Source: Planctomycetota bacterium | GTDB lineage: Bacteria > Planctomycetota > MHYJ01 > JACQXL01 > JACQZI01 | NCBI GenBank assembly: GCA_016207825.1 | Contig: JACQZI010000011.1 | Span: 1-64,000 of the forward strand | Length of the DNA stretch: 64,000 nt | Direction of reading: 5' to 3' | In this document: piece by piece, positions 1 through 64,000 of the stretch | Position numbering within the stretch: position 1 is the first letter of the stretch | Layout of the letters: every line of letters starts with the position of its first letter | Notes under the pieces: model-generated | Database searches by the model: none | What the model was told of the DNA's origin: nothing | Seen by the model: only the letters and a program-made list of their open reading frames with translations | Position numbers and translations under genes: made by a program

Positions 1-179
1 AGGGTAACATAATGAATCTGTTTAAGTTTGTTAGCAGAGGTTATCGGAAAGAAAAAGCCATAGCGTAGAGGTAAAACAGCTAATAAACCGAAAGAAGAAA
101 CTTATAAAAATTATTCAACAGAGCAGGGACACCCCGAATAATCGGGAGTCCCTCGTAGGGGGGCCGTGGAACGATTTTC
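1..179. other. Leader region with a short palindrome, no clear gene
   Basis: The stretch before the first gene holds an 18-codon reading frame (12-68) that is also open upstream to position 3, so it may be the tail of a gene outside the window; nothing supports a function. A palindrome CCCGA-ATAA-TCGGG lies at 133-146, followed by an imperfect CCCTCGTAGGGG element. It belongs to the dispersed CCCGA/TCGGG palindrome family of this window. Confidence 0.4.
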
Positions 180-608
180 TTGAATATGGAAGATAAACCG
201 TTAGAGCAGGATGAACACCGTAATTTCAAGCGCTACAGTATCGACGGGCTGGCCGTCCGCTCGGAAGAAAAGCACGTCCTGGGGCTTTTTAAGACCACCC
301 CTAAAAAGCATATGGTACTGGATATTTCCAAAGGCGGAATACATTTTATCAGCCGGGAGAAATTCAAGATGGCCCAGGAGTTCTCCCTGGAAATTACCGG
401 TAAACTGTTAAAGGACGCCCCTATCAAGGCGCAAGGCAAAATCATCCGCATAAAAGAGTTTCCCGGAATGACCGCTTTCGCAATCGGCGCGGAATTTACC
501 GCAATGGACGACGAAAACAAAGAACGGTTGAAAATGCTGATTAAAAGCGCCGCCAAAGCCAAGGGCGAGATTTCCTCATATATCGATATCAACGCTACGC
601 AAAAGTAA
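180..608 (+). CDS. PilZ domain protein
   Basis: This 142-residue protein is a single PilZ domain. The two c-di-GMP contact motifs are visible: RxxxR at residues 14-18 (RNFKR) and DxSxxG at 48-53 (DISKGG), so ligand binding is likely retained. There is no signal peptide or membrane segment, so it should act in the cytoplasm, possibly as a c-di-GMP effector for motility, pili or exopolysaccharide. The first possible start is TTG at 180; an ATG two codons on (186) is as plausible and would shorten it by two residues. It stands alone, 76 bp before the exonuclease gene. Confidence 0.85.
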   Translation: MNMEDKPLEQDEHRNFKRYSIDGLAVRSEEKHVLGLFKTTPKKHMVLDISKGGIHFISREKFKMAQEFSLEITGKLLKDAPIKAQGKIIRIKEFPGMTAFAIGAEFTAMDDENKERLKMLIKSAAKAKGEISSYIDINATQK

Positions 609-684
609 AAGTTCAATTGTTCATCAGTTCAACAGCTCAATAGTTCATGAGTTTTTATTGCCATAGATACCATATTATTTTAAA

Positions 685-1518
685 ATGGCAGCCATGGAAT
701 TTATTTCCTTTGACCTTGAAACCACCGGTTTATACCCGATAAGGGACAGGATTATCGAAATCGGCGCGGTGAGATTTAGTGGCAATAAAATATTAGGCAA
801 GCTTGAAACATTTGTCAACCCGGGAATGCCCATCCCTCCCGAACTCACCGCCAATGTCCACGGGATTACGGACGAGATGGTCGCCAACGCGCCGGGGGAA
901 CGCGACGCGGTGGAAAATTTCCTCAAATTCATCGGCACGACACCACTGATTGCCCATAATATCACTTTTGATATCGGATTCGTCTCCGCGGTCGTCTGCC
1001 AGCATAAGATAAAAACCCCCAGGAATATCCTGATAGATTCCTGCGAACTTTCCCGGAGTTATATCAAGGGAGTTGCTAATCATAAACTGTCCACGCTTGC
1101 CGAGTATCTGCAAATCAAGGAGCCGACCGCGCACCGGGCGATGGCGGATTCCTTGGTCGTGATGAGATTGTTTCTGGCGTGCCTGAAACAGATGCCGCCG
1201 GACATCACGCCCGAAGGCATTGCCCAGCATATCGGACAGCTTATCAGTTTCGGGGATTATATCTTCGGCGATGTGGAACTTTTCCCGGAGCAGCAGGTCT
1301 TGGACGAAGCAGCCAAAGGTAACCTTGATGTCGAAATAGAATACAAAAACAACAACGGCGACCTTTCCCGCAGGTGGCTGAGCCCCTACACCCTCTTTAC
1401 ATTTAAAGGCCGGCCCTACCTGGTCGCTTACTGCCACCAGTCCGCGGAGATGCGCCAATTTCGGATAGACCGGATAGTGAATGTCTACGGCAAGCGCCCG
1501 ACGAGACAGGGAAGATAA
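685..1518 (+). CDS. DEDDh 3'-5' exonuclease fused to a WYL-like domain
   Basis: The 277-residue protein begins with a DnaQ/PolC-type exonuclease domain. Exo I is DLETTG (D10, E12), Exo II is H91-N-I-T-F-D96, and Exo III epsilon is H150 to D155 (HRAMAD), so all DEDDh residues are present. After a linker, residues about 206-270 resemble a WYL domain, with the hallmark stretch around RPYLVAY (243-249) and FRIDRI (259-264). WYL domains bind nucleic acids or nucleotides in regulators and defence proteins, so this is likely a stand-alone exonuclease with a regulatory ligand domain rather than the replicative proofreading subunit. An internal ATG at 694 is an alternative start. Confidence 0.85.
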   Translation: MAAMEFISFDLETTGLYPIRDRIIEIGAVRFSGNKILGKLETFVNPGMPIPPELTANVHGITDEMVANAPGERDAVENFLKFIGTTPLIAHNITFDIGFVSAVVCQHKIKTPRNILIDSCELSRSYIKGVANHKLSTLAEYLQIKEPTAHRAMADSLVVMRLFLACLKQMPPDITPEGIAQHIGQLISFGDYIFGDVELFPEQQVLDEAAKGNLDVEIEYKNNNGDLSRRWLSPYTLFTFKGRPYLVAYCHQSAEMRQFRIDRIVNVYGKRPTRQGR

Positions 1519-1738
1519 CAACTCAAAATCCCGACTTTGTCGGGACGTCTCCTTGCTCCGCAGGGGCTTTCACGAGACTTTAAAGAGACTATGGTTTTAG
1601 TTACAAGTCTCTTATAAGTCCCTGTTAAAATGTATTCTCTGTTTTATTTTTATGGTTTTAGTTGCTAGCGAATCGGTAATTTGATTTTATTATACCTATC
1701 AATCAAAAAAGCAAATACCGAAAGGATGGGGAACCCAC
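1519..1738. other. Intergenic spacer with palindrome
   Basis: This 220-bp gap has a CCCGAC-TTT-GTCGGG palindrome at 1530-1544, followed by GACGTCTCCTTGCTCCG, the same kind of tail seen after the palindrome at 40469. No gene was found. The sequence before pgi is AT-rich, but no convincing -35/-10 pair was seen; a purine-rich ribosome-binding stretch (AAAGGATGGGGA) precedes the start. Confidence 0.5.
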
Positions 1739-3064
1739 ATGATGCATATAGATTTCAAGAACATTAAATCAAATATCGTCGGCCCCAACAACGGCTTGAG
1801 CGACAGCGAGCTTAACGCCTACATCAATGGCTACCAGCACATCATCCGCGATAACGAAATAGAGCAAAGAAACGGGAAGCTCAAGTTTCTGGACCTGCCG
1901 AAACAGAACGTTTCTGAAATAGAAAAACTCGCCAAGAAGTATGCCGGCAAATTCGAGAATTTCGTGGTCTTGGGGATAGGCGGCTCGGCATTAGGGGCGC
2001 GGGCGCTGCAGACGGCTTTGTGCCCTCCGTTTTACAACCTGCTTTCCGCCAAATCCAGGGGAAACAGGCCGCGCCTCTTTATCCTTGATAACGTCGACCC
2101 GGACGAGACAAACGCGTTGCTCAAACTGCTTGACCTCAAAAAGACATTGTTCAACGTAATAAGCAAATCCGGCAAGACCCCGGAAACGACCGCCGGATTC
2201 CTGTTGGCGCTGGATATCTTAAAGAAGGCATTCGGGAAGAAATACCGCGAGCACCTGATTATCACCACGGACAAGGATAAAGGCATTTTAAGAAAGTTTG
2301 CCAACGATGAAAATATAATCTCATTTGAAGTGCCGAACGGGGTGGAAGGCCGGTATTCCGTACTTTCCGCGGTCGGCCTGGTGCCGGCTGCATTCGTCGG
2401 AATTAATATTTCCAAACTCCTTAAGGGCGCGCGCAATATGGCCGAGGCCTGCCGCAAGACATCCCCGCAAGGCAACCAGGCATACCTGACCGCGTTGGTT
2501 AATTGGCTCATGGACACCAAAAAGGGCAAGAACATGCTTGTCATGATGCCTTATTCGTATGCCCTTAAGGATATTGCGGATTGGTTCAGGCAGCTCTGGG
2601 CAGAAAGCCTGGGGAAGAAAGTGGATTTGCAGGGCAAAAACGTATTTACCGGGCCAACCCCGATTAACGCCCTAGGTGTGACCGACCAGCATTCCCAGAT
2701 TCAGCTTTATAACGAAGGTCCCAATAATAAACTGGTGGTATTCCTGGAAGTGGAAAAATTCCGCTCCACCGTAAAGATACCGAAGATATTCAAAGACCCT
2801 GATATGGATTTCATCCAGGGAAAAAGCTTTAACAAGCTGATAAATGCGGAAAAGAAAGGCACGGAAATAGCCCTGACCGAAAGCAAGCGTCCGAATTACA
2901 CAATCAAACTGCCGAACGTTTCGGAGGAGACCGTCGGCGGGCTTATTTATTTCTGGGAACTGGTCACAGCCTATTCCGGCAAGTTATATAATGTAAACGC
3001 CTTTAACCAGCCGGGCGTGGAAGCCGGCAAAATCGCGACAAGAGAATTATTAACTAGGAAATAG
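1739..3064 (+). CDS. pgi: Glucose-6-phosphate isomerase
   Basis: The 441-residue protein interconverts glucose 6-phosphate and fructose 6-phosphate in glycolysis and gluconeogenesis. SIS-domain and family signatures are present: GIGGSALGARAL near residue 80, SKSGKTPETTAG for phosphate binding near 140, GRYSVLSAVGL near 203, and a late DQHSQIQLY histidine segment. The length fits the short bacterial/PVC type rather than the 550-residue enterobacterial form. A second ATG (1742) follows directly. It is separated by only 15 bp from the tryptophanase gene, so the two are probably co-transcribed with the thiolase. Confidence 0.95.
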   Translation: MMHIDFKNIKSNIVGPNNGLSDSELNAYINGYQHIIRDNEIEQRNGKLKFLDLPKQNVSEIEKLAKKYAGKFENFVVLGIGGSALGARALQTALCPPFYNLLSAKSRGNRPRLFILDNVDPDETNALLKLLDLKKTLFNVISKSGKTPETTAGFLLALDILKKAFGKKYREHLIITTDKDKGILRKFANDENIISFEVPNGVEGRYSVLSAVGLVPAAFVGINISKLLKGARNMAEACRKTSPQGNQAYLTALVNWLMDTKKGKNMLVMMPYSYALKDIADWFRQLWAESLGKKVDLQGKNVFTGPTPINALGVTDQHSQIQLYNEGPNNKLVVFLEVEKFRSTVKIPKIFKDPDMDFIQGKSFNKLINAEKKGTEIALTESKRPNYTIKLPNVSEETVGGLIYFWELVTAYSGKLYNVNAFNQPGVEAGKIATRELLTRK

Positions 3065-3079
3065 AAAAGGATTTGTTTT

Positions 3080-4441
3080 ATGTTACTGCCTCCGTTTAAG
3101 ATTAAAAGCGTTGAGCCCATCTCAACCACCACCCGAGAACACCGGATAAAGAAAATAAAAGCCATCGGCTACAATCCCTTCCTCCTGCCGGCGCAGGATG
3201 TCGTCATAGACCTCCTGACCGATAGTGGCACGGGCGCCATGTCCGACCGCCAGTGGGCAGGCATTATGGCCGGGGACGAAAGCTATGCCGGAAGCGTTAA
3301 TTTCCAGCATATGGCCGCGGCGGTGAAAGATATCATGGGTTTCCCTTACACCCTGCCCACCCACCAGGGACGCGGGGCGGAAAAGGTGCTTGACCGCGCC
3401 ATTGTCAGGAAAGGCCAGACTATCCCGGGCAATATGCATTTTGATACGACCAAGGCGCATATCGAGGATGCGGGCGGGAGGGCCGTGGATTGCACGATTG
3501 ACGCTATTTATAATCCTTATTCAACCTATCCCTTTAAAGGCAATCTGGATTTGAAAAAGCTGGAGGCGGCAATAAAGCCCAATCCTGGCAACGTGGCTTA
3601 TGTCCTGATAACGGTTACCTGCAATTCTGGAGGCGGACAGCCGGTATCGCTTAAGAATATCAGGGAAGTCGCGCAGATTGCCCGCAAATATAAATGTAAG
3701 CTCTTTATCGACGCGGCGCGCTTTGCCGAGAATGCCTATTTCATAAAACAGCGTGAACAGGGTCATCAAAATAAATCCATCGGGCAAATCGTGCGCGAAA
3801 TGTTCTCCTATGCGGACGGCTGCACGATGAGCGCCAAGAAAGACGCCATTGTCAATATGGGCGGATTCATCGGGGTCAGGGATAAAGCGCTTTACCAGAA
3901 ACTCGTTCCCCTGGGTGTCCTTCTGGAAGGATTCCCCACCTATGGAGGGATGAACGGGCGCGACATGGAAGCTTTGGCAATCGGCCTTTACGAAGGCACC
4001 GAGGAAGAATACCTGCGCTACAGGACAGGGCAGGTGGCGTATCTGGGAGGTGAAATGAAGAAAGCCGGAATTCCGGTTGTGGTGCCTTTCGGCGGGCATG
4101 CCATTTATATCGATGCCAAGAAATTCCTGCCGCATATTAAAAGGGAAAACTTCCCGGGCCATGCGTTAACCATCGAGCTTTATATCGAAGGCGGCATCCG
4201 GGCTGTGGAAATCGGCGCTCTTCTGGCCGGGCGCGACCCCGACACAAAGGAAAATATCTTTCCGGAACTGGAATTGGTTAGGTTAGCCATCCCGCGCCGT
4301 GTCTATATGAAAGAACACCTGGATTACGTTATCGAATGCGCTAAGAATATCTGGAAACGCCGTAAGAAGATTAAGGGCGTAACTTTTAAATTCGAATCGC
4401 CCATTATGAGGCATTTCCAGTCAACATTTAAACGATTATAG
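3080..4441 (+). CDS. tnaA: Tryptophanase (beta-eliminating PLP lyase)
   Basis: The 453-residue PLP enzyme belongs to the tryptophanase/tyrosine phenol-lyase family, which cleaves the amino acid to pyruvate, ammonia and indole or phenol. The PLP lysine lies in SAKKDAI (K254). Visible family motifs include NMHFDTTKAH (118-127), NSGGGQPVS (182-190) and ARFAENAYFIKQRE (213-226). Specificity looks tryptophanase-like: the segment RAVEIG keeps a hydrophobic residue where tyrosine phenol-lyase carries the phenol-binding arginine (MERG; from memory of those families). Other stretches such as EMFSYADGCTMS recall the phenol-lyase branch, so tyrosine phenol-lyase cannot be excluded. It lies between pgi and a thiolase in one tight run. 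Confidence 0.88.
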   Translation: MLLPPFKIKSVEPISTTTREHRIKKIKAIGYNPFLLPAQDVVIDLLTDSGTGAMSDRQWAGIMAGDESYAGSVNFQHMAAAVKDIMGFPYTLPTHQGRGAEKVLDRAIVRKGQTIPGNMHFDTTKAHIEDAGGRAVDCTIDAIYNPYSTYPFKGNLDLKKLEAAIKPNPGNVAYVLITVTCNSGGGQPVSLKNIREVAQIARKYKCKLFIDAARFAENAYFIKQREQGHQNKSIGQIVREMFSYADGCTMSAKKDAIVNMGGFIGVRDKALYQKLVPLGVLLEGFPTYGGMNGRDMEALAIGLYEGTEEEYLRYRTGQVAYLGGEMKKAGIPVVVPFGGHAIYIDAKKFLPHIKRENFPGHALTIELYIEGGIRAVEIGALLAGRDPDTKENIFPELELVRLAIPRRVYMKEHLDYVIECAKNIWKRRKKIKGVTFKFESPIMRHFQSTFKRL

Positions 4442-4455
4442 AAAGGGATTATCCG

Positions 4456-5646
4456 ATGAACAGAAAAGTTGTAATCACACATGCCAAGCGGACCCCGATA
4501 GGCAAATTCCTGGGAATGTTTTCCGAAACCACGGCGGTTGATTTAGGCGTCTCCGTTACCAAATCGCTTTTCAAAGAATCCGGTCTTAAGCCGGACAAAG
4601 TGGACGAACTGATTTTCGGCAATGCCCGTCAGGCAGGCAACCGCCCTAATCCGGGCCGGCAGATTGCGTATTTTTCCGGGATGCCGCAAGAAAAACCCGG
4701 CTATACGGTCAATAAGGCCTGCGGCTCAAGCTTAAAATCAATCGTCCTGGCATACCAATCGATTACCTTGGGCGACGCGGATATCATCGTTGCCGGCGGG
4801 ACGGAAAATATGACGATGGTCCCGTTTATGCTTCCCAAATTCCGCGCGGGATACAGGCTCGGCAATGACAAAGTGGTTGACGGGATGTACCACGACGGAT
4901 TGCTTTGCCCGCTGTGCAATTTGGTGATGGGTGCAACTGCGGAAAACCTGGTTGTCCAATATAAAGTTTCCCGCGAGGAACAGGATAAATACGCCCTGGC
5001 TAGCCAGCATAAATGCGAGAAGGCCATCAAGGGAAACAGGTTCAAGGAAGAAATCGCCCCGGTAGAAATCAAGACAAAAAAAGGCACTATCCTGGCGGAA
5101 AAAGATGAAAACCCGCGCGAAGGGGCGACGCTCGAATCCCTTGCCAAGCTTAAACCGGTATTCAAGAAAGAAGAAGAAGGCGGAACGGTCCATCCGGGAA
5201 ACGCCTGCGGGATAGCAGACAGCGCCGCGGCGGTTCTGGTCATGGCGGAAGATGTTGCCAATAAGCTTGGGTTTAAACCCATGGCTTATATCAATGGTTA
5301 TGTCAGCGTGGGGGTTGACCCTGCGTATATGGGAATCGCGCCGGTTTCGGCTATCAAGAAACTGGAAGCCAAAACAGGCGAAAAGCTCAACGATTTTGAC
5401 TTGATAGAATTGAACGAGGCCTTTGCCGCACAGGTAATCGCCGCGGACAGGGAACTCAAACTCCCGATGGACATAGTTAATGTAAACGGCGGTTCGATAG
5501 CGCTGGGACACCCCATCGGCGCGACCGGCTGCCGGTTTGTCGTGACATTACTCCATGAGATGCAGAAACGCAATGCCAAAAAAGGGTTGGCGACCCTTTG
5601 TATGAGCGGCGGCATGGGCATGGCAGTAAGTTTTACCCGTAAATAA
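4456..5646 (+). CDS. Acetyl-CoA C-acetyltransferase (thiolase)
   Basis: A 396-residue thiolase condenses or cleaves acyl-CoA (two acetyl-CoA to acetoacetyl-CoA, or the reverse). The nucleophilic cysteine is in NKACGSS (C89), the histidine motif is GGSIALGHPIGATG near 350, and the second catalytic cysteine is in LCMSGGMG near 383. The length is typical. It starts 14 bp after the tryptophanase gene with an AAAGGGATTATCCG leader. Together with the ADP-forming acyl-CoA synthetase at 55 kb it fits fermentative acyl-CoA metabolism; the direction and chain length are not readable from sequence. Confidence 0.93.
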   Translation: MNRKVVITHAKRTPIGKFLGMFSETTAVDLGVSVTKSLFKESGLKPDKVDELIFGNARQAGNRPNPGRQIAYFSGMPQEKPGYTVNKACGSSLKSIVLAYQSITLGDADIIVAGGTENMTMVPFMLPKFRAGYRLGNDKVVDGMYHDGLLCPLCNLVMGATAENLVVQYKVSREEQDKYALASQHKCEKAIKGNRFKEEIAPVEIKTKKGTILAEKDENPREGATLESLAKLKPVFKKEEEGGTVHPGNACGIADSAAAVLVMAEDVANKLGFKPMAYINGYVSVGVDPAYMGIAPVSAIKKLEAKTGEKLNDFDLIELNEAFAAQVIAADRELKLPMDIVNVNGGSIALGHPIGATGCRFVVTLLHEMQKRNAKKGLATLCMSGGMGMAVSFTRK

Positions 5647-5678
5647 TATTCCGTTCTCAGACAAGCTAGATATTTCGC

Positions 5679-5707
5679 TTGACAAAAGCGTCTAGTTTCA
5701 TTATATT
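5679..5707 (+). promoter_or_regulatory. Sigma-70-type promoter for the giant FnIII gene
   Basis: TTGACA at 5679-5684 is followed by a 17-bp spacer and TATATT at 5702-5707. The predicted transcription start near 5714 leaves a leader of about 33 nt before the ATG at 5747. Confidence 0.7.
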
Positions 5708-5746
5708 ACCGAATAGTGGGACTATGGGCAGTAACAGGAATTTATC

Positions 5747-8700
5747 ATGATGTCAGGTTCAAGACTTTATTTATATTTATCGGTGCTTTTAACATTAGCC
5801 CTGTGTATCGGGGCTAAATGCGACTGGACCAAGGATAAAAAGGAAGATGCCGTCCAGCCAACCACCGGAAGCAGCGGTGAACCAGAGGACATAGATACCT
5901 GGCAAAACCAATCCATTGACTCCTCCGGCTCGGAAGGCGCTTTTCCTTCTATGGCCGTTGACCATAACGGCAAAATCCATATCAGCTATCTGGATAACAC
6001 CAACAGCGACCTGAAATATGCCACTAATCTTTCCGGTACATGGTTCAGCACGACCATCGACTCCACCGGCAGCGTCGGCGCGTATTCATCGCTTGCCATA
6101 GACACTAATAATAACGCCCATGTTGCCTATTATGATGTCATCAACCGCGACCTTAAATATGCCACCAACCAAACTGGCGCCTGGGTACGCACCACGCTGG
6201 ATTCCGCCGGCATGGTCGGCGCCTGGTGTTCGCTCGCACTGGACGGCAATAACAAAAGCCATATCAGTTATGCGGACGAAACCAACGGAGACCTGAAATA
6301 CGCCACCAATATTTCCGGCACATGGGCAACCTATACGATAGATTCTCCCGGCGTGGTCGGGATAAAAACATCCATCGCCGTGGATGGAAACAACAAAGCC
6401 CACATCGCCTATTACGATGCCACTAATAAATCCGTGAAATACGCGACTAATTCAAGCGGAAACTGGCTGGCAAGCACCGTTGCTTCCGCATCAAACTCAA
6501 CAATCTCCATCAAAGTAGGGACTAACAATAAAGCTTATATTGCTTACGATAACAGCCTCACCAAATCATTAAAATGCGCGACCAATGCCGAAGGGGAAAA
6601 CTGGGTAATAACGACGATAGATGAAAACGCGGCGATTCCATCCCTTACCATTGATTCCCAAAACAAGCTTTATGTAAGTTATTATGATTTAACCAATAAC
6701 TGCCTTAAGTATGCAACAAATGCCGGGGGTGGCGGCTGGGTTGTTTCAACCATCGACAGCAACTATCACGCAGGGGAGTTTTCATCAATCGGGATTGGCG
6801 CCGATAACACCGTATCTATCGCATATTACGACGCTAATAACCAAGACCTAAAATACGCGACTACCAGCCAGGAAACTCTGCCTGAAGTAACGGTTCCAAC
6901 CGCGCCTAGCCCGCCAAGCAGCTTGACTGCAACGGTCGTATCTTCTTTCCGCATAGATATTAACTGGACGGATAACGCCAACAACGAAACAGGATTTACA
7001 CTGGAACGCAAGATCGGTGCGGGCGGTACCTATCAGGCTATCGCAACGCCCGGAGTGGACACCGTAACTTACGCCGACAGCAGTTTAACCGAGGGAACCA
7101 GGTATTATTACCGTATTAAAGCACTTAACAGCGTGGGCTCCAGCAGTTATTCAGCAGAGACCAATGCACTGACCATTCTTAATTCACCTTCCAATCTGCA
7201 GGCAACGGTTATCTCCTCAACACGGATTGCCCTTGCCTGGGCAGATAATTCAGGAGGGGAAACCGGATATAAGATCGAACGCAAGACCGGTGCCGGCGGC
7301 ACATACGGGCAAATCACATCGGTCGGGGCTAACGTCATGGCGTATTCGGATAACAGCGTGGTGGACGGCGAAATTTATTATTACCGCGTGAGGGCTTATA
7401 ACGCCGACGGCAACAGCATTTATTCTGGTGAAACCAATTCACCCGTTTCGCTTAACGCGCCAACTGCTTTAACGGCCAGCACTATTTCGGCAACACAAAT
7501 AAACCTCAGCTGGAACGATAATTCCAAGAACGAAACAGGTTATAAGATTGAGCGTAAAATCGGCACGGGCGGAATTTATGCATTGATTACAACCACCATG
7601 GCAAGCGTTATTTCTTATTCCAATACGGCACTGGTGGACGGGACGGTTTATTATTACAAAATCAAGGCCACTAATGCCAACGGCGACAGCTCTTATTCCG
7701 GAGAAGCCAACACGGCTACCATACTCGCCCAGCCGACAGGCCTGACCGCTGTGGCTGTTTCTGCCACGCAGATTAATCTCGGCTGGTCGGATAATTCCAA
7801 TAGTGAACTGAACTACAAGATTGAACGCAAGACCGGTGCCGGCGGCACATACGGCGAAATCGCTTCGGTCGGGGCCGATATTACATCTTACCCTGATAGC
7901 GGCTTGACTGAAGGAACTCTTTATTTTTACAGGGTAAAAACATCCAACGCCCTTGGAGATTCGGCTTATTCGGGAGAAGTTTCTGCTTTGAGCACTATGG
8001 GACCGCCTTCCCTGCTCCAGGCAACGGTTATCTCTTCAACACGGATTAACCTTACCTGGAACGATAATACCAATACCGAAACAGGTTATAAAGTGGAACG
8101 CAAAACCGGAGCGCTCGGCGCTTACGGAGAAATCACCTCTCTCGGTGTTGACACCGAAGCATACCAGGATAATACCGTGGTGGATGGCGCGACTTATTAC
8201 TACCGCGTGCGCGCTTATAACGCCGACGGTGAGAGCTCCTATTCCAACGAAGCCAGCCCGGCTATCCCGCTCAACGCCCCGACCGTTTTAACCGCCAACA
8301 CAACCTCGTCTACCCAGATAAATTTGGGGTGGACGGATAATTCCCTGAATGAAACTAATTTTAAGGTCGAACGCAAGACCGGTGCGGGCGGCACTTACGG
8401 CGAAATTGTTTCTCTCGGAGCTAACACCACGTCCTACCCGAATATCGGCCTGGTAGACGGAACACTTTATTATTACAAAGTCAAAGCAACTAACGCCAGC
8501 GGCGAGAGTTCCTATTCCAACGAGGCGTTTGCGGTCACCGTTCTTAACCCGCCGACATCTTTACAGGGCAATGCCGTATCTTATTCCCAGGTCAATCTCA
8601 ACTGGAACGACAACTCCGGCAGCGAAACCGGCTATAAGATCGAACGCAAGGCCGGGGCAGGCGGCACTTATAACCAAATAACCACCACTAACGCCAACGC

Positions 8701-11371
8701 TACTTCATATCCCGACACAGGCTTGACGGACGGGATTACCTATTATTACAAAGCCCGGGCAACCAATACCAATACCGACAGCGTTTATTGCGATGAAATC
8801 AGCGTGGCTATGCTTCTTTCTCCGCCGACCGGATTAAGCGCGACAGCCGCCTCGGCAACACAAATCAATATCGGCTGGCTCGATAATTCAAACAGTGAAA
8901 CGAGCTACAAGATTGAGCGTAAAACCGGCGCGGGCGGCGCTTATGAAGAAGTCGCTTCGGTCGGGGCCAATATCACCTCTTATCCTGATACGGGTTTGAC
9001 AGAAGGAACGCTTTATTACTACCGCGTCCGGGCTTCCAATGCCATAGGCAACAGCGCTTATTCAGGCGAAGCCAATGCCACCACTCCACTCAATCCGCCG
9101 ACCGCTTTAACTACCACGGTTCTTTCTTCATCGCAGGTAAGATTGAACTGGGAAGATAATTCAAATAGCGAACTAGGATATAAGATAGAGCGTAAAACCG
9201 GCCTAGGCGGCATTTACGGCGATATCGGATTGGCCTCTATTGACATTACTGTCTTTACCAATACCGGAACGTCGCCGGAAACCATTTATTATTACCGCAT
9301 CAAGGCTTATAACGCCAATACGGAAAGCAACTACAGCAACGAAGTCAGCGCGGCGACATCACTCGGCACGCCGACCGGGTTGGCAACGACCCCGCTTTCG
9401 CAAACCAGCATACGAATTAACTGGTCGGATAATTCCGATAACGAAAGCGAATACTGGATTGAACGTTCGTCTACCGGAGGAGGAATCAACTTCAGCCAAA
9501 TTGCTACTGTTACGGCAAGCACCAGTATCTATAATGATACCGGACTTACCGCAAACACCACTTATTATTACCGTGTCAGGGGTTATAGCGTAGTTTTCGG
9601 AATCAGCGCTTATTCCGGTGAGGCATCCGGAACGACATGGGATAACCCGCCAGCGGCCCCGACAAACCTGATTGCTAAAGGACAGGCATTACAAATCGTT
9701 ATCACCTGGACGGATAACGCCAATAATGAAACAGGATTCAAAATAGAACGCGGACCGGACGGAACAAACTTTAACCAGATTGATACGACCGGCGCAAATA
9801 TTACTGCTTATACTGACGCTCCTCTTGCGCTTTTCACCACCTATTATTACCGGGTCCGTTCATATAATATCGGAGGGAACAGCACCTATTCCAATGTCAT
9901 TTCCGCCACAACGAAAGCCGGTTATCTGGGCACCGGGGCGGACGGGGCGCTTAATGTCCCTGCCGGAAACACATTTAATATAAACACCCAGACTAACGGT
10001 GTAAACGGACGTGCCCAGCCTGATGGGTGGTGCTCGCGTATTTCTTCTCTTACCGCCAATACGGCTGTTTTAAATACCGTCCCGCCTGTCGGAACGTTTG
10101 TTGCTAACGATGAGGTTATCATTATCTCGGTGAAAGGAACAGTTTCTTCCACCAATATCGGCAATTACGAATTTATGCGCGTCCAATCAGTTGCCGGTAA
10201 TGTTATTACATTCGATGATAATAAAATCAAATTCTATGGTGAAACTGCCGGGCAGGATAACAATCTCGCTACCTCGCAATATGTTATGCTCCAGAGGGTG
10301 CCTAATTACACCAATGTCACGGTTAATTGGACCGGCACATTAACCTGTGAAAACTGGAATGGCATAACCGGCGGAGTGGTGGCGTTCAGGGCAAACGGAA
10401 CTGTGTCGGTTGGCTCAACAAGGGTTCCGGTTCAACCAAATATAACGGCATCAATTACGGCTTCCGGCAAAGGTCATCGCGGCGGAACAGGCACTGATTA
10501 TGATAGTGATGCTCCGGCTGGAGAAACCTATTGCGGGGGGCTATATAATTCAGGAGGCAATGCTAATGGAGGTGTAATTGTAACTCCTGCTCCAGGAGGC
10601 GGTGGAGGCGGTGGTGGTGCCACAACTTGGGAGGGCGACGGAGCCCGTGCATCTAACGGAACCACTGGTCCGGCAGGTGGAGGTGGCGGTGCCGCTTATA
10701 CCTCTTGGGGAGCTTGGCCTGATCCATCATTTGGAGGAGGCGGAGGCGGGGGTGGTTATGGATCTGTCGGATTAGGCGGGTTGGGATTTGCTGCCGGTTC
10801 TGATGGAGCGGGAGTAACCGGAGGGAATGGGGGCAGCTCAGACCTACAATCATGGATAACCGATGGCGGAGGCGGTGGCGGCGGCGGAACTTACGGTAAT
10901 TCAGCCCAATTAAACAGCAAAATTTATTTTGGCGCTGGCGGCGGGGCCGGAGGAGGTGCGGGTGACGCTGATACAGATACTTCTCTCAATGGCGGTTCAG
11001 GCGGCAAAGGCGGCGGGTTTGTTTATATCACCGCCAACACTCTCAATGTTTTCTATAATTTTGACGGGGCTAATTCTGATTCTGGTTATATAATCGCTAA
11101 TGGCGGCGATGGCGAATCAGTCGATTTTCTTAACTTCTCAACTCCCGGTGGCGGCGGCGGTGGAGCAGGTGGCTCGGTTGTCATTAAAGCTAATTCTATA
11201 ATCAATCAACATGCCAATGGAATTACAGCAAAACCGGGGGCAGGCGGCACGAGTAATGGCGGATATAATGGAAGTAACGGCGGTGGCGGCAGGACTTATG
11301 CTGAGTATAATATTGCGCCGGCTAATCTACCCACTCCCAATTATGCATTCGGTGGTGCTCCTCAGAACTAA
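5747..11371 (+). CDS. Giant secreted propeller / FnIII / glycine-rich protein
   Basis: This 1874-residue protein has a hydrophobic signal peptide (about residues 5-24). Residues about 50-380 contain seven repeats of some 45 residues of the form SSLAID-NN-AHIAYYD-NxDLKYATN, consistent with a seven-bladed beta-propeller. Then follow 11 fibronectin type III domains of about 90 residues (consensus start PPTxLTAT, with INLxWxDNSNxETGYKIERK and YYYRVRA). The last ~480 residues form a beta-rich segment followed by long glycine runs (GGGGGGG blocks). It is probably a cell-surface or secreted adhesive/polymer-binding protein. No catalytic residues were recognised, and no sorting signal is obvious. It is convergent with def, 3 bp away. 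Confidence 0.85.
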   Translation: MMSGSRLYLYLSVLLTLALCIGAKCDWTKDKKEDAVQPTTGSSGEPEDIDTWQNQSIDSSGSEGAFPSMAVDHNGKIHISYLDNTNSDLKYATNLSGTWFSTTIDSTGSVGAYSSLAIDTNNNAHVAYYDVINRDLKYATNQTGAWVRTTLDSAGMVGAWCSLALDGNNKSHISYADETNGDLKYATNISGTWATYTIDSPGVVGIKTSIAVDGNNKAHIAYYDATNKSVKYATNSSGNWLASTVASASNSTISIKVGTNNKAYIAYDNSLTKSLKCATNAEGENWVITTIDENAAIPSLTIDSQNKLYVSYYDLTNNCLKYATNAGGGGWVVSTIDSNYHAGEFSSIGIGADNTVSIAYYDANNQDLKYATTSQETLPEVTVPTAPSPPSSLTATVVSSFRIDINWTDNANNETGFTLERKIGAGGTYQAIATPGVDTVTYADSSLTEGTRYYYRIKALNSVGSSSYSAETNALTILNSPSNLQATVISSTRIALAWADNSGGETGYKIERKTGAGGTYGQITSVGANVMAYSDNSVVDGEIYYYRVRAYNADGNSIYSGETNSPVSLNAPTALTASTISATQINLSWNDNSKNETGYKIERKIGTGGIYALITTTMASVISYSNTALVDGTVYYYKIKATNANGDSSYSGEANTATILAQPTGLTAVAVSATQINLGWSDNSNSELNYKIERKTGAGGTYGEIASVGADITSYPDSGLTEGTLYFYRVKTSNALGDSAYSGEVSALSTMGPPSLLQATVISSTRINLTWNDNTNTETGYKVERKTGALGAYGEITSLGVDTEAYQDNTVVDGATYYYRVRAYNADGESSYSNEASPAIPLNAPTVLTANTTSSTQINLGWTDNSLNETNFKVERKTGAGGTYGEIVSLGANTTSYPNIGLVDGTLYYYKVKATNASGESSYSNEAFAVTVLNPPTSLQGNAVSYSQVNLNWNDNSGSETGYKIERKAGAGGTYNQITTTNANATSYPDTGLTDGITYYYKARATNTNTDSVYCDEISVAMLLSPPTGLSATAASATQINIGWLDNSNSETSYKIERKTGAGGAYEEVASVGANITSYPDTGLTEGTLYYYRVRASNAIGNSAYSGEANATTPLNPPTALTTTVLSSSQVRLNWEDNSNSELGYKIERKTGLGGIYGDIGLASIDITVFTNTGTSPETIYYYRIKAYNANTESNYSNEVSAATSLGTPTGLATTPLSQTSIRINWSDNSDNESEYWIERSSTGGGINFSQIATVTASTSIYNDTGLTANTTYYYRVRGYSVVFGISAYSGEASGTTWDNPPAAPTNLIAKGQALQIVITWTDNANNETGFKIERGPDGTNFNQIDTTGANITAYTDAPLALFTTYYYRVRSYNIGGNSTYSNVISATTKAGYLGTGADGALNVPAGNTFNINTQTNGVNGRAQPDGWCSRISSLTANTAVLNTVPPVGTFVANDEVIIISVKGTVSSTNIGNYEFMRVQSVAGNVITFDDNKIKFYGETAGQDNNLATSQYVMLQRVPNYTNVTVNWTGTLTCENWNGITGGVVAFRANGTVSVGSTRVPVQPNITASITASGKGHRGGTGTDYDSDAPAGETYCGGLYNSGGNANGGVIVTPAPGGGGGGGGATTWEGDGARASNGTTGPAGGGGGAAYTSWGAWPDPSFGGGGGGGGYGSVGLGGLGFAAGSDGAGVTGGNGGSSDLQSWITDGGGGGGGGTYGNSAQLNSKIYFGAGGGAGGGAGDADTDTSLNGGSGGKGGGFVYITANTLNVFYNFDGANSDSGYIIANGGDGESVDFLNFSTPGGGGGGAGGSVVIKANSIINQHANGITAKPGAGGTSNGGYNGSNGGGGRTYAEYNIAPANLPTPNYAFGGAPQN
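6907..9915 (+). repeat. Eleven tandem FnIII-coding repeats
   Basis: Eleven in-frame units of roughly 270 bp encode FnIII domains; neighbouring copies share long near-identical phrases such as AACGATAATTCC and the stretches encoding ERKTGAGGTYG. The high mutual similarity suggests recent duplication or gene conversion. Copy-number differences between strains or assembly collapse are possible here. Confidence 0.85.
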
Positions 11372-11374
11372 CCT

Positions 11375-11890
11375 TTAAGATTTGGCTTTCCCGTCAAAAA
11401 TTTTCTTTTCTTCTCCTGTCAGGTAATCCACAAAAAGAACGCCGTTGAGATGGTCTGTTTCGTGCTGAATCACGCGGGAAAGATTTTCCTGTATGTTTTT
11501 GTCTTCGCTAACCGGAACCAAGCCGGTATCTATCTCTATCTTTTGCCCGTCCAGGTTAAGGGCTTCGCATAAGATTCGTTTATGGCGCGGAACCTTTGCG
11601 CTAAATCCCGGAACGCTCAAACACCCTTCTTCTTCGCAAAGCTTGCCTGACTTTTTGGTTATCTTAGGATTAACCAAAACCAGCTCGCCCTCGGGCTTTT
11701 TGGAAAGGTTTATCACGACCATTCTTAAAGGTCTCCCGACCTGGGTGGCGGCAAGCCCTATCCCGTTTTCCTTATACATCAAATCCAGCATTTTCCTGGC
11801 AAGCTGTTTCAAGTCCTTATTGATTTCTTTGACATCCTGCGCTTTCCTGCGCAGTTTGTGGTCGGGATATTTTAATATAGTGAGTTTCAT
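11375..11890 (-). CDS. def: Peptide deformylase
   Basis: The 171-residue metalloenzyme removes the N-formyl group from new proteins. All three deformylase motifs are present: GIGLAATQ (43-50), EEGCLS with metal ligand C90, and QHETDH with H143, E144 and H147. The gene is read on the minus strand with an AAGGAAATG ribosome-binding stretch before the ATG. Unlike the common def-fmt arrangement, fmt lies 15 kb away in this window. It is divergent from thiL. Confidence 0.96.
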   Translation of the reverse strand: MKLTILKYPDHKLRRKAQDVKEINKDLKQLARKMLDLMYKENGIGLAATQVGRPLRMVVINLSKKPEGELVLVNPKITKKSGKLCEEEGCLSVPGFSAKVPRHKRILCEALNLDGQKIEIDTGLVPVSEDKNIQENLSRVIQHETDHLNGVLFVDYLTGEEKKIFDGKAKS

Positions 11891-11930
11891 CTCATTTCCT
11901 TGGGGATTATTTTACTAAACTCTTATTGTT

Positions 11931-11959
11931 TTGCCAATAAAATTTTTATTATATATAAT
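11931..11959 (+). promoter_or_regulatory. Promoter of thiL, leaderless layout
   Basis: TTGCCA (11931-11936), a 17-bp spacer and TATAAT (11954-11959) lie only 6 nt before the ATG at 11966. Transcription would start at or next to the start codon. Confidence 0.75.
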
Positions 11960-11965
11960 AGCTCC

Positions 11966-12892
11966 ATGAAAGAACTTGCCTATATCAAATGGGTTCAAAG
12001 GCAATTGAAATCATCCCCCGAAATAACCATTCCTTCAGGCGATGATTGCGCCGGAATAAAAATTGACGGGAACAAAACTGCCTTAATTACTACCGATGTA
12101 GTTGTCGAAGGGATTGATTTCCGTCTCGGGACAACCGGGGCAACAGCTTTTAAGGTTGGTTATAAGGCGCTGGCTGTTTCGATTTCTGATATCGCGGCCA
12201 TGGGCGGCGCGGATAAGCTTTATGCAGTCGCCACCATGGCCCTGCGCAAAGAATTAAGCAACCGCTTTGCCAAAGAGTTATTCCACGGGATGAAAACACT
12301 TGCCCGGAAGTTTAATATACCTATCATCGGCGGAGATATTTCTTCCGTAAAAGGGCCAATCAGCATAAGTACCACCCTATTAGGAATAGCCAAGAGCAAG
12401 AATATCCTAAAGCGCGCGGGCGCCAAGGAAAATGATGCCATTATGGTAACCGGAAAACTAGGCGGCTCGATTCTTGGAAAGCACCTTGGCTTTATTCCCC
12501 GCCTGGATGAGTCGCGCATCCTTAAAAACAATTATCGCATCAATTCCATGATAGATTTAAGCGACGGATTATTAATGGATTTGGATCATATCCTTAATCC
12601 AAGCGGAAAAAGCGCGATATTGTGGGAAAATAATATCCCGATATCGGATGATGCGCGTAAATTAAGCAGGAAAGATAAAACTCCCCCTCTCCACCACGCC
12701 TTAACAGATGGAGAGGATTTTGAATTGCTGTTTACTCTGCCGATAAACGAGGCTTACAAAATAGCCAAAGATAATCCTTTAAAAGCACCGGTTTCCTTTA
12801 TCGGTATTATATGCAAGGGCAAAGGAATCAATTTATTGACCGAACAGGGCAAAATAAAGAAACTTATCCCCAAAGGATATGAACACTGGTAA
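11966..12892 (+). CDS. thiL: Thiamine-monophosphate kinase
   Basis: The 308-residue enzyme phosphorylates thiamine monophosphate to the cofactor thiamine diphosphate with ATP. Family motifs are visible: a GDDCAGI segment near the N-terminus, TTDVVVEGIDFRL, KALAVSISDIAAMGG, GGDIS, and MIDLSDGLLMDLDHI. The frame is open upstream to 11900, but the ATG at 11966 matches the family N-terminus and sits right after a strong promoter, so the upstream part is not coding. The RAYT gene overlaps its last codons. Confidence 0.93.
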   Translation: MKELAYIKWVQRQLKSSPEITIPSGDDCAGIKIDGNKTALITTDVVVEGIDFRLGTTGATAFKVGYKALAVSISDIAAMGGADKLYAVATMALRKELSNRFAKELFHGMKTLARKFNIPIIGGDISSVKGPISISTTLLGIAKSKNILKRAGAKENDAIMVTGKLGGSILGKHLGFIPRLDESRILKNNYRINSMIDLSDGLLMDLDHILNPSGKSAILWENNIPISDDARKLSRKDKTPPLHHALTDGEDFELLFTLPINEAYKIAKDNPLKAPVSFIGIICKGKGINLLTEQGKIKKLIPKGYEHW

Positions 12893-13457
12893 TATGGAAC
12901 AAACAAAGCAACCTCAACGAAAACTAATGCGGTTAAAACATTATGATTATTCTCAAGCTGGTGGGTATTTTGTAACAATATGCGCACAGAACAGACAGAT
13001 GATATTAGAACCGGACGAAATACAAAAAGTCATCCAACAATATTGGGACAAATTACCGGAGAAATACGCAGAGGTTGAAGCCGACCAATTCATCATTATG
13101 CCTAATCATATTCATGGCATTCTATTCATTGTAGGGGCGGTTCACGAACCGCCTAAATATAATAAGGCAATTCATGAATTGCCCCTACAGCAACGCCGCC
13201 AAATGGTCTTGCCTAAAATCATCGGTTATTTCAAAATGAATACGGCAAAACATATTAACAGAATCAGAAACACGCCCGGTTTTCCTCTATGGCAACGGAA
13301 TTATTACGAGCATATCATTCGCAATGAAAACGAATTAACGAGAATTCGTGAATATATCATCAATAACCCGCTGAAATGGCACTTTGACAGGGAGAATCCT
13401 GAGCGGGTGTCCAACAAGCAGTATGAAGAAGGCTTGAAATGGTTAGAAGGAAACTAA
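12879..13457 (+). CDS. REP-associated tyrosine transposase (RAYT)
   Basis: This 192-residue Y1 HUH transposase is of the RAYT/IS200-like type. The HUH metal motif is H77-I-H79 in MPNHIHGI, and the candidate catalytic tyrosine is in RNYYEHIIRN (142-143). The N-terminal RLKHYDYSQAGGYFVTICAQNR segment is characteristic. Residues 85-104 are encoded by a double palindrome (13131-13188) resembling the REP elements that such enzymes act on. The gene overlaps the thiL 3' end by 14 bp and the tsaE start by 19 bp; an internal ATG at 12894 would remove the first overlap. RAYTs are single-copy domesticated-looking genes rather than mobile insertion sequences, but the tight wedge between two housekeeping genes suggests insertion here. 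Confidence 0.9.
   Translation: MNTGNMEQTKQPQRKLMRLKHYDYSQAGGYFVTICAQNRQMILEPDEIQKVIQQYWDKLPEKYAEVEADQFIIMPNHIHGILFIVGAVHEPPKYNKAIHELPLQQRRQMVLPKIIGYFKMNTAKHINRIRNTPGFPLWQRNYYEHIIRNENELTRIREYIINNPLKWHFDRENPERVSNKQYEEGLKWLEGN
13131..13188 (+). repeat. Paired REP-like palindromes inside the RAYT gene
   Basis: Two hairpins lie head to tail: GGCGGTTCACGAACCGCC (13136-13153) and GGCAATTCATGAATTGCC (13166-13183), joined by an AT-rich linker. The outer ends GTAGGGGC and GCCCCTAC are also complementary, so the whole 58 bp can fold as one structure. The element is read in frame as residues 85-104 of the transposase. Confidence 0.85.
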
Positions 13458-13876
13458 TCTCTAACAGCGTCAAAGAAACCGTGGCTTTTGGGGCGCGCCT
13501 CGGTAAAAAACTCAAAGCCGGGGATATTGTGGCGCTTTCCGGCATTTTCGGCGCAGGGAAAACCTATTTTACCAAAGGCATTGCCCGCGGGTTGGGCGTA
13601 AAAAATATCGACAAAGTCGTCAGCCCCAGTTTTGTCCTCGGAACGGTCCATCACGGCAAAAGATACAAACTTTACCACTTTGACGCCCACAGGCTGCCTG
13701 ATGCCGCGGAACTTTTACGGCTGGGCTTTACCGACTGCTTCTCGAACGGCGTGTGCGTGATGGAATGGGCGGAACGTATGCGTGAACTTAAAGCGCAACC
13801 TAATGTAACTATTGTATACTTCAAGGTTACCGGAAAGAATAAACGGCTTATAAAAATCTCCGGTAAAAAGTTATAG
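13439..13876 (+). CDS. tsaE: tRNA threonylcarbamoyladenosine biosynthesis ATPase TsaE
   Basis: The 145-residue P-loop protein works with TsaB and TsaD in t6A modification of ANN-decoding tRNAs. The Walker A motif is GIFGAGKT (35-42), followed by the typical SPSFVLGTV and YHFDAHRL segments and a late VMEWAER motif. The ATG at 13439 lies inside the end of the RAYT gene and is preceded by GAAGAAGG, an acceptable ribosome-binding site formed by RAYT codons. A partner enzyme, TsaC, is encoded at 57917-58987. Confidence 0.93.
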   Translation: MVRRKLISNSVKETVAFGARLGKKLKAGDIVALSGIFGAGKTYFTKGIARGLGVKNIDKVVSPSFVLGTVHHGKRYKLYHFDAHRLPDAAELLRLGFTDCFSNGVCVMEWAERMRELKAQPNVTIVYFKVTGKNKRLIKISGKKL

Positions 13877-13893
13877 AATTAATAATGAATTCC

Positions 13894-13909
13894 CCCGATG
13901 AATATCGGG
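13894..13909 (+). repeat. CCCGAT palindrome before the M42 gene
   Basis: CCCGAT-GAAT-ATCGGG lies between tsaE and the M42 peptidase gene, immediately before the AGGAGG ribosome-binding site at about 13915-13920. It belongs to the dispersed CCCGAY/RTCGGG family. Confidence 0.7.
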
Positions 13910-13925
13910 AGAAAAGGAGGACTTT

Positions 13926-14993
13926 ATGGATAAAGCAAAGCTCGGTCTCTTAAAAAAGCTGGTGGATGCCAATGGAGTTCCCGGGTATGAAGGGGAAATA
14001 TCCGATATCATCGCCAGCGAGATGAAAGGATTAACCAATTTAAGTTATGACAAAATGGGGTGCATCATCTGTGAAAAGAAAGGGGCAAACGCCTCGCCGA
14101 AAATCATGATCCCCGGCCATATGGATGAAATCGGGTTTATGACAACTCTTATTACCGAGGAAGGATTTATCAAGTTTACGGCATTAGGCGGATGGCTTCC
14201 CCAATATCTGGTCGCCCAGCGCGTTATTATTAAAACGACCAAAGGCAATCTCCACGGAATCATCGGATCGAAGCCGATTCATCTGATGAGTGATGAGGAA
14301 CGTAAAAAGCCTACGGAAATCAAAGCTCTTTACATAGATATAGGCGTTAAGGACAAAAAAGGCGCGCTAGAAGCCGGGGTAAAACCGGGCGACCCGATTA
14401 TCCCGGTCGGCCCTTTTACCGTCATGGCGGATTCAGATTACCTTTTGGCCAAGGCATGGGACGACCGTATCGGCTGTGCCATATTTATCGAGGTAATCAA
14501 GGCGCTTAAAGGCCGAAGGCACCCCAATACCGTCTACGGAGTCGGCACGGTCCAGGAAGAAGTCGGCACCCGCGGCGCGCAGACCGCCGCACATAAGATT
14601 AATCCGGATGTTGCCTTAATCTGCGACGTCGGGCTGGCGCAGGATGTCCCGGGCGGAGAAAAAGGCGTCGGGGTCCTGGGAAAAGGGCCGATGATTACCA
14701 TTTATGATGCGGGCATGATACCTAACCTGGCGCTTCGTGATTTTATTATCGAAGTAGCCGAAAAGAATAAAATTCCTTACCAGATACAAGCCCTGGAACG
14801 CGGCGCCACGGACGGGCGACCCATCCATATCCATGCAGGAGGCGTGCCTTGCGTTTATCTGGGCGTTGCCACCCGTTATATCCACAGCCATTCGGGGATT
14901 ATCCACGCGGCTGATTATGAAAATATCATTAAGCTTCTGACCGAAGTGGTCATGAAACTAGATGAAAAACAAGTGCGAAAGTTCAGTAAATAA
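13926..14993 (+). CDS. M42 family metallo-aminopeptidase
   Basis: The 355-residue protein matches the M42 glutamyl-aminopeptidase / FrvX-type peptidases (often misnamed endoglucanase M). Metal and catalytic motifs appear in order: GHMDEIGFM, KAWDDRIGC, QEEVGTRGAQ and YIHSHSGIIH. These cytoplasmic, often dodecameric enzymes finish peptide breakdown. A strong ribosome-binding site (AAAAGGAGGACTTT) precedes the ATG. In an organism with tryptophanase it fits peptide fermentation, but the substrate is not readable. Confidence 0.92.
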   Translation: MDKAKLGLLKKLVDANGVPGYEGEISDIIASEMKGLTNLSYDKMGCIICEKKGANASPKIMIPGHMDEIGFMTTLITEEGFIKFTALGGWLPQYLVAQRVIIKTTKGNLHGIIGSKPIHLMSDEERKKPTEIKALYIDIGVKDKKGALEAGVKPGDPIIPVGPFTVMADSDYLLAKAWDDRIGCAIFIEVIKALKGRRHPNTVYGVGTVQEEVGTRGAQTAAHKINPDVALICDVGLAQDVPGGEKGVGVLGKGPMITIYDAGMIPNLALRDFIIEVAEKNKIPYQIQALERGATDGRPIHIHAGGVPCVYLGVATRYIHSHSGIIHAADYENIIKLLTEVVMKLDEKQVRKFSK

Positions 14994-15050
14994 ATTTTCT
15001 ATAAAAACACGTATTTTTTGAACTAAAACCAGTTTTATACGTTTATATAT

Positions 15051-15662
15051 ATGTCAGCGCCGATTGAAGCCGAGAACAATGAATGGGCAGAAATACCGGA
15101 TACCGAGCTGATGATGCGGTATAAAAAAAGCCGTGATAAAAAGGCGTTTGCCGAACTGGTCAGGCGGCACCAGAAACCGCTCTTGAACTTCTTTTACCGG
15201 TTTTCCTGGGACAGCGGAATATCGGAAGATTTGGCCCAGGAAGTATTTATAAAACTGGCGCAAAGCTCAAAGAACTATCAGCCGCGCGCCAAATTCAACA
15301 CGTTTTTGTATACGATCGCCCGGATGACCTGGATGGACAATTTAAGGACGCGTAAATACAGGCTCCATCCGGTTTCCCTGGACCAGGGAATTAAAGATTC
15401 GGATAAAGACACGACGCTCAAAGAAATGGTCGTAAAAGACCCGAAAAGACCTGAAGAAAAACTGATAAACAAGGAAATGATTGACAAGGTAAAAGAAACC
15501 ATGAAAGAATTGCATGAGGAACACCAGGTAATAATTAACCTGTGCGTTTTCCAGGGAATGAGTTACGACGATGCCGCAGAGGTGCTGAAAATACCGCTGG
15601 GCAGCGTGAAATCCAGACTGCATTTTGCGCTGGCAAAATTAAAGGAATTGGTAAAACCTTAG
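15051..15662 (+). CDS. RNA polymerase ECF sigma factor
   Basis: The 203-residue protein has sigma region 2 (FAELVRRHQKPLLNFFYRF through SEDLAQEVFIKLA and RARKFNTFLYTIAR-like helices, residues about 30-105) and region 4 (LCVFQGMSYDDAAEVLKIPLGSVKSRLHFAL, near 163-193), with no region 3, as in ECF sigma factors. It heads a run of four genes, with a TPR protein 14 bp downstream and a zinc-finger membrane protein after that which looks like its anti-sigma factor. No clear upstream promoter was seen. Confidence 0.93.
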   Translation: MSAPIEAENNEWAEIPDTELMMRYKKSRDKKAFAELVRRHQKPLLNFFYRFSWDSGISEDLAQEVFIKLAQSSKNYQPRAKFNTFLYTIARMTWMDNLRTRKYRLHPVSLDQGIKDSDKDTTLKEMVVKDPKRPEEKLINKEMIDKVKETMKELHEEHQVIINLCVFQGMSYDDAAEVLKIPLGSVKSRLHFALAKLKELVKP

Positions 15663-15676
15663 GTAAAAAGAGGTTT

Positions 15677-18622
15677 ATGAAAACGTCTATTTATTGTTAT
15701 TTATCTTTTATCTGCTTGGGGGTCTTGGTTATTTCTCAACCAGCAAAAGCTGAAAATAAGCCTCTTTCACCCATAAGCCGGGTTGAAACGGAATTAGAAT
15801 TTGCCCAAAAGATGGTTGATAAATACCACTACTTGCTCTCTTTTGAATTAGCTGATGAAATATTAAAAAAGATACCGAAGAGTTCCCTGCCCAAGGAAAC
15901 CCAGATTAAAGTTGATTCAGTTACGGCTGAGGTTAAGGTGCAAAAAATTAACATCCCCGGATTGAAAATGGAGGAACAATTCACTTATTTGGAGGAAGCA
16001 ACCGATGCTTTAAAGCAACTGATTAAAACTTACGGCGATGACTATGCCGAAATCAAGGATGCCAGGCTTCAGATAGGAAACCTATTATTTGGCAAAGGAA
16101 AAATCCTTTTAAATCGGCTGGAACAGGAAACCGACGCGGATGTAAAAAGCAAGTTACAACCAGAGGCGGTTTCTTCTCTCAACCAGGCTGCTGAATATTT
16201 CGCAAAAACAGAAGATGCTTATCACAAAGAAATAGATGTTTTAAAAGAGCAAATTATCGCTGAAAACCTGAAAGACATCCCCGACAGCAAATTACTGCAA
16301 CAGCTGGAGAAAAAACTATCTGACAACGATAACATTTTATCCTCCTTGCGATTTGCCAAGCCGCAGGTTTTATCCACGATGGCATTATTACCAAGTAATA
16401 CCCAGCAACAAAAGAAGGATTTATTAAACAATGCCATAGATATGTTTGAACAAATCATGCTGGAAAAAGGACCGTTTTCGTCATTTACTTATCAGGCAGC
16501 TAATGAAGAAGGTGTTTGTTATTTATCTTTATGCGATTGGCAAAACGCTCTTCGATGCTTTACGATTTCAACTACCGAGTTGTTGAGCCAATTGGGGTTT
16601 CCGCAAAGCTCTTTGGGTTCCATTGACCCAAACTTCAAGGAAATCATCCAGCGCGGGTTTTCTTTAAAGGCACGGACTTACAACCAGATGTATGAATACC
16701 GACTGGTAATTGGAACTTTCGATGAGTTATCCAAAGTTTTTCCTCAAGCAGGGCAAAAAACCGATTATTACTTTCAAGAAGCCCTTCTTGAAAAAGCACT
16801 CGCCTTATACTATTTACAAACACCCGCCCAGTCTTTCGGAATAATCCAAAAAGTCATATCCGAAAAAGGGCCACTGGCAATAAAAGGGGTGGATTTATAT
16901 TATAAGCTGGTACGTCACAGCACCCCCTTCGCTCTTTCCCCGGATATTCTCTTGAACAATATCAATTATCTCCGGCAAGCCAATCGTATCGATAAGATGG
17001 TTGCCCAAAGCAAACAATTCCTAACTGTTTTAAGAATGCTCCCCAAAGACACACAGGTGAAATATGCTCCGGAAGTATTATGGATACTGGGTCAGGAATT
17101 CTTACAACAAGCCAATCCGAATATTTACCAAGCATTAATCGCCTTTGAAGAACTATACAAGCAATACGGGGAATCCGATTATGCCCCTGATGCAGCAAAT
17201 AATTCCCTGAAATGCTATCTAGAAATGGGAAAAGAAACCAACGACCGCTCTTACGAAGAACACGGCACGTTGATTGCTTCGCTAATGAGCAAAAAAGGAT
17301 GGGGAGGCGATTGGCTGACGGCAATGACGGCATATCGCAATGGGAAATATCTTGAGGCGGTTAAATTATTCCAAAAAGCCTCTGAAACCCCTGCGAAATT
17401 TCTCCAATCGAAGGAAATGATCGGCTCGATGTATTATTTACACGCGGAAAGGGATCTCTGGCCTGCATACGAAAAAGAAGAGGATTCTGCCAGCAAGGCA
17501 AAACTAAAGGAAGAAACTATTCGCTATTTGAAAATGTCAGAAGAAAATGAAAAGGTGCTGACTGAATCCATCAACGAAAACACCGATGTCTTACGGGGCT
17601 ACCAAGCCAGATCTGCCCTAAGGCTTGCCCAGATTTACCGGCACCCAGCCATGATGAAATATTCTGAAGTACTAAAGATACTGGCTGGATACGAAACTGC
17701 TTATGCCGCATTCGAAAAGGAAACCGCCAAAGCAATTGAGTATAAAACAGAAGCCCTGATAGAATCTTCTAATGATTATAAAAATCAGGCCAACCTTAAA
17801 ACGGCGGAACTTTATCTTGAAAAATTTCTGGCAAAAAAGCCGGAAGAAGGCGTTTTAACCAAACTGGTTTTAGCAGCAGCAAGAAAGTACGAAGCGTTTG
17901 CAAACCAGACTGTTTCTCCGGAAATAAAAGGGGAAGAACGCTGCAAACAGCTTGAAACCATGAAAACAAGCAATTCTGTTCTTTACAACGATTTTATTCA
18001 TTCTGTTGAACGAAGCGCCTTCTATTATGAACAATGGCTGCAAAAAGCACTTCCCGAAAACGTTTCGTATCTCCACGCGCTTTATGTCGCTAATAACCTT
18101 TCTCAGGCAGCCGATGACCTGGCAAAACATGCTTTCTACAAAAAAGCATCCGAGATTTACGAGAAGATACTTGATAACAAATATACCGGACAAATCCCCA
18201 AAGAAAACCTGTGGAAGATCCAGTGGGATTGGGCATCGTCTTTGACGAAAATGGAGAACTGGCAGGAAGCGTTTGCCATTCTGGAAGCCGTTGAATTACA
18301 ACAACCAAATAATTTTACCATAAAAATAAACCTGGCAACTGCTTATGAAAAGGCGAAAGAATGGGATAATGCCCTTACTAAATGGCATGAACTGCACAGG
18401 CGTTTACCGGAAAAAAGCAAGGAATGGTGGAACGCCCGTTATCATATTCTTATCTGCTTGATGAATAAAGGCGATTCTGGCGGTTATATTGAAACTCGAA
18501 AACTAATAGATGGATGGAAATATCTTACTAACGGTGAATATGATAAGAATAAATTCGGTTTTAAAGACAAAATTAACACAATAGACAAACAATTATCCGA
18601 AATAGAACCGAGGAAACAATAA
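15677..18622 (+). CDS. Secreted TPR repeat protein
   Basis: The 981-residue protein starts with a signal peptide (about residues 1-24, ending near QPAKA). The frame is open further upstream to 15542, inside the sigma gene, but the ATG at 15677 starts a clean signal peptide and follows an AAAAAGAGG ribosome-binding stretch. The rest is alpha-helical with repeated TPR-like units (for example ENLWKIQWDWASSLTKMENWQEAFAILEAVE and the following INLATAYEKAKEWDNALTKWHEL). It lies between a sigma factor and its likely anti-sigma gene, suggesting a periplasmic scaffold or sensor in the same circuit; this is inference. Confidence 0.82.
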   Translation: MKTSIYCYLSFICLGVLVISQPAKAENKPLSPISRVETELEFAQKMVDKYHYLLSFELADEILKKIPKSSLPKETQIKVDSVTAEVKVQKINIPGLKMEEQFTYLEEATDALKQLIKTYGDDYAEIKDARLQIGNLLFGKGKILLNRLEQETDADVKSKLQPEAVSSLNQAAEYFAKTEDAYHKEIDVLKEQIIAENLKDIPDSKLLQQLEKKLSDNDNILSSLRFAKPQVLSTMALLPSNTQQQKKDLLNNAIDMFEQIMLEKGPFSSFTYQAANEEGVCYLSLCDWQNALRCFTISTTELLSQLGFPQSSLGSIDPNFKEIIQRGFSLKARTYNQMYEYRLVIGTFDELSKVFPQAGQKTDYYFQEALLEKALALYYLQTPAQSFGIIQKVISEKGPLAIKGVDLYYKLVRHSTPFALSPDILLNNINYLRQANRIDKMVAQSKQFLTVLRMLPKDTQVKYAPEVLWILGQEFLQQANPNIYQALIAFEELYKQYGESDYAPDAANNSLKCYLEMGKETNDRSYEEHGTLIASLMSKKGWGGDWLTAMTAYRNGKYLEAVKLFQKASETPAKFLQSKEMIGSMYYLHAERDLWPAYEKEEDSASKAKLKEETIRYLKMSEENEKVLTESINENTDVLRGYQARSALRLAQIYRHPAMMKYSEVLKILAGYETAYAAFEKETAKAIEYKTEALIESSNDYKNQANLKTAELYLEKFLAKKPEEGVLTKLVLAAARKYEAFANQTVSPEIKGEERCKQLETMKTSNSVLYNDFIHSVERSAFYYEQWLQKALPENVSYLHALYVANNLSQAADDLAKHAFYKKASEIYEKILDNKYTGQIPKENLWKIQWDWASSLTKMENWQEAFAILEAVELQQPNNFTIKINLATAYEKAKEWDNALTKWHELHRRLPEKSKEWWNARYHILICLMNKGDSGGYIETRKLIDGWKYLTNGEYDKNKFGFKDKINTIDKQLSEIEPRKQ

Positions 18623-18634
18623 AGGATACGATAT

Positions 18635-20368
18635 ATGTGCGATAAAAATTATGATTTAATCGGCTACGTGAAAAACGGAATGGCTCCGGATGAAAAATCC
18701 GCCATTAAAAGCCACCTTGATTCCTGCGCAGAGTGCCGTGAGGAACTGCGGTCTATCAAGACACTCTTTGCCGCATTCAAAGAAATGACCGAAATAGAGC
18801 CTTCTTCCAATTTTGAATACCGGGTAATGCAGGAAATAGAAAAAATACCGGCGCCCGGCAATATCGGGCTCTACGGAATCCCTGATTTTGTCTCGCAGAA
18901 AATACAAACCGCCGTTGCCAGGGTTAAATATACTTTCCGGCATTCGTCTCCCTGGGCGCTATCGGCCGCGTTTCACGTTGTCCTCTTTGCCGTTTTGGGG
19001 TTGCTCTTTATCAAGCCTACCCAAACCCAAATCGAGAAAGATTATACCATAAGATTTATTCCTGATAACAGGCAAACCGAGCGTGAATTAATACCGGTTG
19101 ATCCAAACACTATGGTTTTTAAGCCGAATGATTATAGATTTCCGCGTTTCGAAAGGGATGATATCCCTGCCTCTGATATACCCTTGCCGGCTCTTGAAAA
19201 CCCCGAGTTTGTCCAGGACATAAATCCGGTCCAGCCTTTGGAAACGTTGCCGGATTCGGTCTGGGACCTCCGGCACCTGCCCCAGATGGTCAGGATAGAT
19301 TCTGTTAAGAACAAGAATTTCACGGACCATTTGGTTAATAACAGGACCGGTGTTAAGCGTAAAGAACTGATTTCGCAATACGGCGGGGATTCTTCAACTG
19401 AACGGGCTGTCGCGCAAGGCCTTGATTGGCTCAAGAAAACACAAGAGCTAAACGGGTCGTGGGATCCGGAAAAACATGACGGGCTAAAAGATTACCAAGT
19501 CGGCTTGACCGGCCTATCGCTTTTGACATTCATAACCGACGGAAATAGTTCTTTGAAAGGCACTCACCAGAAAACGGTCCAGGCCGGCATAAAATACCTA
19601 TTGTCACAGCAACAGGAAAACGGTTTGTTCGGTCCTTCAGCCCTAAACGGAAAAACTATTAATTATATGTATAACCACGGAATCGCCACCATGGCTGTCT
19701 TGGAAGATTATTGCCAGACACGCGATAAAACCGAGGAGAAAGCCGTTACCAAAGCGGTCGGATTTATCGTAAGCGCCCAGAACACCCAGGGCGGCTGGGG
19801 GTATCAATCAGCTAACGGGGTTAACGACACTTCGATAACTGTCTGGCAGATATTCGCTTTGAAACTTGCCCAAACGCTTGATATCGGGAATACCTCTTCG
19901 GCTTTAAAAAGGGCAAGCCAATGGCTTGCTTCAGTCACCAACGAAGACGGTTATGTCGGCTACCGCAAGACGAATAATTATCCCAACGGCCCTTATGCCC
20001 TGACTGCGGCTGGAATGTTTTCCCAGTTGTTTATCGGCTGGGATAAAAACGACGACCTGATTGAAAAGCAATCTAAAATATTGGCAACCCAACTGCCTAA
20101 AATGCATCCGGTAACCCAGGCCATCGATAATGATTATTATTACTGGTATTTCGGCACGCTGGCGATGTGCAAAAAAGGCGGCAAAGAATGGCAGAACTGG
20201 AACAAACACCTCAAGGAAACGCTCGTCAAAGCGCAGGAAACCAATAACACCGCCGGCGCAGGCTCTTGGGCTCCTGAAGACCGCTGGAGCGCTTACGGCG
20301 GCAGGCTTTATACCACCGCCATGGCAATACTTACCCTTCAAACGTATTACCGCTATTCGAATATATAA
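18635..20368 (+). CDS. Anti-sigma-like zinc finger fused to a squalene-cyclase-like toroid
   Basis: The 577-residue protein starts with a zinc-binding anti-sigma motif HxxxCxxC (H27, C31, C34) in the usual zf-HC2 setting. One membrane segment spans about 106-126. After a proline-rich linker, residues about 250-577 form prenyltransferase/squalene-oxidase repeats (alpha/alpha toroid), with recurring AVAQGLDWLKKTQ, TQGGWGYQS and GAGSWAPEDRWSAYGG units. The likely orientation puts the zinc finger in the cytoplasm holding the sigma factor and the toroid outside as sensor or enzyme. The catalytic DxDD motif of true squalene cyclases was not seen. It follows the sigma-TPR genes by 12 bp. Confidence 0.85.
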   Translation: MCDKNYDLIGYVKNGMAPDEKSAIKSHLDSCAECREELRSIKTLFAAFKEMTEIEPSSNFEYRVMQEIEKIPAPGNIGLYGIPDFVSQKIQTAVARVKYTFRHSSPWALSAAFHVVLFAVLGLLFIKPTQTQIEKDYTIRFIPDNRQTERELIPVDPNTMVFKPNDYRFPRFERDDIPASDIPLPALENPEFVQDINPVQPLETLPDSVWDLRHLPQMVRIDSVKNKNFTDHLVNNRTGVKRKELISQYGGDSSTERAVAQGLDWLKKTQELNGSWDPEKHDGLKDYQVGLTGLSLLTFITDGNSSLKGTHQKTVQAGIKYLLSQQQENGLFGPSALNGKTINYMYNHGIATMAVLEDYCQTRDKTEEKAVTKAVGFIVSAQNTQGGWGYQSANGVNDTSITVWQIFALKLAQTLDIGNTSSALKRASQWLASVTNEDGYVGYRKTNNYPNGPYALTAAGMFSQLFIGWDKNDDLIEKQSKILATQLPKMHPVTQAIDNDYYYWYFGTLAMCKKGGKEWQNWNKHLKETLVKAQETNNTAGAGSWAPEDRWSAYGGRLYTTAMAILTLQTYYRYSNI

Positions 20369-20414
20369 TCAGAAAGAATTTGCTTTCTATCAATAAATTA
20401 GTATACTTTAAGTT

Positions 20415-21488
20415 ATGGATACGCCTTTCAAATACGCAGCTATATTCGTATTATTAGTAATTGTCTTGGGGTCCACTGCTGCCTTCCTGATGAGCGAAGA
20501 GAAAAGCGATGCGCCGGACGACTCCGGCGATTCATTCGACCTGAACTCACGCATAAGCATCGCCGTTGACAAGGGATTAAAGTTCCTTGCTTCCAGGCAA
20601 TCCAAAACAGGGCTGCTGGGCTCACAGTATCAGGTATTTGTGACCAGCGTTGCCGGATTGGCTTTCCTGGCCAGCGGAAATCTCCCCGGCGAAGGCAAAT
20701 ACGGCACTAATATTCATGCCGCCCGCCGTTATATCGTCAATTCGACCACCAAAGTCGGTTACGTCTGCGAAGACGAAAGAAGCGGCGGCGCTTCCCGCAT
20801 GCACGGGCATGGCTTTGCCACCTGGTTCCTAGCCGAGCTTTACGGAACCAGCCGCCAGAGCGGGATAGAGGTGGAAGAAGAAGTTAAAACTATTCTCAAA
20901 AAAGCTATTGATGTCATTGAATCCAGCCAGAGCAACGAAGGCGGCTGGTATTATACCCCGCAAAAAGGCGGTGATGAAGGAAGCATTACGGTCTGCATCG
21001 TCCAGGCATTGCGCGCCGCGCGCAATATCGGCTTAAATGTAAACAAACAGGTCATAGACCGCGGTGTCGATTACCTTAAAAAAAGCGCAAATCCTGACGG
21101 CAGTTTTAAATACTCCTTAGGCAGCGGCGGAGGCGGAACATTTCCGTTGGCCTCCGGGGGCGTTTCTTCCTTATGCCTATACGGGCTATATGATGCACCC
21201 GAAACCCTGAAAGGGCTGGAATACATGATGAAGCATAAACCGGGTACCCCAAATAACTGGAGCTCTTATCCATACTACTCTAATTTTTACGCCACGCTGG
21301 CGATGTTCCTGGCAGGCGAAAAATACTGGAATGAATGGTTCCCCCTGGAAGCCAAAATGCTCCTGGAAAAACAAGAAGAAAACGGCTCATGGCCCAATGG
21401 CGAAGGCGGCTCTCCGGAGTATTCCACCGCCCTTGCCTGCCTGACATTGCAGATACCCTTGCAATATTTGCCACTCTTTCATAAATAA
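20415..21488 (+). CDS. Exported prenyltransferase/squalene-oxidase repeat protein
   Basis: This 357-residue protein has an N-terminal hydrophobic segment (residues about 7-24) that is a signal anchor or signal peptide. The remainder carries the same toroid repeats as the preceding gene: AVDKGLKFLASRQSKTGLLGSQ, IESSQSNEGGWYYTPQKGGDEGSITVCIVQALRAA, and EKQEENGSWPNGEGGSPEYSTALACLTLQ. It is about 46 bp downstream and probably in the same operon. No DxDD cyclase motif was seen, so the toroid likely binds rather than cyclises; the ligand is unknown. Confidence 0.8.
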   Translation: MDTPFKYAAIFVLLVIVLGSTAAFLMSEEKSDAPDDSGDSFDLNSRISIAVDKGLKFLASRQSKTGLLGSQYQVFVTSVAGLAFLASGNLPGEGKYGTNIHAARRYIVNSTTKVGYVCEDERSGGASRMHGHGFATWFLAELYGTSRQSGIEVEEEVKTILKKAIDVIESSQSNEGGWYYTPQKGGDEGSITVCIVQALRAARNIGLNVNKQVIDRGVDYLKKSANPDGSFKYSLGSGGGGTFPLASGGVSSLCLYGLYDAPETLKGLEYMMKHKPGTPNNWSSYPYYSNFYATLAMFLAGEKYWNEWFPLEAKMLLEKQEENGSWPNGEGGSPEYSTALACLTLQIPLQYLPLFHK

Positions 21489-21673
21489 ATCTTCTCGACC
21501 CAACCGTATGCCTGCCCGCCGAAGTCTAACGCAGATGGGCCTGCCCGTCCGGTCAGGCGAATTTGTGGTAAAGCTCCGTCCCGACGTTATCCTGCCTTAA
21601 AAAGTGTCAAATATGTCCCTTGCCCCTTTTGTGCTTTTGTGAGTAAAAAATCATACTTATTCCGAAATTTATC

Positions 21674-21701
21674 TTGACAAATAATCCTTATTAGATATAT
21701 T
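21674..21701 (+). promoter_or_regulatory. Promoter of the RHS-core gene
   Basis: TTGACA (21674-21679), a 16-bp spacer and TATATT (21696-21701). A second AT-rich box (TATACT, 21705-21710) lies just downstream. The leader to the ATG at 21759 is about 50 nt with a GAAAGGAATA ribosome-binding stretch. Confidence 0.6.
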
Positions 21702-21758
21702 GGTTATACTACCTAATAGGTTAAGATGATTTTGATTTATAAAAGAAAGGAATAATGT

Positions 21759-22607
21759 ATGAAACAATCCAAATTACTCGGCATAGCCTTAAGTATAATA
21801 GTATTAATCGGAGTGGTATCATCCTTTGTGTTTGCCCGTCAGTATGACCCAAGAACCGGACGTTTTAACCGGCGCGACCCAATTGAATATGACGGTGGGG
21901 TGAATTTATATACCTATGTTGAAAATAATCCGGTTAATTATACAGACCCTTATGGGAAATGGAAATTCGAGGTAAAGGGAGAACAGGTTGTAGCTATTTC
22001 AACAAAAGGCGATGTTAATAGCTTGATGATGCTAGCAATATTGTTAAACAAATCTCTTACCCCCGAAGATATGGCTAGAGATTCTTTGAATGCTGAGTAT
22101 GAAATTGGAAGTGAGATCGTTGTTTGTTGCGATGTCTGTTCTCTGCTGCCTAAAATGAAAGAAATGTCGGAATGGCTATCTTATATGAAAGGGCTCTATC
22201 AAAAAATGGACGCTTTAGGGGCGGACGAAAAACCGAAAACTGCTGATGATGTAGACAAAAAAATAGACGAATGGGTTAAGAAAGGAAAAAATATAGATGC
22301 GGCGAAAGCAGGAACTTCCCGAACAGAAGGTAGCGTGCGTTTAGGCGAAGTATATGTTCAACCATATGATAATCCGCTTATCGTTCAGATGCAACGTGAA
22401 CACGAAGAGTATCATTTAAGGCCAAATTGGGATTTTATAATTGAAGTGGTAAAAAAGACAGGTGCGAAAAAAGCTGAACTAGATAATCCCACGTTTCTGC
22501 GCGATTACCATATTATGGATGAAATTGAAACATATGAGACCTCAATTAAATATACTAATGAACTAATAAATAAAATCGAAGATATTTGTTTGAAGAAAAA
22601 CAAATAA
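21759..22607 (+). CDS. Orphan RHS-core protein with HExxH domain
   Basis: The 282-residue protein has a signal peptide (about 1-26) followed at once by the RHS-repeat-associated core hallmark (RQYDPRTGRF, RRDPIEYDGGVNLYTYVENNPVNYTDPYG in two pieces, residues 27-66). In normal RHS proteins this core closes a shell of more than a thousand residues; here the shell is missing. The C-terminal part (67-282) has HEEYH at 215-219, a zincin-type HExxH motif, with acidic residues DEIETYE at 254-260 as possible third ligand. It could be a secreted metallopeptidase-like effector or a captured RHS tip. A small lipoprotein gene follows. Confidence 0.7.
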   Translation: MKQSKLLGIALSIIVLIGVVSSFVFARQYDPRTGRFNRRDPIEYDGGVNLYTYVENNPVNYTDPYGKWKFEVKGEQVVAISTKGDVNSLMMLAILLNKSLTPEDMARDSLNAEYEIGSEIVVCCDVCSLLPKMKEMSEWLSYMKGLYQKMDALGADEKPKTADDVDKKIDEWVKKGKNIDAAKAGTSRTEGSVRLGEVYVQPYDNPLIVQMQREHEEYHLRPNWDFIIEVVKKTGAKKAELDNPTFLRDYHIMDEIETYETSIKYTNELINKIEDICLKKNK

Positions 22608-22675
22608 TTGTAAAAAATGGTTTTATAATCTATATGACGCTGATGCAATCCATATGGTTTAATCTAAGCAATTAA

Positions 22676-23137
22676 ATGATGAAAAATAGGGATGTCATTA
22701 TCTTAGTTATAGTGTTGTTTCTAATAAATAGCAGTATTTCCTGTTATAAAAAACAAACAATTATCGACAAAAATATAAGCATTATTAGCAACGATTCCTA
22801 TTCGGAAAAGGAAAAAACTGAAAAGTTAAAAGAGTTGTATTATTCATCTGCTGAACTTGATGTGAAACAATTAACATCGCTTTTTACCGTATTTATAAAT
22901 AATCCTAATACCATGCCATGCTCCTTAATTCCATTAGTTTTATATTCGGCAAGAAAAACAAGCTGTTTTGATGCTTTCGTTAAATCTCTTTCTAAAGAGC
23001 ATCGTGATAGGCTGTTTGATTCTTTCGACTCTGTTGATAAAATTTACGAGCGCCACACGAAACCAGGTGGTTCTCCATGGCTTCTTCCGCCTAATAATTC
23101 AGAAATGTCCAAGGAGAATAAAGACTCAAAAGATTAA
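22676..23137 (+). CDS. Small putative lipoprotein next to the RHS-core gene
   Basis: The 153-residue protein has a hydrophobic N-terminus followed by SSISC, a possible lipobox with C23. The rest shows no family I recognise. It starts with two ATG codons (22676, 22679), and its AT-rich codon use resembles the RHS-core gene before it. Its place after a candidate toxin suggests an immunity or accessory role, but nothing in its sequence proves that. Confidence 0.55.
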   Translation: MMKNRDVIILVIVLFLINSSISCYKKQTIIDKNISIISNDSYSEKEKTEKLKELYYSSAELDVKQLTSLFTVFINNPNTMPCSLIPLVLYSARKTSCFDAFVKSLSKEHRDRLFDSFDSVDKIYERHTKPGGSPWLLPPNNSEMSKENKDSKD

Positions 23138-23152
23138 TGGCTCAAAAGCATA

Positions 23153-24205
23153 ATGGCGATAAATAATACGGTAAAACAACCCAATCCTTCCGCTAAACCC
23201 AAACGTTTCTTAAGAGTTACTTTCGGCATCCTTTTTATTATAATTCTCATTACCGCACTCATATTCTTTGCTTTTCCCGCATCCGCCCAATCCGAACTGG
23301 ATAAGATGCTTGCCGGGCCGGATAACGAGATAGACCTCGCCCGCGCCGCCTTGCTCGTTGCACAGGAAGTTTATCCTAATATAGACATTGACTCTTATAT
23401 TAAACGTATTGACGGCATGGCTGATAAAGTTCGCTATATCATAATGGCGGGCAGGGGTAATGCCTTTGACCCCGACTATCGGATAAGAGCCATAAACACC
23501 CTTTTCTTTTATGAAGAAAAATATGAATACGATACGGCGGATTTCTTCGGGAGGCAAGTTTCTAATTGTTTTCTAAATGGCATCATGGATACCAAAAAAG
23601 GCGCCTGCTTCACTATGCCCTTGTTATACCTTTGCTTGACTGACAGATTGGGATTCCCGATTTATGGCGTTAATATTCCCGACCATTTTACCATTAGATA
23701 TGACGATGGCAAATATCGCACTAATATTGAAACCACCTGCAAGGGAGGCGTAGCCGGCGATGATGCCTATATAGATATTTGTTATATAACGGACAAAGAA
23801 ATTAAATCCGGGGCTTTTCTGAGAAATCTATCTAAAAAAGAAGTTGTTTCAAATATGATTGAATCGCGAGGGAATTATTACTTAAGGGCAGAAGATTATG
23901 AAAGGGCTATCAGGGATTTAGAAAAGGTAGTTAAGATAAATCCGACTAACGCCGAGGCGTTTCTTAATCTTTCAAATATTTATAAGAACCATAAGAAAGA
24001 CTTAAAAATCAGCGACCAATATTTCGCCAAAGCTCAATCGTTAGGGTATAATTTTGGCCGGCGAAAAACTGATTACGACTTAAAATATATTGAAAGTGTT
24101 ATACAAATAGCCAAAGAACAAGGCATCGACACCAAAGAAATAGAGGCGGCTCGTGATAAAGAAGCAAAACGATTAGCCGAGTTAAAAAGGCGTACTGGGA
24201 GGTGA
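23153..24205 (+). CDS. Transglutaminase-like (SirB1-type) protein with TPRs, probably frameshifted at the 3' end
   Basis: The 350-residue protein has one N-terminal membrane segment (22-42). Residues about 50-215 resemble the Transglut_core2/SirB1 domain: KKGACFTMPLLYLCLTDRLG carries a candidate nucleophile C152 and GVNIPDHFTIRY a histidine H178. Residues about 240-310 hold TPR-like helices (YYLRAEDYERAIRDLEKVVKINPTNAEAFLNLSNIY). The frame ends at a TGA at 24203-24205, but the neighbouring frame continues with KANEEYRKKQEKLFNPQPP and a proline-rich tail to a TAG at about 24322-24324. An AAAAA run near 24183-24188 could join both, so the true product may be about 40 residues longer. Confidence 0.75.
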   Translation: MAINNTVKQPNPSAKPKRFLRVTFGILFIIILITALIFFAFPASAQSELDKMLAGPDNEIDLARAALLVAQEVYPNIDIDSYIKRIDGMADKVRYIIMAGRGNAFDPDYRIRAINTLFFYEEKYEYDTADFFGRQVSNCFLNGIMDTKKGACFTMPLLYLCLTDRLGFPIYGVNIPDHFTIRYDDGKYRTNIETTCKGGVAGDDAYIDICYITDKEIKSGAFLRNLSKKEVVSNMIESRGNYYLRAEDYERAIRDLEKVVKINPTNAEAFLNLSNIYKNHKKDLKISDQYFAKAQSLGYNFGRRKTDYDLKYIESVIQIAKEQGIDTKEIEAARDKEAKRLAELKRRTGR

Positions 24206-24324
24206 CAAAAGCAAACGAGGAATACAGAAAAAAGCAGGAGAAACTGTTTAATCCACAACCGCCTGCACCGCAAAATCCTTTTCCGCAGACGCCGATTCCG
24301 CCTAACCCAAATCCTAATAAATAG
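24206..24324 (+). pseudogene. Out-of-frame proline-rich 3' continuation of the preceding gene
   Basis: Downstream of the stop, the frame shifted by one encodes a charged helix (ANEEYRKKQEKLF) and a proline-rich tail (PQPPAPQNPFPQTPIPPNP) ending in a TAG at about 24322. The composition is typical of a C-terminal tail and not of spacer DNA. A GTG at 24202 could also start it as a separate small gene, but a frameshift in the upstream A-run is more economical. Confidence 0.5.
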
Positions 24325-24508
24325 TCTTACCCTAATTGCGGGAAAAGACATTCATCAATCCATCGGTGCCACAGTGCGATAGCCTCCCCTCTCGGGACGT
24401 CTGCTGACTACCTTTAGGACACCGCGTTTTGCAAGCCGCTATTTATAAGGGATACAAACCATCATTTTTGGAAAATGCCGTTTTTAAAACCGTATCCCCC
24501 CACCTGAC

Positions 24509-24793
24509 GGCGTAATCCGACCGTACAAATGGCGTAACCTGACCCAACTGGCGGCGTGCACCCACCGTGCAAACGGCGTAATCTTACCGTAACAATTATG
24601 TATACCAACCCTAACAATCACGTAATCTTACCCTAACGAGGGCGTATCCCGACCGTACGAAGGGTGTATCCCGACCGTAGCAAGGGCGTAAACCGACCGC
24701 CGCAACGGTGTGTAACAACTCTAACAATAGCGTATCCTGACCGCACAAAGGGCATAATCCGACCGTGCAATCGGCGTATCCCGACCCTACAAA
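24509..24793 (+). repeat. Degenerate tandem array 1 (about 13 units of 21-23 bp)
   Basis: About 13 consecutive units follow the form GGCGTATCCCGACCGTACAA, with period 21-23 bp (for example 24509-24530, 24575-24597, 24641-24661, 24662-24683, 24750-24772, 24773-24793). No two neighbouring units are identical, but the GCGTA, CCGACCGT and ACAA parts recur. The period is not a multiple of three and stops occur in the frames, so it is unlikely to be coding. There are no conserved repeats with unique spacers as in CRISPR. Sites for a DNA-binding protein or a decayed minisatellite are possible. Confidence 0.75.
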
Positions 24794-25376
24794 GGATGTT
24801 TATATAGGGTAGATAGGGGGTGTAGTGGTCCCGGAGCCAAAAAATCTTTCCAACCCCTTTTAAACCAAGAGGATACAAATTATGATTAGTCATAACCCCT
24901 GCCAAATTCGGACTTAGGTATTTTCGGCTTGATATGCAATTCCTTATCTTCTTGATTATAAAGGAGTTGGGAATTATGACCGCAATAATGGTTAGAATTA
25001 TCGTATATAGCATCCTATTGTAACCAGTCAAACGGCAATTGTAACAATTCGTTTAGGAAAACCAAAATCCCGCAAAAAATCCGAAAAATATTTTTGGCTG
25101 TAACATCTTGAATTACCACTTGTTATAACCATTTTCGTTAAAGCTTTCGGGAAAACTCCGTTTTCAATTGTAACCGTTACCATATAAAGGGTGGAAGACG
25201 ATAAAAGAAAACAAGATAAGCTGATACAGGAATTTGTGGATAAGAAAAATCGCAACTATTTTCATATGATTCCGAGATTTTCCCTAAAAAGGGTAGGGGG
25301 TCAGGCCAATTAATATTAGAGGGATAGGTCGGTTTCCGGGCGGACCTTCCGGTTCTTCTTCAGTTAGTCCTTCAGT

Positions 25377-25392
25377 CCCGATGAATATCGGG
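25377..25392 (+). repeat. CCCGAT palindrome
   Basis: CCCGAT-GAAT-ATCGGG, identical to the copy at 13894-13909 and 83-98 bp before the start of the next gene. Confidence 0.7.
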
Positions 25393-25474
25393 ACGGCTAA
25401 CAGTAAGTCTCTTCAGGTAATAAACCCGCCTGAAAGAGACGAGTAAACAAAGCGGTTTAGAAAGGAGAAAGCGT

Positions 25475-26269
25475 ATGTCAACCATAGTTAGCCATGTGAT
25501 TTTCATGGTCGGTTTGCCGCTTGAAACGCCGGAACGCATCGGGGAGAACTGGCTGGAAGGCTTGAAGGGCAATGCCCTCAAGCTCTACCAGAATCTCCTG
25601 GCGCGGATACCGGATAGTTTCAAGTTTCAGGAGCGTATGGCGGCTCCGGCTAACCAGGGCTTTGCCGAGATGATTGACCCGTCGTTTGTTTCCCGTACCG
25701 GGAACAAAAAGTCCCACATCGTGGACAGCCACGGGAAAAACCTCAGCGAGGCTTACCAGAAGTTCGTCCGCGGCCTTAACTACGCCTTTGAAACCGTTGA
25801 CGGCGTCCAAGCCAAACGGTTCAAAGAGAAAGTGGAAAAGGCAAAGGAGAGTTTCCTGGAAGGGTTAGCCCGGCGCGCGCTCCTCTTTGGCGGAACCAAA
25901 GTGGAAGGCCGCGGCCCGGCGCCATTAGCCAGCCTTTGGCTGGTTAACCAGCGCGGGGTTTCGGGTATGCTGCGTGAAGGCGACCAGGTCCTGCAGGGCG
26001 GTCCTTACCGGATTTGCCAGATACAGGACAGGTCGACTTTCAAAGCGGCGCTTACCCAGCGGCTCATCCAGGCGGGAATCAGGATTATCAAATCCAACTT
26101 TTCCGCATCGGTTATCGCCGAAGAGAACAACCAGAACAACCAGACGGTGCAAAAGTTCATAGACCCTTCATTGGGAATGGAATCTTTCGCCACCGGCGGC
26201 GCTTCACGTTTGGATTTCATCCTCGTGAACGACCAGTTGTCTCTGGAAGTGCAGGCGAGCAGGGTGTAA
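25475..26269 (+). CDS. Unrecognised 264-residue protein, family copy 1
   Basis: I do not recognise this protein. It has no signal peptide or membrane segment and is rich in mixed helix. It shares two clear blocks with the protein at 38025-38828: FETVDGVQAKRFKEKVEKAK (about residues 108-127; the other has FATVDGVEAKRFKEAV) and KFIDPSLGMESFATGGASRLDF (about 227-248; the other has MFIDPSLGLVSFSPGGGSHLD). Both end in a short VxxSxV-type tail (QASRV, KVSQV). Length and block order agree, so they are paralogues. A good ribosome-binding site and a following terminator (26281-26317) show it is a real single-gene unit. A degenerate tandem array lies 0.7 kb upstream. Confidence 0.8.
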   Translation: MSTIVSHVIFMVGLPLETPERIGENWLEGLKGNALKLYQNLLARIPDSFKFQERMAAPANQGFAEMIDPSFVSRTGNKKSHIVDSHGKNLSEAYQKFVRGLNYAFETVDGVQAKRFKEKVEKAKESFLEGLARRALLFGGTKVEGRGPAPLASLWLVNQRGVSGMLREGDQVLQGGPYRICQIQDRSTFKAALTQRLIQAGIRIIKSNFSASVIAEENNQNNQTVQKFIDPSLGMESFATGGASRLDFILVNDQLSLEVQASRV

Positions 26270-26280
26270 CCCAAGGGTTA

Positions 26281-26317
26281 GGGGAAGGAGGTCCCGGCTC
26301 CTCCCCCCCTCTTTTTT
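26281..26317 (+). terminator. Rho-independent terminator
   Basis: A GC-rich inverted repeat (GGGGAAGGAG facing CTCCTCCCC across a GTCCCGG loop) is followed by CTTTTTT, directly after the unknown 264-residue gene. Confidence 0.75.
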
Positions 26318-26400
26318 ATTTATCCGCTTTGTCATAAATAAATTATTTCCTTCTGATAATTCATTTTCTTTTGGTATAGGACCATCGTCCTAACCACTGC

Positions 26401-26458
26401 CCCGCTCTGCTTCGCTCCGCGGGACTATAGGGAGTCCCTGCCCCGAAAGTATTCGGGG
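26401..26458 (+). repeat. GC-rich palindromes before fmt
   Basis: CCCGCTCTGC-TTCGCTCCGCGGG (26401-26423) is followed by CCCCGAAAGTATTCGGGG (26441-26458). Both resemble the short palindromes scattered elsewhere in the window. No gene was seen in 26318-26499. Confidence 0.6.
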
Positions 26459-26499
26459 ACAGGGGAAAATCATATTAAAGTTATCAAGAAGCGATTTTC

Positions 26500-26528
26500 T
26501 TGCTATAAAAATCTTACTTTATTATAAT
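26500..26528 (+). promoter_or_regulatory. Promoter of fmt, leaderless layout
   Basis: TTGCTA (26500-26505), 17-bp spacer, TATAAT (26523-26528), then 7 nt to the ATG at 26536. Confidence 0.75.
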
Positions 26529-26535
26529 TATTGCC

Positions 26536-27492
26536 ATGCAAATACTTTTCGCCGGAACAGCGCCTTTTGCCGTGCCGATCCTGGAAAAACTGATTGTCAG
26601 TAAAAACCACGTGATACTCGGCGTGGTCACCCAGCCGGACCGCTGCCAGGGACGAGGATTGAATATCATACCTTCCCCGGTAAAAAAATTAATCTCAAAA
26701 TATCATTACCCTGTCTACCAGCCTGAAGACATAAACGATGCCTCTTTTACCCAGACTTTAAGAAAGCTAAACCCGGAAGCGGTTATCCTGGCGGCTTACG
26801 GGCAGAAGATATCCAACACGCTTCTTAACATTCCTCCTTATGGATGGATCAATATCCACCCGTCACTTTTACCCAAATACCGGGGAGCCGCACCGGTTGC
26901 CCATGCCGTCTTAAACAGTGAAACGCTGACCGGTGTTACCATCATGAAAATGGTCTCTAAAATGGATGCCGGACCGATAATGGCCCAGCAATCGCTCATG
27001 GTAAAACCTGAAGAAACCACGGCCGAACTGGAGCAACGCCTGGCCGGGTTAGGCGGTGAACTGCTACTCAACACCCTTGCCAAACTGGAAAAGGGCGAAA
27101 TAGAAACCAAGTCGCAGTTTGAAGAAGGAGTAACGCTCGCTCCGTGCATGACCAAAAAAGAAGGCCTTATCAACTGGGCACAATCGGCATTTAAAGTTTA
27201 TAACCATATCCGCGCCATGCAACCATGGCCCGGTGCATATACATTTTACCAACGCCCCGGCCATAAATCCATCCAGGTAAACCTTATCCGGGCAAGCCTG
27301 GGGCTGAAAGAAAGCTTTAACGAACCGCCCGGCACGATTATCGCCGCCACCAAAGCACGGCTTCTGGTAAACACCTCGGATGGGGCGATACATATTGAAG
27401 AATTGAAACCGGCCGGAAAAAACGCCATGTCCGCCTCGGATTTTATCAACGGTTACCGCGTCAAGAAAGGAGATTTCTTTGGGAATCACTGA
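26536..27492 (+). CDS. fmt: Methionyl-tRNA formyltransferase
   Basis: The 318-residue enzyme formylates initiator Met-tRNA using 10-formyl-tetrahydrofolate. The N-terminal motif FAGTAPFAVPIL, the folate-site signature NIHPSLLPKYRGAAP, and the KMDAGPIM loop are all present, with a normal C-terminal tRNA-binding domain. The length is typical. The start is fixed by the promoter 7 nt upstream and by homology to family N-termini. The following DUF116 gene overlaps its end by 14 bp. Confidence 0.96.
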   Translation: MQILFAGTAPFAVPILEKLIVSKNHVILGVVTQPDRCQGRGLNIIPSPVKKLISKYHYPVYQPEDINDASFTQTLRKLNPEAVILAAYGQKISNTLLNIPPYGWINIHPSLLPKYRGAAPVAHAVLNSETLTGVTIMKMVSKMDAGPIMAQQSLMVKPEETTAELEQRLAGLGGELLLNTLAKLEKGEIETKSQFEEGVTLAPCMTKKEGLINWAQSAFKVYNHIRAMQPWPGAYTFYQRPGHKSIQVNLIRASLGLKESFNEPPGTIIAATKARLLVNTSDGAIHIEELKPAGKNAMSASDFINGYRVKKGDFFGNH

Positions 27493-27934
27493 CCCCTTGT
27501 TTATCGGATTGAACCGGCTCCGCCTGAACAAGCTAAAGAAAAAGAAAGTCGCCCCGGAAAAGCTCCTCATCCTTTTCTCCTACTGCCTGCAGAATTCGGA
27601 ATGCCCGCAGAAAATCGTGGCGAGCCTTTCCAACTGCAAACGATGCGGCAAATGCACGGTGAAAAACATCCTTGAATTGGGGGAAAAATACCGCGTCCGC
27701 TGTGTCGTGGCAAGCGGAGGGGGAATGGCCCTGGAAAAAGTAAAGGCCTCCGGCGCCCAGGTTATTATCGCCATCGCCTGCGAAAAAGAACTGAAGCTGG
27801 GCATCAAAGGCGTCTTCCCCAAGCCGGTCGAAGCCATTCCCAACAAGCGCCCCAAAGGGCCCTGCAAAGATTGCGAAGTAGACCCGGAAAAAATAGAATT
27901 GGCCCTGTGCTCACTTTGCAAGCAGGAAGAATAA
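27479..27934 (+). CDS. DUF116 domain protein
   Basis: The 151-residue protein matches DUF116, a cysteine-rich family of unknown function. Visible cysteines are in YCLQNSECPQK, NCKRCGKCTV, ACEKEL, CKDCEVD and LCSLCKQ, suggesting Fe-S or zinc binding. The central VRCVVASGGGMALEKVKASGAQVIIAIACEKELKLG stretch looks like a Rossmann-type fold. It begins at a TTG (27479) 8 nt after an AAGGAG ribosome-binding site within the fmt 3' end, so it is translationally coupled to fmt. This pairing with fmt is seen in several bacterial groups, but the function is not known. Confidence 0.82.
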   Translation: MGITDPLFIGLNRLRLNKLKKKKVAPEKLLILFSYCLQNSECPQKIVASLSNCKRCGKCTVKNILELGEKYRVRCVVASGGGMALEKVKASGAQVIIAIACEKELKLGIKGVFPKPVEAIPNKRPKGPCKDCEVDPEKIELALCSLCKQEE

Positions 27935-27953
27935 ACTAATCGCAAGATTTTAT

Positions 27954-27982
27954 TTGACATCCGATTGATATTCTTCTACATT
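27954..27982 (+). promoter_or_regulatory. Promoter of the DUF5679 gene
   Basis: TTGACA (27954-27959), 17-bp spacer, TACATT (27977-27982). The leader of about 60 nt contains a CCCGAT palindrome. Confidence 0.65.
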
Positions 27983-28015
27983 CTATAGCCTATTAGAGAT
28001 ATATAGTTTTTATGT

Positions 28016-28031
28016 CCCGATAACCATCGGG
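28016..28031 (+). repeat. CCCGAT palindrome in a 5' leader
   Basis: CCCGAT-AACC-ATCGGG lies in the leader of the DUF5679 gene, 16 bp before its start codon. Confidence 0.7.
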
Positions 28032-28047
28032 ATGAAAGGAGCATAAT

Positions 28048-28197
28048 ATGGCGGATGATAAAGGCTATTGCGTGAAATGCAAGGCAAAGAAAACCATCGA
28101 GGGCGCTAAAGTGGTCACCATGAAGAACAAAAGGAAAGCCATGAAAGGCAAATGCCCCACTTGCGGAACCGGCATGTTCAGAATCATGGGCAAATAA
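28048..28197 (+). CDS. Small DUF5679 zinc-ribbon protein
   Basis: This 49-residue protein (MADDKGYCVKCKAKK to CPTCGTGMFRIMGK) carries two CxxC pairs (C8/C11 and C36/C39) and matches the DUF5679 zinc-ribbon family by pattern. An AAAGGAG ribosome-binding site, its own promoter and a strong terminator behind it show that it is a genuine single-gene unit. The function is unknown; a small nucleic-acid-binding or metal-binding role is typical of such ribbons. Confidence 0.85.
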   Translation: MADDKGYCVKCKAKKTIEGAKVVTMKNKRKAMKGKCPTCGTGMFRIMGK

Positions 28198-28231
28198 GAC
28201 AGGATTGCCGCAGTTTGCTAAACAGTAATTT

Positions 28232-28276
28232 AAGCTCCGGGGTTTTTACCGTTCGGGCAGAAGCCCCGGAGCTTTT
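28232..28276 (+). terminator. Rho-independent terminator
   Basis: GCTCCGGGG (28234-28242) pairs perfectly with CCCCGGAGC (28264-28272), followed by TTTT, just after the DUF5679 gene. Confidence 0.85.
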
Positions 28277-28360
28277 CCCAATAATCACACAATCAGTTTT
28301 TACCCTTTTCTCTCCCTGCCTATTTTGCCGAAATAAGATAATACCGGCTAAAAATATCCA

Positions 28361-28389
28361 TTGTCTTAACCGGATATAAATGGTATAGT
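28361..28389 (+). promoter_or_regulatory. Promoter of the deacetylase gene, leaderless layout
   Basis: TTGTCT (28361-28366), 17-bp spacer, TATAGT (28384-28389), then 7 nt to the ATG at 28397. Confidence 0.72.
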
Positions 28390-28396
28390 ATTTATT

Positions 28397-29299
28397 ATGA
28401 GCCCAGCCAAGAAACCGAAGAAGCTTTGGAGGATAATCGTCGCCGTTTTATTAGGCTTATTGCTGATTGCCTCGGCAACGGCGAATTATTCGCTCTATAC
28501 TATCAACCAACGCCTCGCGGCACAAAACGAAGACGCCAAATCGCTTGCCCGAAAGCTCCAGCTGGAAATTATGCAGCTTAAGGAACAAATCAAACAGCTG
28601 GAACAGGCACGCAACCCAAATGCCGCCAAACCAAATGCAGTGGTTTTCACCTTTGACGACGGCCCATACCGCAGTTACAGCCCTGATAATTCAACCGAAC
28701 ATACGGAAATTATCCTGGATATCCTTAAGAAAAACAATATCAAGGCAACTTTCTTCGTCCTGGGATGCCAGTTTGATGAAGAACAGGTCGGCAGCGGGGG
28801 AACACTTGAACGCTATAAAAAATGGGTTAAACGCGTGGTTGACGAAGGGCACACCTTAAGCATCCACGATTACAACCATATCCCCTACTGGAAACAATCC
28901 AGGGAAGAACTGGAAAAGTCGTTTAAATTTACTTCGGGCAAAATACGGGAGTTTACCGGCGTCTCCCCTTCAAAGTATGTGCGCTCGCCGGGCGGCAGTA
29001 TTTCCGAAGAGGCTCAAGCCTATCTCAAGCAAAAGGGTCTCCGGCATGTCTATTGGAATATTGAGGCAGAGCCTTTAAACCTGAAGACAAGCGGCGGGTT
29101 CCTTGACCACGTAAAGAACGAAATCGCCCAGGGACAGCGCGGGATAATCCTGATGCACGACCGGAACGCCTCCGGATACCTCGCGGATTTAATCAAGTAT
29201 CTCAATTCCAAAAATATTAAGATTATCTCCCTTGCCGAGTGGGATAGAAAATACGCCCTGCCCAAAACACCCTACAAAAACCAGGTCGTCCGGTTTTAG
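28397..29299 (+). CDS. Membrane-anchored polysaccharide deacetylase (NodB type)
   Basis: The 300-residue protein has an N-terminal membrane anchor (about 11-29), a coiled coil (about 36-72) and a NodB domain. The catalytic motif 1 is TFDDGP (85-90), motif 2 is HDYNH (an HxxxH metal pair), motif 3 is RSPGG, and a late LMHDRN carries the final histidine-aspartate motif. Such enzymes remove N-acetyl groups from chitin-like polymers or peptidoglycan outside the membrane. The substrate is not readable. It precedes the cyclase gene. Confidence 0.9.
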   Translation: MSPAKKPKKLWRIIVAVLLGLLLIASATANYSLYTINQRLAAQNEDAKSLARKLQLEIMQLKEQIKQLEQARNPNAAKPNAVVFTFDDGPYRSYSPDNSTEHTEIILDILKKNNIKATFFVLGCQFDEEQVGSGGTLERYKKWVKRVVDEGHTLSIHDYNHIPYWKQSREELEKSFKFTSGKIREFTGVSPSKYVRSPGGSISEEAQAYLKQKGLRHVYWNIEAEPLNLKTSGGFLDHVKNEIAQGQRGIILMHDRNASGYLADLIKYLNSKNIKIISLAEWDRKYALPKTPYKNQVVRF

Positions 29300-29332
29300 C
29301 CCTTTAGCGCATCTTCACGCTTCATTAATTAC

Positions 29333-29360
29333 TTGAATTCAGGCGTAAAATCCTTATATT
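29333..29360 (+). promoter_or_regulatory. Probable promoter of the cyclase gene
   Basis: TTGAAT (29333-29338), 16-bp spacer, TATATT (29355-29360), 8 nt before the ATG at 29369. It supports that ATG over the TTG at 29333, which would lie in the -35 box. Confidence 0.55.
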
Positions 29361-29368
29361 ATAACGGA

Positions 29369-31324
29369 ATGCGCATAAGGATTAAGAAAGTCTTTATCGG
29401 GCTGGCTATCGGTTTAATCTCCGCCATTCTGGCGAAAGTCCTTTTTACCGCAATTCCTTTCCTTTCCGGGACAGAAATCTTAACTCTTGATTACCGTTTT
29501 AAACTCTTTGCCGAACCTTCTAGTGCCGCCAAGGATATCGTCATCATCGCGATTGACCAATTAAGCCTGGATTACATGGAAGACCGGGGTGAGGAACAGG
29601 ACCCTGTTTTCTGGCCGTGGAACAGGGCAGTTTACGCGGCGGCCGTGGATTACCTAAGCCGGGGGAAACCCAAAGCGATCATATTTGATATCACCTTGAA
29701 ACGGACGGATGAAGAAGGGGACGATCTCTTTGCCAAGAGCATCAAAAACGCCGGCAATGTCTACTGCCCCATGGTCTTCACACAGGAAAAAAACCAGGAC
29801 TATGCCAAAACGATAAGTCCCCAATCCAAGGAGTTACTGCTTAATAAGTTCTCGATTGACGTGCCAAATAACACCCGCCTCCAAACACCCATTTATAATA
29901 TGGCGCATCCGCCTAATGAAATACTGCTGCCAAGCCCCAAACGGCTGGGCTCGGTAAACATAGATAAGGATAAAGACGGAGTATTAAGAAAAATCCCTTT
30001 GCTTTTCAGTTATGAAAATAATCTTTTCCCCTCATTATCCCTTGCCGTGGCGCTGGACATGCTCACATCAACGGGAATTTTCATATCCGATAACAACGAA
30101 CTTTCTTTTTCACCCGCACATAAGTTTCCCCTGACACCGCAGGGCGAAATGTATATCTGGTGGCGCGGCCCGGCAAAAAGCTATTCGTATATCTCTTTCC
30201 GCACGATTTATGCCAATTGGTATGACACGCTTCAAAAGAAATCTTTCGAAAGCAAGTTTATCCCTGAATATTTCAAGGATAAAATCGTCTTTATCGGCTC
30301 GACTGCCCCATCCCACGGGGATTTGCATTCCGTACCGACGGATAATATCTACCCGGGCGTGGAAGCGCAGGCAACCGTGCTCGATAACCTTCTTTCCGGG
30401 CAATCCCTCCGTCCCGCAACCAATACGGTTAACTGGATTATCACCCTGCTTTTATGCGCCCTGTGCGGTTTTGTCATGTTTGCTTTTCCCTCATTCCTGG
30501 GGGGAGTTATCTCTGTGGCGGTTGCCGGCATCGTTTTTATTGTTATTAATTTATCCCTTTTCGCCGGGTCTCATTACTGGCTCGATATGGCTTCTCCCAT
30601 GGCAGGTCTTTGCCTAACCTTTACCGGTGCGACCGTCGTTTATTACTTTAGCGAAGGAAAGGAAAAACGGCGCATCAAGACGACCTTTTCCAAATATGTC
30701 TCGCCAGATGTGGTGGATGAAATCCTGCGTGATTACAAGGGAATAAAAGCGGATACCGGCCAGCGCAAGGGAATGACCATCCTCTTTTCCGATATCCGCG
30801 GTTTTACCAATATGTCCGAATCCATCCCGCCTGAACAGGTCGTCAGCCTGTTAAACGAATACCTGACCCTGATGGTCGAGGTGATATTCCGCCACGGCGG
30901 GACTCTTGACAAATACATCGGGGATGGTATAATGGCTTTCTTCGGCGCGCCGAAAGAGCAGGTAAACCATGCCAGGCTCGCCGTTCTGACCGCCGTGGAA
31001 ATGGTCCGGGAATCCCGGCGCCTGGAGGTAAAATGGAAAGCGGAAGGGAAGCCCAACCTGAATATCGGAATCGGGATAAATACGGGCGACGCCGTGGTCG
31101 GCAATATCGGCTCGGAAAAACGGCTGGATTATACGGTCATAGGCGATAACGTCAACCTGGCGGCGCGGCTGGAACCCTTGAATAAAGAATACAAAACTAA
31201 TATCGTCATAAGCGAATCCACTGCCCGGATGTTGGGCGATGAGTTTAAACTTAAAGAACTGGGCACGGTCAATATCCGCGGCAAGGAAAAACCGATAAAG
31301 ATTTACGAGGTGATTATAAATTAG
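29369..31324 (+). CDS. CHASE2 adenylate/guanylate cyclase
   Basis: The 651-residue protein has an N-terminal membrane segment, an extracytoplasmic CHASE2 sensor domain (including SKDIVIIAID-like and KAIIFDITLKRTDEEGD segments), three closely spaced membrane helices around residues 355-430, and a class III cyclase domain. Metal-binding aspartates are in LFSDIRGFT and KYIGDGIMAFFG, and the transition-state residues are in DYTVIGDNVNLAARLE. It should make cAMP or cGMP from NTP in response to an outside signal. The start at ATG 29369 is preferred over TTG 29333 because a promoter covers the latter. Confidence 0.9.
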   Translation: MRIRIKKVFIGLAIGLISAILAKVLFTAIPFLSGTEILTLDYRFKLFAEPSSAAKDIVIIAIDQLSLDYMEDRGEEQDPVFWPWNRAVYAAAVDYLSRGKPKAIIFDITLKRTDEEGDDLFAKSIKNAGNVYCPMVFTQEKNQDYAKTISPQSKELLLNKFSIDVPNNTRLQTPIYNMAHPPNEILLPSPKRLGSVNIDKDKDGVLRKIPLLFSYENNLFPSLSLAVALDMLTSTGIFISDNNELSFSPAHKFPLTPQGEMYIWWRGPAKSYSYISFRTIYANWYDTLQKKSFESKFIPEYFKDKIVFIGSTAPSHGDLHSVPTDNIYPGVEAQATVLDNLLSGQSLRPATNTVNWIITLLLCALCGFVMFAFPSFLGGVISVAVAGIVFIVINLSLFAGSHYWLDMASPMAGLCLTFTGATVVYYFSEGKEKRRIKTTFSKYVSPDVVDEILRDYKGIKADTGQRKGMTILFSDIRGFTNMSESIPPEQVVSLLNEYLTLMVEVIFRHGGTLDKYIGDGIMAFFGAPKEQVNHARLAVLTAVEMVRESRRLEVKWKAEGKPNLNIGIGINTGDAVVGNIGSEKRLDYTVIGDNVNLAARLEPLNKEYKTNIVISESTARMLGDEFKLKELGTVNIRGKEKPIKIYEVIIN

Positions 31325-31337
31325 AAAGGAACATCAT

Positions 31338-31838
31338 ATGAAAAAGATTCTCATTCTCTGCGGCATTCCGGCGTTTCTCCTTTCCTTATGCCTGATGAAT
31401 TTAAGCTTTGCCGAAACCGAACTCGTCTATGTAACCAAAACCAAGGCCGACCTGAAAGAAGGCCCGGGAGAGCTCGAATACAAAACCGTGGCAAAGCTGA
31501 AACAGCGCGATATGCTGGAGGTTCTGGAAACCAAGGATGATTGGCTGAAAGTAAAAGACCTTAAATCCGGCAAGACCGGTTGGATTTACAAGGATAAAGT
31601 AAGCGCGGAAAAGCCCGAAGTAAAGAAAACCGAAAGCGCCTTGGGCAAAATCGCCCGTGACGGCGATGCCTCGGAAACGGCCAATACCACGGCCGCCGCC
31701 GGGATACGGCCCTTCGACCAAAAAAACTACCAGGGGCTCTCGGGCGATTTCAAATCGGTCGAGCAAATGGAAATGTGGCGCAAAGGTATCATGGACGGCG
31801 AAGTGATTGAGTTTATGAAACAGGGGAAATTGAGATAA
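31338..31838 (+). CDS. Secreted bacterial SH3 domain protein
   Basis: The 166-residue protein has a signal peptide (about 1-25, ending near LSFAE) and one SH3b domain (about 28-92; KADLKEGPGELEYKTVAKL, LEVLETKDDWLKVKDL, TGWIYKDKV). The rest is low-complexity with no family I recognise. It follows the cyclase gene by 13 bp with an AGAAAGGAAC ribosome-binding site, so it is probably in the same transcript. SH3b domains usually bind cell-wall peptides. Confidence 0.85.
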   Translation: MKKILILCGIPAFLLSLCLMNLSFAETELVYVTKTKADLKEGPGELEYKTVAKLKQRDMLEVLETKDDWLKVKDLKSGKTGWIYKDKVSAEKPEVKKTESALGKIARDGDASETANTTAAAGIRPFDQKNYQGLSGDFKSVEQMEMWRKGIMDGEVIEFMKQGKLR

Positions 31839-31848
31839 AACTATTTAA

Positions 31849-31934
31849 TAAGATTGCCACGCTCTCGTTGGTCGCTCGCAATGACGTCATTGCGAGGAAC
31901 GAATAGAATGAGCGACGAAGTAATCTTACCGCCA
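31849..31934 (+). repeat. Intergenic palindromic repeat (CTCGCAATGACGTCATTGCGAG core)
   Basis: A palindrome centred on TGACGTCA (core arms CTCGCAATGAC / GTCATTGCGAG, near 31882-31905) is flanked by further complementary parts GATTGCCACG and CGACGAAGTAATC. This form is a common dispersed repeat in environmental bacterial genomes (established pattern; exact family not identified). It lies between the SH3 and M48 genes. Confidence 0.75.
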
Positions 31935-31969
31935 TGAGAAATTAGATGCGTTAAATAAGGAGTTATGAT

Positions 31970-32851
31970 ATGAAAAGATTGATTTTGCTAAGCGCTTTTC
32001 TTGCCCTGCTTTTTGGATGCACCGCCCTGCAAAAGGCATTAAAGGCCAAAGGGCTGGATAAGCAGGCCGCCGGAGTGGGCGTTATCCAGAATGTGGTCGC
32101 GGTCGCCACCCCTTTCAGCATTGATGAAGAGGTGGAAATCGGGCGCGCCATGGCCGCGCGGATGATTGCGCTTTCCGGCGGGATTTATCCGGATGAAAAA
32201 CTGAACCATTACCTCAACCTGGTGGGGAGAACCGCGGCGCTGACCGTCGGCAGGGAGGATTTGCCTGCCGATATGTACCAGTTCGCCGTTTTAAACAGCG
32301 AAGAAATAAACGCCTTTGCCGTACCGGGCGGCTATGTCTTTATTACCTTCGGCTCCTTAAAAATAATCCGCTCGGAAGCGGAACTGGCCGCGGTGCTGGC
32401 GCACGAAATCGCCCACGTGGATAAGCGTCACCTTTTGGATGCGATAAAGGCCGGCTATAAAATGGACCTCCTGTCCGATGCCGCCACGCTCTTGCAAAAA
32501 GGCGACAACGAAGGATTGAATAAAGTTCTCTCTTCCACTTCGGATTTCGGGGTGGGCACACTCCTGAAAAACGGATTATCGCGCGAATGCGAGGCGGAGG
32601 CAGACCATCAGGCGGTAAAGTTCCTGGTCAATACCGGATATCCTTCCGGGGTATTGGTCGATTTCCTCGGGAAGATTAATGAGAAGACCGCCCAAAATGA
32701 TGCCGGGACTAAACAGCTTTCCGCCACGCATCCGGATATGGCGTCGAGGATTAAGGCAATCAATGATTTTATCGCACAAAAGCAATTTAACCCGGATGCC
32801 GGACAGCTTGATGCGGAACGCTTTAACGAGTACGCTAAAGGAATAAAGTAA
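31970..32851 (+). CDS. M48-family metallopeptidase lipoprotein
   Basis: The 293-residue protein has a lipoprotein signal peptide ending in LLFGC (C17). The catalytic zinc motif is H145-E-I-A-H149, and the third ligand is in CEAEADHQA (near E208-E210). A central GGYVFITFGSL strand before the HExxH helix is typical of M48/BepA-type proteases, which act in outer-membrane protein quality control. It has an AAGGAG ribosome-binding site and is convergent with frr. Confidence 0.9.
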   Translation: MKRLILLSAFLALLFGCTALQKALKAKGLDKQAAGVGVIQNVVAVATPFSIDEEVEIGRAMAARMIALSGGIYPDEKLNHYLNLVGRTAALTVGREDLPADMYQFAVLNSEEINAFAVPGGYVFITFGSLKIIRSEAELAAVLAHEIAHVDKRHLLDAIKAGYKMDLLSDAATLLQKGDNEGLNKVLSSTSDFGVGTLLKNGLSRECEAEADHQAVKFLVNTGYPSGVLVDFLGKINEKTAQNDAGTKQLSATHPDMASRIKAINDFIAQKQFNPDAGQLDAERFNEYAKGIK

Positions 32852-32857
32852 AATCTC

Positions 32858-32911
32858 ACCACAGAGTTCACAGAGAAGGTGTTATAATTTACTCTGTGTT
32901 CTCAGTGGTAA
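32858..32911. terminator. Bidirectional hairpin between convergent genes
   Basis: ACCACAGAGTTCACAGAG (32858-32875) and CTCTGTGTTCTCAGTGGT (32894-32911) pair at 15 of 18 positions. The CACAGAG words are a common dispersed repeat. Its place between the M48 gene and frr suggests a terminator for both, although no long T-run follows. Confidence 0.55.
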
Positions 32912-32926
32912 ATATCTTTTTGGCAA

Positions 32927-33487
32927 TTAGACTTCCATTATCTCCTTAGTCTTCTTTTCCAGCAGTGTATCCACCTCTTTTTCGTATTTCTCGGTCAGTT
33001 TCTGCATTTCGTCTTTGACCTTGAATTTTTCATCCTCGGAGATGGTCTTGGCTTTTTCCTCGTCTTCCGCCATCTTAAGCGCGTCGCGCCGGATATTGCG
33101 GACGGAGACCTTATTGCGTTCGGCGGTTTCCTTGACCATTTTGCTCAATTGCTTGCGGCGCTCTTCGCTCAGGTGCGGAACGGCTAGGCGGACGAGTTTG
33201 CCATCGCTCTGGGGCGTGATGCCGAGTTCCGATTTTAGGATGGCTTTTTCTATATCGCCGATACAGGACATGTCAAATGGCTTAATGACCAGGAGACGCG
33301 GTTCCGGCACGCTGATGGTGGCAAGCTGTTTTAGGGGTGTTTGGGTGCCGTAATATTCCACGCGGATATTATCAACCAATGCCGGTGAAGCGCGTCCGGT
33401 CCGGATACCCTTGATTTCTTCGGCCATTACCTGGATAGTCTTCTGCATCCTCTGTTCGCTCTGCTGCATGATAACTTGATACGGCAT
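32927..33487 (-). CDS. frr: Ribosome recycling factor
   Basis: The 186-residue protein splits post-termination ribosomes together with EF-G. It shows the family pattern: GIRTGRASPALVDNIRVEYYGTQTPL, a central VRLAVPHLSEERRKQLSKMVKE helix and a long C-terminal helix with VDTLLEKKTKEIMEV. The length is typical. A GGAG ribosome-binding site precedes the ATG. No tsf or pyrH lies beside it, unlike the usual cluster. Confidence 0.96.
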   Translation of the reverse strand: MPYQVIMQQSEQRMQKTIQVMAEEIKGIRTGRASPALVDNIRVEYYGTQTPLKQLATISVPEPRLLVIKPFDMSCIGDIEKAILKSELGITPQSDGKLVRLAVPHLSEERRKQLSKMVKETAERNKVSVRNIRRDALKMAEDEEKAKTISEDEKFKVKDEMQKLTEKYEKEVDTLLEKKTKEIMEV

Positions 33488-33645
33488 ATATGGTCTCCTT
33501 CGTTACGGTTTATTATGTAATCTATTTTTTCAGCTTAATTAGTGTGCAAAATATTTTTTATCTCTGTCTAATTATATAAAATACCCTGGCAAAGTCAATC
33601 TTTAGGGTAGTTCTATCTTTATCGCTTATAAAACTAATATTCGTC

Positions 33646-33674
33646 TTGACAACCGCCCCTTCTTTTTGTATAAA
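33646..33674 (+). promoter_or_regulatory. Promoter of the sigma-54 activator gene
   Basis: TTGACA (33646-33651), 17-bp spacer, TATAAA (33669-33674). Transcription would start near 33681, so the ATG at 33705 is the likely start and the in-frame TTG at 33666 lies within the promoter. Confidence 0.75.
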
Positions 33675-33704
33675 TGGAACCATCTTGTAGTGAGAAACCG
33701 AACT

Positions 33705-35660
33705 ATGCCAAAACGCCAATCGCTATCCGGTTATCTGGAACAAATCAAATTCGCCCTGGACAAACAGGATTGGACCAAAGCAAAACGTTTGGGGGAGATG
33801 GCTGTCCGGAAACTTCCTCTCTTCTCCTGTTCACCGGACGAAAAGTTTTTGTTATATTACCGATTAGGCTATGCTTACTCCTCTTTATCCGAGTTTTCCG
33901 TGTCCTTGGATTTTTTTTACAAAGCCCATTCCATTTCTTCCAAGCATCGCATTAAACCGGTTCTTATTGCGGCTAATTCTTCTCAGATCGCGCTTAACCT
34001 CGTTAGGTTAAAGCTTGTCAATAAGGCATTGGAATGGTTTCAGAAAACGTTACAATACTACCAAGCATACGGGTATGAAACGCCGCCAATGAACAAATTA
34101 AGTTATATCAGCGCCCTTACCAGTATGGCATATTGTTATTCCTACGAAAATAACCTAAGGCAGGTAGAGGAGATTATTGAAGAAAAACTTTCCCCGCATC
34201 TCCCGCAGATGCCCGGCTTAAATTTGATGGATTATTATCATCTTAAAGGTGAATACCTGATGGCGGTAAAAAAGTATGCCGATGCGCGGGAGGCTTTCAA
34301 TGAATCTATAAAAACAAGCGGACAAATTGATTTTCCCCGCGGGATTCTTCAGGCAAAAATCCACCTCGCCCAGATTGAACTCATAGAAGGACAGGTGCAA
34401 TCTGCCTGCTGGATTTTGGAGGACAACCTAAAGATTGCCCGCCGTCTTAAACTCAGTGATCTCGTTTGCGAATTGGGGCTTTTCTTAAGTAAATGTTATC
34501 ATCTTCTTAATCTTCCGGAAAAGGCATCCGGCATAGAGAACCGCATTAAAAAAATCTTGAATAAACTGGATACTTCATGGCTTTATGAAAAGACCCGCGA
34601 GTTTGAGCGATTCTTCCGCCAATTACACGCTTCTGATATTCCACAAGTCCTAACCAGGGCCATAAATCAACGGTATGAGAAATCCTCTTATACAAAGACT
34701 ATTATCGGCAACTCGACGGCAATGAGAGAAAACTGGCAATTAATAGAAAAAATCGCCCCGACGGATTTGCCGATTCTAATCCAAGGGGAAACCGGCACCG
34801 GCAAGGAACTCATTGCTCATGCTATCCACCAAAACAGCCTGCGTCTAAACAAAACCTATTTCCCATTTAACTGCGGAGCGATTCCGGAGACACTTATTGA
34901 AAGCCATCTTTTCGGGCATACCAGAGGCGCTTTTACTGATGCCAAAGAAGATAAGAAAGGTTGTATCGAATTGGCATCAGGCGGCACGCTTTTCGTCGAT
35001 GAAATTTCCAGTATGTCCCCGTCCATGCAGCAGAAACTCCTGCGGGTAATGGAAGAAAAACTCCTCTGGAAAGTCGGTGCCTCAAAACCCATTCAGATAG
35101 ATACCCGCTTTATCTTTGCCTCTAATCAGGATATTGAGCAGATGGTCAAAAACAAATTATTCCGTGAAGACCTCTTTTATCGTATCAATACCATTGTTAT
35201 AAATCTTCCTCCTCTTCGTGACCGCAAGGACGATATTCCGCTACTTATCCAGCATTTCCTGCAAAAATATTCTTCATTCAGCCCCGACGATAGTCGGGAC
35301 TCCGCTTCGCTCCGCATTCCGCAATCTACACTCGGCATTCTTCAGTCGCATCCCTGGCCCGGCAATGTCCGGGAACTGGAAAACGAGATAAAAAGAATCT
35401 GCGCCTTATATCCGAATGCAAAAATTATTACTGAAACCATGCTTTCGGCGCATATTCAATTTCATCATCCTGCTCCCGCCTTGTTGGATAAACCGGCAAA
35501 AAATGCCACGGCCAGGGAGTTGTTAGAAGAATATGAAAAAGATATCATCAAAAAATCGTTTATGAAAAATAACGGTAATATCCGCCAGACCGCGCATCAA
35601 CTGGGTTATGAACGGCGCCAATTTTATCGAAGGTTGAAGCATCTGAACATCCGCACCTGA
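33705..35660 (+). CDS. Sigma-54-dependent activator with TPR-like sensor region
   Basis: The 651-residue protein has a helical TPR-like N-terminus (about 1-310) instead of a receiver domain, then a sigma-54 AAA+ domain and a Fis-type helix-turn-helix (NIRQTAHQLGYERRQFYRRLK, near 622-645). Walker A is GETGTGKE (near 361-368), Walker B GGTLFVDE. The sigma-contact loop reads GAFTDA (408-413) where GAFTGA is standard. A CCCGAC palindrome (35283-35298) is read in frame in the C-terminal part of the AAA+ region. A strong sigma-54 promoter lies 145 bp downstream of its stop. Confidence 0.9.
   Translation: MPKRQSLSGYLEQIKFALDKQDWTKAKRLGEMAVRKLPLFSCSPDEKFLLYYRLGYAYSSLSEFSVSLDFFYKAHSISSKHRIKPVLIAANSSQIALNLVRLKLVNKALEWFQKTLQYYQAYGYETPPMNKLSYISALTSMAYCYSYENNLRQVEEIIEEKLSPHLPQMPGLNLMDYYHLKGEYLMAVKKYADAREAFNESIKTSGQIDFPRGILQAKIHLAQIELIEGQVQSACWILEDNLKIARRLKLSDLVCELGLFLSKCYHLLNLPEKASGIENRIKKILNKLDTSWLYEKTREFERFFRQLHASDIPQVLTRAINQRYEKSSYTKTIIGNSTAMRENWQLIEKIAPTDLPILIQGETGTGKELIAHAIHQNSLRLNKTYFPFNCGAIPETLIESHLFGHTRGAFTDAKEDKKGCIELASGGTLFVDEISSMSPSMQQKLLRVMEEKLLWKVGASKPIQIDTRFIFASNQDIEQMVKNKLFREDLFYRINTIVINLPPLRDRKDDIPLLIQHFLQKYSSFSPDDSRDSASLRIPQSTLGILQSHPWPGNVRELENEIKRICALYPNAKIITETMLSAHIQFHHPAPALLDKPAKNATARELLEEYEKDIIKKSFMKNNGNIRQTAHQLGYERRQFYRRLKHLNIRT
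35283..35315 (+). repeat. CCCGAC palindrome inside the sigma-54 activator gene
   Basis: CCCGAC-GATA-GTCGGG (35283-35298) plus the tail TCCGCTTCGCTCCG encodes about PDDSRDSASLR in frame, between FSS and IPQSTL. It looks like an insertion in a surface loop of the AAA+ domain. Confidence 0.75.
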
Positions 35661-35661
35661 A

Positions 35662-35733
35662 AGTGTGGTAAAGCATCAACAAGTGCGTCATTTTGCCTCA
35701 TTTCTGCCATTAATCTCTCTCTTTAGTGCGGCA
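35662..35733 (+). promoter_or_regulatory. Possible upstream activator sites
   Basis: Three similar words, AGTGTGGTA (35662-35670), AGTGCGTCA (35682-35690) and AGTGCGGCA (35725-35733), lie 20 and 43 bp apart, close to whole helical turns, 70-140 bp before the sigma-54 promoter. They could be activator binding sites; the match is loose. Confidence 0.35.
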
Positions 35734-35804
35734 ATATAAAGCTCCAATCCCTTTATCTACATAGGATTATATAAAATCAACCATTCCGCCGATTTCCCGA
35801 AACT

Positions 35805-35820
35805 TGGCACGCTATTTGCT
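35805..35820 (+). promoter_or_regulatory. Sigma-54 promoter for the RCC1 gene
   Basis: TGGCACG-CTAT-TTGCT matches the sigma-54 consensus (TGGCACG-N4-TTGCW) exactly, with GG-N10-GC spacing (GG 35806-35807, GC 35818-35819). The predicted start near 35831 is about 70 bp before the ATG at 35904. Confidence 0.85.
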
Positions 35821-35850
35821 ATACATTAAATACAGATATTAACCGCTAAG

Positions 35851-35883
35851 CCGCCGAAGGCGAGCCTCGCCAAAGGCGGGGCG
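35851..35883 (+). repeat. GC-rich palindrome, copy 1 of the GGCGAGCCTCGCC family
   Basis: GGCGAGCCTCGCCAAAGGCGGGGCG lies in two halves (CCGCCGAAGGCGAGCC / TCGCCAAAGGCGGGGC) in the leader of the RCC1 gene. A related copy lies 80 bp downstream inside that gene's signal-peptide region. Confidence 0.65.
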
Positions 35884-35903
35884 CAAAGGAGGATGAAAAT
35901 TAT

Positions 35904-37925
35904 ATGAAAATCAGGAAACTGGCCATTGGGATTTGGTTATTGCCGCCCATTCGGGCGAGCCTCGCCATTGGCGGGGTCATTGTTTGGTCATTGCTCATTG
36001 GTCATTGGGATTTTGTCCATGCTGATTCCTGGTCCGAAACCACCTTCACCGCGGGCGCATTTTCTAATACCGTAACTACCACTGGTTCGGCTGAGGTTAT
36101 TTTAGATATTGACGCCTCTCAGGAAACTTTTTCATTTATCGGCTCAATTAACAAACACTCTTTCTGTCCTCGAACTAACGGCACGCTCTGGACTTGGGGT
36201 TATAATGGCTACGGCCAGGTAGGCGACGGGACGACGGCTAATAAGTCCTCCCCGGTCCAGGTAGCCGGGACGACGTGGAAGCAGGTCGCCGGTAGTTTCC
36301 ATACAGCAGCAATCAAGACAGATGGAACGCTCTGGGCTTGGGGATGGAATTTTTATGGCCAATTAGGCGACGGGACGACGGTTAACAAATCTTCCCCTGT
36401 TCAAATAGCCGGGACGACATGGAAGCAGGTTGTTTGCGGAGAAAAACATACCGTAGCCGTCAAGACCGATGGCACACTCTGGGCTTGGGGCTATAATGGA
36501 ACTGGCCAGTTAGGCGATGGAACGCTGGTCGATAAATCCTCTCCGATTCAAGTTGGTGCCTTGACGACATGGAAACAGGTCGCCTGCGGAAGTCAATACA
36601 CCGTAGCCGTCCGGACAGACGGCACGCTCTGGGCTTGGGGTTATAATGGCAATGGCCAGTTGGGCGATGGGACAATTACCCAACGCACCTCTCCTGTCCA
36701 GATAGCCGGGACGACGTGGAAGCAGGTCGCCTGCGGAAGTCAATACACCGTAGCCGTCCGGACTGACGGCACGCTCTGGGCTTGGGGTTATAATGGCTGT
36801 GGCCAATTAGGCGATGGCACAATAACAAAGCGGACTTCACCTGTTCAGATAGCCGGGACGGCATGGAAACAAGTTGCCTGCGGAGAAAATCACACCTTAG
36901 CGGTCAAGACCGATGGCACGCTCTGGGCATGGGGGTCTAATAACAATGGCCAATTGGGTGACGGAACAACGGTTAGTAAATATTCACCTGTCCAGATCGG
37001 TGCCGCAACCACCTGGAAACAAGTTGCCTGCGGAGAATCTCATACCTTAGCCGTCCAAACCGACGGCAAACTCTGGACGTGGGGGGATAATATTTATGGC
37101 CAATTAGGCGACGGAACGACGGTTGATAAGTCTTCGCCTGTCCAGATAGCCGGAACGATATGGAAAGGGGTAGTCCCGGGTCCATATTTTGCCTCCGGCG
37201 TTTATACCTCAACCGCCATTGCACCGCTCGCCGTTTCTTACTGGGGAATTCTGACCTATACTAAGACGACTCCGGCCAATACCATTCTAACCGTGGATAT
37301 CCTTAAGTCATCGGATAACTCTCTTTTAGTCGCGAATTGCCCTTCAGGGACAGACCTTAAAACAGCTTACCCTGCAATATTTACCGGTATTACCGGTATA
37401 AAACTTAGAGGGAATTTCTCTACGTCAGATGGAATTAATACTCCAACCTTGTCAGATTGGGGTTTACAATATATCTGTGATACCGTGGTTACCACCACGA
37501 ACTGGACGGATGTGACTCAGGGAAAAGCAGTTCAGATGGGTCAATCCGTGGCTCAAGTTAAGTTTGATATGGTTGTTTCAGGTACCGGGACAGCCAAATG
37601 GAAAAAGTTACGTATTGATAAAGGCGTAGGTGCATACGCTAATATTGCCTGCCCCGATTCTAAAATCGAAGTCCAGGTCTGGATGGAAAATAATAACAAC
37701 GGTTTCTGGGATGTCGGTGATATCCTTATCTCTAAAGGTAATTTCGCCAACGGCACGTGTTATCTCAATATGAAACGCTGGCAGGTGACGACCACCTCTA
37801 AGACCTATTACATCGTGTATAAACTGGCCAATGATATCGGAGGTGGTCAGCGTGCCGGAGTGAAGATAGTGGATAGCAGTTATCTTGAATTCGAAAACGC
37901 TACTGCTATCGGTGTTCCGCCGTAA
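35904..37925 (+). CDS. Secreted RCC1-repeat propeller protein
   Basis: The 673-residue protein has a long N-terminal hydrophobic region and a likely cleavage after FVHA (about residue 40). Residues about 80-420 contain seven RCC1 repeats (for example GYNGYGQVGDGTTANKSSPV, WAWGYNGNGQLGDGTITQR), enough for one seven-bladed propeller. The C-terminal 250 residues are beta-rich without a recognised family. The signal peptide contains the insert PPIRASLAIGG, encoded by a GC-rich palindrome (35943-35976). Its expression is probably under the sigma-54 promoter and the activator encoded just upstream. A cell-surface binding role is likely. Confidence 0.88.
   Translation: MKIRKLAIGIWLLPPIRASLAIGGVIVWSLLIGHWDFVHADSWSETTFTAGAFSNTVTTTGSAEVILDIDASQETFSFIGSINKHSFCPRTNGTLWTWGYNGYGQVGDGTTANKSSPVQVAGTTWKQVAGSFHTAAIKTDGTLWAWGWNFYGQLGDGTTVNKSSPVQIAGTTWKQVVCGEKHTVAVKTDGTLWAWGYNGTGQLGDGTLVDKSSPIQVGALTTWKQVACGSQYTVAVRTDGTLWAWGYNGNGQLGDGTITQRTSPVQIAGTTWKQVACGSQYTVAVRTDGTLWAWGYNGCGQLGDGTITKRTSPVQIAGTAWKQVACGENHTLAVKTDGTLWAWGSNNNGQLGDGTTVSKYSPVQIGAATTWKQVACGESHTLAVQTDGKLWTWGDNIYGQLGDGTTVDKSSPVQIAGTIWKGVVPGPYFASGVYTSTAIAPLAVSYWGILTYTKTTPANTILTVDILKSSDNSLLVANCPSGTDLKTAYPAIFTGITGIKLRGNFSTSDGINTPTLSDWGLQYICDTVVTTTNWTDVTQGKAVQMGQSVAQVKFDMVVSGTGTAKWKKLRIDKGVGAYANIACPDSKIEVQVWMENNNNGFWDVGDILISKGNFANGTCYLNMKRWQVTTTSKTYYIVYKLANDIGGGQRAGVKIVDSSYLEFENATAIGVPP
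35943..35976 (+). repeat. GC-rich palindrome inside the RCC1 signal-peptide region
   Basis: CCGCCCATTCGGGCGAGCC / TCGCCATTGGCGGGGTC encodes the odd PPIRASLAIGG segment in frame and shares the GGCGAGCCTCGCC core with the copy at 35851-35883. Confidence 0.7.
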
Positions 37926-38005
37926 TAGATAGCAGGTAGTAGATAGCAGATAGTAGATAGGGTAGATAATCCCTATATTCTACCTGCTACATTCTATCTA
38001 CTAAA
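37926..38005 (+). repeat. TAGATAGCAGG direct and inverted repeats
   Basis: Several TAGATAGCAGGTAG-like direct repeats (37927-37960) are followed by complementary CTACCTGCTACATTCTATCTACT (in pieces, 37980-38002). The RNA between the RCC1 gene and the next gene could form a hairpin. No T-run follows, so attenuation or RNA processing is as possible as termination. Confidence 0.5.
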
Positions 38006-38024
38006 GAAGAGAGGAGTTTGAGAT

Positions 38025-38828
38025 ATGACACCGGACATAATTAAGTTCCACATCAAACTGGGGTTTCCCCTGTTTGAGGCGCCTTGGAGGTCGTCTGACC
38101 AATGGGCGCAAGTGCTCGGGCTGGTCGCTCCCCAGGTAAATGCGAAACGCAAGCTCGCCGTCCCGACCGAGCAGTCCTTCGCGGATAAAATCGCCGACCC
38201 GTCATCCGTCGGTTACCAGGAAATCATCTCCGGCATCACGACCACGCGCAAAGGCAAGACCCAGGCCATGGTTTATAATGCCCAGCGCCAAAAACTAAGG
38301 ACTGCGTTCACCAACTGGAGCCAGAAACTCGATTTCATGTTCGCGACCGTTGATGGCGTCGAGGCGAAACGTTTTAAAGAAGCAGTTGCCGCGGCAAAGA
38401 ACCTCTGGGGTGCGGGCGCATCTAAAAGTCTCTTGCGCGCCACCGGCACCCGTTTGGAAGGCATCGGCGCTTCCATTATCGCCGCCTACTGGCTGACCAA
38501 ACACAAGAAAGCGGTTGGCTCTATCCGGACCGGGACAGACCAGGTCGTCTCCGGTTCTCCCTTTAATATCTGCCAGCCAGGCTTAGCCAATACGCTCGTC
38601 TCGGCGCTGACGCAAAACCTGACCTTTGCGCTAATCGTTGCCCAGCAGGCAGAACTTGACCCGGCAATCCTGGCAGTCCTTAATGCCAGGCTTAATATGG
38701 TTGCCCAGATGTTTATTGACCCAAGCTTGGGCTTGGTCTCTTTTAGTCCGGGCGGCGGTTCACATTTGGATATCATCAACGACTCTGTATTAGGTGAAAT
38801 GGTGTCGGTGAAGGTATCACAGGTATGA
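38025..38828 (+). CDS. Unrecognised 267-residue protein, family copy 2
   Basis: This is a paralogue of the 264-residue protein at 25475-26269, with the shared blocks FATVDGVEAKRFKEAV (near 108-123) and MFIDPSLGLVSFSPGGGSHLD (near 230-250) and a final KVSQV. I recognise no family. It lacks a signal peptide and membrane helices. An AGAGAGGAGTTTGAG ribosome-binding stretch precedes the ATG. It lies 100 bp behind the RCC1 gene and may be expressed from the same sigma-54 promoter. A degenerate tandem array follows it. Confidence 0.8.
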   Translation: MTPDIIKFHIKLGFPLFEAPWRSSDQWAQVLGLVAPQVNAKRKLAVPTEQSFADKIADPSSVGYQEIISGITTTRKGKTQAMVYNAQRQKLRTAFTNWSQKLDFMFATVDGVEAKRFKEAVAAAKNLWGAGASKSLLRATGTRLEGIGASIIAAYWLTKHKKAVGSIRTGTDQVVSGSPFNICQPGLANTLVSALTQNLTFALIVAQQAELDPAILAVLNARLNMVAQMFIDPSLGLVSFSPGGGSHLDIINDSVLGEMVSVKVSQV

Positions 38829-39267
38829 ACTATCCCGACACTGTCGGTGGTCCCGGCTTACGCCGGGATGCCTGAATAATTATAGGCGGTAGAGGCAGGA
38901 CGCCCATATCTTATATTATTTTTGTAGGGGCGAGTGAGCCAAGTATAGCTTTAAGAGTGGTACCCCCATACTTTGTTGGGTAGTACCCCATACCTTTGAG
39001 AAGGGGTGCCCATACTTTGGTAAGCAGTACCCCATAGTTTTGTAAGGGGCGCCCCATATCTTGGTGACTGGTACCCTATACCTTGACAAGTGGTGCCCCA
39101 TACTCTGATAAGAGGTGCCCTATACCTTGGCGAAGGTTACCCCATAGTTTTACGATGGATACCCTACGGCCTTACGATGAGGGGAGCACGGCTTTATAAA
39201 GAATCCCCCACGGCGGGGGGTGTGCCTACCCCCCTACGTTTGACTTTACCAAAATTTCTAATTCCTT
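38829..39267. other. Intergenic region with palindromes and degenerate array 2
   Basis: No gene was seen. Near the start lie CCCGACACTGTCGG (38833-38847, imperfect) and CCCGGCTTACGCCGGG (38852-38868). A half-copy of the REP element (GTAGGGGCGA, near 38923) follows, and the rest is the tandem array described separately. Confidence 0.55.
38957..39195 (+). repeat. Degenerate tandem array 2 (about 10 units of 22 bp)
   Basis: About ten units follow the form GTGGTACCCCATACTTTGGTAA with a regular 22-bp period (for example 38957-38979, 38980-39002, 39068-39089, 39090-39111, 39112-39133). Units vary at many positions but keep GTA/GTG-CCCCATA and a final AA or GA. The period and the GTAnCCC core recall array 1 at 24509-24793. 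It lies between copy 2 of the unknown family and the REP-bearing gene. Confidence 0.78.
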
Positions 39268-39945
39268 ATGGGTCAAGATGATACGAACGAAAATGATGCC
39301 GGGAAAATATACATCAAAATCCCACTTCCGGCCACAAATGAGGATGGTTTGAAAGGCATGAAAAGATGGGCAAAAAAGGCATATAGAAAAGCACGGCTTC
39401 AGGTTAACCAGCGCAAGGCGCAGAAAATTAAGGCAATGATGCCGTTTGAAATGGCCGCTTATGCGGAGCGGAAGGTGTTCGGCAACTGGCGATTGGTGGC
39501 GCCATACCGTGATACCGTAGGGGCGATTCATGAATCGCCCCTACAGACAGCCATCCGGGCATTACGGCCTTATATTGTCCCCCGCTCGCCCCCGAAGGGG
39601 GCGGCGACCCGTTGGGATGAATTCCGGCGGCAATTCGTTAATCTCCTCAAACTTGCCTTTAACGCGATATGCGATTCTGATTATGACCAGAAGATAGTTG
39701 ACCAGGTCAACGGCTGGCTGGATGAGTTGCTTAAGCGGTTTGCGGTTGACCCCGCGCATCCGGTCGAGGTGCACTATGTGCTTCGGCCCGAGACTGCGCA
39801 AGGTTATAGTTCCCCGGAATTCCTGAAAACAAGAAGCGCTATCTGGGAACGGTTTACCGGCAAGGGGCTTAATTTGGACCAGTTTACCAATCCCACGGCG
39901 GCCGGCCGCCAGATGGAGATGGAGTTAGAATGTGTAATAAAATGA
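39268..39945 (+). CDS. Hypothetical protein carrying a REP palindrome in frame
   Basis: This 225-residue reading frame has a basic, lysine-rich N-terminal part (KGMKRWAKKAYRKARLQVNQRKAQKIKAMM in pieces, residues 30-58) and a helical C-terminal part (about 115-225). No family is recognised. Residues about 83-93 (VGAIHESPLQ) are encoded by a perfect 28-bp palindrome at 39517-39544, and PRSPPKGAATR by a CGCCCCCGAAGGGGGCG palindrome close behind. No ribosome-binding site stands out, so it may be decaying. The ATG at 39268 follows array 2. Confidence 0.55.
   Translation: MGQDDTNENDAGKIYIKIPLPATNEDGLKGMKRWAKKAYRKARLQVNQRKAQKIKAMMPFEMAAYAERKVFGNWRLVAPYRDTVGAIHESPLQTAIRALRPYIVPRSPPKGAATRWDEFRRQFVNLLKLAFNAICDSDYDQKIVDQVNGWLDELLKRFAVDPAHPVEVHYVLRPETAQGYSSPEFLKTRSAIWERFTGKGLNLDQFTNPTAAGRQMEMELECVIK
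39517..39544 (+). repeat. Perfect 28-bp REP palindrome
   Basis: The half-site GTAGGGGCGATTCA is followed by its exact reverse complement. The outer GTAGGGGC/GCCCCTAC ends and the TTCATGAA centre match the element inside the RAYT gene at 13131-13188. Confidence 0.9.
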
Positions 39946-40359
39946 TGGATATAAAGGACGCCTGAATTACATTATTATGGTAGGAATGAAAGAAAATAAA
40001 AATGGACTTGTGATACAAAAAGGGGGAGCTGGGACACTCTTGCCAACCCCAACAAAATCAACATACTACGAATGAATTATTCTTGACATAAAATGCCGCT
40101 TTAAATAAGCGGGACAGGCAAAACGTCTTGTTAATCTTATTTTCCGTCGGACCATACCATCCAAATGTTTTAGACGCTCCGGATGTGGGTAGGGAGGGGG
40201 GATGGGTAGAGGGGGTGTTTTCATCTGTCCGGTAGGGTGCGAAGTCTTTAGCCGTTCCAAAGTTTATTGGGTTCATATTGATATGATTCTTTCCGCAGTA
40301 AATACTTCGGATAATAGATATGTTTAGCATTAATAAAGAATGGGCTAAAACTAAATCGC
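39946..40359. other. Spacer without a gene
   Basis: The 414-bp stretch between the REP-bearing frame and the relic of the unknown family shows no supported gene. It contains a lone TTGACA (40083-40088) without a good -10 box, and a G-rich run (40185-40220). It may hold the lost 5' part of the relic, but no similarity to copies 1 or 2 was found in it. Confidence 0.4.
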
Positions 40360-40464
40360 TTTACTCCGGGCGGCGCTTCTCACTTGGACTTCGTCAAAGC
40401 CAACAAGCCCTTTTACAAGGGCGTTCCGCAGTTGTATCTGGAAATCCAGGTTTCACAAGTGTAG
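40360..40464 (+). pseudogene. Relic (C-terminal remnant) of the unknown 265-residue family, copy 3
   Basis: Reading from 40360, the codons give FTPGGASHLDFVKANKPFY, then KGVPQLYLEIQVSQV and a TAG stop. This matches the C-terminus of copy 2 (FSPGGGSHLD ... VKVSQV) and copy 1 (FATGGASRLDF ... LEVQASRV). No start codon or upstream family block is present, so only the last 34 codons survive. It is followed by a CCCGAC palindrome and a strong terminator. Confidence 0.82.
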
Positions 40465-40468
40465 CCAT

Positions 40469-40503
40469 CCCGACGTTCGTCGGGACGTCGCTACGCTCCG
40501 GGT
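40469..40503 (+). repeat. CCCGAC palindrome after the relic
   Basis: CCCGAC-GTTC-GTCGGG (40469-40484) followed by GACGTCGCTACGCTCCGGG, the full form of the dispersed element. Confidence 0.75.
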
Positions 40504-40517
40504 GTAGCCAATAAATT

Positions 40518-40550
40518 AGGGGCGGTTCTGAAAGGTTCCGCCCCTTTTTT
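40518..40550 (+). terminator. Rho-independent terminator
   Basis: GGGGCGG (40519-40525) pairs with CCGCCCC (40538-40544), followed by TTTTTT. It still closes the transcript of the relic gene. Confidence 0.88.
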
Positions 40551-40557
40551 ATTTTCA

Positions 40558-40585
40558 TTGACAGTTACCTAACCATAGATATAAT
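40558..40585 (+). promoter_or_regulatory. Promoter of queC, leaderless layout
   Basis: TTGACA (40558-40563), 16-bp spacer, TATAAT (40580-40585), then 8 nt to the ATG at 40594. Confidence 0.78.
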
Positions 40586-40593
40586 TACAGGTT

Positions 40594-41259
40594 ATGGCGA
40601 AAACACATAAAGCGGTTGCCCTGCTTTCCGGAGGACTGGATTCCGCCGTCTCCATAGCCATCGCACTCGCTGAAGAGATTAAAATTCCGCTTGCTCTGAC
40701 CTTCGATTACGGCCAAAAATCCGCCCCCGCGGAAATCCACTCCAGCCGTAAATTGTGCGCTTTGTGGAAAATACCCCACCGGGCAATCAAGCTGGATTGG
40801 TTCAAAGATATCGCCAAAGGCTCTGCCTTAATCAATCCTTCAAAGCCGATTCCTCAGTTAAAGGCATCTGATTTGAATAATTTAACGAAACTAAAACGCA
40901 CGGCGCAGGCGGTCTGGGCGCCAAACCGCAACGGGCTTTTCATTAATATCGCTGCCACCTTTGCCGAATCATTAAAAGCCGATTATATTATCACCGGTTT
41001 TAACCGCGAGGAGGCAGTCACCTTCCCAGATAATTCACCCGGTTTTATTAAAGCAATCAACCGGGCATTAAGCCTGGGGACTATCAATAAAGTTAAAGTG
41101 GTTAGTTTTACCATTAATATGGATAAGGCCATGATATACCGTAAAGGATGCGAGCTGGGAATCCCATTGGGTTTTACCTGGAGCTGTTACAAAAACGGTA
41201 AGCGCCCCTGCGGGAAATGCGAATCGTGTTTACGGCTCGCTAGAGCGCGCAGTCATTAG
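40594..41259 (+). CDS. queC: 7-cyano-7-deazaguanine synthase
   Basis: The 221-residue ATP-dependent enzyme makes preQ0 in the queuosine pathway. The PP-loop motif is SGGLDS (12-17), with TGFNREEAVTFPDNS in the middle and a zinc-binding cysteine cluster at the end (SCYKNGKRPCGKCESC). Its length is normal. queD lies at the far end of the window (63398), so two steps of preQ0 synthesis are present. The start is set by a promoter 8 nt upstream. Confidence 0.95.
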   Translation: MAKTHKAVALLSGGLDSAVSIAIALAEEIKIPLALTFDYGQKSAPAEIHSSRKLCALWKIPHRAIKLDWFKDIAKGSALINPSKPIPQLKASDLNNLTKLKRTAQAVWAPNRNGLFINIAATFAESLKADYIITGFNREEAVTFPDNSPGFIKAINRALSLGTINKVKVVSFTINMDKAMIYRKGCELGIPLGFTWSCYKNGKRPCGKCESCLRLARARSH

Positions 41260-41348
41260 TTGTCCCGCTTCTCCCGACAAGGCGGGATACGGGGACGTCG
41301 CCATGGCTCCGCTAGTTATCAGTTATTAGTTGTTAGATAGTTAATTTT

Positions 41349-42206
41349 ATGTTTGTCTGGGTTAACGGGCAGTATTTAGAGGAAAACCAGCCGTCCATCC
41401 TGGTGACGGACCGGGGATTTTTATACGGATTCGGCCTTTTTGAAAGCATCCGCCTTTATCCCGACCAAAGTCGGGACGGGTTCGGCAAGCCTTTTAGATT
41501 AGAAGACCACATCCACCGTATGAATAACTCCGCCAGGAAACTCGGCATCCCGATTGATATTAGCCTGCGCTCATTCAGGGACATCATCGAACGATTGGTA
41601 AAACTGAACAACCTCTCCTCAGGCAGGCTGCGGGTAGTCCTGACGGCCGGAACGAAGAGCAAGAAATACCTGCCCACTTACGTCGTCCAGACATTGCCGG
41701 TGGAGGATTACACGGATTCCTGGGAGCGGGGCACCAAGATAGGAATCGCCCCTTACCGGAGGAGCACGGAATCCCCCCTTTACCAGCATAAAACGCTCAA
41801 TTACCTGGAAAACATCCTCTTCCGGGAAGAAGCCCAGCGTAAAAAGATGACCGAACTCATTTTTACCAATACCCGTGACGAGCTGACTGAGGGAACCATC
41901 AGCAATATTTTCATCGTCAAGGATGAAGAAGTCTTTACGCCCCCCTTATCCGCGAATATCCTGCCCGGCGTAACGCGCCAGATTATCTGTACTCTATGTA
42001 AGGAGCTCGATATAAAAATCCACCGAAAGGCTTTATATGAGGATGCAATCATCAATGCCAATGAAGTTTTTATTACCAATTCGATTATCGAGGTAATGCC
42101 CGTATTCAAATGCGATAATTATATCATCGGAGATGGCGAACCGGGCGCGGTTACCAAACAATTGCAGGAAGCCTATAAACAGCTGGTTAACCACAGTTTA
42201 AAGTAA
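41349..42206 (+). CDS. Class IV aminotransferase (BCAT/ADC-lyase family)
   Basis: The 285-residue PLP enzyme belongs to fold type IV, which includes branched-chain and D-amino acid aminotransferases and aminodeoxychorismate lyase. Visible motifs are DRGFLYGFGLFES, HKTLNYLENI with the PLP lysine, and LTEGTISNIFIV. The specificity cannot be assigned from sequence alone. In place of RLYPxG-like variation, the loop YPDQSRDGFGK is encoded by a CCCGAC palindrome (41460-41475) inserted in frame near residues 37-46. Confidence 0.88.
   Translation: MFVWVNGQYLEENQPSILVTDRGFLYGFGLFESIRLYPDQSRDGFGKPFRLEDHIHRMNNSARKLGIPIDISLRSFRDIIERLVKLNNLSSGRLRVVLTAGTKSKKYLPTYVVQTLPVEDYTDSWERGTKIGIAPYRRSTESPLYQHKTLNYLENILFREEAQRKKMTELIFTNTRDELTEGTISNIFIVKDEEVFTPPLSANILPGVTRQIICTLCKELDIKIHRKALYEDAIINANEVFITNSIIEVMPVFKCDNYIIGDGEPGAVTKQLQEAYKQLVNHSLK
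41460..41475 (+). repeat. CCCGAC palindrome inside the aminotransferase gene
   Basis: CCCGAC-CAAA-GTCGGG encodes the PDQSRD loop in frame in the N-terminal domain. Confidence 0.75.
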
Positions 42207-42352
42207 ATTAATATGGTTCTGTTGAAAACCTATGGTTTAAGCCCTTTTTGTCATTCCCGCCCCGCTTTGACGTTTCCGCGTCGTGCCGCCTCTGGCGGAC
42301 AATGACAACGAAGAGGAGGAAAAATATAGGGTTTCAACAAAATCAATTAATC
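42207..42352. other. Spacer with GTCATT palindrome
   Basis: TGTCATTCCCGCC (near 42249) faces GGCGGACAATGACA (near 42294) across 30 bp, another short palindromic repeat. The opening TATGGTTTAAGC/TAGGGTTTCAACA flanks are not informative. Confidence 0.45.
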
Positions 42353-42381
42353 TTGATAAAACCAGCGGAAAATTGCATAAT
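42353..42381 (+). promoter_or_regulatory. Promoter of the FHA-PilM cluster
   Basis: TTGATA (42353-42358), 17-bp spacer, CATAAT (42376-42381). The leader to the ATG at 42408 is about 20 nt. Confidence 0.65.
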
Positions 42382-42407
42382 AGCAAATTACTGAATTTAT
42401 TCTTAAT

Positions 42408-44510
42408 ATGGCACAGATTATTTTACGGCAGGATAACCGGGACGAGGTTATTGAATTAACCAAGCCAATCTTGAGCGTCGGCCGGACCAAGGATAACGAT
42501 ATCGTTATCCGGGGGGATGCTATTTCCCGGCGCCATTGCGAAATTCGCCAGACCGACGATGGTTATAACGTAATCGACCTGGGAAGCCGCAACGGGACCC
42601 ACGTTAACGGCGCCAGGGTGACCGAGCAAAAACTCGCGATGGGCGACCGCATTACCATAGGTGATGCGGTTATTATATTCGAAAAAGAACTGCCCAGGCA
42701 GGATATGGCTGTGGATAAACAGCTGGTTAAGGCGGATAATTTTATCATCCCGACCAAGGCCAGCCATTTCTTCATCCTTTTATCCGCCGGTATTGCCGTT
42801 TTGGTAATCATCGGAATATTCATGTGGCGCACCAACCGGACAAATGAAATCTCACACGAAACCGAAGGGAATCTCCTCAAAGCGACCTCTTCTTTTGAAG
42901 GGGGAACCCTGCCCGCTGCCTGGACGATGCCGGTTCAACCGGGTTCAAAAGCGATGGTCACCAGCGAGGCGAAACATATCGGCAATTATTCACTTTTGCT
43001 GGAACATGGAAGCGCCCTGGCTCCTTTTATAAACTGCGCTTATGAGAAAATCATCATCCCTAAAAACGCGGCAAGCGTGACCTTTGGCGGGTGGATAAAA
43101 TCCGACCCGTTCAACAAAAGCGCTTCGGGATTTAAAATGGAGTGGTTCAGGCAAAACGAAACCAAATCTTTTTTGGAATCTTATTCCGATCTGGTCATCC
43201 CCAAAGACCGGTGGCAGGAAGCTTCCGTAACCATGCCGGTCCCGCCGGAGGCGGCTTTGATGCAATTATCCTGCCTGGTTGCCGGGCCGGGAGGAAAAAT
43301 ATATTTCGACGACCTGAAACTTGCCGCATCCGAACTGGGAAGCGATAGCGATGTCTTTTTATTCAACAAAAGCACGGATGAGCTGAAAATCACCGGTTAT
43401 TACAACGGCTCCTGGTCGATGGTCAGGAAAAACTCCGACCTTTTGGCAAGAGACGCCAATCTTTTCATCAAAAGCGAGGCCGGGCTGGGACAGCAAAGTT
43501 TTTCCGCCCAAAACACCCCGGCCAAGAAAAATGCCCGGAAAATCTTCTTTCCTGATACCAAAGAATGGCTGGATTATGAATTGGAACTGGGAACTTCTCT
43601 TGATGCCTTATCCGTAAGATACTTCATCCCGTTCCAGGCATTATCGCTTAAAATGGACGAGGTCTACTTGAAATTCTATATCCCGACGCAGATAATAAAC
43701 AATAAAATAAAAATCAGGGGCACGGATTTAAAAGAAGTTTCCTACCGCGAAACAATCAATGAGGAAAGCGTTTCCAGGATAGAACTGCCTACGGGTGACA
43801 ACATGCTGGTAATAAAATACCCGGTAGCGCTGGATGTATCCATAAAATTGCAGGGCGACGAAATAGAAATAAGCCAGGGTGTTTTCGGCCGGGAAAAGGT
43901 AAGCCAATACCGCAGCGCCGGCGTGACGCTGGAAGTAAATTTTGAATGGAAGCCGGTCGAACAGGAATCGCTCCTGGAAATCCAGAAATTACTGGAACAG
44001 GCCAAAGAGATAGAGCAAAAAGGGCGGCAGGGGGAGGCCATGGGAATTTACCTGGATATCCTGGCCCAAGCCGAGAAAAAGACACCCGCCTGGAACCAGG
44101 CAAATCTTTCTTTAAAAACGATCACGGACGGGGCGGAAAAAGAGCTGCAGGAAATAAAAAACCTGGTTGCCGAAGCCGAAATACTGCCGGAAGCGGAGCT
44201 CTTCAATAAAATAACGGAAAAAACAGACAAACTGGTTTCAATGTATAAAAATACCACTTATGCCGAACAGGCGGAGCTTTTACGCGATAAAACAAGAGAG
44301 TTGGAAGAAACAGCCCGCCGGGTTTCCGTGCAAAAAGACATCCGCGAATTATTTCCCGTGGCCGAAGGATATTTTAACGAAAAACAATGGACATTGGCCG
44401 GAATATTATTGCAAAAAATCATCACCCTTGATGAGGCCAACGTAAACCCGGAAACAAAGAAGGCGAAAGAAATGCTTGAAACGATAGAAAAAGAAGGCAA
44501 CACCCAGTAA
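42408..44510 (+). CDS. Membrane protein with N-terminal FHA domain
   Basis: The 700-residue protein has a cytoplasmic FHA domain (about 20-92; SVGRTKDNDIVI, ISRRHCEI, DLGSRNGTHVNG), which binds phosphothreonine peptides. One membrane segment follows (121-140). The extracytoplasmic part includes a carbohydrate-binding-like beta segment (about 150-305) and a long helical C-terminus with TPR-like helices (about 520-700). It starts a five-gene run with pilM-like, pilO-like, TPR and gspG genes separated by only a few bases, so it likely anchors or regulates that secretion/pilus machine. Confidence 0.85.
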   Translation: MAQIILRQDNRDEVIELTKPILSVGRTKDNDIVIRGDAISRRHCEIRQTDDGYNVIDLGSRNGTHVNGARVTEQKLAMGDRITIGDAVIIFEKELPRQDMAVDKQLVKADNFIIPTKASHFFILLSAGIAVLVIIGIFMWRTNRTNEISHETEGNLLKATSSFEGGTLPAAWTMPVQPGSKAMVTSEAKHIGNYSLLLEHGSALAPFINCAYEKIIIPKNAASVTFGGWIKSDPFNKSASGFKMEWFRQNETKSFLESYSDLVIPKDRWQEASVTMPVPPEAALMQLSCLVAGPGGKIYFDDLKLAASELGSDSDVFLFNKSTDELKITGYYNGSWSMVRKNSDLLARDANLFIKSEAGLGQQSFSAQNTPAKKNARKIFFPDTKEWLDYELELGTSLDALSVRYFIPFQALSLKMDEVYLKFYIPTQIINNKIKIRGTDLKEVSYRETINEESVSRIELPTGDNMLVIKYPVALDVSIKLQGDEIEISQGVFGREKVSQYRSAGVTLEVNFEWKPVEQESLLEIQKLLEQAKEIEQKGRQGEAMGIYLDILAQAEKKTPAWNQANLSLKTITDGAEKELQEIKNLVAEAEILPEAELFNKITEKTDKLVSMYKNTTYAEQAELLRDKTRELEETARRVSVQKDIRELFPVAEGYFNEKQWTLAGILLQKIITLDEANVNPETKKAKEMLETIEKEGNTQ

Positions 44511-44513
44511 AAT

Positions 44514-46223
44514 ATGTGGACAGGAATTGATATCGGCAGTTATTCCGTCAAAGTCGTGCAGGTGGCGCGGGCTTCATTGGTCCAGCCAAATGCCGTGAAG
44601 GTAATCGGCGCGGCACGCTGGTGTTTTGATTCCGCCGAATACGGCGAAATTAAACAGCTCGGACAGGAAACATCACCGGAAAACGAACTGAAAAACCTGG
44701 ACGCGGTAAAGAATATCCGGACGGCCATCGCGAAGATTTTCTATTCCGGCGGCATCAACCCGAAACACTGCGTCATCGGTGTCGGGGGTAGGGAAATAAA
44801 CCTCCGCACGATTCTTGTGCCTCCGGTCCAGGGAACACAGCGTTTGAACAAGCTGATGGAATACGAACTGGGCGAAATGTCCAGTAAAAGCGGCGCGGAT
44901 TTCTACCAGGATTTCTGCCCCTTAAAATTTCCCCAGAAAAAATACCCGGAAATGCCCGTGCTCATCGGCTTGGCCAAAAAGGCGTACTTGGACGAACGGC
45001 TGAAGATACTCGCAAACACCGGGATATCAATATCCGATATTTACCCGGAACCGATTGCCCTGCTTTCCGCTTTGCTGACCCAGAACATCGTAAATCCGGT
45101 AGAAGTGGTGATGCTTTTGGATATCGGGGCGACTAATATAAACGTAATCATCCACCAGGGAGGAAATCTGCTTTTTGCGCGTAATGTCAGCGGCGGCGGC
45201 GCATTTTTTACCCAGGCAATCAAAGACGTAATGAATATTTCTTTTGCGCAGGCGGAATCATTGAAGTTGACGGAAACCAACCTAACTATGGCGCACCGGA
45301 GCCAGGCAAATCCGATTAACGCGGCGGTCTTGCGGGTGGTCGGGCAGCTGCATTCTTTATTCCAATCCAGCGTTTCTTTTTGCCGGTCACAATTAAAGAC
45401 AGAAGACATTAAGATTGACCGGGTTCTGCTTTCCGGAGGCGGCGCACGGATAAAAGGATTGACCGACCATTTGGCATCCATACTAAAATGCCCGACTGAG
45501 GTATTTAACCCCTTCCAAACGATAGACCTCACTTTGATAGACGACGCCGCTCGGCAAAAAGTAACCGAAGAACCATCCGATATGGTAATCGCCCTGGGGC
45601 TTGCCTGTACTGCCATGAAAAAACAGGATGTAAAAATATCATTTCTGCCCGAACGGCTTAAGAAGAAAAAAAGGTTTTTCCAGGAAACCGTTTATTTTAT
45701 CACGGCTATAACATTACTGGCGGCATCAATAATCGTATTGCTGTTTAACGTTTTAAATGAACGGCAATACCTGAAATCCGAGCAGGAAAAAATCAATCCT
45801 CTCCAGGCGGAAATAGTAAAACTGAAGAAAAACCTGGAAACGGCCAAACAGAAAAAGGATATTTTATATAATGAGTATGCGGCCTATTTTGCCGAAACGG
45901 AAAAAAAGAGCTTCTTTGCCAACACGTTGATGGTTATCAGTCAGTTGTTCCCCCAGAGCGCCCGGCTTTCGGAAATAAACCTCGGCAAAATATCCCAAGC
46001 TAATAATAAAACCGTTTACGACAGCAACGCAATCGTCATTAAAGGGCAACTGACTGATTATATGGCACAGGAAGAATTCCGCCAGTTTAAGAATAATATT
46101 AATAACAACACCATATACCCTTTATTAATCCGCCAGGAAGAAGAACAGTTGAGGGAAATAAAAAGCGGGCCCTCGAAAGGGAAGTGGGAATTCGAAGTGG
46201 TTATCAGAAAGAAAATGAATTGA
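44514..46223 (+). CDS. pilM: PilM-PilN fusion (pilus/T2SS inner-membrane assembly)
   Basis: The 569-residue protein starts with an actin-like PilM ATPase domain (residues about 1-365; GIDIGSYSVKVVQ, MLLDIGATNINVIIHQGG, VLLSGGGARIKGL). A membrane helix follows (about 390-412), then a coiled coil and a small alpha/beta domain as in PilN. Type IV pilus systems normally encode PilM and PilN separately, so this is a fusion. It starts 3 bp after the FHA gene and is followed by the PilO-like gene 15 bp on. Confidence 0.87.
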   Translation: MWTGIDIGSYSVKVVQVARASLVQPNAVKVIGAARWCFDSAEYGEIKQLGQETSPENELKNLDAVKNIRTAIAKIFYSGGINPKHCVIGVGGREINLRTILVPPVQGTQRLNKLMEYELGEMSSKSGADFYQDFCPLKFPQKKYPEMPVLIGLAKKAYLDERLKILANTGISISDIYPEPIALLSALLTQNIVNPVEVVMLLDIGATNINVIIHQGGNLLFARNVSGGGAFFTQAIKDVMNISFAQAESLKLTETNLTMAHRSQANPINAAVLRVVGQLHSLFQSSVSFCRSQLKTEDIKIDRVLLSGGGARIKGLTDHLASILKCPTEVFNPFQTIDLTLIDDAARQKVTEEPSDMVIALGLACTAMKKQDVKISFLPERLKKKKRFFQETVYFITAITLLAASIIVLLFNVLNERQYLKSEQEKINPLQAEIVKLKKNLETAKQKKDILYNEYAAYFAETEKKSFFANTLMVISQLFPQSARLSEINLGKISQANNKTVYDSNAIVIKGQLTDYMAQEEFRQFKNNINNNTIYPLLIRQEEEQLREIKSGPSKGKWEFEVVIRKKMN

Positions 46224-46238
46224 TACGTAACTATAAAG

Positions 46239-47015
46239 ATGTTTACCGACTCTAAAAAACTGTTTGTTTTATCGGTCCTGTTAATCATCGCCTGGGTTTT
46301 TACCTATGCGGTGATAATAGAATCCATTAAAGAAACCAATGCCGAACTAAAAAGCGAGCTGGAAAACAATCGCGCAAAAGTCGGCTCGATAATCAGCAGG
46401 GCGGGCGGCATCGACGACAGCGTCCTAAAAAAAATATCCGAGGAACAAAAACGGATAGAAGGAAAGCTTTCCAAAATAAAGGAAAAAACCATGTTCCGCC
46501 CCCGGCCAGAATATACGGTCGATCTTTCCCAACCCGACTTGTTAATCAAATTCAATGTCCTTTTGGGGACGAAGTATTCGCGTTTGAAAAAGGTGGCCGC
46601 CGCCAAGGAAATAAAATTCCCGGCATCCTTCGGATTCCCAACCGAAAACATCACCGTTAATAATGTGCCTTCTTACTTTGAAAAACTGGATGTCATAGAT
46701 CGCATCCTCACCCTGGCAATTGAAAAGGGCTGCCAGGAGATAATCTCTATTAACATGGAAAAAGGAATTAAGGATTTTTTGGATGCCGGGCTCCTTGATA
46801 ATGGGTTTTTTAAAACTGATCTTGTTGTAATCAAGTTAAAGGCGAAATTCAAATCCGCCGCTGAAATTATCTATGCGCTTACCGAAAACATGGCCGAAGA
46901 GGAAGGCTTCCTCTCGATTCCCCGTATCTCACTGGAAAGCGCCGATTCGGAAGCCGATTTATTAACGATGACCCTGGCAGCGGGGGTGATAAAGAAAATC
47001 TCCGGTAATCAATGA
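46239..47015 (+). CDS. PilO-like inner-membrane protein
   Basis: The 258-residue protein has one N-terminal membrane helix (about 8-27), a coiled coil (about 30-85) and a C-terminal alpha/beta domain. This layout and its place after PilM-PilN match PilO, or the Amuc_1100-type proteins of Verrucomicrobia. Sequence motifs are too weak for a firm name, so the call rests on architecture and context. A 9-bp gap separates it from the following TPR gene. Confidence 0.72.
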   Translation: MFTDSKKLFVLSVLLIIAWVFTYAVIIESIKETNAELKSELENNRAKVGSIISRAGGIDDSVLKKISEEQKRIEGKLSKIKEKTMFRPRPEYTVDLSQPDLLIKFNVLLGTKYSRLKKVAAAKEIKFPASFGFPTENITVNNVPSYFEKLDVIDRILTLAIEKGCQEIISINMEKGIKDFLDAGLLDNGFFKTDLVVIKLKAKFKSAAEIIYALTENMAEEEGFLSIPRISLESADSEADLLTMTLAAGVIKKISGNQ

Positions 47016-47024
47016 GGATTTAAG

Positions 47025-49625
47025 ATGAAAAAGCTTATTAACGCAAAAATGTTTTTCCTTGCGGGAATCATATTGATAATAACCTCGGTTGTGTTATCAC
47101 GCCCTGACGAGGAAGAATTGAACGTAAAAACAACCGCCTCGAAAGAAATCAGCTATCAACCTTCTGAATTGTCCGAAGCTACGGAAGTTTCGGAGCAGTT
47201 TTTAGATTATCTTGAAACGGGGCGCAATCCTTTTATATCTCCGGTGAAACTGGTAAAAAGCGAGGCGCAGCTTGAATCGCCTCCCCCTATACCAAAACCG
47301 CTTTTCTTTAACCTGTTTTCCCCCTTGCCTGATGAAAATCATTATAACGCCTTTACTTTTTTATTACCGCTGAAAAACGATCCTCCGGATGCGACAACGT
47401 ATAATTTACTGGCCAGCGATGATATCAAACAATTGATAGACGCAACCAAACCCAAAGAAACCGTTGAGGATAAAAAACCGGATGATCCGTTTCCGGATAC
47501 GATTACTTTATGGGATAATACCGTCTTAAAAGGGAAAATTGTCCGTAAAGACGAAACCTCGATTGTTTTCCAAAAAGAAGGCGACACCATTACCATTACA
47601 TACGATCTCAAAGCGCTTCGTAATGTTAACGAACATATGACCATAGAACAAAAATACCTGAAGCGCAAATCGGAAATCAATGACGCGGATGCTACCGCCC
47701 ATGTTGAACTGGCACGCTGGTGCATGGAAGAAAAGCTAATTAGCCAGGCCTTATTCGAAATCAACCGGGCGATTAAAATCGACGCTACACAGCTCGATTA
47801 TTATCTGCTGGCGGCTGGGTTATACCGACGAGTTATGGATACGGAAAACGAGATGAAGCTTTATAAAGGCGCTTTAAATACATCTCTCGTTAAAAAAGAA
47901 GCCATTTATTTACAGATGGGAGAACTATACGAAAAGCTGAATAGAATGCCTGAAGCGATAGAGGCCTATAACTCAGCGGTCAAAGCCGCCCCGAACCAGA
48001 TAACGCCCCTGGTTAAACTCGGGAGAATGTATTATCAATGCGGTTATTACGAGCAACTTGAAACAGCTTATAGCAACGCCAGCCGGATTTCCACACGCGA
48101 TACTGATGTTGCTCTTCTGGAAGGAATGCTTCTGTTTAAAAAAGGGGAACTTTCCAAAGCAGAAGAGCGTTTGAACGAAATCCTGGATGACAATTCCGGC
48201 GAGGAAGAATGGAAACTTGAATTCCACAAGGATGAAATTTATTCAACACTCGGAGTTATTAACGTCCTGCAAAAAAACTACAACAATGCGTCCAAATATT
48301 TCTATGCGGCAATTGAAAACGCACCTTACAAAGCTTCCGGATGGATTAACCTTGCCGCTCTTTATTTAATGTCCAGGGATTATACGACGGCGGAATGGCT
48401 TATAAAAGAATCTATGGAACGTGCACCTGTTTCGGCAATGCCCTACCTTGCCGGAGCATACGCCTTGTGGGGGCAGAATAAAACAGATAATGCCTTGAAA
48501 TCCCTGCAGGACGCTTCCAAAATGGAAACTGACAATATTTTAATAAATTTCGCCCTGGGGCAGTTTTATTTCTCAAAAGGAGATTTCAGCCAGGCGCAGA
48601 AGATATTCTCTGAAATCATTAAAAGAAAGCCCCTGATTCCTGCTTGCCTGTATTACCTGGGATTATGTTCTTTTTACGCCAATAATTTTCCCGAAGCGGC
48701 TATCTATTTTAAAGTCTACCTGACCAAACTGGCCAACGAAAAACCTTCACCGGCCGATTATTCAATGACGGGCATAGCTTATCTGTCCGCAAAACAAACA
48801 AACACCGCCCGTTTTTGGTTTGACCAGGCCCTTGCAATTAACCCCCAATTCGCGCCGGCTTTAAACGGGATAGGTTACATTGAATATTTATCTAAAAACA
48901 CGGAAAACGCCATCAATCAGTTTAAAAAGGTGCTTGCCTTATACCCGAACGATGCCTATGCTTCCGCCTCGTTAACCGCAATTGAGGAGGCCGAAACCCA
49001 AGTTGCCTGGCCCGACCCATTTGACCGCCCCGATAATACGACCGTTGGCGAAGGATGGACGGAACATGATGAAAATTATAATGTAGAAATCGAGATATTC
49101 AACAGGCAATTAAAATTCAGCGGCATCCAAAAAAATACCGTCAACGGAGTAAGCTATATCGAGCGCATAAGCGCCGCTAATGCCCTTGTCCGTTTTGACT
49201 GCGAGTTAAACATAAAAGAAATGAATCGGGGAGGAGCGGGTATCTTTCTTGCCGCCAAAGATAGTGCTTCAGGGGCAAAGCAGGGCGTTTTATTTTACGG
49301 AATATTCCTCTCCGGAAATAAATATCGCTTGGGGTGGCAGGCTTCCGGTTCGGCCGACGTGGTTTCCGATAAATGGAACGAAATCCCGGTGGCCGAGCTG
49401 CCGAATGATTATCTCAAACTTTCCATCCGCAAAGCAACCGGTTCTGACAAACAACTGGAATTGAAACTCCTCTTAAATGATGTCGTCGTTGCTTCAATTG
49501 TATCATCCAAAATCCCATCTGTTAGCCGGGCAAAGATTTTTGCCTTAGGCATTTATGGATACGCCCCTATAGGAACAACATGGGAGTTGTTGGCCGATTC
49601 CGTAAAAGTAATCGAGAAAAGATAA
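47025..49625 (+). CDS. TPR protein with C-terminal lectin-like domain
   Basis: The 866-residue protein has an N-terminal membrane anchor (about 10-26) and a proline-rich linker. A short beta segment with TLWDNTVLKGKIVRKD (about 160-190) comes next, then at least ten TPR units (about 210-660; for example AIEAYNSAVKAAPNQITPLVKLGRMYYQCG). The final ~200 residues (WPDPFDRPDNTTVGEGW onwards) resemble a concanavalin-like jelly roll. It could act as the periplasmic scaffold of the pilus-like system, as PilP/PilF-type TPR proteins do; this role is inferred from context. Confidence 0.82.
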   Translation: MKKLINAKMFFLAGIILIITSVVLSRPDEEELNVKTTASKEISYQPSELSEATEVSEQFLDYLETGRNPFISPVKLVKSEAQLESPPPIPKPLFFNLFSPLPDENHYNAFTFLLPLKNDPPDATTYNLLASDDIKQLIDATKPKETVEDKKPDDPFPDTITLWDNTVLKGKIVRKDETSIVFQKEGDTITITYDLKALRNVNEHMTIEQKYLKRKSEINDADATAHVELARWCMEEKLISQALFEINRAIKIDATQLDYYLLAAGLYRRVMDTENEMKLYKGALNTSLVKKEAIYLQMGELYEKLNRMPEAIEAYNSAVKAAPNQITPLVKLGRMYYQCGYYEQLETAYSNASRISTRDTDVALLEGMLLFKKGELSKAEERLNEILDDNSGEEEWKLEFHKDEIYSTLGVINVLQKNYNNASKYFYAAIENAPYKASGWINLAALYLMSRDYTTAEWLIKESMERAPVSAMPYLAGAYALWGQNKTDNALKSLQDASKMETDNILINFALGQFYFSKGDFSQAQKIFSEIIKRKPLIPACLYYLGLCSFYANNFPEAAIYFKVYLTKLANEKPSPADYSMTGIAYLSAKQTNTARFWFDQALAINPQFAPALNGIGYIEYLSKNTENAINQFKKVLALYPNDAYASASLTAIEEAETQVAWPDPFDRPDNTTVGEGWTEHDENYNVEIEIFNRQLKFSGIQKNTVNGVSYIERISAANALVRFDCELNIKEMNRGGAGIFLAAKDSASGAKQGVLFYGIFLSGNKYRLGWQASGSADVVSDKWNEIPVAELPNDYLKLSIRKATGSDKQLELKLLLNDVVVASIVSSKIPSVSRAKIFALGIYGYAPIGTTWELLADSVKVIEKR

Positions 49626-49655
49626 TATGAACCATCTTTTCAAAGGAGGGTTGTC

Positions 49656-50270
49656 ATGAAAAAGAGTTGTGGTTTTACTTTGCTTGAAATGCTCGTCGTA
49701 ATTAGCATTATTGTCTTGCTTGCCGCTATTTTGATCCCTAATATCTTTAAAGGGAAAAAAGATGCCGATGTCAGCGCAACTAAAGCTGAGATAATGAAGA
49801 TAAAAGGAATGCTTGAACAGTATAAAAACAAATGGGGTGATTATCCCCCGACTTCGATCGCGGGCTTTACGGATGGCAACAATTTAAACCAAGGGGTCGA
49901 AACCCTTGTCGCCTGCCTGGCAAACACATCTAAAGGCGGACCGTTCCTGGATTGGCAGGAAAAACGCTACAGCAATTTCGATGATGATTCAACTTCAAAA
50001 ACGGATTTAACCTGGCGTTTTGGTGATAACAAGCTTAGGGAAATTGCCGATCTCTGGAGACAGCCATTCGTTTATTTCCATGCACGTGATTATGCCGCCC
50101 CGGGGGCGTATGCTAATTACCAAGGACTTGACGACCTTGCTTTCTCCGCCGCCCCGCAAATGAGCTCGGAAACATCCACTTATCACAATCCGGAAGAATA
50201 CCAGATATGGTCAATAGGCCCGGATTGTGAAAACCAAAACGGCACGGGAGATGATGTTTCTAACTGGTAA
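49656..50270 (+). CDS. gspG: Type II secretion pseudopilin GspG
   Basis: The 204-residue protein has a class III prepilin leader: MKKSCG before F7, with glutamate at mature position 5 (GFTLLEMLVVISIIVLLAAILIPNI in two pieces). The C-terminal domain has the GspG-type calcium-loop pattern DLWRQPFVYFHARDY and YQIWSIGPDCENQNGTGDDVSNW (in pieces). The major pseudopilin is usually about 145 residues, so this one is longer. A strong AAAGGAGG ribosome-binding site precedes it. No prepilin peptidase or GspE/GspD gene is in the window. Confidence 0.9.
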   Translation: MKKSCGFTLLEMLVVISIIVLLAAILIPNIFKGKKDADVSATKAEIMKIKGMLEQYKNKWGDYPPTSIAGFTDGNNLNQGVETLVACLANTSKGGPFLDWQEKRYSNFDDDSTSKTDLTWRFGDNKLREIADLWRQPFVYFHARDYAAPGAYANYQGLDDLAFSAAPQMSSETSTYHNPEEYQIWSIGPDCENQNGTGDDVSNW

Positions 50271-50281
50271 AGATTTGCCGA

Positions 50282-51475
50282 TTATACCTTAATCCGGCAG
50301 AAGCGGTTTTTCTTGCCGACTTTAAGTATCATTCCGTTTTTAACGACCACTTCAGATTCCGGATCGATTACTTTTTCGTTATCGATCAATACCGCCCCTT
50401 GGCTTATAAGCCGAGTCGCTGCACTGGTTGATTCCGCCATTTTGCATTTGGTTAGCAATTTAGGGAGCCAGATTTTTCCGGATTTCATATCTCCTGGTCC
50501 GAGTTGTATTTCCGGTATGTCATTGGGCATTTCTTTGCGGCTAAAAACCCGTATGAATTTATCGGCTGCTTCCTGCGCTTCAGCGGCTGTGTGATAATTG
50601 GTGACTATTTCCCTGCCCAAACGCATTTTGGCATCGCGCGGATGCTGCTTCAAGATGCTTTCGATCTCCGCCATCTCGATTCCGGTAAGCAGAACGTAAT
50701 AATCTTTCATCAGGCTATCCGGGATAGACATGGTCTTACCGAACATATCAAAAGATGGCTCGGTTACACCTATATAATTGTCCAAAGTTTTACTCATTTT
50801 ATTAACACCATCCAGACCGACCAGCAAAGGAGTCGTCAGTGCGATCTGCGGGGCAATTCCTTCAGCACGCTGCAAGTCCCTGCCCACCAAAAGGTTGAAA
50901 GTCTGGTCTGTCCCGCCCAATTCCACGTCTGCCTTCACCGCCACTGAATCATATCCTTGCATCATCGGATACAGCAATTCATGCAATCCGATCGGAGCCC
51001 TTTCCCTTAATCTTTTAGAAAAATCATCCCGCTCTATGAATCGGGCAACCGTAACCTGTGAAGTTAGCTGAAGAATATCCTTCATTTGCAATTTTCCTAA
51101 CCATTCGCTATTCCGTCGCAACTCAAGCTTTTCGGCCTTAAGAATTTTCCCAACTTGCTTCATATATGTCTCGGCGTTAATTTCTATTTCATCCGCGGTC
51201 AATTGCGGACGAGTTTTTACTCTGCCGGAAGGGTCTCCGATTAACGCAGTAAAGTCCCCGATGATTAACACCGCCTGGTGTCCCAAATCCTGGAACTGGC
51301 GTAACTTCCTTAAAACAACCGTATGGCCCAGATGAATATCCGGCGCTGTCGGGTCAACCCCCAGCTTTATCCTTAAAGGACGGTTTAGTTTAAGCTTTTC
51401 AATAAGTTCTGATTCGGAAAGGATATCAACCGCGCCTCTTTTAAGTATTTCCAGCTGTTTCTGCCATTTTTCCAT
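50282..51475 (-). CDS. tyrS: Tyrosyl-tRNA synthetase
   Basis: The 397-residue class I synthetase has HLGH (48-51, the HIGH motif), DQTFNLLVGRDLQ, and KMSKT (the KMSKS motif near 232), plus a C-terminal S4 RNA-binding domain (about 335-395). The length matches bacterial TyrRS of the TyrZ type. It is convergent with gspG, and the secreted protein gene lies 7 bp upstream on the same strand. No clear ribosome-binding site is visible. Confidence 0.96.
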   Translation of the reverse strand: MEKWQKQLEILKRGAVDILSESELIEKLKLNRPLRIKLGVDPTAPDIHLGHTVVLRKLRQFQDLGHQAVLIIGDFTALIGDPSGRVKTRPQLTADEIEINAETYMKQVGKILKAEKLELRRNSEWLGKLQMKDILQLTSQVTVARFIERDDFSKRLRERAPIGLHELLYPMMQGYDSVAVKADVELGGTDQTFNLLVGRDLQRAEGIAPQIALTTPLLVGLDGVNKMSKTLDNYIGVTEPSFDMFGKTMSIPDSLMKDYYVLLTGIEMAEIESILKQHPRDAKMRLGREIVTNYHTAAEAQEAADKFIRVFSRKEMPNDIPEIQLGPGDMKSGKIWLPKLLTKCKMAESTSAATRLISQGAVLIDNEKVIDPESEVVVKNGMILKVGKKNRFCRIKV

Positions 51476-51482
51476 AAATTAC

Positions 51483-52733
51483 CTATCTCTTTCGTTCTTT
51501 CCACCACTGTCGCCAAGCTTTTTCATCTATCTCCAGTGGTAATCTGGTAATATGTTTCAACGAAGTCATCACGGCTCTTCTGGATTCCTCAGGAAAACTA
51601 TCCAATGAACGCATCAATAATTCTATTGCCTTATCCTTGTCTTTTTCGGGGACTAGCAGGGCGCATAAAAAAATATCTATCGGAATCCCCCCGTCCAGCG
51701 CCTGGGCCAGGCAGGGCAAAGGGTCTTTCAACACTTTTTCCACACTCGGAGGAAAAACGCGGATAGTTGCCGGCAATGAAATTATTCTTTTAATGGCTTC
51801 ATTAGAGCCCGATTTTATCTTGGAGGCTTTTATTTCCGTCCAAATGTCATATGTCCGGTAATATATGCTGGTCGGACTATCTTTGGATGTATCTATTGTA
51901 AACGTATGTTCCCAAATCTCCTGCGGGTTAAGCTTAATGGAATTTACCGGAAGTTTTTCGTCGGTAACATCGGTCGTGCTTACATAATCGCCCAGAGGGC
52001 TGTATTCCGCGAAAGTCCGATTTATCATCATGAAAGGATTTGCCCCTAGGTTTATTTCCAATGGGTCCAAAGACACATTTTCCATCTTGAACGTAACGAA
52101 TATTTTGTCACCGATTTCATATATATCTTTTGGCGTCCGCAGTGTTACCCGGACAACGCTTTTCTGAATGATTTTCTCCTCGCACAAAATGCGAAACAGT
52201 TGTATTTTCTCGCGGAACGAAACTTTTGGCTCAAGCTTGTTTATGGCATTGATTGTATCCAGCGCTTCCTGGTATTGTTCTTTCTGATAAGACTGCACCG
52301 CCTGCAGGTATTTGGAATAAAAATATTTTTCAATAACGGCAACTTCCTTTTCCGAAGAAACACCGATTAATTCCTGCCATATTTTCAGGTTCGCCTTGAT
52401 TTCATCCGCCGAAGGCAGTTGGAATGCATGTATCTGGCTAACCAGCTCCAGATAAATCCCTTTATCTTTCAGCTTATCAACCAGGAACGGAATAGCCGGC
52501 AACCCGATCTCTTTCAGTTTCTGGAAAGCCGCCTTGGCTTGGGCACTATCTTGGCTTTCTAGTTTCGCGATAAGTTCGATGATTTGATTTGTTTGGCTGA
52601 TTAATTGTTCGCTCTCGGTTTGCTTATCGTCCTTTTGGAGAGGTTCGGGTTTCTTGTCTTTACCGGTGTCTTGCGCCCACAAAAAAGCGGACGCAACAAG
52701 GAAACAACCGATAAGAATCAAGCGTTTAGCCAT
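51483..52733 (-). CDS. Secreted protein of unknown function, HEAT-like N-terminus
   Basis: The 416-residue protein has a signal peptide (about 1-20, ending at FLWAQ). A helical HEAT-like section follows (LESQDSAQAKAAFQKLKEIGLPAIPFLVDKL), then a helical repeat, a beta-sandwich-like domain (about 195-315) and a helical C-terminus. No enzyme motif or family is recognised. It lies between rplT and tyrS on the minus strand, 13 bp from rplT, so it may be co-transcribed with ribosomal protein L20, although a functional link is unlikely. Confidence 0.7.
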   Translation of the reverse strand: MAKRLILIGCFLVASAFLWAQDTGKDKKPEPLQKDDKQTESEQLISQTNQIIELIAKLESQDSAQAKAAFQKLKEIGLPAIPFLVDKLKDKGIYLELVSQIHAFQLPSADEIKANLKIWQELIGVSSEKEVAVIEKYFYSKYLQAVQSYQKEQYQEALDTINAINKLEPKVSFREKIQLFRILCEEKIIQKSVVRVTLRTPKDIYEIGDKIFVTFKMENVSLDPLEINLGANPFMMINRTFAEYSPLGDYVSTTDVTDEKLPVNSIKLNPQEIWEHTFTIDTSKDSPTSIYYRTYDIWTEIKASKIKSGSNEAIKRIISLPATIRVFPPSVEKVLKDPLPCLAQALDGGIPIDIFLCALLVPEKDKDKAIELLMRSLDSFPEESRRAVMTSLKHITRLPLEIDEKAWRQWWKERKR

Positions 52734-52746
52734 AACATACCTGGAA

Positions 52747-53100
52747 TTAAAGGTGTGCCCGTGCTGTTTTGACTAACTTTTCAAATACGTTCGGCTGGTT
52801 AATCGCCAGCTCTGATATTACCTTACGGTTAAGGTCAACTTTTGCTTTCTTTAAACCCTCTATAAACCGGCTGTATGAAATGCCGCTGGTTTCAGCCGCG
52901 GCTGAAATACGGGTAATCCAAAGCCTGCGGAAATCGCGCTTTTTCTGCTTGCGCCCCCTGAAAGCGTCGCGCCCGGCTCCGGTAATGGTTTCCTTCATGC
53001 TGCGGTAAAGCCGTCGCCTGCCGCCGACATAGCCTTTGGCTTGTTTCATCATTCGAACCTTACGGCGATGTCTTGGAACGTTGCTGACTGCTCGTGTCAT
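52747..53100 (-). CDS. rplT: 50S ribosomal protein L20
   Basis: The 117-residue protein has the typical basic N-terminal helix (RHRRKVRMMKQAKGYVGGRRRLYR, in pieces) and the conserved RRLWITRISAAAETSGISYSRFI section. A strong AAAGGAGG ribosome-binding site precedes the ATG. The normal partners infC and rpmI are absent: the gene upstream is an MBL hydrolase. Confidence 0.97.
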   Translation of the reverse strand: MTRAVSNVPRHRRKVRMMKQAKGYVGGRRRLYRSMKETITGAGRDAFRGRKQKKRDFRRLWITRISAAAETSGISYSRFIEGLKKAKVDLNRKVISELAINQPNVFEKLVKTARAHL

Positions 53101-53238
53101 ATAGCCTCCTTTAAAATATATTCCCGGTTATTAATAAAGGATAGAATGTAACATAATCAACCACCTAAATCAAGAAAAATAAATGAGCGGCTCTCTGGTT
53201 CCGGCCTTTTTAGAAGGCTTGCCGCAAAAAGGAAATGG

Positions 53239-54087
53239 TTATATTTCTAGCTTTTTAAAATCATGGGCCAGTTGCACGCGACCGGTTGCGATTTCCGGAT
53301 ATGACTGTTTAACCTGTTTTAAAAGGTCAAATTTATCGGCCACTTCATAGATATGGGTTAGCAACACCTTTCTCACGCCCGATTCTTTCACAATTCCGGC
53401 AATCTTTTTGGGCGTTAAATGAAAAGGCATTTTTATCTCGTCGGAAGTGGAACATTCGGTAATCAAAAGATTCGCTTCTTTAGCAAGCTTTACGATATTA
53501 GGGCAATAATCCGTGTCGCCTGAATAAACCACGGATTTCTTTTTGTTTTCTATGCGGTAACCGACCGAATACTTTTCATGCACCATTTCGGCCGTTTTTA
53601 AAGACCACCCCTCGAATTTCATTTCATTATTAAGCACCTCCTTGATTGTTAAGGGGTAAGACGAAGCCTCCACCCATGAACCGTAGAGCGCTTTTATTTT
53701 CCCAAGGAATTTCTTGAAACCGCGAGGGCCGAAAATAAAAAGCGGTTTGGAGCGGAAGCCTTTTCCGCCAGCGTTAATAAACCGGTTAAGCTCTCCGGGC
53801 AGGTTTTTCTTAGCCACCACCTGATACTTCGCGCAGAAAAGGAAATCTGTTAAATCAATGGTGTGGTCGGGATGGAGATGCGAATAAAAAATGATGTCGA
53901 TATCATTGGTTGTCAGACCCATTTTAGCCAGCTGACGCATGGAACCCGGACCTGAATCCATCAGGATATTGAGTTTGCGTATTTTCCCACTACCGGGAAA
54001 AGCTCCGGACAGGCTGACAACAATTCCCGGAGAAGCACGCTCTTTGCGCGGGAAGCCGGTTCCGCTTCCAAGAAAGGTTATTTGCAT
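53239..54087 (-). CDS. MBL-fold metallo-hydrolase (RNase Z-like)
   Basis: The 282-residue protein has the beta-lactamase-fold metal motif SHLHPDHTIDL (HxHxDH), an N-terminal GSGTGFPRKERASPG as in the ElaC/RNase Z group, a later VYSGDTDY aspartate and a LLTHIYE histidine. It could process tRNA 3' ends or be a phosphodiesterase of the same group. The characteristic exosite arm of RNase Z was not clearly seen. It is followed by the BioD-like gene 13 bp upstream in the same direction. Confidence 0.87.
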   Translation of the reverse strand: MQITFLGSGTGFPRKERASPGIVVSLSGAFPGSGKIRKLNILMDSGPGSMRQLAKMGLTTNDIDIIFYSHLHPDHTIDLTDFLFCAKYQVVAKKNLPGELNRFINAGGKGFRSKPLFIFGPRGFKKFLGKIKALYGSWVEASSYPLTIKEVLNNEMKFEGWSLKTAEMVHEKYSVGYRIENKKKSVVYSGDTDYCPNIVKLAKEANLLITECSTSDEIKMPFHLTPKKIAGIVKESGVRKVLLTHIYEVADKFDLLKQVKQSYPEIATGRVQLAHDFKKLEI

Positions 54088-54100
54088 ATTACATATTTCA

Positions 54101-55180
54101 CTATAATTTCAGCCGTTTGTAAATCATTTTCGTATTTATATGCGAGGTTACCGCCCGGATTGCCTCTTTCACTTTGGATGGGGTCGCTAATCCTATATGC
54201 TTTGCCAAGGCGTCTAATTTGTTCATTGTTCGCATGATATCATACGGGACGACTAGGACCGGCACCTTTAATTCTTCGGCGCGGGAAAGGATAATATCAC
54301 TTGGATAAAGCTTGTCCGTAAGAATAAGGCATTTCAGAGGCATCTCCAAAGCAGCCAACTGGATATCCGAGCGGTCGCCGCTCGTAACCACGGCTTGGCA
54401 CTTTTCCTTGCGGAAAAGCGCAAGTGAGCTTTCCACGTTTGCCACGCCCATGCAAAATTGTTCCACCATATTATCCAGCTTTTCCTTGCCGGCAATTAAT
54501 TCGCCCTGCAAAGAATCCCTGATTTCCCCTAGCGATACGGCATCAAGGGCGCGTTCTTGCGGAATGATTCCCAGAACCGGGATATCCTCGTTTTTCAGGT
54601 ACGGAATCGCCTTGGTTTTTATGGCATTAAGCTTGGCAGGAGGAACGGAATTAAAGACTACGCCAATCAAAAGATTTCCCAAAAGTTTTTTAACGCTGAT
54701 AAAATTATCTACGGATTCTCCCAGGTTTGTGAATTTATCTATGATAATAGTATGCCAGTTAAAGTCTTTGATAAGGCTGATTTCAGTCAACCCGAAAATA
54801 CCACCCCGGTAAAACCTGCCCAACCCTTTGACAAGAACAACATCCTTTGTCTCGGAAAGAGTGTTAAAGGCGTTGCGGACGCGGTTATACAACTCCTTTT
54901 TTACCGCCTCTTTTCCTTTGAGAGCAAGGCTCCGGTCAACAAGCGAATCGCTGAGAAGCACCGGGCAATTTACGGCCGGCTGGAGAGGAAGCCCCAAATG
55001 CTGGTGGAAAAAGACGATATCGGCATCGGTTATCGTCCGTTCAAAGCGGTGCGGTTTATTCCCAATCGGCTTAAAGAAACTTAGCTCATATCCGCTTTGC
55101 TTTATCTTGTGGCCCAGGCCGACCAGCAAAAGATTCTTGCCCGCAAAATCAGAACTGGAAGAAATGCATAATGTTTTCAT
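54101..55180 (-). CDS. BioD-like/DRTGG domain protein
   Basis: The 359-residue protein has an N-terminal BioD-like P-loop fold (ISSSSDFAGKNLLLVGLG, SFFKPIG) and a C-terminal DRTGG domain (about 215-330; VVTSGDRSDIQLAALE, LILTDKLYPS). The same pair of domains forms the N-terminal half of long phosphotransacetylases. Here the catalytic transacetylase domain is missing. The next gene upstream on the strand encodes an ADP-forming acyl-CoA synthetase, so it is probably a sensor or regulator of acyl-CoA/acetate metabolism. Confidence 0.85.
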   Translation of the reverse strand: MKTLCISSSSDFAGKNLLLVGLGHKIKQSGYELSFFKPIGNKPHRFERTITDADIVFFHQHLGLPLQPAVNCPVLLSDSLVDRSLALKGKEAVKKELYNRVRNAFNTLSETKDVVLVKGLGRFYRGGIFGLTEISLIKDFNWHTIIIDKFTNLGESVDNFISVKKLLGNLLIGVVFNSVPPAKLNAIKTKAIPYLKNEDIPVLGIIPQERALDAVSLGEIRDSLQGELIAGKEKLDNMVEQFCMGVANVESSLALFRKEKCQAVVTSGDRSDIQLAALEMPLKCLILTDKLYPSDIILSRAEELKVPVLVVPYDIMRTMNKLDALAKHIGLATPSKVKEAIRAVTSHINTKMIYKRLKL

Positions 55181-55231
55181 AATTATCTCCTTGCTTTTAA
55201 TTCTTTAACCTTTGAACCTTTAAACATCGTG

Positions 55232-57352
55232 TTACAGCCAATCCGCTCCTTTCAAAGAAAGCCTCGCATCCAACGCCATACCACCTTTCCCGTCCTCAAA
55301 CACCTTAAAGGGATTAATATCCAACTCGCTTATTTGAGGGAAGTCGGTAACAAGCTCTGCCAGGCGTAGGATAGTCTCTTTTATCGCATCGATATCCGAT
55401 CGCGCCTCACCGCGCACTCCGGACAATATCGGATAACTCTTTATCTCTTTTATCATGGAAAGCGCCTCAGGTTCGGTTAGTGGCAGGACGCGGAACGAAA
55501 CATCTTTTAAAGTTTCCACATAAATACCTCCCAACCCAAACATCAAAAGCGGTCCGAACTGCGGGTCGCGCGTCATCCCGATAATTATTTCCTTGCCGCC
55601 GGTCACCATCTTTTGGATGGAAACGCCTTCAATTTGCGCCGAAGGAACCCGTGACTGCGCGGTAATAATAATCTCGTCGAATACCACCTTTGCTTCTTCC
55701 GCATCGGCAATATTTAACCGGACCCCGTTGACATCGCTTTTATGAATAATATCCGGTGAAACTATTTTCATAACTACTGGGAAACCGATTTGCTTCACCA
55801 TCTGTCCCGCTTCGTTTGCCGTCCGTGCAATCAGGTTCTGGGGCACTTTTATTCCGTAAGCACCGAATATCTTTAAAGCCGCTTCCGCCCCAAGTTGAGA
55901 ATGCCCATTGATAATCGCGGTATTGATAATCTTGCTGGCAAGGGGTTTATTTACACTAAACCGTTTGATAATCTGTTTTACCGGCTGTTGCCGGATATTA
56001 TAATAACGCATAGCCGCTTCGAAGGCAAATATTGCCTGCTCCGGCATCTGGTAATACGGAAAATGCGCTGCAGAAAGAATCTTAATCCCTTCGGAAGCGA
56101 ATTCTCCTCCCATAAAAACGGCAAATATCGGCTTGGGCGATTTGTGGGCAAGTTTAATAATCGTATGCGCCAATTGAGCCGGGGGCAACTGGCTTGTCGC
56201 CGGAGTATATATAACCAAAACTCCATCCACTTTAGGGTCTTTTAATACCGTGTTTATCGCGAATGTATAACGTGCTTTATCGGCATCGGCAATCAAATCA
56301 ACCGGGTTATAAATTGCCACGCCGGGCGGCAAATTGCGCCTTAAGGTTTCAACAGTCTTGTTACCGAAAGGCGCCAGCTCTAAAACAGGTGATTTCTCCA
56401 AGGCGTCGGCTGCCAGGATTGCCGGACCGCCTGAATTGGTTACTATCCCGATATTCGGCCCTTTTAATAATTTAGTTTTAATAAACGCCTTTGCCGCATC
56501 AAAGAGTTCCAGCAGTGTATTGACGCGGATAATGCCGGATTGCCTGAACGCCGCCTGGTAAGCCGCATCGCGCCCTGCCAGCGAACCCGTATGTGAGGAA
56601 ACCGCCCGCGCGCCTGCCTTGGTTGTTCCACCTTTTACCATGATAATCGGTTTCTTGCGGCTGACCTTGCGCCCAATTTTCATGAACTCTATCCCGTGTT
56701 CTATCCCTTCCAGATATCCCAGAATCACTTTAGTTTGGGGGTCGTTTTCCAGGTGTTTCAGAAGTTTTATTTCATCCACGTCAATTTTATTGCCCAGTGA
56801 TATCAATTTTGATAAGCCAATTCGTTCTTTTATCGTCCAGTCGAGTATCCCCATGGCAAGCGCTCCGGATTGGGAAAAGAATGTAATTTCTCCCTGGCGT
56901 GGGATCTTCGGAGTGATGGAAAAGGTAGCGTTCATAGAGGCAGAGGTTGAAATCAAACCCACGCAGTTTGGTCCTATCAGGCTGATTCCATATTTCTTTG
57001 CAACAGCCTGTATTTCTTTTTCCATTGCTGCACCTTGGGGACCTGTTTCCTTGAATCCGGCGGTTATTATAATGCCGGCTTTGGCGCGCTTGGAAATACA
57101 ATCCTTTAAAGCAGGCAATACGTACGGCGCCGGGATGGAAAACACCGCCATATCAATATTGCCGGGAATATCACTGGCCGAAGGATAGCATTTAAGAGTA
57201 AGAATGCGTTTGGCTGAAGGGTTAACCGGATAAACCTTACCGTCAAACTTGCTTAAAATAATATTGCGCAGGACAATATGCCCGAGTTTGCCTGATTCGC
57301 GCGAAGCACCGATGACTGCAATACTTTTAGGATTAAATAAATATTTAAGCAT
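55232..57352 (-). CDS. ADP-forming acyl-CoA synthetase (alpha-beta fusion)
   Basis: The 706-residue protein joins the CoA-binding domain (NPKSIAVIGASRESGKLGHIV, in pieces), the succinyl-CoA-ligase-like domains with the phosphohistidine segment SSHTGSLAGRDAAY, and a C-terminal ATP-grasp domain (GFPVVMKIVSPDIIHKSDVNGV, in pieces). It makes ATP or GTP from acyl-CoA with release of acid, the energy-saving route known from fermenting archaea and some bacteria. The preferred acyl group is not readable; aromatic acids from amino-acid fermentation would fit with the tryptophanase. Confidence 0.92.
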   Translation of the reverse strand: MLKYLFNPKSIAVIGASRESGKLGHIVLRNIILSKFDGKVYPVNPSAKRILTLKCYPSASDIPGNIDMAVFSIPAPYVLPALKDCISKRAKAGIIITAGFKETGPQGAAMEKEIQAVAKKYGISLIGPNCVGLISTSASMNATFSITPKIPRQGEITFFSQSGALAMGILDWTIKERIGLSKLISLGNKIDVDEIKLLKHLENDPQTKVILGYLEGIEHGIEFMKIGRKVSRKKPIIMVKGGTTKAGARAVSSHTGSLAGRDAAYQAAFRQSGIIRVNTLLELFDAAKAFIKTKLLKGPNIGIVTNSGGPAILAADALEKSPVLELAPFGNKTVETLRRNLPPGVAIYNPVDLIADADKARYTFAINTVLKDPKVDGVLVIYTPATSQLPPAQLAHTIIKLAHKSPKPIFAVFMGGEFASEGIKILSAAHFPYYQMPEQAIFAFEAAMRYYNIRQQPVKQIIKRFSVNKPLASKIINTAIINGHSQLGAEAALKIFGAYGIKVPQNLIARTANEAGQMVKQIGFPVVMKIVSPDIIHKSDVNGVRLNIADAEEAKVVFDEIIITAQSRVPSAQIEGVSIQKMVTGGKEIIIGMTRDPQFGPLLMFGLGGIYVETLKDVSFRVLPLTEPEALSMIKEIKSYPILSGVRGEARSDIDAIKETILRLAELVTDFPQISELDINPFKVFEDGKGGMALDARLSLKGADWL

Positions 57353-57362
57353 ATAGAATACT

Positions 57363-57821
57363 CTATTTCAGCTTCTTCACCCTTCGCTCATGCCTCCCTC
57401 TTTCAAACGGGGTTGCTATCCACACCTTGATAATCGCCTTGATTTTATTCATGGGAATCAGGCGTGCGCCCAAACAAAGGAGATTTGCATTGTTATGGCG
57501 GCGTGAAAGTTCGGCAGTGGTTTTATCATAACAGTTTGCCGCCCTTACGCCTTTGATTCTATTCGCCGCAATGCACATCCCCATTCCGCTGCCGCAGACA
57601 AGTATGCCGAAGGTAAATTTCTTCTGAGCCACGGCACGGGCAACCTTATATGCGTAATCTGGATAATCCACAGATTCTTCTGAATACGCTCCGAAATCAC
57701 GAACTTTCGCAAGAAAGCGATGCCCCGACGAACGTCGGGATTTTCTTAAAGTTTTTAAATACGCCTTAATTTTTTCTTTCACCTGCCAGCCTGCGTGGTC
57801 TGAACCGATTGCTATTTTCAT
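57363..57821 (-). CDS. rpiB: Ribose-5-phosphate isomerase B
   Basis: The 152-residue enzyme interconverts ribose 5-phosphate and ribulose 5-phosphate. Motifs are GSDHAGW at the start, ILVCGSGMGMCIAANR with the catalytic cysteine, and RRHNNANLLCLGAR with the conserved histidine. The ATG at 57821 follows a GGAAGG ribosome-binding stretch; a GTG at 57839 is less likely. Compared with the family, an insert (about KSRRSSGHRFLAK) after the first helix is encoded by a CCCGAC palindrome at 57724-57739. Confidence 0.93.
   Translation of the reverse strand: MKIAIGSDHAGWQVKEKIKAYLKTLRKSRRSSGHRFLAKVRDFGAYSEESVDYPDYAYKVARAVAQKKFTFGILVCGSGMGMCIAANRIKGVRAANCYDKTTAELSRRHNNANLLCLGARLIPMNKIKAIIKVWIATPFERGRHERRVKKLK
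57724..57739 (-). repeat. CCCGAC palindrome inside rpiB
   Basis: CCCGAC-GAAC-GTCGGG lies in frame in rpiB and accounts for a lysine/arginine-rich insertion absent from the family consensus. Confidence 0.8.
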
Positions 57822-57916
57822 ATATTTCCTTCCTCTCACTACCGAGCTACTAAGAACGCCCGACTAATTTTGAATAAAATTATTTCTCCTTCTCTGTGTC
57901 TCTGCGGCTAAAAACA

Positions 57917-58987
57917 TTATTTATCGTTTATTATCTTATTCAACACATTTTCCAACCCGTTTTTTATCTTGAATGCTGCCTGCCGGTACTCTTCCAGTCC
58001 GCCGCCAATCGGGTCGCTGATATCCTCCCCTGAAGGATCAAGCATAAATATCTTTTCTGCCGCGGCGGGCTTCCAAGCGACCAGGGCCTTAAAATGCTCG
58101 CGGGTCATCACATAAATATAAGATGCCCCGTTTAAGAGGTCTAAGGTAACCGGCTGAGAACGGTGTTGCAAAATATCCGCCCCGTATTCTTTTAAAACCG
58201 TTACAGCTTTTTCTGAGGCGGAAATCCCGTATCCAGCGGCAATTCCTGCTGAAAGTATTTTATAGCCTTTTCTTTCCAGTTCAGGCTCAGCTACACCCAA
58301 TTTGCCGGAAAGCATCTTCCTGAATAAGCCTTCCGCCATCGGACTCCTACAGGTATTGCCCGTGCAGACGAACATGATGATCTTGGTAAGAACAGGCTGT
58401 AAGTCTTCTTTTGCGATAGAACCACCGCGGATAATTTCCCATTTATTATCCTGGGTAACCTTTATGACCGTGGAAGAAACGCCGTAAAAGGCAGGTCCGC
58501 TGTCTATGATTATATCAAGCTTACTGCCGAAGGAATCAATAACCGGCTTGGCCTCTTTGGGAGGCGGCTGGCCGGCTAAATTAGCGCTTGGGGCAATCAC
58601 CGGCACACCGCAAAACCTGATTAAATCCCGCGCAACCGGATGGCTCGGAAACCTTATCCCAATCGTTTTATCGCTGTCATCATCCAGGACAAGCGTCAAG
58701 GGACCGGGCCAGAAAGCACGGGCTAATCGCTCTGCCGTCTCCGGCGGGTTTTTGGCTAATTTATAAAAATCATCTATGTCGGAGATGTGATAGGTAAACG
58801 GACGGTTCATAGGGCTTTTCTTAAGCTTTCTCAAGCGCTCCACGGATTCCGGCATATCCGCATTCACTGCAATGCCGTAAACCGTTTCCGTAGGAAAGGC
58901 GACCAGACCACCCTTACGCAAGGCGTCTGCCGCAGGTGCAAGCTCGGATTGACTGTAATTCTTGGGGTCTATTTTTATTATACGCAT
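57917..58987 (-). CDS. tsaC: TsaC/Sua5 threonylcarbamoyl-AMP synthase fused to a low-molecular-weight phosphatase
   Basis: The 356-residue protein has an N-terminal YrdC domain (about 10-195; GGLVAFPTETVYGIAVNA, the KSPMNRPFTYHI and SANLAGQPPP segments) that makes threonylcarbamoyl-AMP for t6A. The C-terminal half (about 203-356) is a low-molecular-weight protein tyrosine phosphatase with P-loop FVCTGNTCRSPMAE and a late DPSGEDISDPIGG aspartate. The normal Sua5 domain is replaced by the phosphatase. A promoter 11 nt upstream sets the start. TsaE is encoded at 13439. Confidence 0.93.
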   Translation of the reverse strand: MRIIKIDPKNYSQSELAPAADALRKGGLVAFPTETVYGIAVNADMPESVERLRKLKKSPMNRPFTYHISDIDDFYKLAKNPPETAERLARAFWPGPLTLVLDDDSDKTIGIRFPSHPVARDLIRFCGVPVIAPSANLAGQPPPKEAKPVIDSFGSKLDIIIDSGPAFYGVSSTVIKVTQDNKWEIIRGGSIAKEDLQPVLTKIIMFVCTGNTCRSPMAEGLFRKMLSGKLGVAEPELERKGYKILSAGIAAGYGISASEKAVTVLKEYGADILQHRSQPVTLDLLNGASYIYVMTREHFKALVAWKPAAAEKIFMLDPSGEDISDPIGGGLEEYRQAAFKIKNGLENVLNKIINDK

Positions 58988-59374
58988 GGTGATAATAAAC
59001 TATACAAAAATCAGGAAAGTTCGGCAACATTTAACGGATTTAGTTTAGGGAAAAATTAATAGCCTTGCATCACCTTAAATATCCGTAGACATCCCCTATC
59101 CCCACCCTGGTCAAATGTTAAAATAAGGGTGCAAAAAGGCTTGTTTGGGGTATAAAAAACTTCTAATTAAAGGGAATAAACGAGTTTATTCTGATGAAAG
59201 TTGCTTTCAAATCACCCTTTATATCCACCCTCCTATCCCGTTACCGAATCAATCAATCCACTGGTTTAAATCTTCTAAAACAGGGTGTTCGACTATAGTA
59301 AAGTTTTTTATAGGAAGCTATTATACAAAATCTGCTTAATTAAAATTTATCTATTGAATCGGTTTTGCTTCCTA
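58988..59374. other. Intergenic region without a gene
   Basis: Apart from the tsaC promoter at its left edge, nothing clear was found. The sequence is AT-rich and has no long palindrome, tandem repeat or coding pattern. Confidence 0.4.
58999..59027 (-). promoter_or_regulatory. Promoter of tsaC
   Basis: Read on the minus strand: TTGCCG (59027-59022), 17-bp spacer, TATAGT (59004-58999), then 11 nt to the ATG at 58987, leaving a leader of only a few bases. Confidence 0.7.
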
Positions 59375-60298
59375 TTATTTCTGCTCTTTCTTCTTCTTTT
59401 TTTCCTCTTCCTGTTTTTTCTTTTCTTGTATTTTTCGGTAGTCATCCAAGGCTTTCTTCATGGCAGTCTTCAGGGCTTTTGTATCCTTGGCTCCCGTAAT
59501 CCTTAGCAGGGGGCTCTTTTCCAACTCTGTTTCTTCCGGGTCTACGATAAATATTGCTGGGGCAGAGGAAACGCCCCATTTTTGCATACGCTCAAAGGCT
59601 TCTTCATCTTCAGCTTGTTTTTTCTTTTCTTCTTCACTAAGCTCCTTTGCCTCATCAGGCTTCTTGGGCTTTTCCACTGCTTTCAACTTGACAAATACGA
59701 ATTTCTCGTTGGTCTTAAGGAGCAGGCGGTCTTCTAAGGCTTTCAGCGTTTTTTCCGAACTCTTTTGCCCATCAACAAAGGCGATGAAAAGGAGTTTCTT
59801 CCCCGCGTTAGCATGCTCCACCCCCTTTTCCACGGAATCCAGCCAGCTAATTTCCTTAGAGGCATACAACGCCAGCGCTCTTTTGATTATCTCCAGCGCT
59901 TTCCCCGGCGCGGTTTCGTTTTGCATACGGTAAAGGAAAGAATCGCGGGTGATTTCGTTCTCATCCGGGTCAACGACAACTATTCCACCTTTTTTGGTGT
60001 ATTCATCCATTTTATATTTTTCGGCTTCCTTGGGAGAGGCGTTAACCATATGGAATTCATGGGACATTTCTATAAACTTTTCGTCGGCAAGCACACGGCT
60101 TGCTTCTTCCTGCTGGACTGCTCAGGCATCACAGGTGGAAAATATCAGGACAGGCTTGCCGTCGGATTGGGCATTTTTAACGGCATCGTCATATTTCTTT
60201 TCCCAGCTAATTTTGGGTTTTCCGGGCTTATTTTGCGCCTGCGCCACACCAACCAGCAGGCAGATAACGAGCAATATGAGAAACATCTTTTTCCACAT
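59375..60298 (-). CDS. Candidate selenoprotein: exported double-thioredoxin-fold protein with CxxU
   Basis: Reading through one in-frame UGA (60122-60124), this frame encodes 307 residues. It has a signal peptide (about 1-21, ending near AQA), a first thioredoxin-like domain with FSTCDAU, where U is the UGA, and a second thioredoxin-like domain without cysteines (about 140-280, AFVDGQKSSEK ... SSAPAIFIVDPEE). The position of UGA is the second cysteine of a CxxC site. Coding pattern continues without change after it (AVQQEEASRVLADEKFIEMSHEF). A hairpin lies 18 nt downstream (60103-60087). The second ATG (60298), 7 nt from an AAGGAGG site, is chosen over that at 60304. TGA is a normal stop elsewhere. 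Confidence 0.72.
60087..60103 (-). promoter_or_regulatory. Candidate bacterial SECIS hairpin
   Basis: On the minus strand, GCAAGC-CGTGT-GCTTGC forms a perfect 6-bp stem with a 5-nt loop. It begins 18 nt after the UGA, the apical loop starts 24 nt after it, and the second loop base is G, all within the range described for bacterial SECIS elements. Confidence 0.6.
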
Positions 60299-60331
60299 AG
60301 CCATTCCTCCTTAATGCAGTTCGTGGTTGGT

Positions 60332-60359
60332 ATTATACCTCAATTTTATTTAATGTCAA
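60332..60359 (-). promoter_or_regulatory. Promoter of the candidate selenoprotein gene
   Basis: Read on the minus strand: TTGACA (60359-60354), 16-bp spacer, TATAAT (60337-60332). The leader to the ATG at 60298 is about 27 nt and contains AAGGAGG. Confidence 0.8.
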
Positions 60360-60462
60360 TAGAAATCTTGCTAGGTTCCCTACTTTTTCTAACAGGGACT
60401 TAAATGAGACTTTGATGAGACGATTTCTTCCAGGTCTATGCGGGAAACCCCTATTTTAATAG

Positions 60463-62007
60463 TTATGCAAACCGTGAACGGTCAAGACTACGGTATTGGA
60501 TGGCTTCCGAAATATGCGCGGTCGCGATATCTTCCGCCTTTTCCATATCCGCAATCGTCCGCGCCACTTTAAGTATCCTGCCATACGCCCGGGCGGATAA
60601 TCCTAATTCGTCTATCGCCTGCCTCAAGAGGCTTTCCGAATCTTCGCCCAGCTTGCAATATTTCTTGATATGCCTTGTCGTCATCTGGGCATTGCAGTTA
60701 ATCTTATCATTCCTAAACCTTTCAAGTTGAATCTTGCGTGTTTTGGTTACGATATTGCATATTTCGACTGATGAAGTGCCTTCGGCTTTGGAGGATAATT
60801 CACGGTAAGCTACGGACGGGACATCCAGATGTATATCAATCCTGTCCAACAGGGGTCCAGATATCCTGGTTAGGTAGCGCTGGACCTGGTTCGGAGAACA
60901 TTGGCATTCCTTTTTCGGGTCCCCGTAAAAACCACAGGGACATGGATTCATAGCCGCAACCAGCATGAATTTTGCCGGATAAGAAACAGTAGCGCTCGCC
61001 CTGCCGATGGAAATAATCCCTTCTTCCAGCGGCTGCCTCAGGCTTTCCAGAAGATTCCTGTGGAATTCAGGCAGTTCATCCAAAAAAAGGACACCGTTAT
61101 GCGACAAGCTGATTTCGCCCGCCCTAGGCAATGTCCCCGAACCGCCTCCGATTAATCCCGGCTCCGAGCAAGTATGGTGTGGCGCGCGGAACGGGCGGGT
61201 AGCTATCAAGGAATTATCCGGCGGCAAAAGTCCCGCTACGCTGTGGATACGCGTGGTTTCCAAAGATTCCTGCAAAGTCAACCGCGGCAAAATAGTCGGT
61301 AACCGTTTGGCGAGCATGGTCTTTCCGCTTCCGGGAGGACCTATCATCAGGATATTGTGACCGCCTGCCGCGGAAATGGTCAAAGCACGCTTGGCATGTT
61401 CCTGCCCTTTGACATCCGAAAAATCAACTTCGTATTGATTGGACTCACTGAATATTTTATTGATATCCATCTTTAGAGGGTTTATCTTTATCTCACGATT
61501 AAGGAATCCGACCGCCTCGGATAATTTGCCGACCGGTATGACCTCCAACCCTTCCACCACGGCGGCTTCCATGGCGTTTTCTTTGGGGAGGATTAATCCC
61601 TTTACGCCTTTTGAAGCGCATATCATTGCCATGGATAAGGCACCCTTGACTGGGCGGATTAAGCCTTCCAAAGCCAGTTCGCCGATAATCGCATACCCTT
61701 TCAGATTATCGCGCGGGATTATATCATTCGCGGAAAGGATGCCGATGGCAATAGGCAGGTCATAAACCGGTCCTTCCTTTTTTATATCAGCCGGCGCGAG
61801 GTTAATGGTCAATTTGCTCTGCGACGGGAATTTATAGCCTGTATTGGCAAAGGCAGTGATGATACGGTCGCGGCTTTCCTTGACAGCAGTATCGGGGAGC
61901 CCGACTATCACAACCGATGGCATCCCGCGCCGGGCGTGGTCAACTTCTATTTCCAAAAGATGCGCTTCTATTCCCTTAACCGCAGCGGAGATTACTTTGG
62001 ACAGCAT
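60463..62007 (-). CDS. YifB/ComM-type Mg-chelatase-like AAA ATPase
   Basis: The 514-residue protein has the N-terminal Lon-protease-like ChlI domain, then an AAA+ domain with Walker A GPPGSGKT, Walker B VLFLDELPEF, and a C-terminal helical Mg-chelatase domain (LSARAYGRILKVARTIADME). The MNPCPCGFYGDPKKECQCSP zinc-like segment is typical of this family. ComM members drive branch migration during natural transformation; the role in this organism is unknown. It begins 3 bp after the M16 gene. Confidence 0.93.
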   Translation of the reverse strand: MLSKVISAAVKGIEAHLLEIEVDHARRGMPSVVIVGLPDTAVKESRDRIITAFANTGYKFPSQSKLTINLAPADIKKEGPVYDLPIAIGILSANDIIPRDNLKGYAIIGELALEGLIRPVKGALSMAMICASKGVKGLILPKENAMEAAVVEGLEVIPVGKLSEAVGFLNREIKINPLKMDINKIFSESNQYEVDFSDVKGQEHAKRALTISAAGGHNILMIGPPGSGKTMLAKRLPTILPRLTLQESLETTRIHSVAGLLPPDNSLIATRPFRAPHHTCSEPGLIGGGSGTLPRAGEISLSHNGVLFLDELPEFHRNLLESLRQPLEEGIISIGRASATVSYPAKFMLVAAMNPCPCGFYGDPKKECQCSPNQVQRYLTRISGPLLDRIDIHLDVPSVAYRELSSKAEGTSSVEICNIVTKTRKIQLERFRNDKINCNAQMTTRHIKKYCKLGEDSESLLRQAIDELGLSARAYGRILKVARTIADMEKAEDIATAHISEAIQYRSLDRSRFA

Positions 62008-62010
62008 AAA

Positions 62011-63300
62011 TTAATGTTTCGGACGTATTATGGATACCGCATGCTGCGTCTCGTCGAGGCATTCTTCCATCCGTTTAAGAACGTCTTTTAAAAGCACCCG
62101 CTTGATGTATTTCACGGTGTCGAATATCTTGATGCCGTTAAATTGATAATAAATAAAAGCCGAGGAAACGTGTTCCGGTGAATCGAACAGGCGCACGAAC
62201 CGTCCTGTGGATTTGCGCTTAATCAGGTTTAAATCCCGCTTTTTGATAAGATTCTTTTTGGCGCGCTTGATTCCTTCCAAGAGTCTTGCGTAAAGCTCGT
62301 CAGGATTTTCTGCCTCACCCCCGAGCGTCGCCATGCCGTAAGTTGGGTGTATTTCATAATTAAAGCCGAAAGTCTCGTCAATTACCCCGTCGGTATAAAG
62401 GCGATTATATAATTCGGATGACTTGCCGAAGATACAATCCATCATGATATCCGTGCAGATATTCTGCATCATAAGTTTCGTCCCGGTCATGCCGGTTTTT
62501 CTATCTTTGTAGCCGATGTTTATACGCGGGCGGGCAACCGCCATTTTGATATCGGTTTTCAGGTTCCTTATTTCAGGCGGTTCTGTAACGGTCTTGCGTG
62601 CTATTTTATATCCTTCTGGAGATTTTAAGGATTTATTCTTGAAATATTTTTCAAGCTCTTTGATGACCTTTTCCCTGTCGATATCACCGGCAAAGACGCC
62701 TATCATATTCGCCGGATGGTAGAAAGTATTATAGCAATCCTTTAAAGTCTGGGGTGTTATCGCCTGTATGCTTTCTGGAGTCCCGCCGATATCCAGACGA
62801 ACCGGATGCTTATGATACAAGTTTTCGGCAAGGTTCCTGGCGATTTTCAGGTCCGGCATATCCTGATACATCCTCACTTCCTGCTCGATGATGTGTTTTT
62901 CCTTTGCTACACCCTCATCCGTAAAATACGGCTCGAAAGCAAGCTTTAAAAGAAGTTTTAGGTTCTCATCAAAATTCTCGGTCGAAGTAAAGAAATACAG
63001 GGTCATGGTATAACCAGTTGAGGCATTGTAATAGGCGCCCTGCTGGGCAAATTCTTGCATGATATTACCACACTCTTTATGGAACATCAAATGCTCTAAA
63101 AAATGCGCTACGCCGGAAGGAGTCTTGACCCAATCCGTATGCGCCGGTGGTTTAAACTCCAAGTCGAGCGCGCCGTATTCCACGGCAAACATCGTGCTTT
63201 TCTTGCTCAGGCCTTTTTTGGGAATAAACGCCAGGGAAAGCCCGTTAGAAAGCTTATCAAAATAATAAGTCTCTTTTAATGCGCTGCTTGTTATTTTCAT
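62011..63300 (-). CDS. M16-family zinc peptidase
   Basis: The 429-residue protein has the inverted zinc motif HFLEH (66-70) with a third ligand in the KEKHIIEQEVRMYQD region, and the later R/Y domain of YmfH-type M16 peptidases. The YmfF partner domain that often lacks the motif is not in the window. It likely degrades small peptides. It has a textbook promoter with the -10 box 8 nt before the ATG, and yifB follows with a 3-bp gap. Confidence 0.92.
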   Translation of the reverse strand: MKITSSALKETYYFDKLSNGLSLAFIPKKGLSKKSTMFAVEYGALDLEFKPPAHTDWVKTPSGVAHFLEHLMFHKECGNIMQEFAQQGAYYNASTGYTMTLYFFTSTENFDENLKLLLKLAFEPYFTDEGVAKEKHIIEQEVRMYQDMPDLKIARNLAENLYHKHPVRLDIGGTPESIQAITPQTLKDCYNTFYHPANMIGVFAGDIDREKVIKELEKYFKNKSLKSPEGYKIARKTVTEPPEIRNLKTDIKMAVARPRINIGYKDRKTGMTGTKLMMQNICTDIMMDCIFGKSSELYNRLYTDGVIDETFGFNYEIHPTYGMATLGGEAENPDELYARLLEGIKRAKKNLIKKRDLNLIKRKSTGRFVRLFDSPEHVSSAFIYYQFNGIKIFDTVKYIKRVLLKDVLKRMEECLDETQHAVSIIRPKH

Positions 63301-63308
63301 GGGTTTAG

Positions 63309-63337
63309 ATTATACAAGATAAAGAAGCGCCTGTCAA
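63309..63337 (-). promoter_or_regulatory. Promoter of the M16-yifB operon, leaderless layout
   Basis: Read on the minus strand: TTGACA (63337-63332), 17-bp spacer, TATAAT (63314-63309), then 8 nt to the ATG at 63300: a perfect consensus promoter. Confidence 0.85.
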
Positions 63338-63356
63338 AGATAACAAATCCTTATCC

Positions 63357-63384
63357 TTGACTTTGACCAAATTTATGGTAGAAT
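63357..63384 (+). promoter_or_regulatory. Promoter of queD
   Basis: TTGACT (63357-63362), 16-bp spacer, TAGAAT (63379-63384), with the ATG 13 nt further on at 63398. Confidence 0.65.
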
Positions 63385-63397
63385 TACGCCATTACTT

Positions 63398-63769
63398 ATG
63401 TACGAACTGGTAATCAAAACTAAATTCTCCTCCGCCCATCGCCTGAAACACTACAAAGGCAAATGCGAGGAACTGCACGGGCATAATTGGGATGTGCAGG
63501 TTATCCTGGAGGGCGAGGCGCCGGATAAAATCGGCTTGCTGATTGATTTCAAGGAAGCCAAGAAGATTATCCATAAGGAAACCGAGATGCTCGACCATAA
63601 GTATCTAAACCAAATTGAATATTTTAAAACGCATAACCCGACAACCGAAAATCTCGCGCGGTTTTTATACGGGAAACTGTCCGCGGCTTTTAAGCGGCGC
63701 GGAGTAAAAGTTAAAAAGGTAGGCGTCTGGGAATCCCCCGAATGCGGGGCGTATTTTAGTGAGGAGTAG
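63398..63769 (+). CDS. queD: 6-carboxytetrahydropterin synthase
   Basis: The 123-residue enzyme converts dihydroneopterin triphosphate to 6-carboxytetrahydropterin in queuosine synthesis. Zinc-binding histidines are in FSSAHRL and LHGHNWD, the catalytic cysteine in KGKCEELHG, and the final glutamate in VWESPECGAYF. It is the second queuosine gene in the window besides queC (40594). The size is normal for the short PTPS-I type. Confidence 0.95.
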   Translation: MYELVIKTKFSSAHRLKHYKGKCEELHGHNWDVQVILEGEAPDKIGLLIDFKEAKKIIHKETEMLDHKYLNQIEYFKTHNPTTENLARFLYGKLSAAFKRRGVKVKKVGVWESPECGAYFSEE

Positions 63770-63783
63770 TTATCAGTTATTCT

Positions 63784-63861
63784 GTTAAATCTGTTCCCGC
63801 CAGAGGCGGGTCTGCCTTTGGCATGATAATCCCGTTGTTAAAATAACGGAGCGAATTAATT
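63784..63861. other. Spacer with palindrome CCCGCCAGAGGCGGG
   Basis: The palindrome CCCGCCAGAGGCGGG (near 63797-63811) lies between queD and the next gene, together with an imperfect GGAG ribosome-binding stretch at 63848-63851. Confidence 0.5.
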
Positions 63862-64000
63862 ATGCTATGTAAAAACTGCAATAAGCGGCCGGCAACCATC
63901 CACCTGACTGAAATAAGCCATAATAATGTAAAGCAGGAAATTCACCTGTGCGAGGAATGCGCACAGCAAAAGGGGCTTCCTTATAAACTGCAGTTCTCGC
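63862..64000 (+). CDS. McsA-like zinc protein, 5' end only
   Basis: The first 46 codons give MLCKNCNKRPATIHLTEISH and further on HLCEECAQQKGL, i.e. two CxxC pairs as in McsA (the activator of protein arginine kinase McsB) and related UvrB/UvrC-motif proteins. The gene runs off the end of the window. An arginine-kinase partner would be expected downstream but cannot be seen. Confidence 0.78.
   Translation, partial: MLCKNCNKRPATIHLTEISHNNVKQEIHLCEECAQQKGLPYKLQFS

Follow-up and report, generated by a model that had tools for sequence, protein, structure and literature searches.

How is a gene to be read when its thioredoxin-like frame is interrupted, within the presumptive active site, by a single stop codon? 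In the window analyzed here, the first 64,000 nucleotides of a planctomycete contig, two same-frame pieces on the minus strand are joined by one TGA, the only one in the frame, in the context FSTCDA-U-AVQQEEASR (Table 1). The preliminary description of the locus had proposed a candidate selenoprotein, and this proposal is supported, as each of the checks suggested there that could be run came out in its favor; the promoter and ribosome-binding site that it placed ahead of the first piece are likewise present. By eye, the read-through product, hereafter the Sec59 protein, has a putative signal peptide, with a basic n-region, a hydrophobic core and AQA ahead of QN, and putative signal peptides stand out in homologues as well. 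As judged from sequence, the gene very probably encodes a selenoprotein in which UGA59 specifies selenocysteine: the in-frame UGA, the equivalence of Sec and Cys, the decoding machinery, the downstream hairpin and the fold are all well supported by computation, and from these we infer actual Sec insertion into the protein.

Table 1. Features of the Sec59 locus, all on the minus strand, with positions in the 64-kb window
Feature	Positions	Strand	Basis or remark
Selenoprotein gene	59375..60298	-	307 residues with Sec59; ATG at 60298, stop TAA at 59377-59375; read-through translation and homologues that share the architecture and the in-frame TGA
Sigma-70-like promoter, TTGACA-16 nt-TATAAT	60332..60359	-	Read from sequence, putative function; both boxes perfect (TTGACA 60359-60354, TATAAT 60337-60332)
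Shine-Dalgarno, AAGGAGG	60306..60312	-	Sequence; 7 nt upstream of ATG
Putative signal peptide, N-terminal, ~residues 1-21 (MWKKMFLILLVICLLVGVAQA)	60236..60298	-	Read by eye from sequence
First thioredoxin domain, catalytic, ~residues 30-145	59864..60211	-	PF13899 Thioredoxin_7; AF2 model
Cys56, 3 residues ahead of Sec	60131..60133	-	Probable resolving Cys
UGA, Sec59, N-terminal (nucleophilic) Cys column	60122..60124	-	Alignments and structure model
bSECIS hairpin, GCAAGC-CGUGU-GCUUGC	60087..60103	-	Family-level stem test; sole covariance-model match in window
Second thioredoxin-fold domain, ~residues 148-275	59474..59857	-	AF2 model; no Cys; proline kept (SSAPAIF); weak PF13098 match
Lys/Glu-rich C-terminal helix, residues 276-307	59378..59473	-	Sequence; model helix 273-306

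A search of 99 relatives recovered homologues spread over a total of 18 genomes. Many of these homologues contain a single in-frame TGA, and among them are two paralogues from the same genome that are 65% and 45% identical to the Sec59 protein and carry TGA in the same column. Over the distinct sites read from the loci in hand this column holds 57 TGA, 16 Cys and 11 other residues, proportions that are not frequencies, as the presence of a TGA was part of the basis on which loci were selected; a less biased sample is provided by the relative G014, where all 27 TGA-bearing profile matches have the codon in the Sec59 column. The concentration of TGA in one column, at the 57 homologous sites and at 27 out of 27 in G014, disfavors chance coincidence. 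A similarly less biased set, the 20 sites matched in 11 genomes lacking selA, comprises 18 Cys, one Ser, one Asp and no TGA. The comparison proposed in the preliminary description, namely which residue homologues have at the aligned position, therefore returns Sec or Cys at most sites, and exchange of the two at one column is the pattern by which selenoproteins are recognized. A decaying pseudogene, or a sequencing or assembly error in what is normally a Cys protein, might be suspected from a single nonsense codon in an otherwise open frame of a draft genome, but recurrence of the TGA at one column in two diverged paralogues and in dozens of genes elsewhere, with frames otherwise intact and with 23 of the 24 phylum-scan matches at E < 1e-30 carrying at least one TGA, leads us to reject this reading as having next to no likelihood.

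The selA, selB, selC and selD genes, whose presence the preliminary description had proposed to verify, are all found in the genome (assembly G000; 2.89 Mb, 97.6% complete, 42 contigs): SelA scores 545.9 bits, SelD 364 bits and SelB above its cut-off, and a tRNA-Sec (70.3 bits, anticodon UCA) lies about 90 nt from selB. SelD itself has an in-frame TGA (CVGUAGK; L048, G000:C36:1904-2830, minus strand) which is the known selenoprotein form of this protein. Among named SelA sequences, the closest, 86% identical, is that of Candidatus Brocadiia bacterium DeMMO3_52, which makes the host a planctomycete related to that lineage; we take DeMMO to be the Deep Mine Microbial Observatory. For the Sec59 protein, a search of genome contigs found no close named homologue. 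TGA also serves as an ordinary stop: of 35 long open frames in the window, 7 end with it, and it terminates ordinary genes such as a PilM-like and a methionyl-tRNA formyltransferase-like one. Genome-wide reassignment of UGA to a standard amino acid (Trp, Gly or Cys), which the reading of UGA inside a gene might suggest, is consequently rejected as vanishingly improbable, given these normal stops, the dedicated tRNA-Sec and SelB, and read-through seen only in the active-site Cys column. When the window was scanned for further TGA-joined genes, only ordinary neighboring genes emerged besides the Sec59 gene.

The hairpin described earlier is present, beginning 18 nt past the UGA, and its register is conserved in Sec and not in Cys homologues. 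In bacterial SECIS elements the apical loop lies roughly 16-37 nt past the UGA; here the loop starts 24 nt past it and has a G within its first two bases, in keeping with a bSECIS on both counts. Taken alone, the hairpin of the Sec59 gene shows nothing beyond chance in RNA folding (z = -0.30) and is not significant against synonymous shuffles (P = 0.21; for the paralogue L033, P = 0.066). The evidence for it comes from the family, where we compared the longest uninterrupted stem with loop center 23-29 nt after the UGA with 500 synonymous recodings. Stems of at least 6 bp occur at 58 of 79 Sec sites, whereas 14.8 would be expected and no shuffle set among the 500 exceeds 25, with the caveat that relatedness among the sites keeps them from being independent trials; in a fresh set of 22 Sec sites from G014 there are 14 such stems against 4.9 expected. 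Cys homologues, by contrast, match the null (2 of 16 vs. 2.0 and 2 of 19 vs. 1.6), so that the hairpin tracks the UGA rather than membership of the protein family. Fixed-register covariation, counted in a MAFFT alignment (A3), is only modest because loop size varies and shifts the register between subfamilies, and it is for this reason that the variable-loop synonymous-shuffle test was used instead. An A-U stem pair of the Sec59 gene is C-G in L033, owing to two synonymous third-position substitutions (GCA/CTT to GCC/CTG), and in comparison with the paralogue L027, codons for the same residue are identical in 6 of 7 cases within the hairpin and 83 of 182 outside it. A held-out covariance model, trained on 36 sites from other genomes, gives one match up to E = 10 in the window, at 60112-60074 on the minus strand (E = 0.3), with a score of 15.9 bits to which sequence similarity contributes part. 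At E ≤ 10 the same model detects neither the site of SelD nor that of L027, and it is thus a family model rather than a general bSECIS one.

The position of the hairpin also bears on whether the locus could hold two genes, a short exported peptide followed by a 239-residue protein initiated at GTG 60094. As stated in the preliminary description, this GTG is the sole start codon listed for the separate second open reading frame; it is found in both paralogues too and has an AGGA about 15 nt upstream. It lies, however, inside the hairpin loop, initiation there would cut the thioredoxin fold within its first active-site helix, and in homologues the frame runs through, with Cys or Sec at the UGA position. 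On these grounds we reject the two-gene reading, to which we assign only a very small probability, and retain that of a single selenoprotein gene.

Where in the active site would the selenocysteine then sit? The preliminary description placed the UGA at the second cysteine of a CxxC motif, and the literal string is indeed CxxU, but both homology and the structure model put Sec at the first. Canonical double-domain members in the phylum read WUGPC or UPPC, and it is this U, the N-terminal nucleophile, that Sec59 matches in the alignment. The AlphaFold model, built from 12 sequences, agrees with the double-thioredoxin architecture recognized at the outset (mean pLDDT 90.4) and orders the active site as a strand at 50-55, Cys56-Asp-Ala-Sec59 and a helix at 60-71, with Sec where the first Cys normally lies. 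The first domain passes the gathering cut-off of Thioredoxin_7 (PF13899; 38 bits vs. 27, residues 32-94). Based on alignment and model, Sec59 thus replaces the N-terminal nucleophilic Cys of the canonical WCxxC, with the Cys at -3 as an added partner. The clade from its own genome (motifs CDAU, CDCU and CGAU; local support 0.998) has this Cys at -3, lacks the downstream one and features Gly or Cys-Gly in the column where others have the cis-proline. While the Sec59 protein shares Sec in the N-terminal Cys column with UxxC thioredoxin and thioredoxin-like selenoproteins, it departs from the canonical selenothioredoxins among them by Gln62 at +3, the Cys at -3, Gly in the cis-proline column, predicted export and its two-domain build. 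The Cys at -3 recurs in both paralogues and in the distantly related L019, whose CxxUxxC motif indicates that the two partner positions can coexist in one protein. In another rearrangement of the motif, the homologues L010, L012 and L030 have adjacent Cys and Sec (GCUGG, GCUGD) within a lengthened active-site loop.

In light of these results we propose that SelB with Sec-tRNA would read UGA59 as selenocysteine under the direction of the downstream hairpin, giving an exported two-domain thioredoxin-fold oxidoreductase. After export, Sec59, just ahead of the first active-site helix, would attack a disulfide or peroxide substrate, and Cys56 would most likely resolve the intermediate to a selenenylsulfide, as the usual downstream Cys is Gln. 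Reduction would come from the membrane, with electrons probably delivered by a CcdA/DsbD-type membrane protein, two DsbD_TM/CcdA-type genes being present in the genome. The second domain, devoid of Cys and with its proline kept, points to a binding or spacing role and would probably position partners, like the b domains of PDI. The genes next to the selenoprotein gene give no functional clue to the substrate, and no common partners are seen across paralogue and homologue gene neighborhoods.

Within this scheme of thiol-disulfide or peroxide reduction, we lean toward disulfide exchange as the main activity, although a disulfide reductase activity of the standard kind cannot be taken for granted, because the first domain has Gly for its relatives' cis-proline. 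The same CxxU and Gly substitution, together with the missing downstream Cys in the own-genome clade, could instead indicate a selenoprotein whose main activity is peroxidase-like or metal- or selenium-binding, and known CxxU families do include AhpD-like and SelW-like proteins (PMC13188914). We regard this as possible but rather unlikely: fold and sequence are nearest to Thioredoxin_7-type disulfide oxidoreductases (DsbH 2ju5, TXNDC12, AGR2), and the Sec59 protein matches no peroxiredoxin family.

These oxidoreductases, DsbH, ERp18 (TXNDC12) and AGR2, are also the nearest solved structures by profile for the first domain, with profile and fold matches including 2ju5, 2k8v, 1sen and AGR2, but they are single-domain matches without Sec. 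The top Foldseek matches, the two-domain protein disulfide oxidoreductases of Pyrococcus (1j08/1a8l) and PDI, share tandem thioredoxin folds; whole-chain TM-scores of ~0.24-0.33 nevertheless indicate a different domain arrangement, and the Cys-free second domain sets the Sec59 protein further apart. No NCBIfam family matches it above cut-off. The Trx7/PDZ (seleno)protein family NF041199 (CxxU) aligns through its Thioredoxin_7 start, including the CxxU region, with residues 31-73, but scores 20.2 bits against a cut-off of 300, and the Sec59 protein has a second thioredoxin fold in place of any PDZ match. Trx7/PDZ is listed as a CxxU selenoprotein (PMC13188914, PMC9312934), the 2026 inventory of 119 families also holds several UxxC thioredoxin families (PMC13188914), and a CxxU version of Trx-like 1 has been noted in ocean metagenomes (PMC2398784). 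The exported tandem Trx7 protein is absent from those 119 families (PMC13188914), in line with the earlier remark that the architecture was not one recognized among standard selenoprotein families; at the domain level, however, the motif (Trx7 CxxU) is known. Selenoproteins of other Planctomycetes were described in 2016 (PMC4807772), and our literature search found no paper linking selenoproteins with Brocadiia or describing an exported double-thioredoxin CxxU architecture. The Sec59 protein belongs to a group of such selenoproteins that is little described and strongly expanded in a planctomycete lineage of the deep subsurface. A 2026 groundwater survey by Deng et al. in Cell Rep, cited in PMC13188914, may list some of these genes.

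The extent of this expansion is seen across the class, where 18 of 23 genomes have profile matches, with 39 matches in G014 and from 19 to 28 in each of several further genomes. The Sec59 gene is probably one offshoot of a large radiation in which exported thioredoxin-like proteins of this planctomycete class have extensively exchanged their nucleophilic Cys for Sec, and selenoproteomes of the G014 type could come near or exceed the 46 genes of the largest bacterial one that we found published (PMC12013277). Brocadiia-related Planctomycetota may represent a new extreme of selenium use. Furthermore, since conventional gene calling terminates or divides these genes at the UGA, many exported redox enzymes are likely to be misannotated in these genomes. 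Around a constant fold, one Sec appears in repeatedly rewired motifs (UxxC, CxxU, CxxUxxC, CU and, possibly, a two-Sec form), a series that lends itself naturally to asking how a selenol becomes resolved and what leads the exported proteins of these bacteria to favor selenium.

Several individual loci are of note in their own right. The 27 thioredoxin-like genes with an active-site TGA in G014, an assembly 88% complete (loci L173, L174, L176, L182 and L198-L219), divide into 19 with a clear UxxC and 8 without a plain one, the latter including L218, which has extra TGAs and is doubtful. The CGAU paralogue L033 (1498-2775; G000:C10, from 189469) is fused at its C terminus to a YbhB/YbcL (Raf kinase inhibitor-like) domain (TIGR00481, 86 bits), yielding a Trx-Trx-YbhB selenoprotein fusion. 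At G017:C235:5221-6820 (minus strand) two Sec double-thioredoxin genes adjoin, which suggests local duplication. One double-thioredoxin gene on that contig, L011 (G017:C235:5221-5985, minus strand), has a pair of in-frame TGAs with a spacing of five codons (STUSTSSUAKT) and may encode a two-Sec protein.
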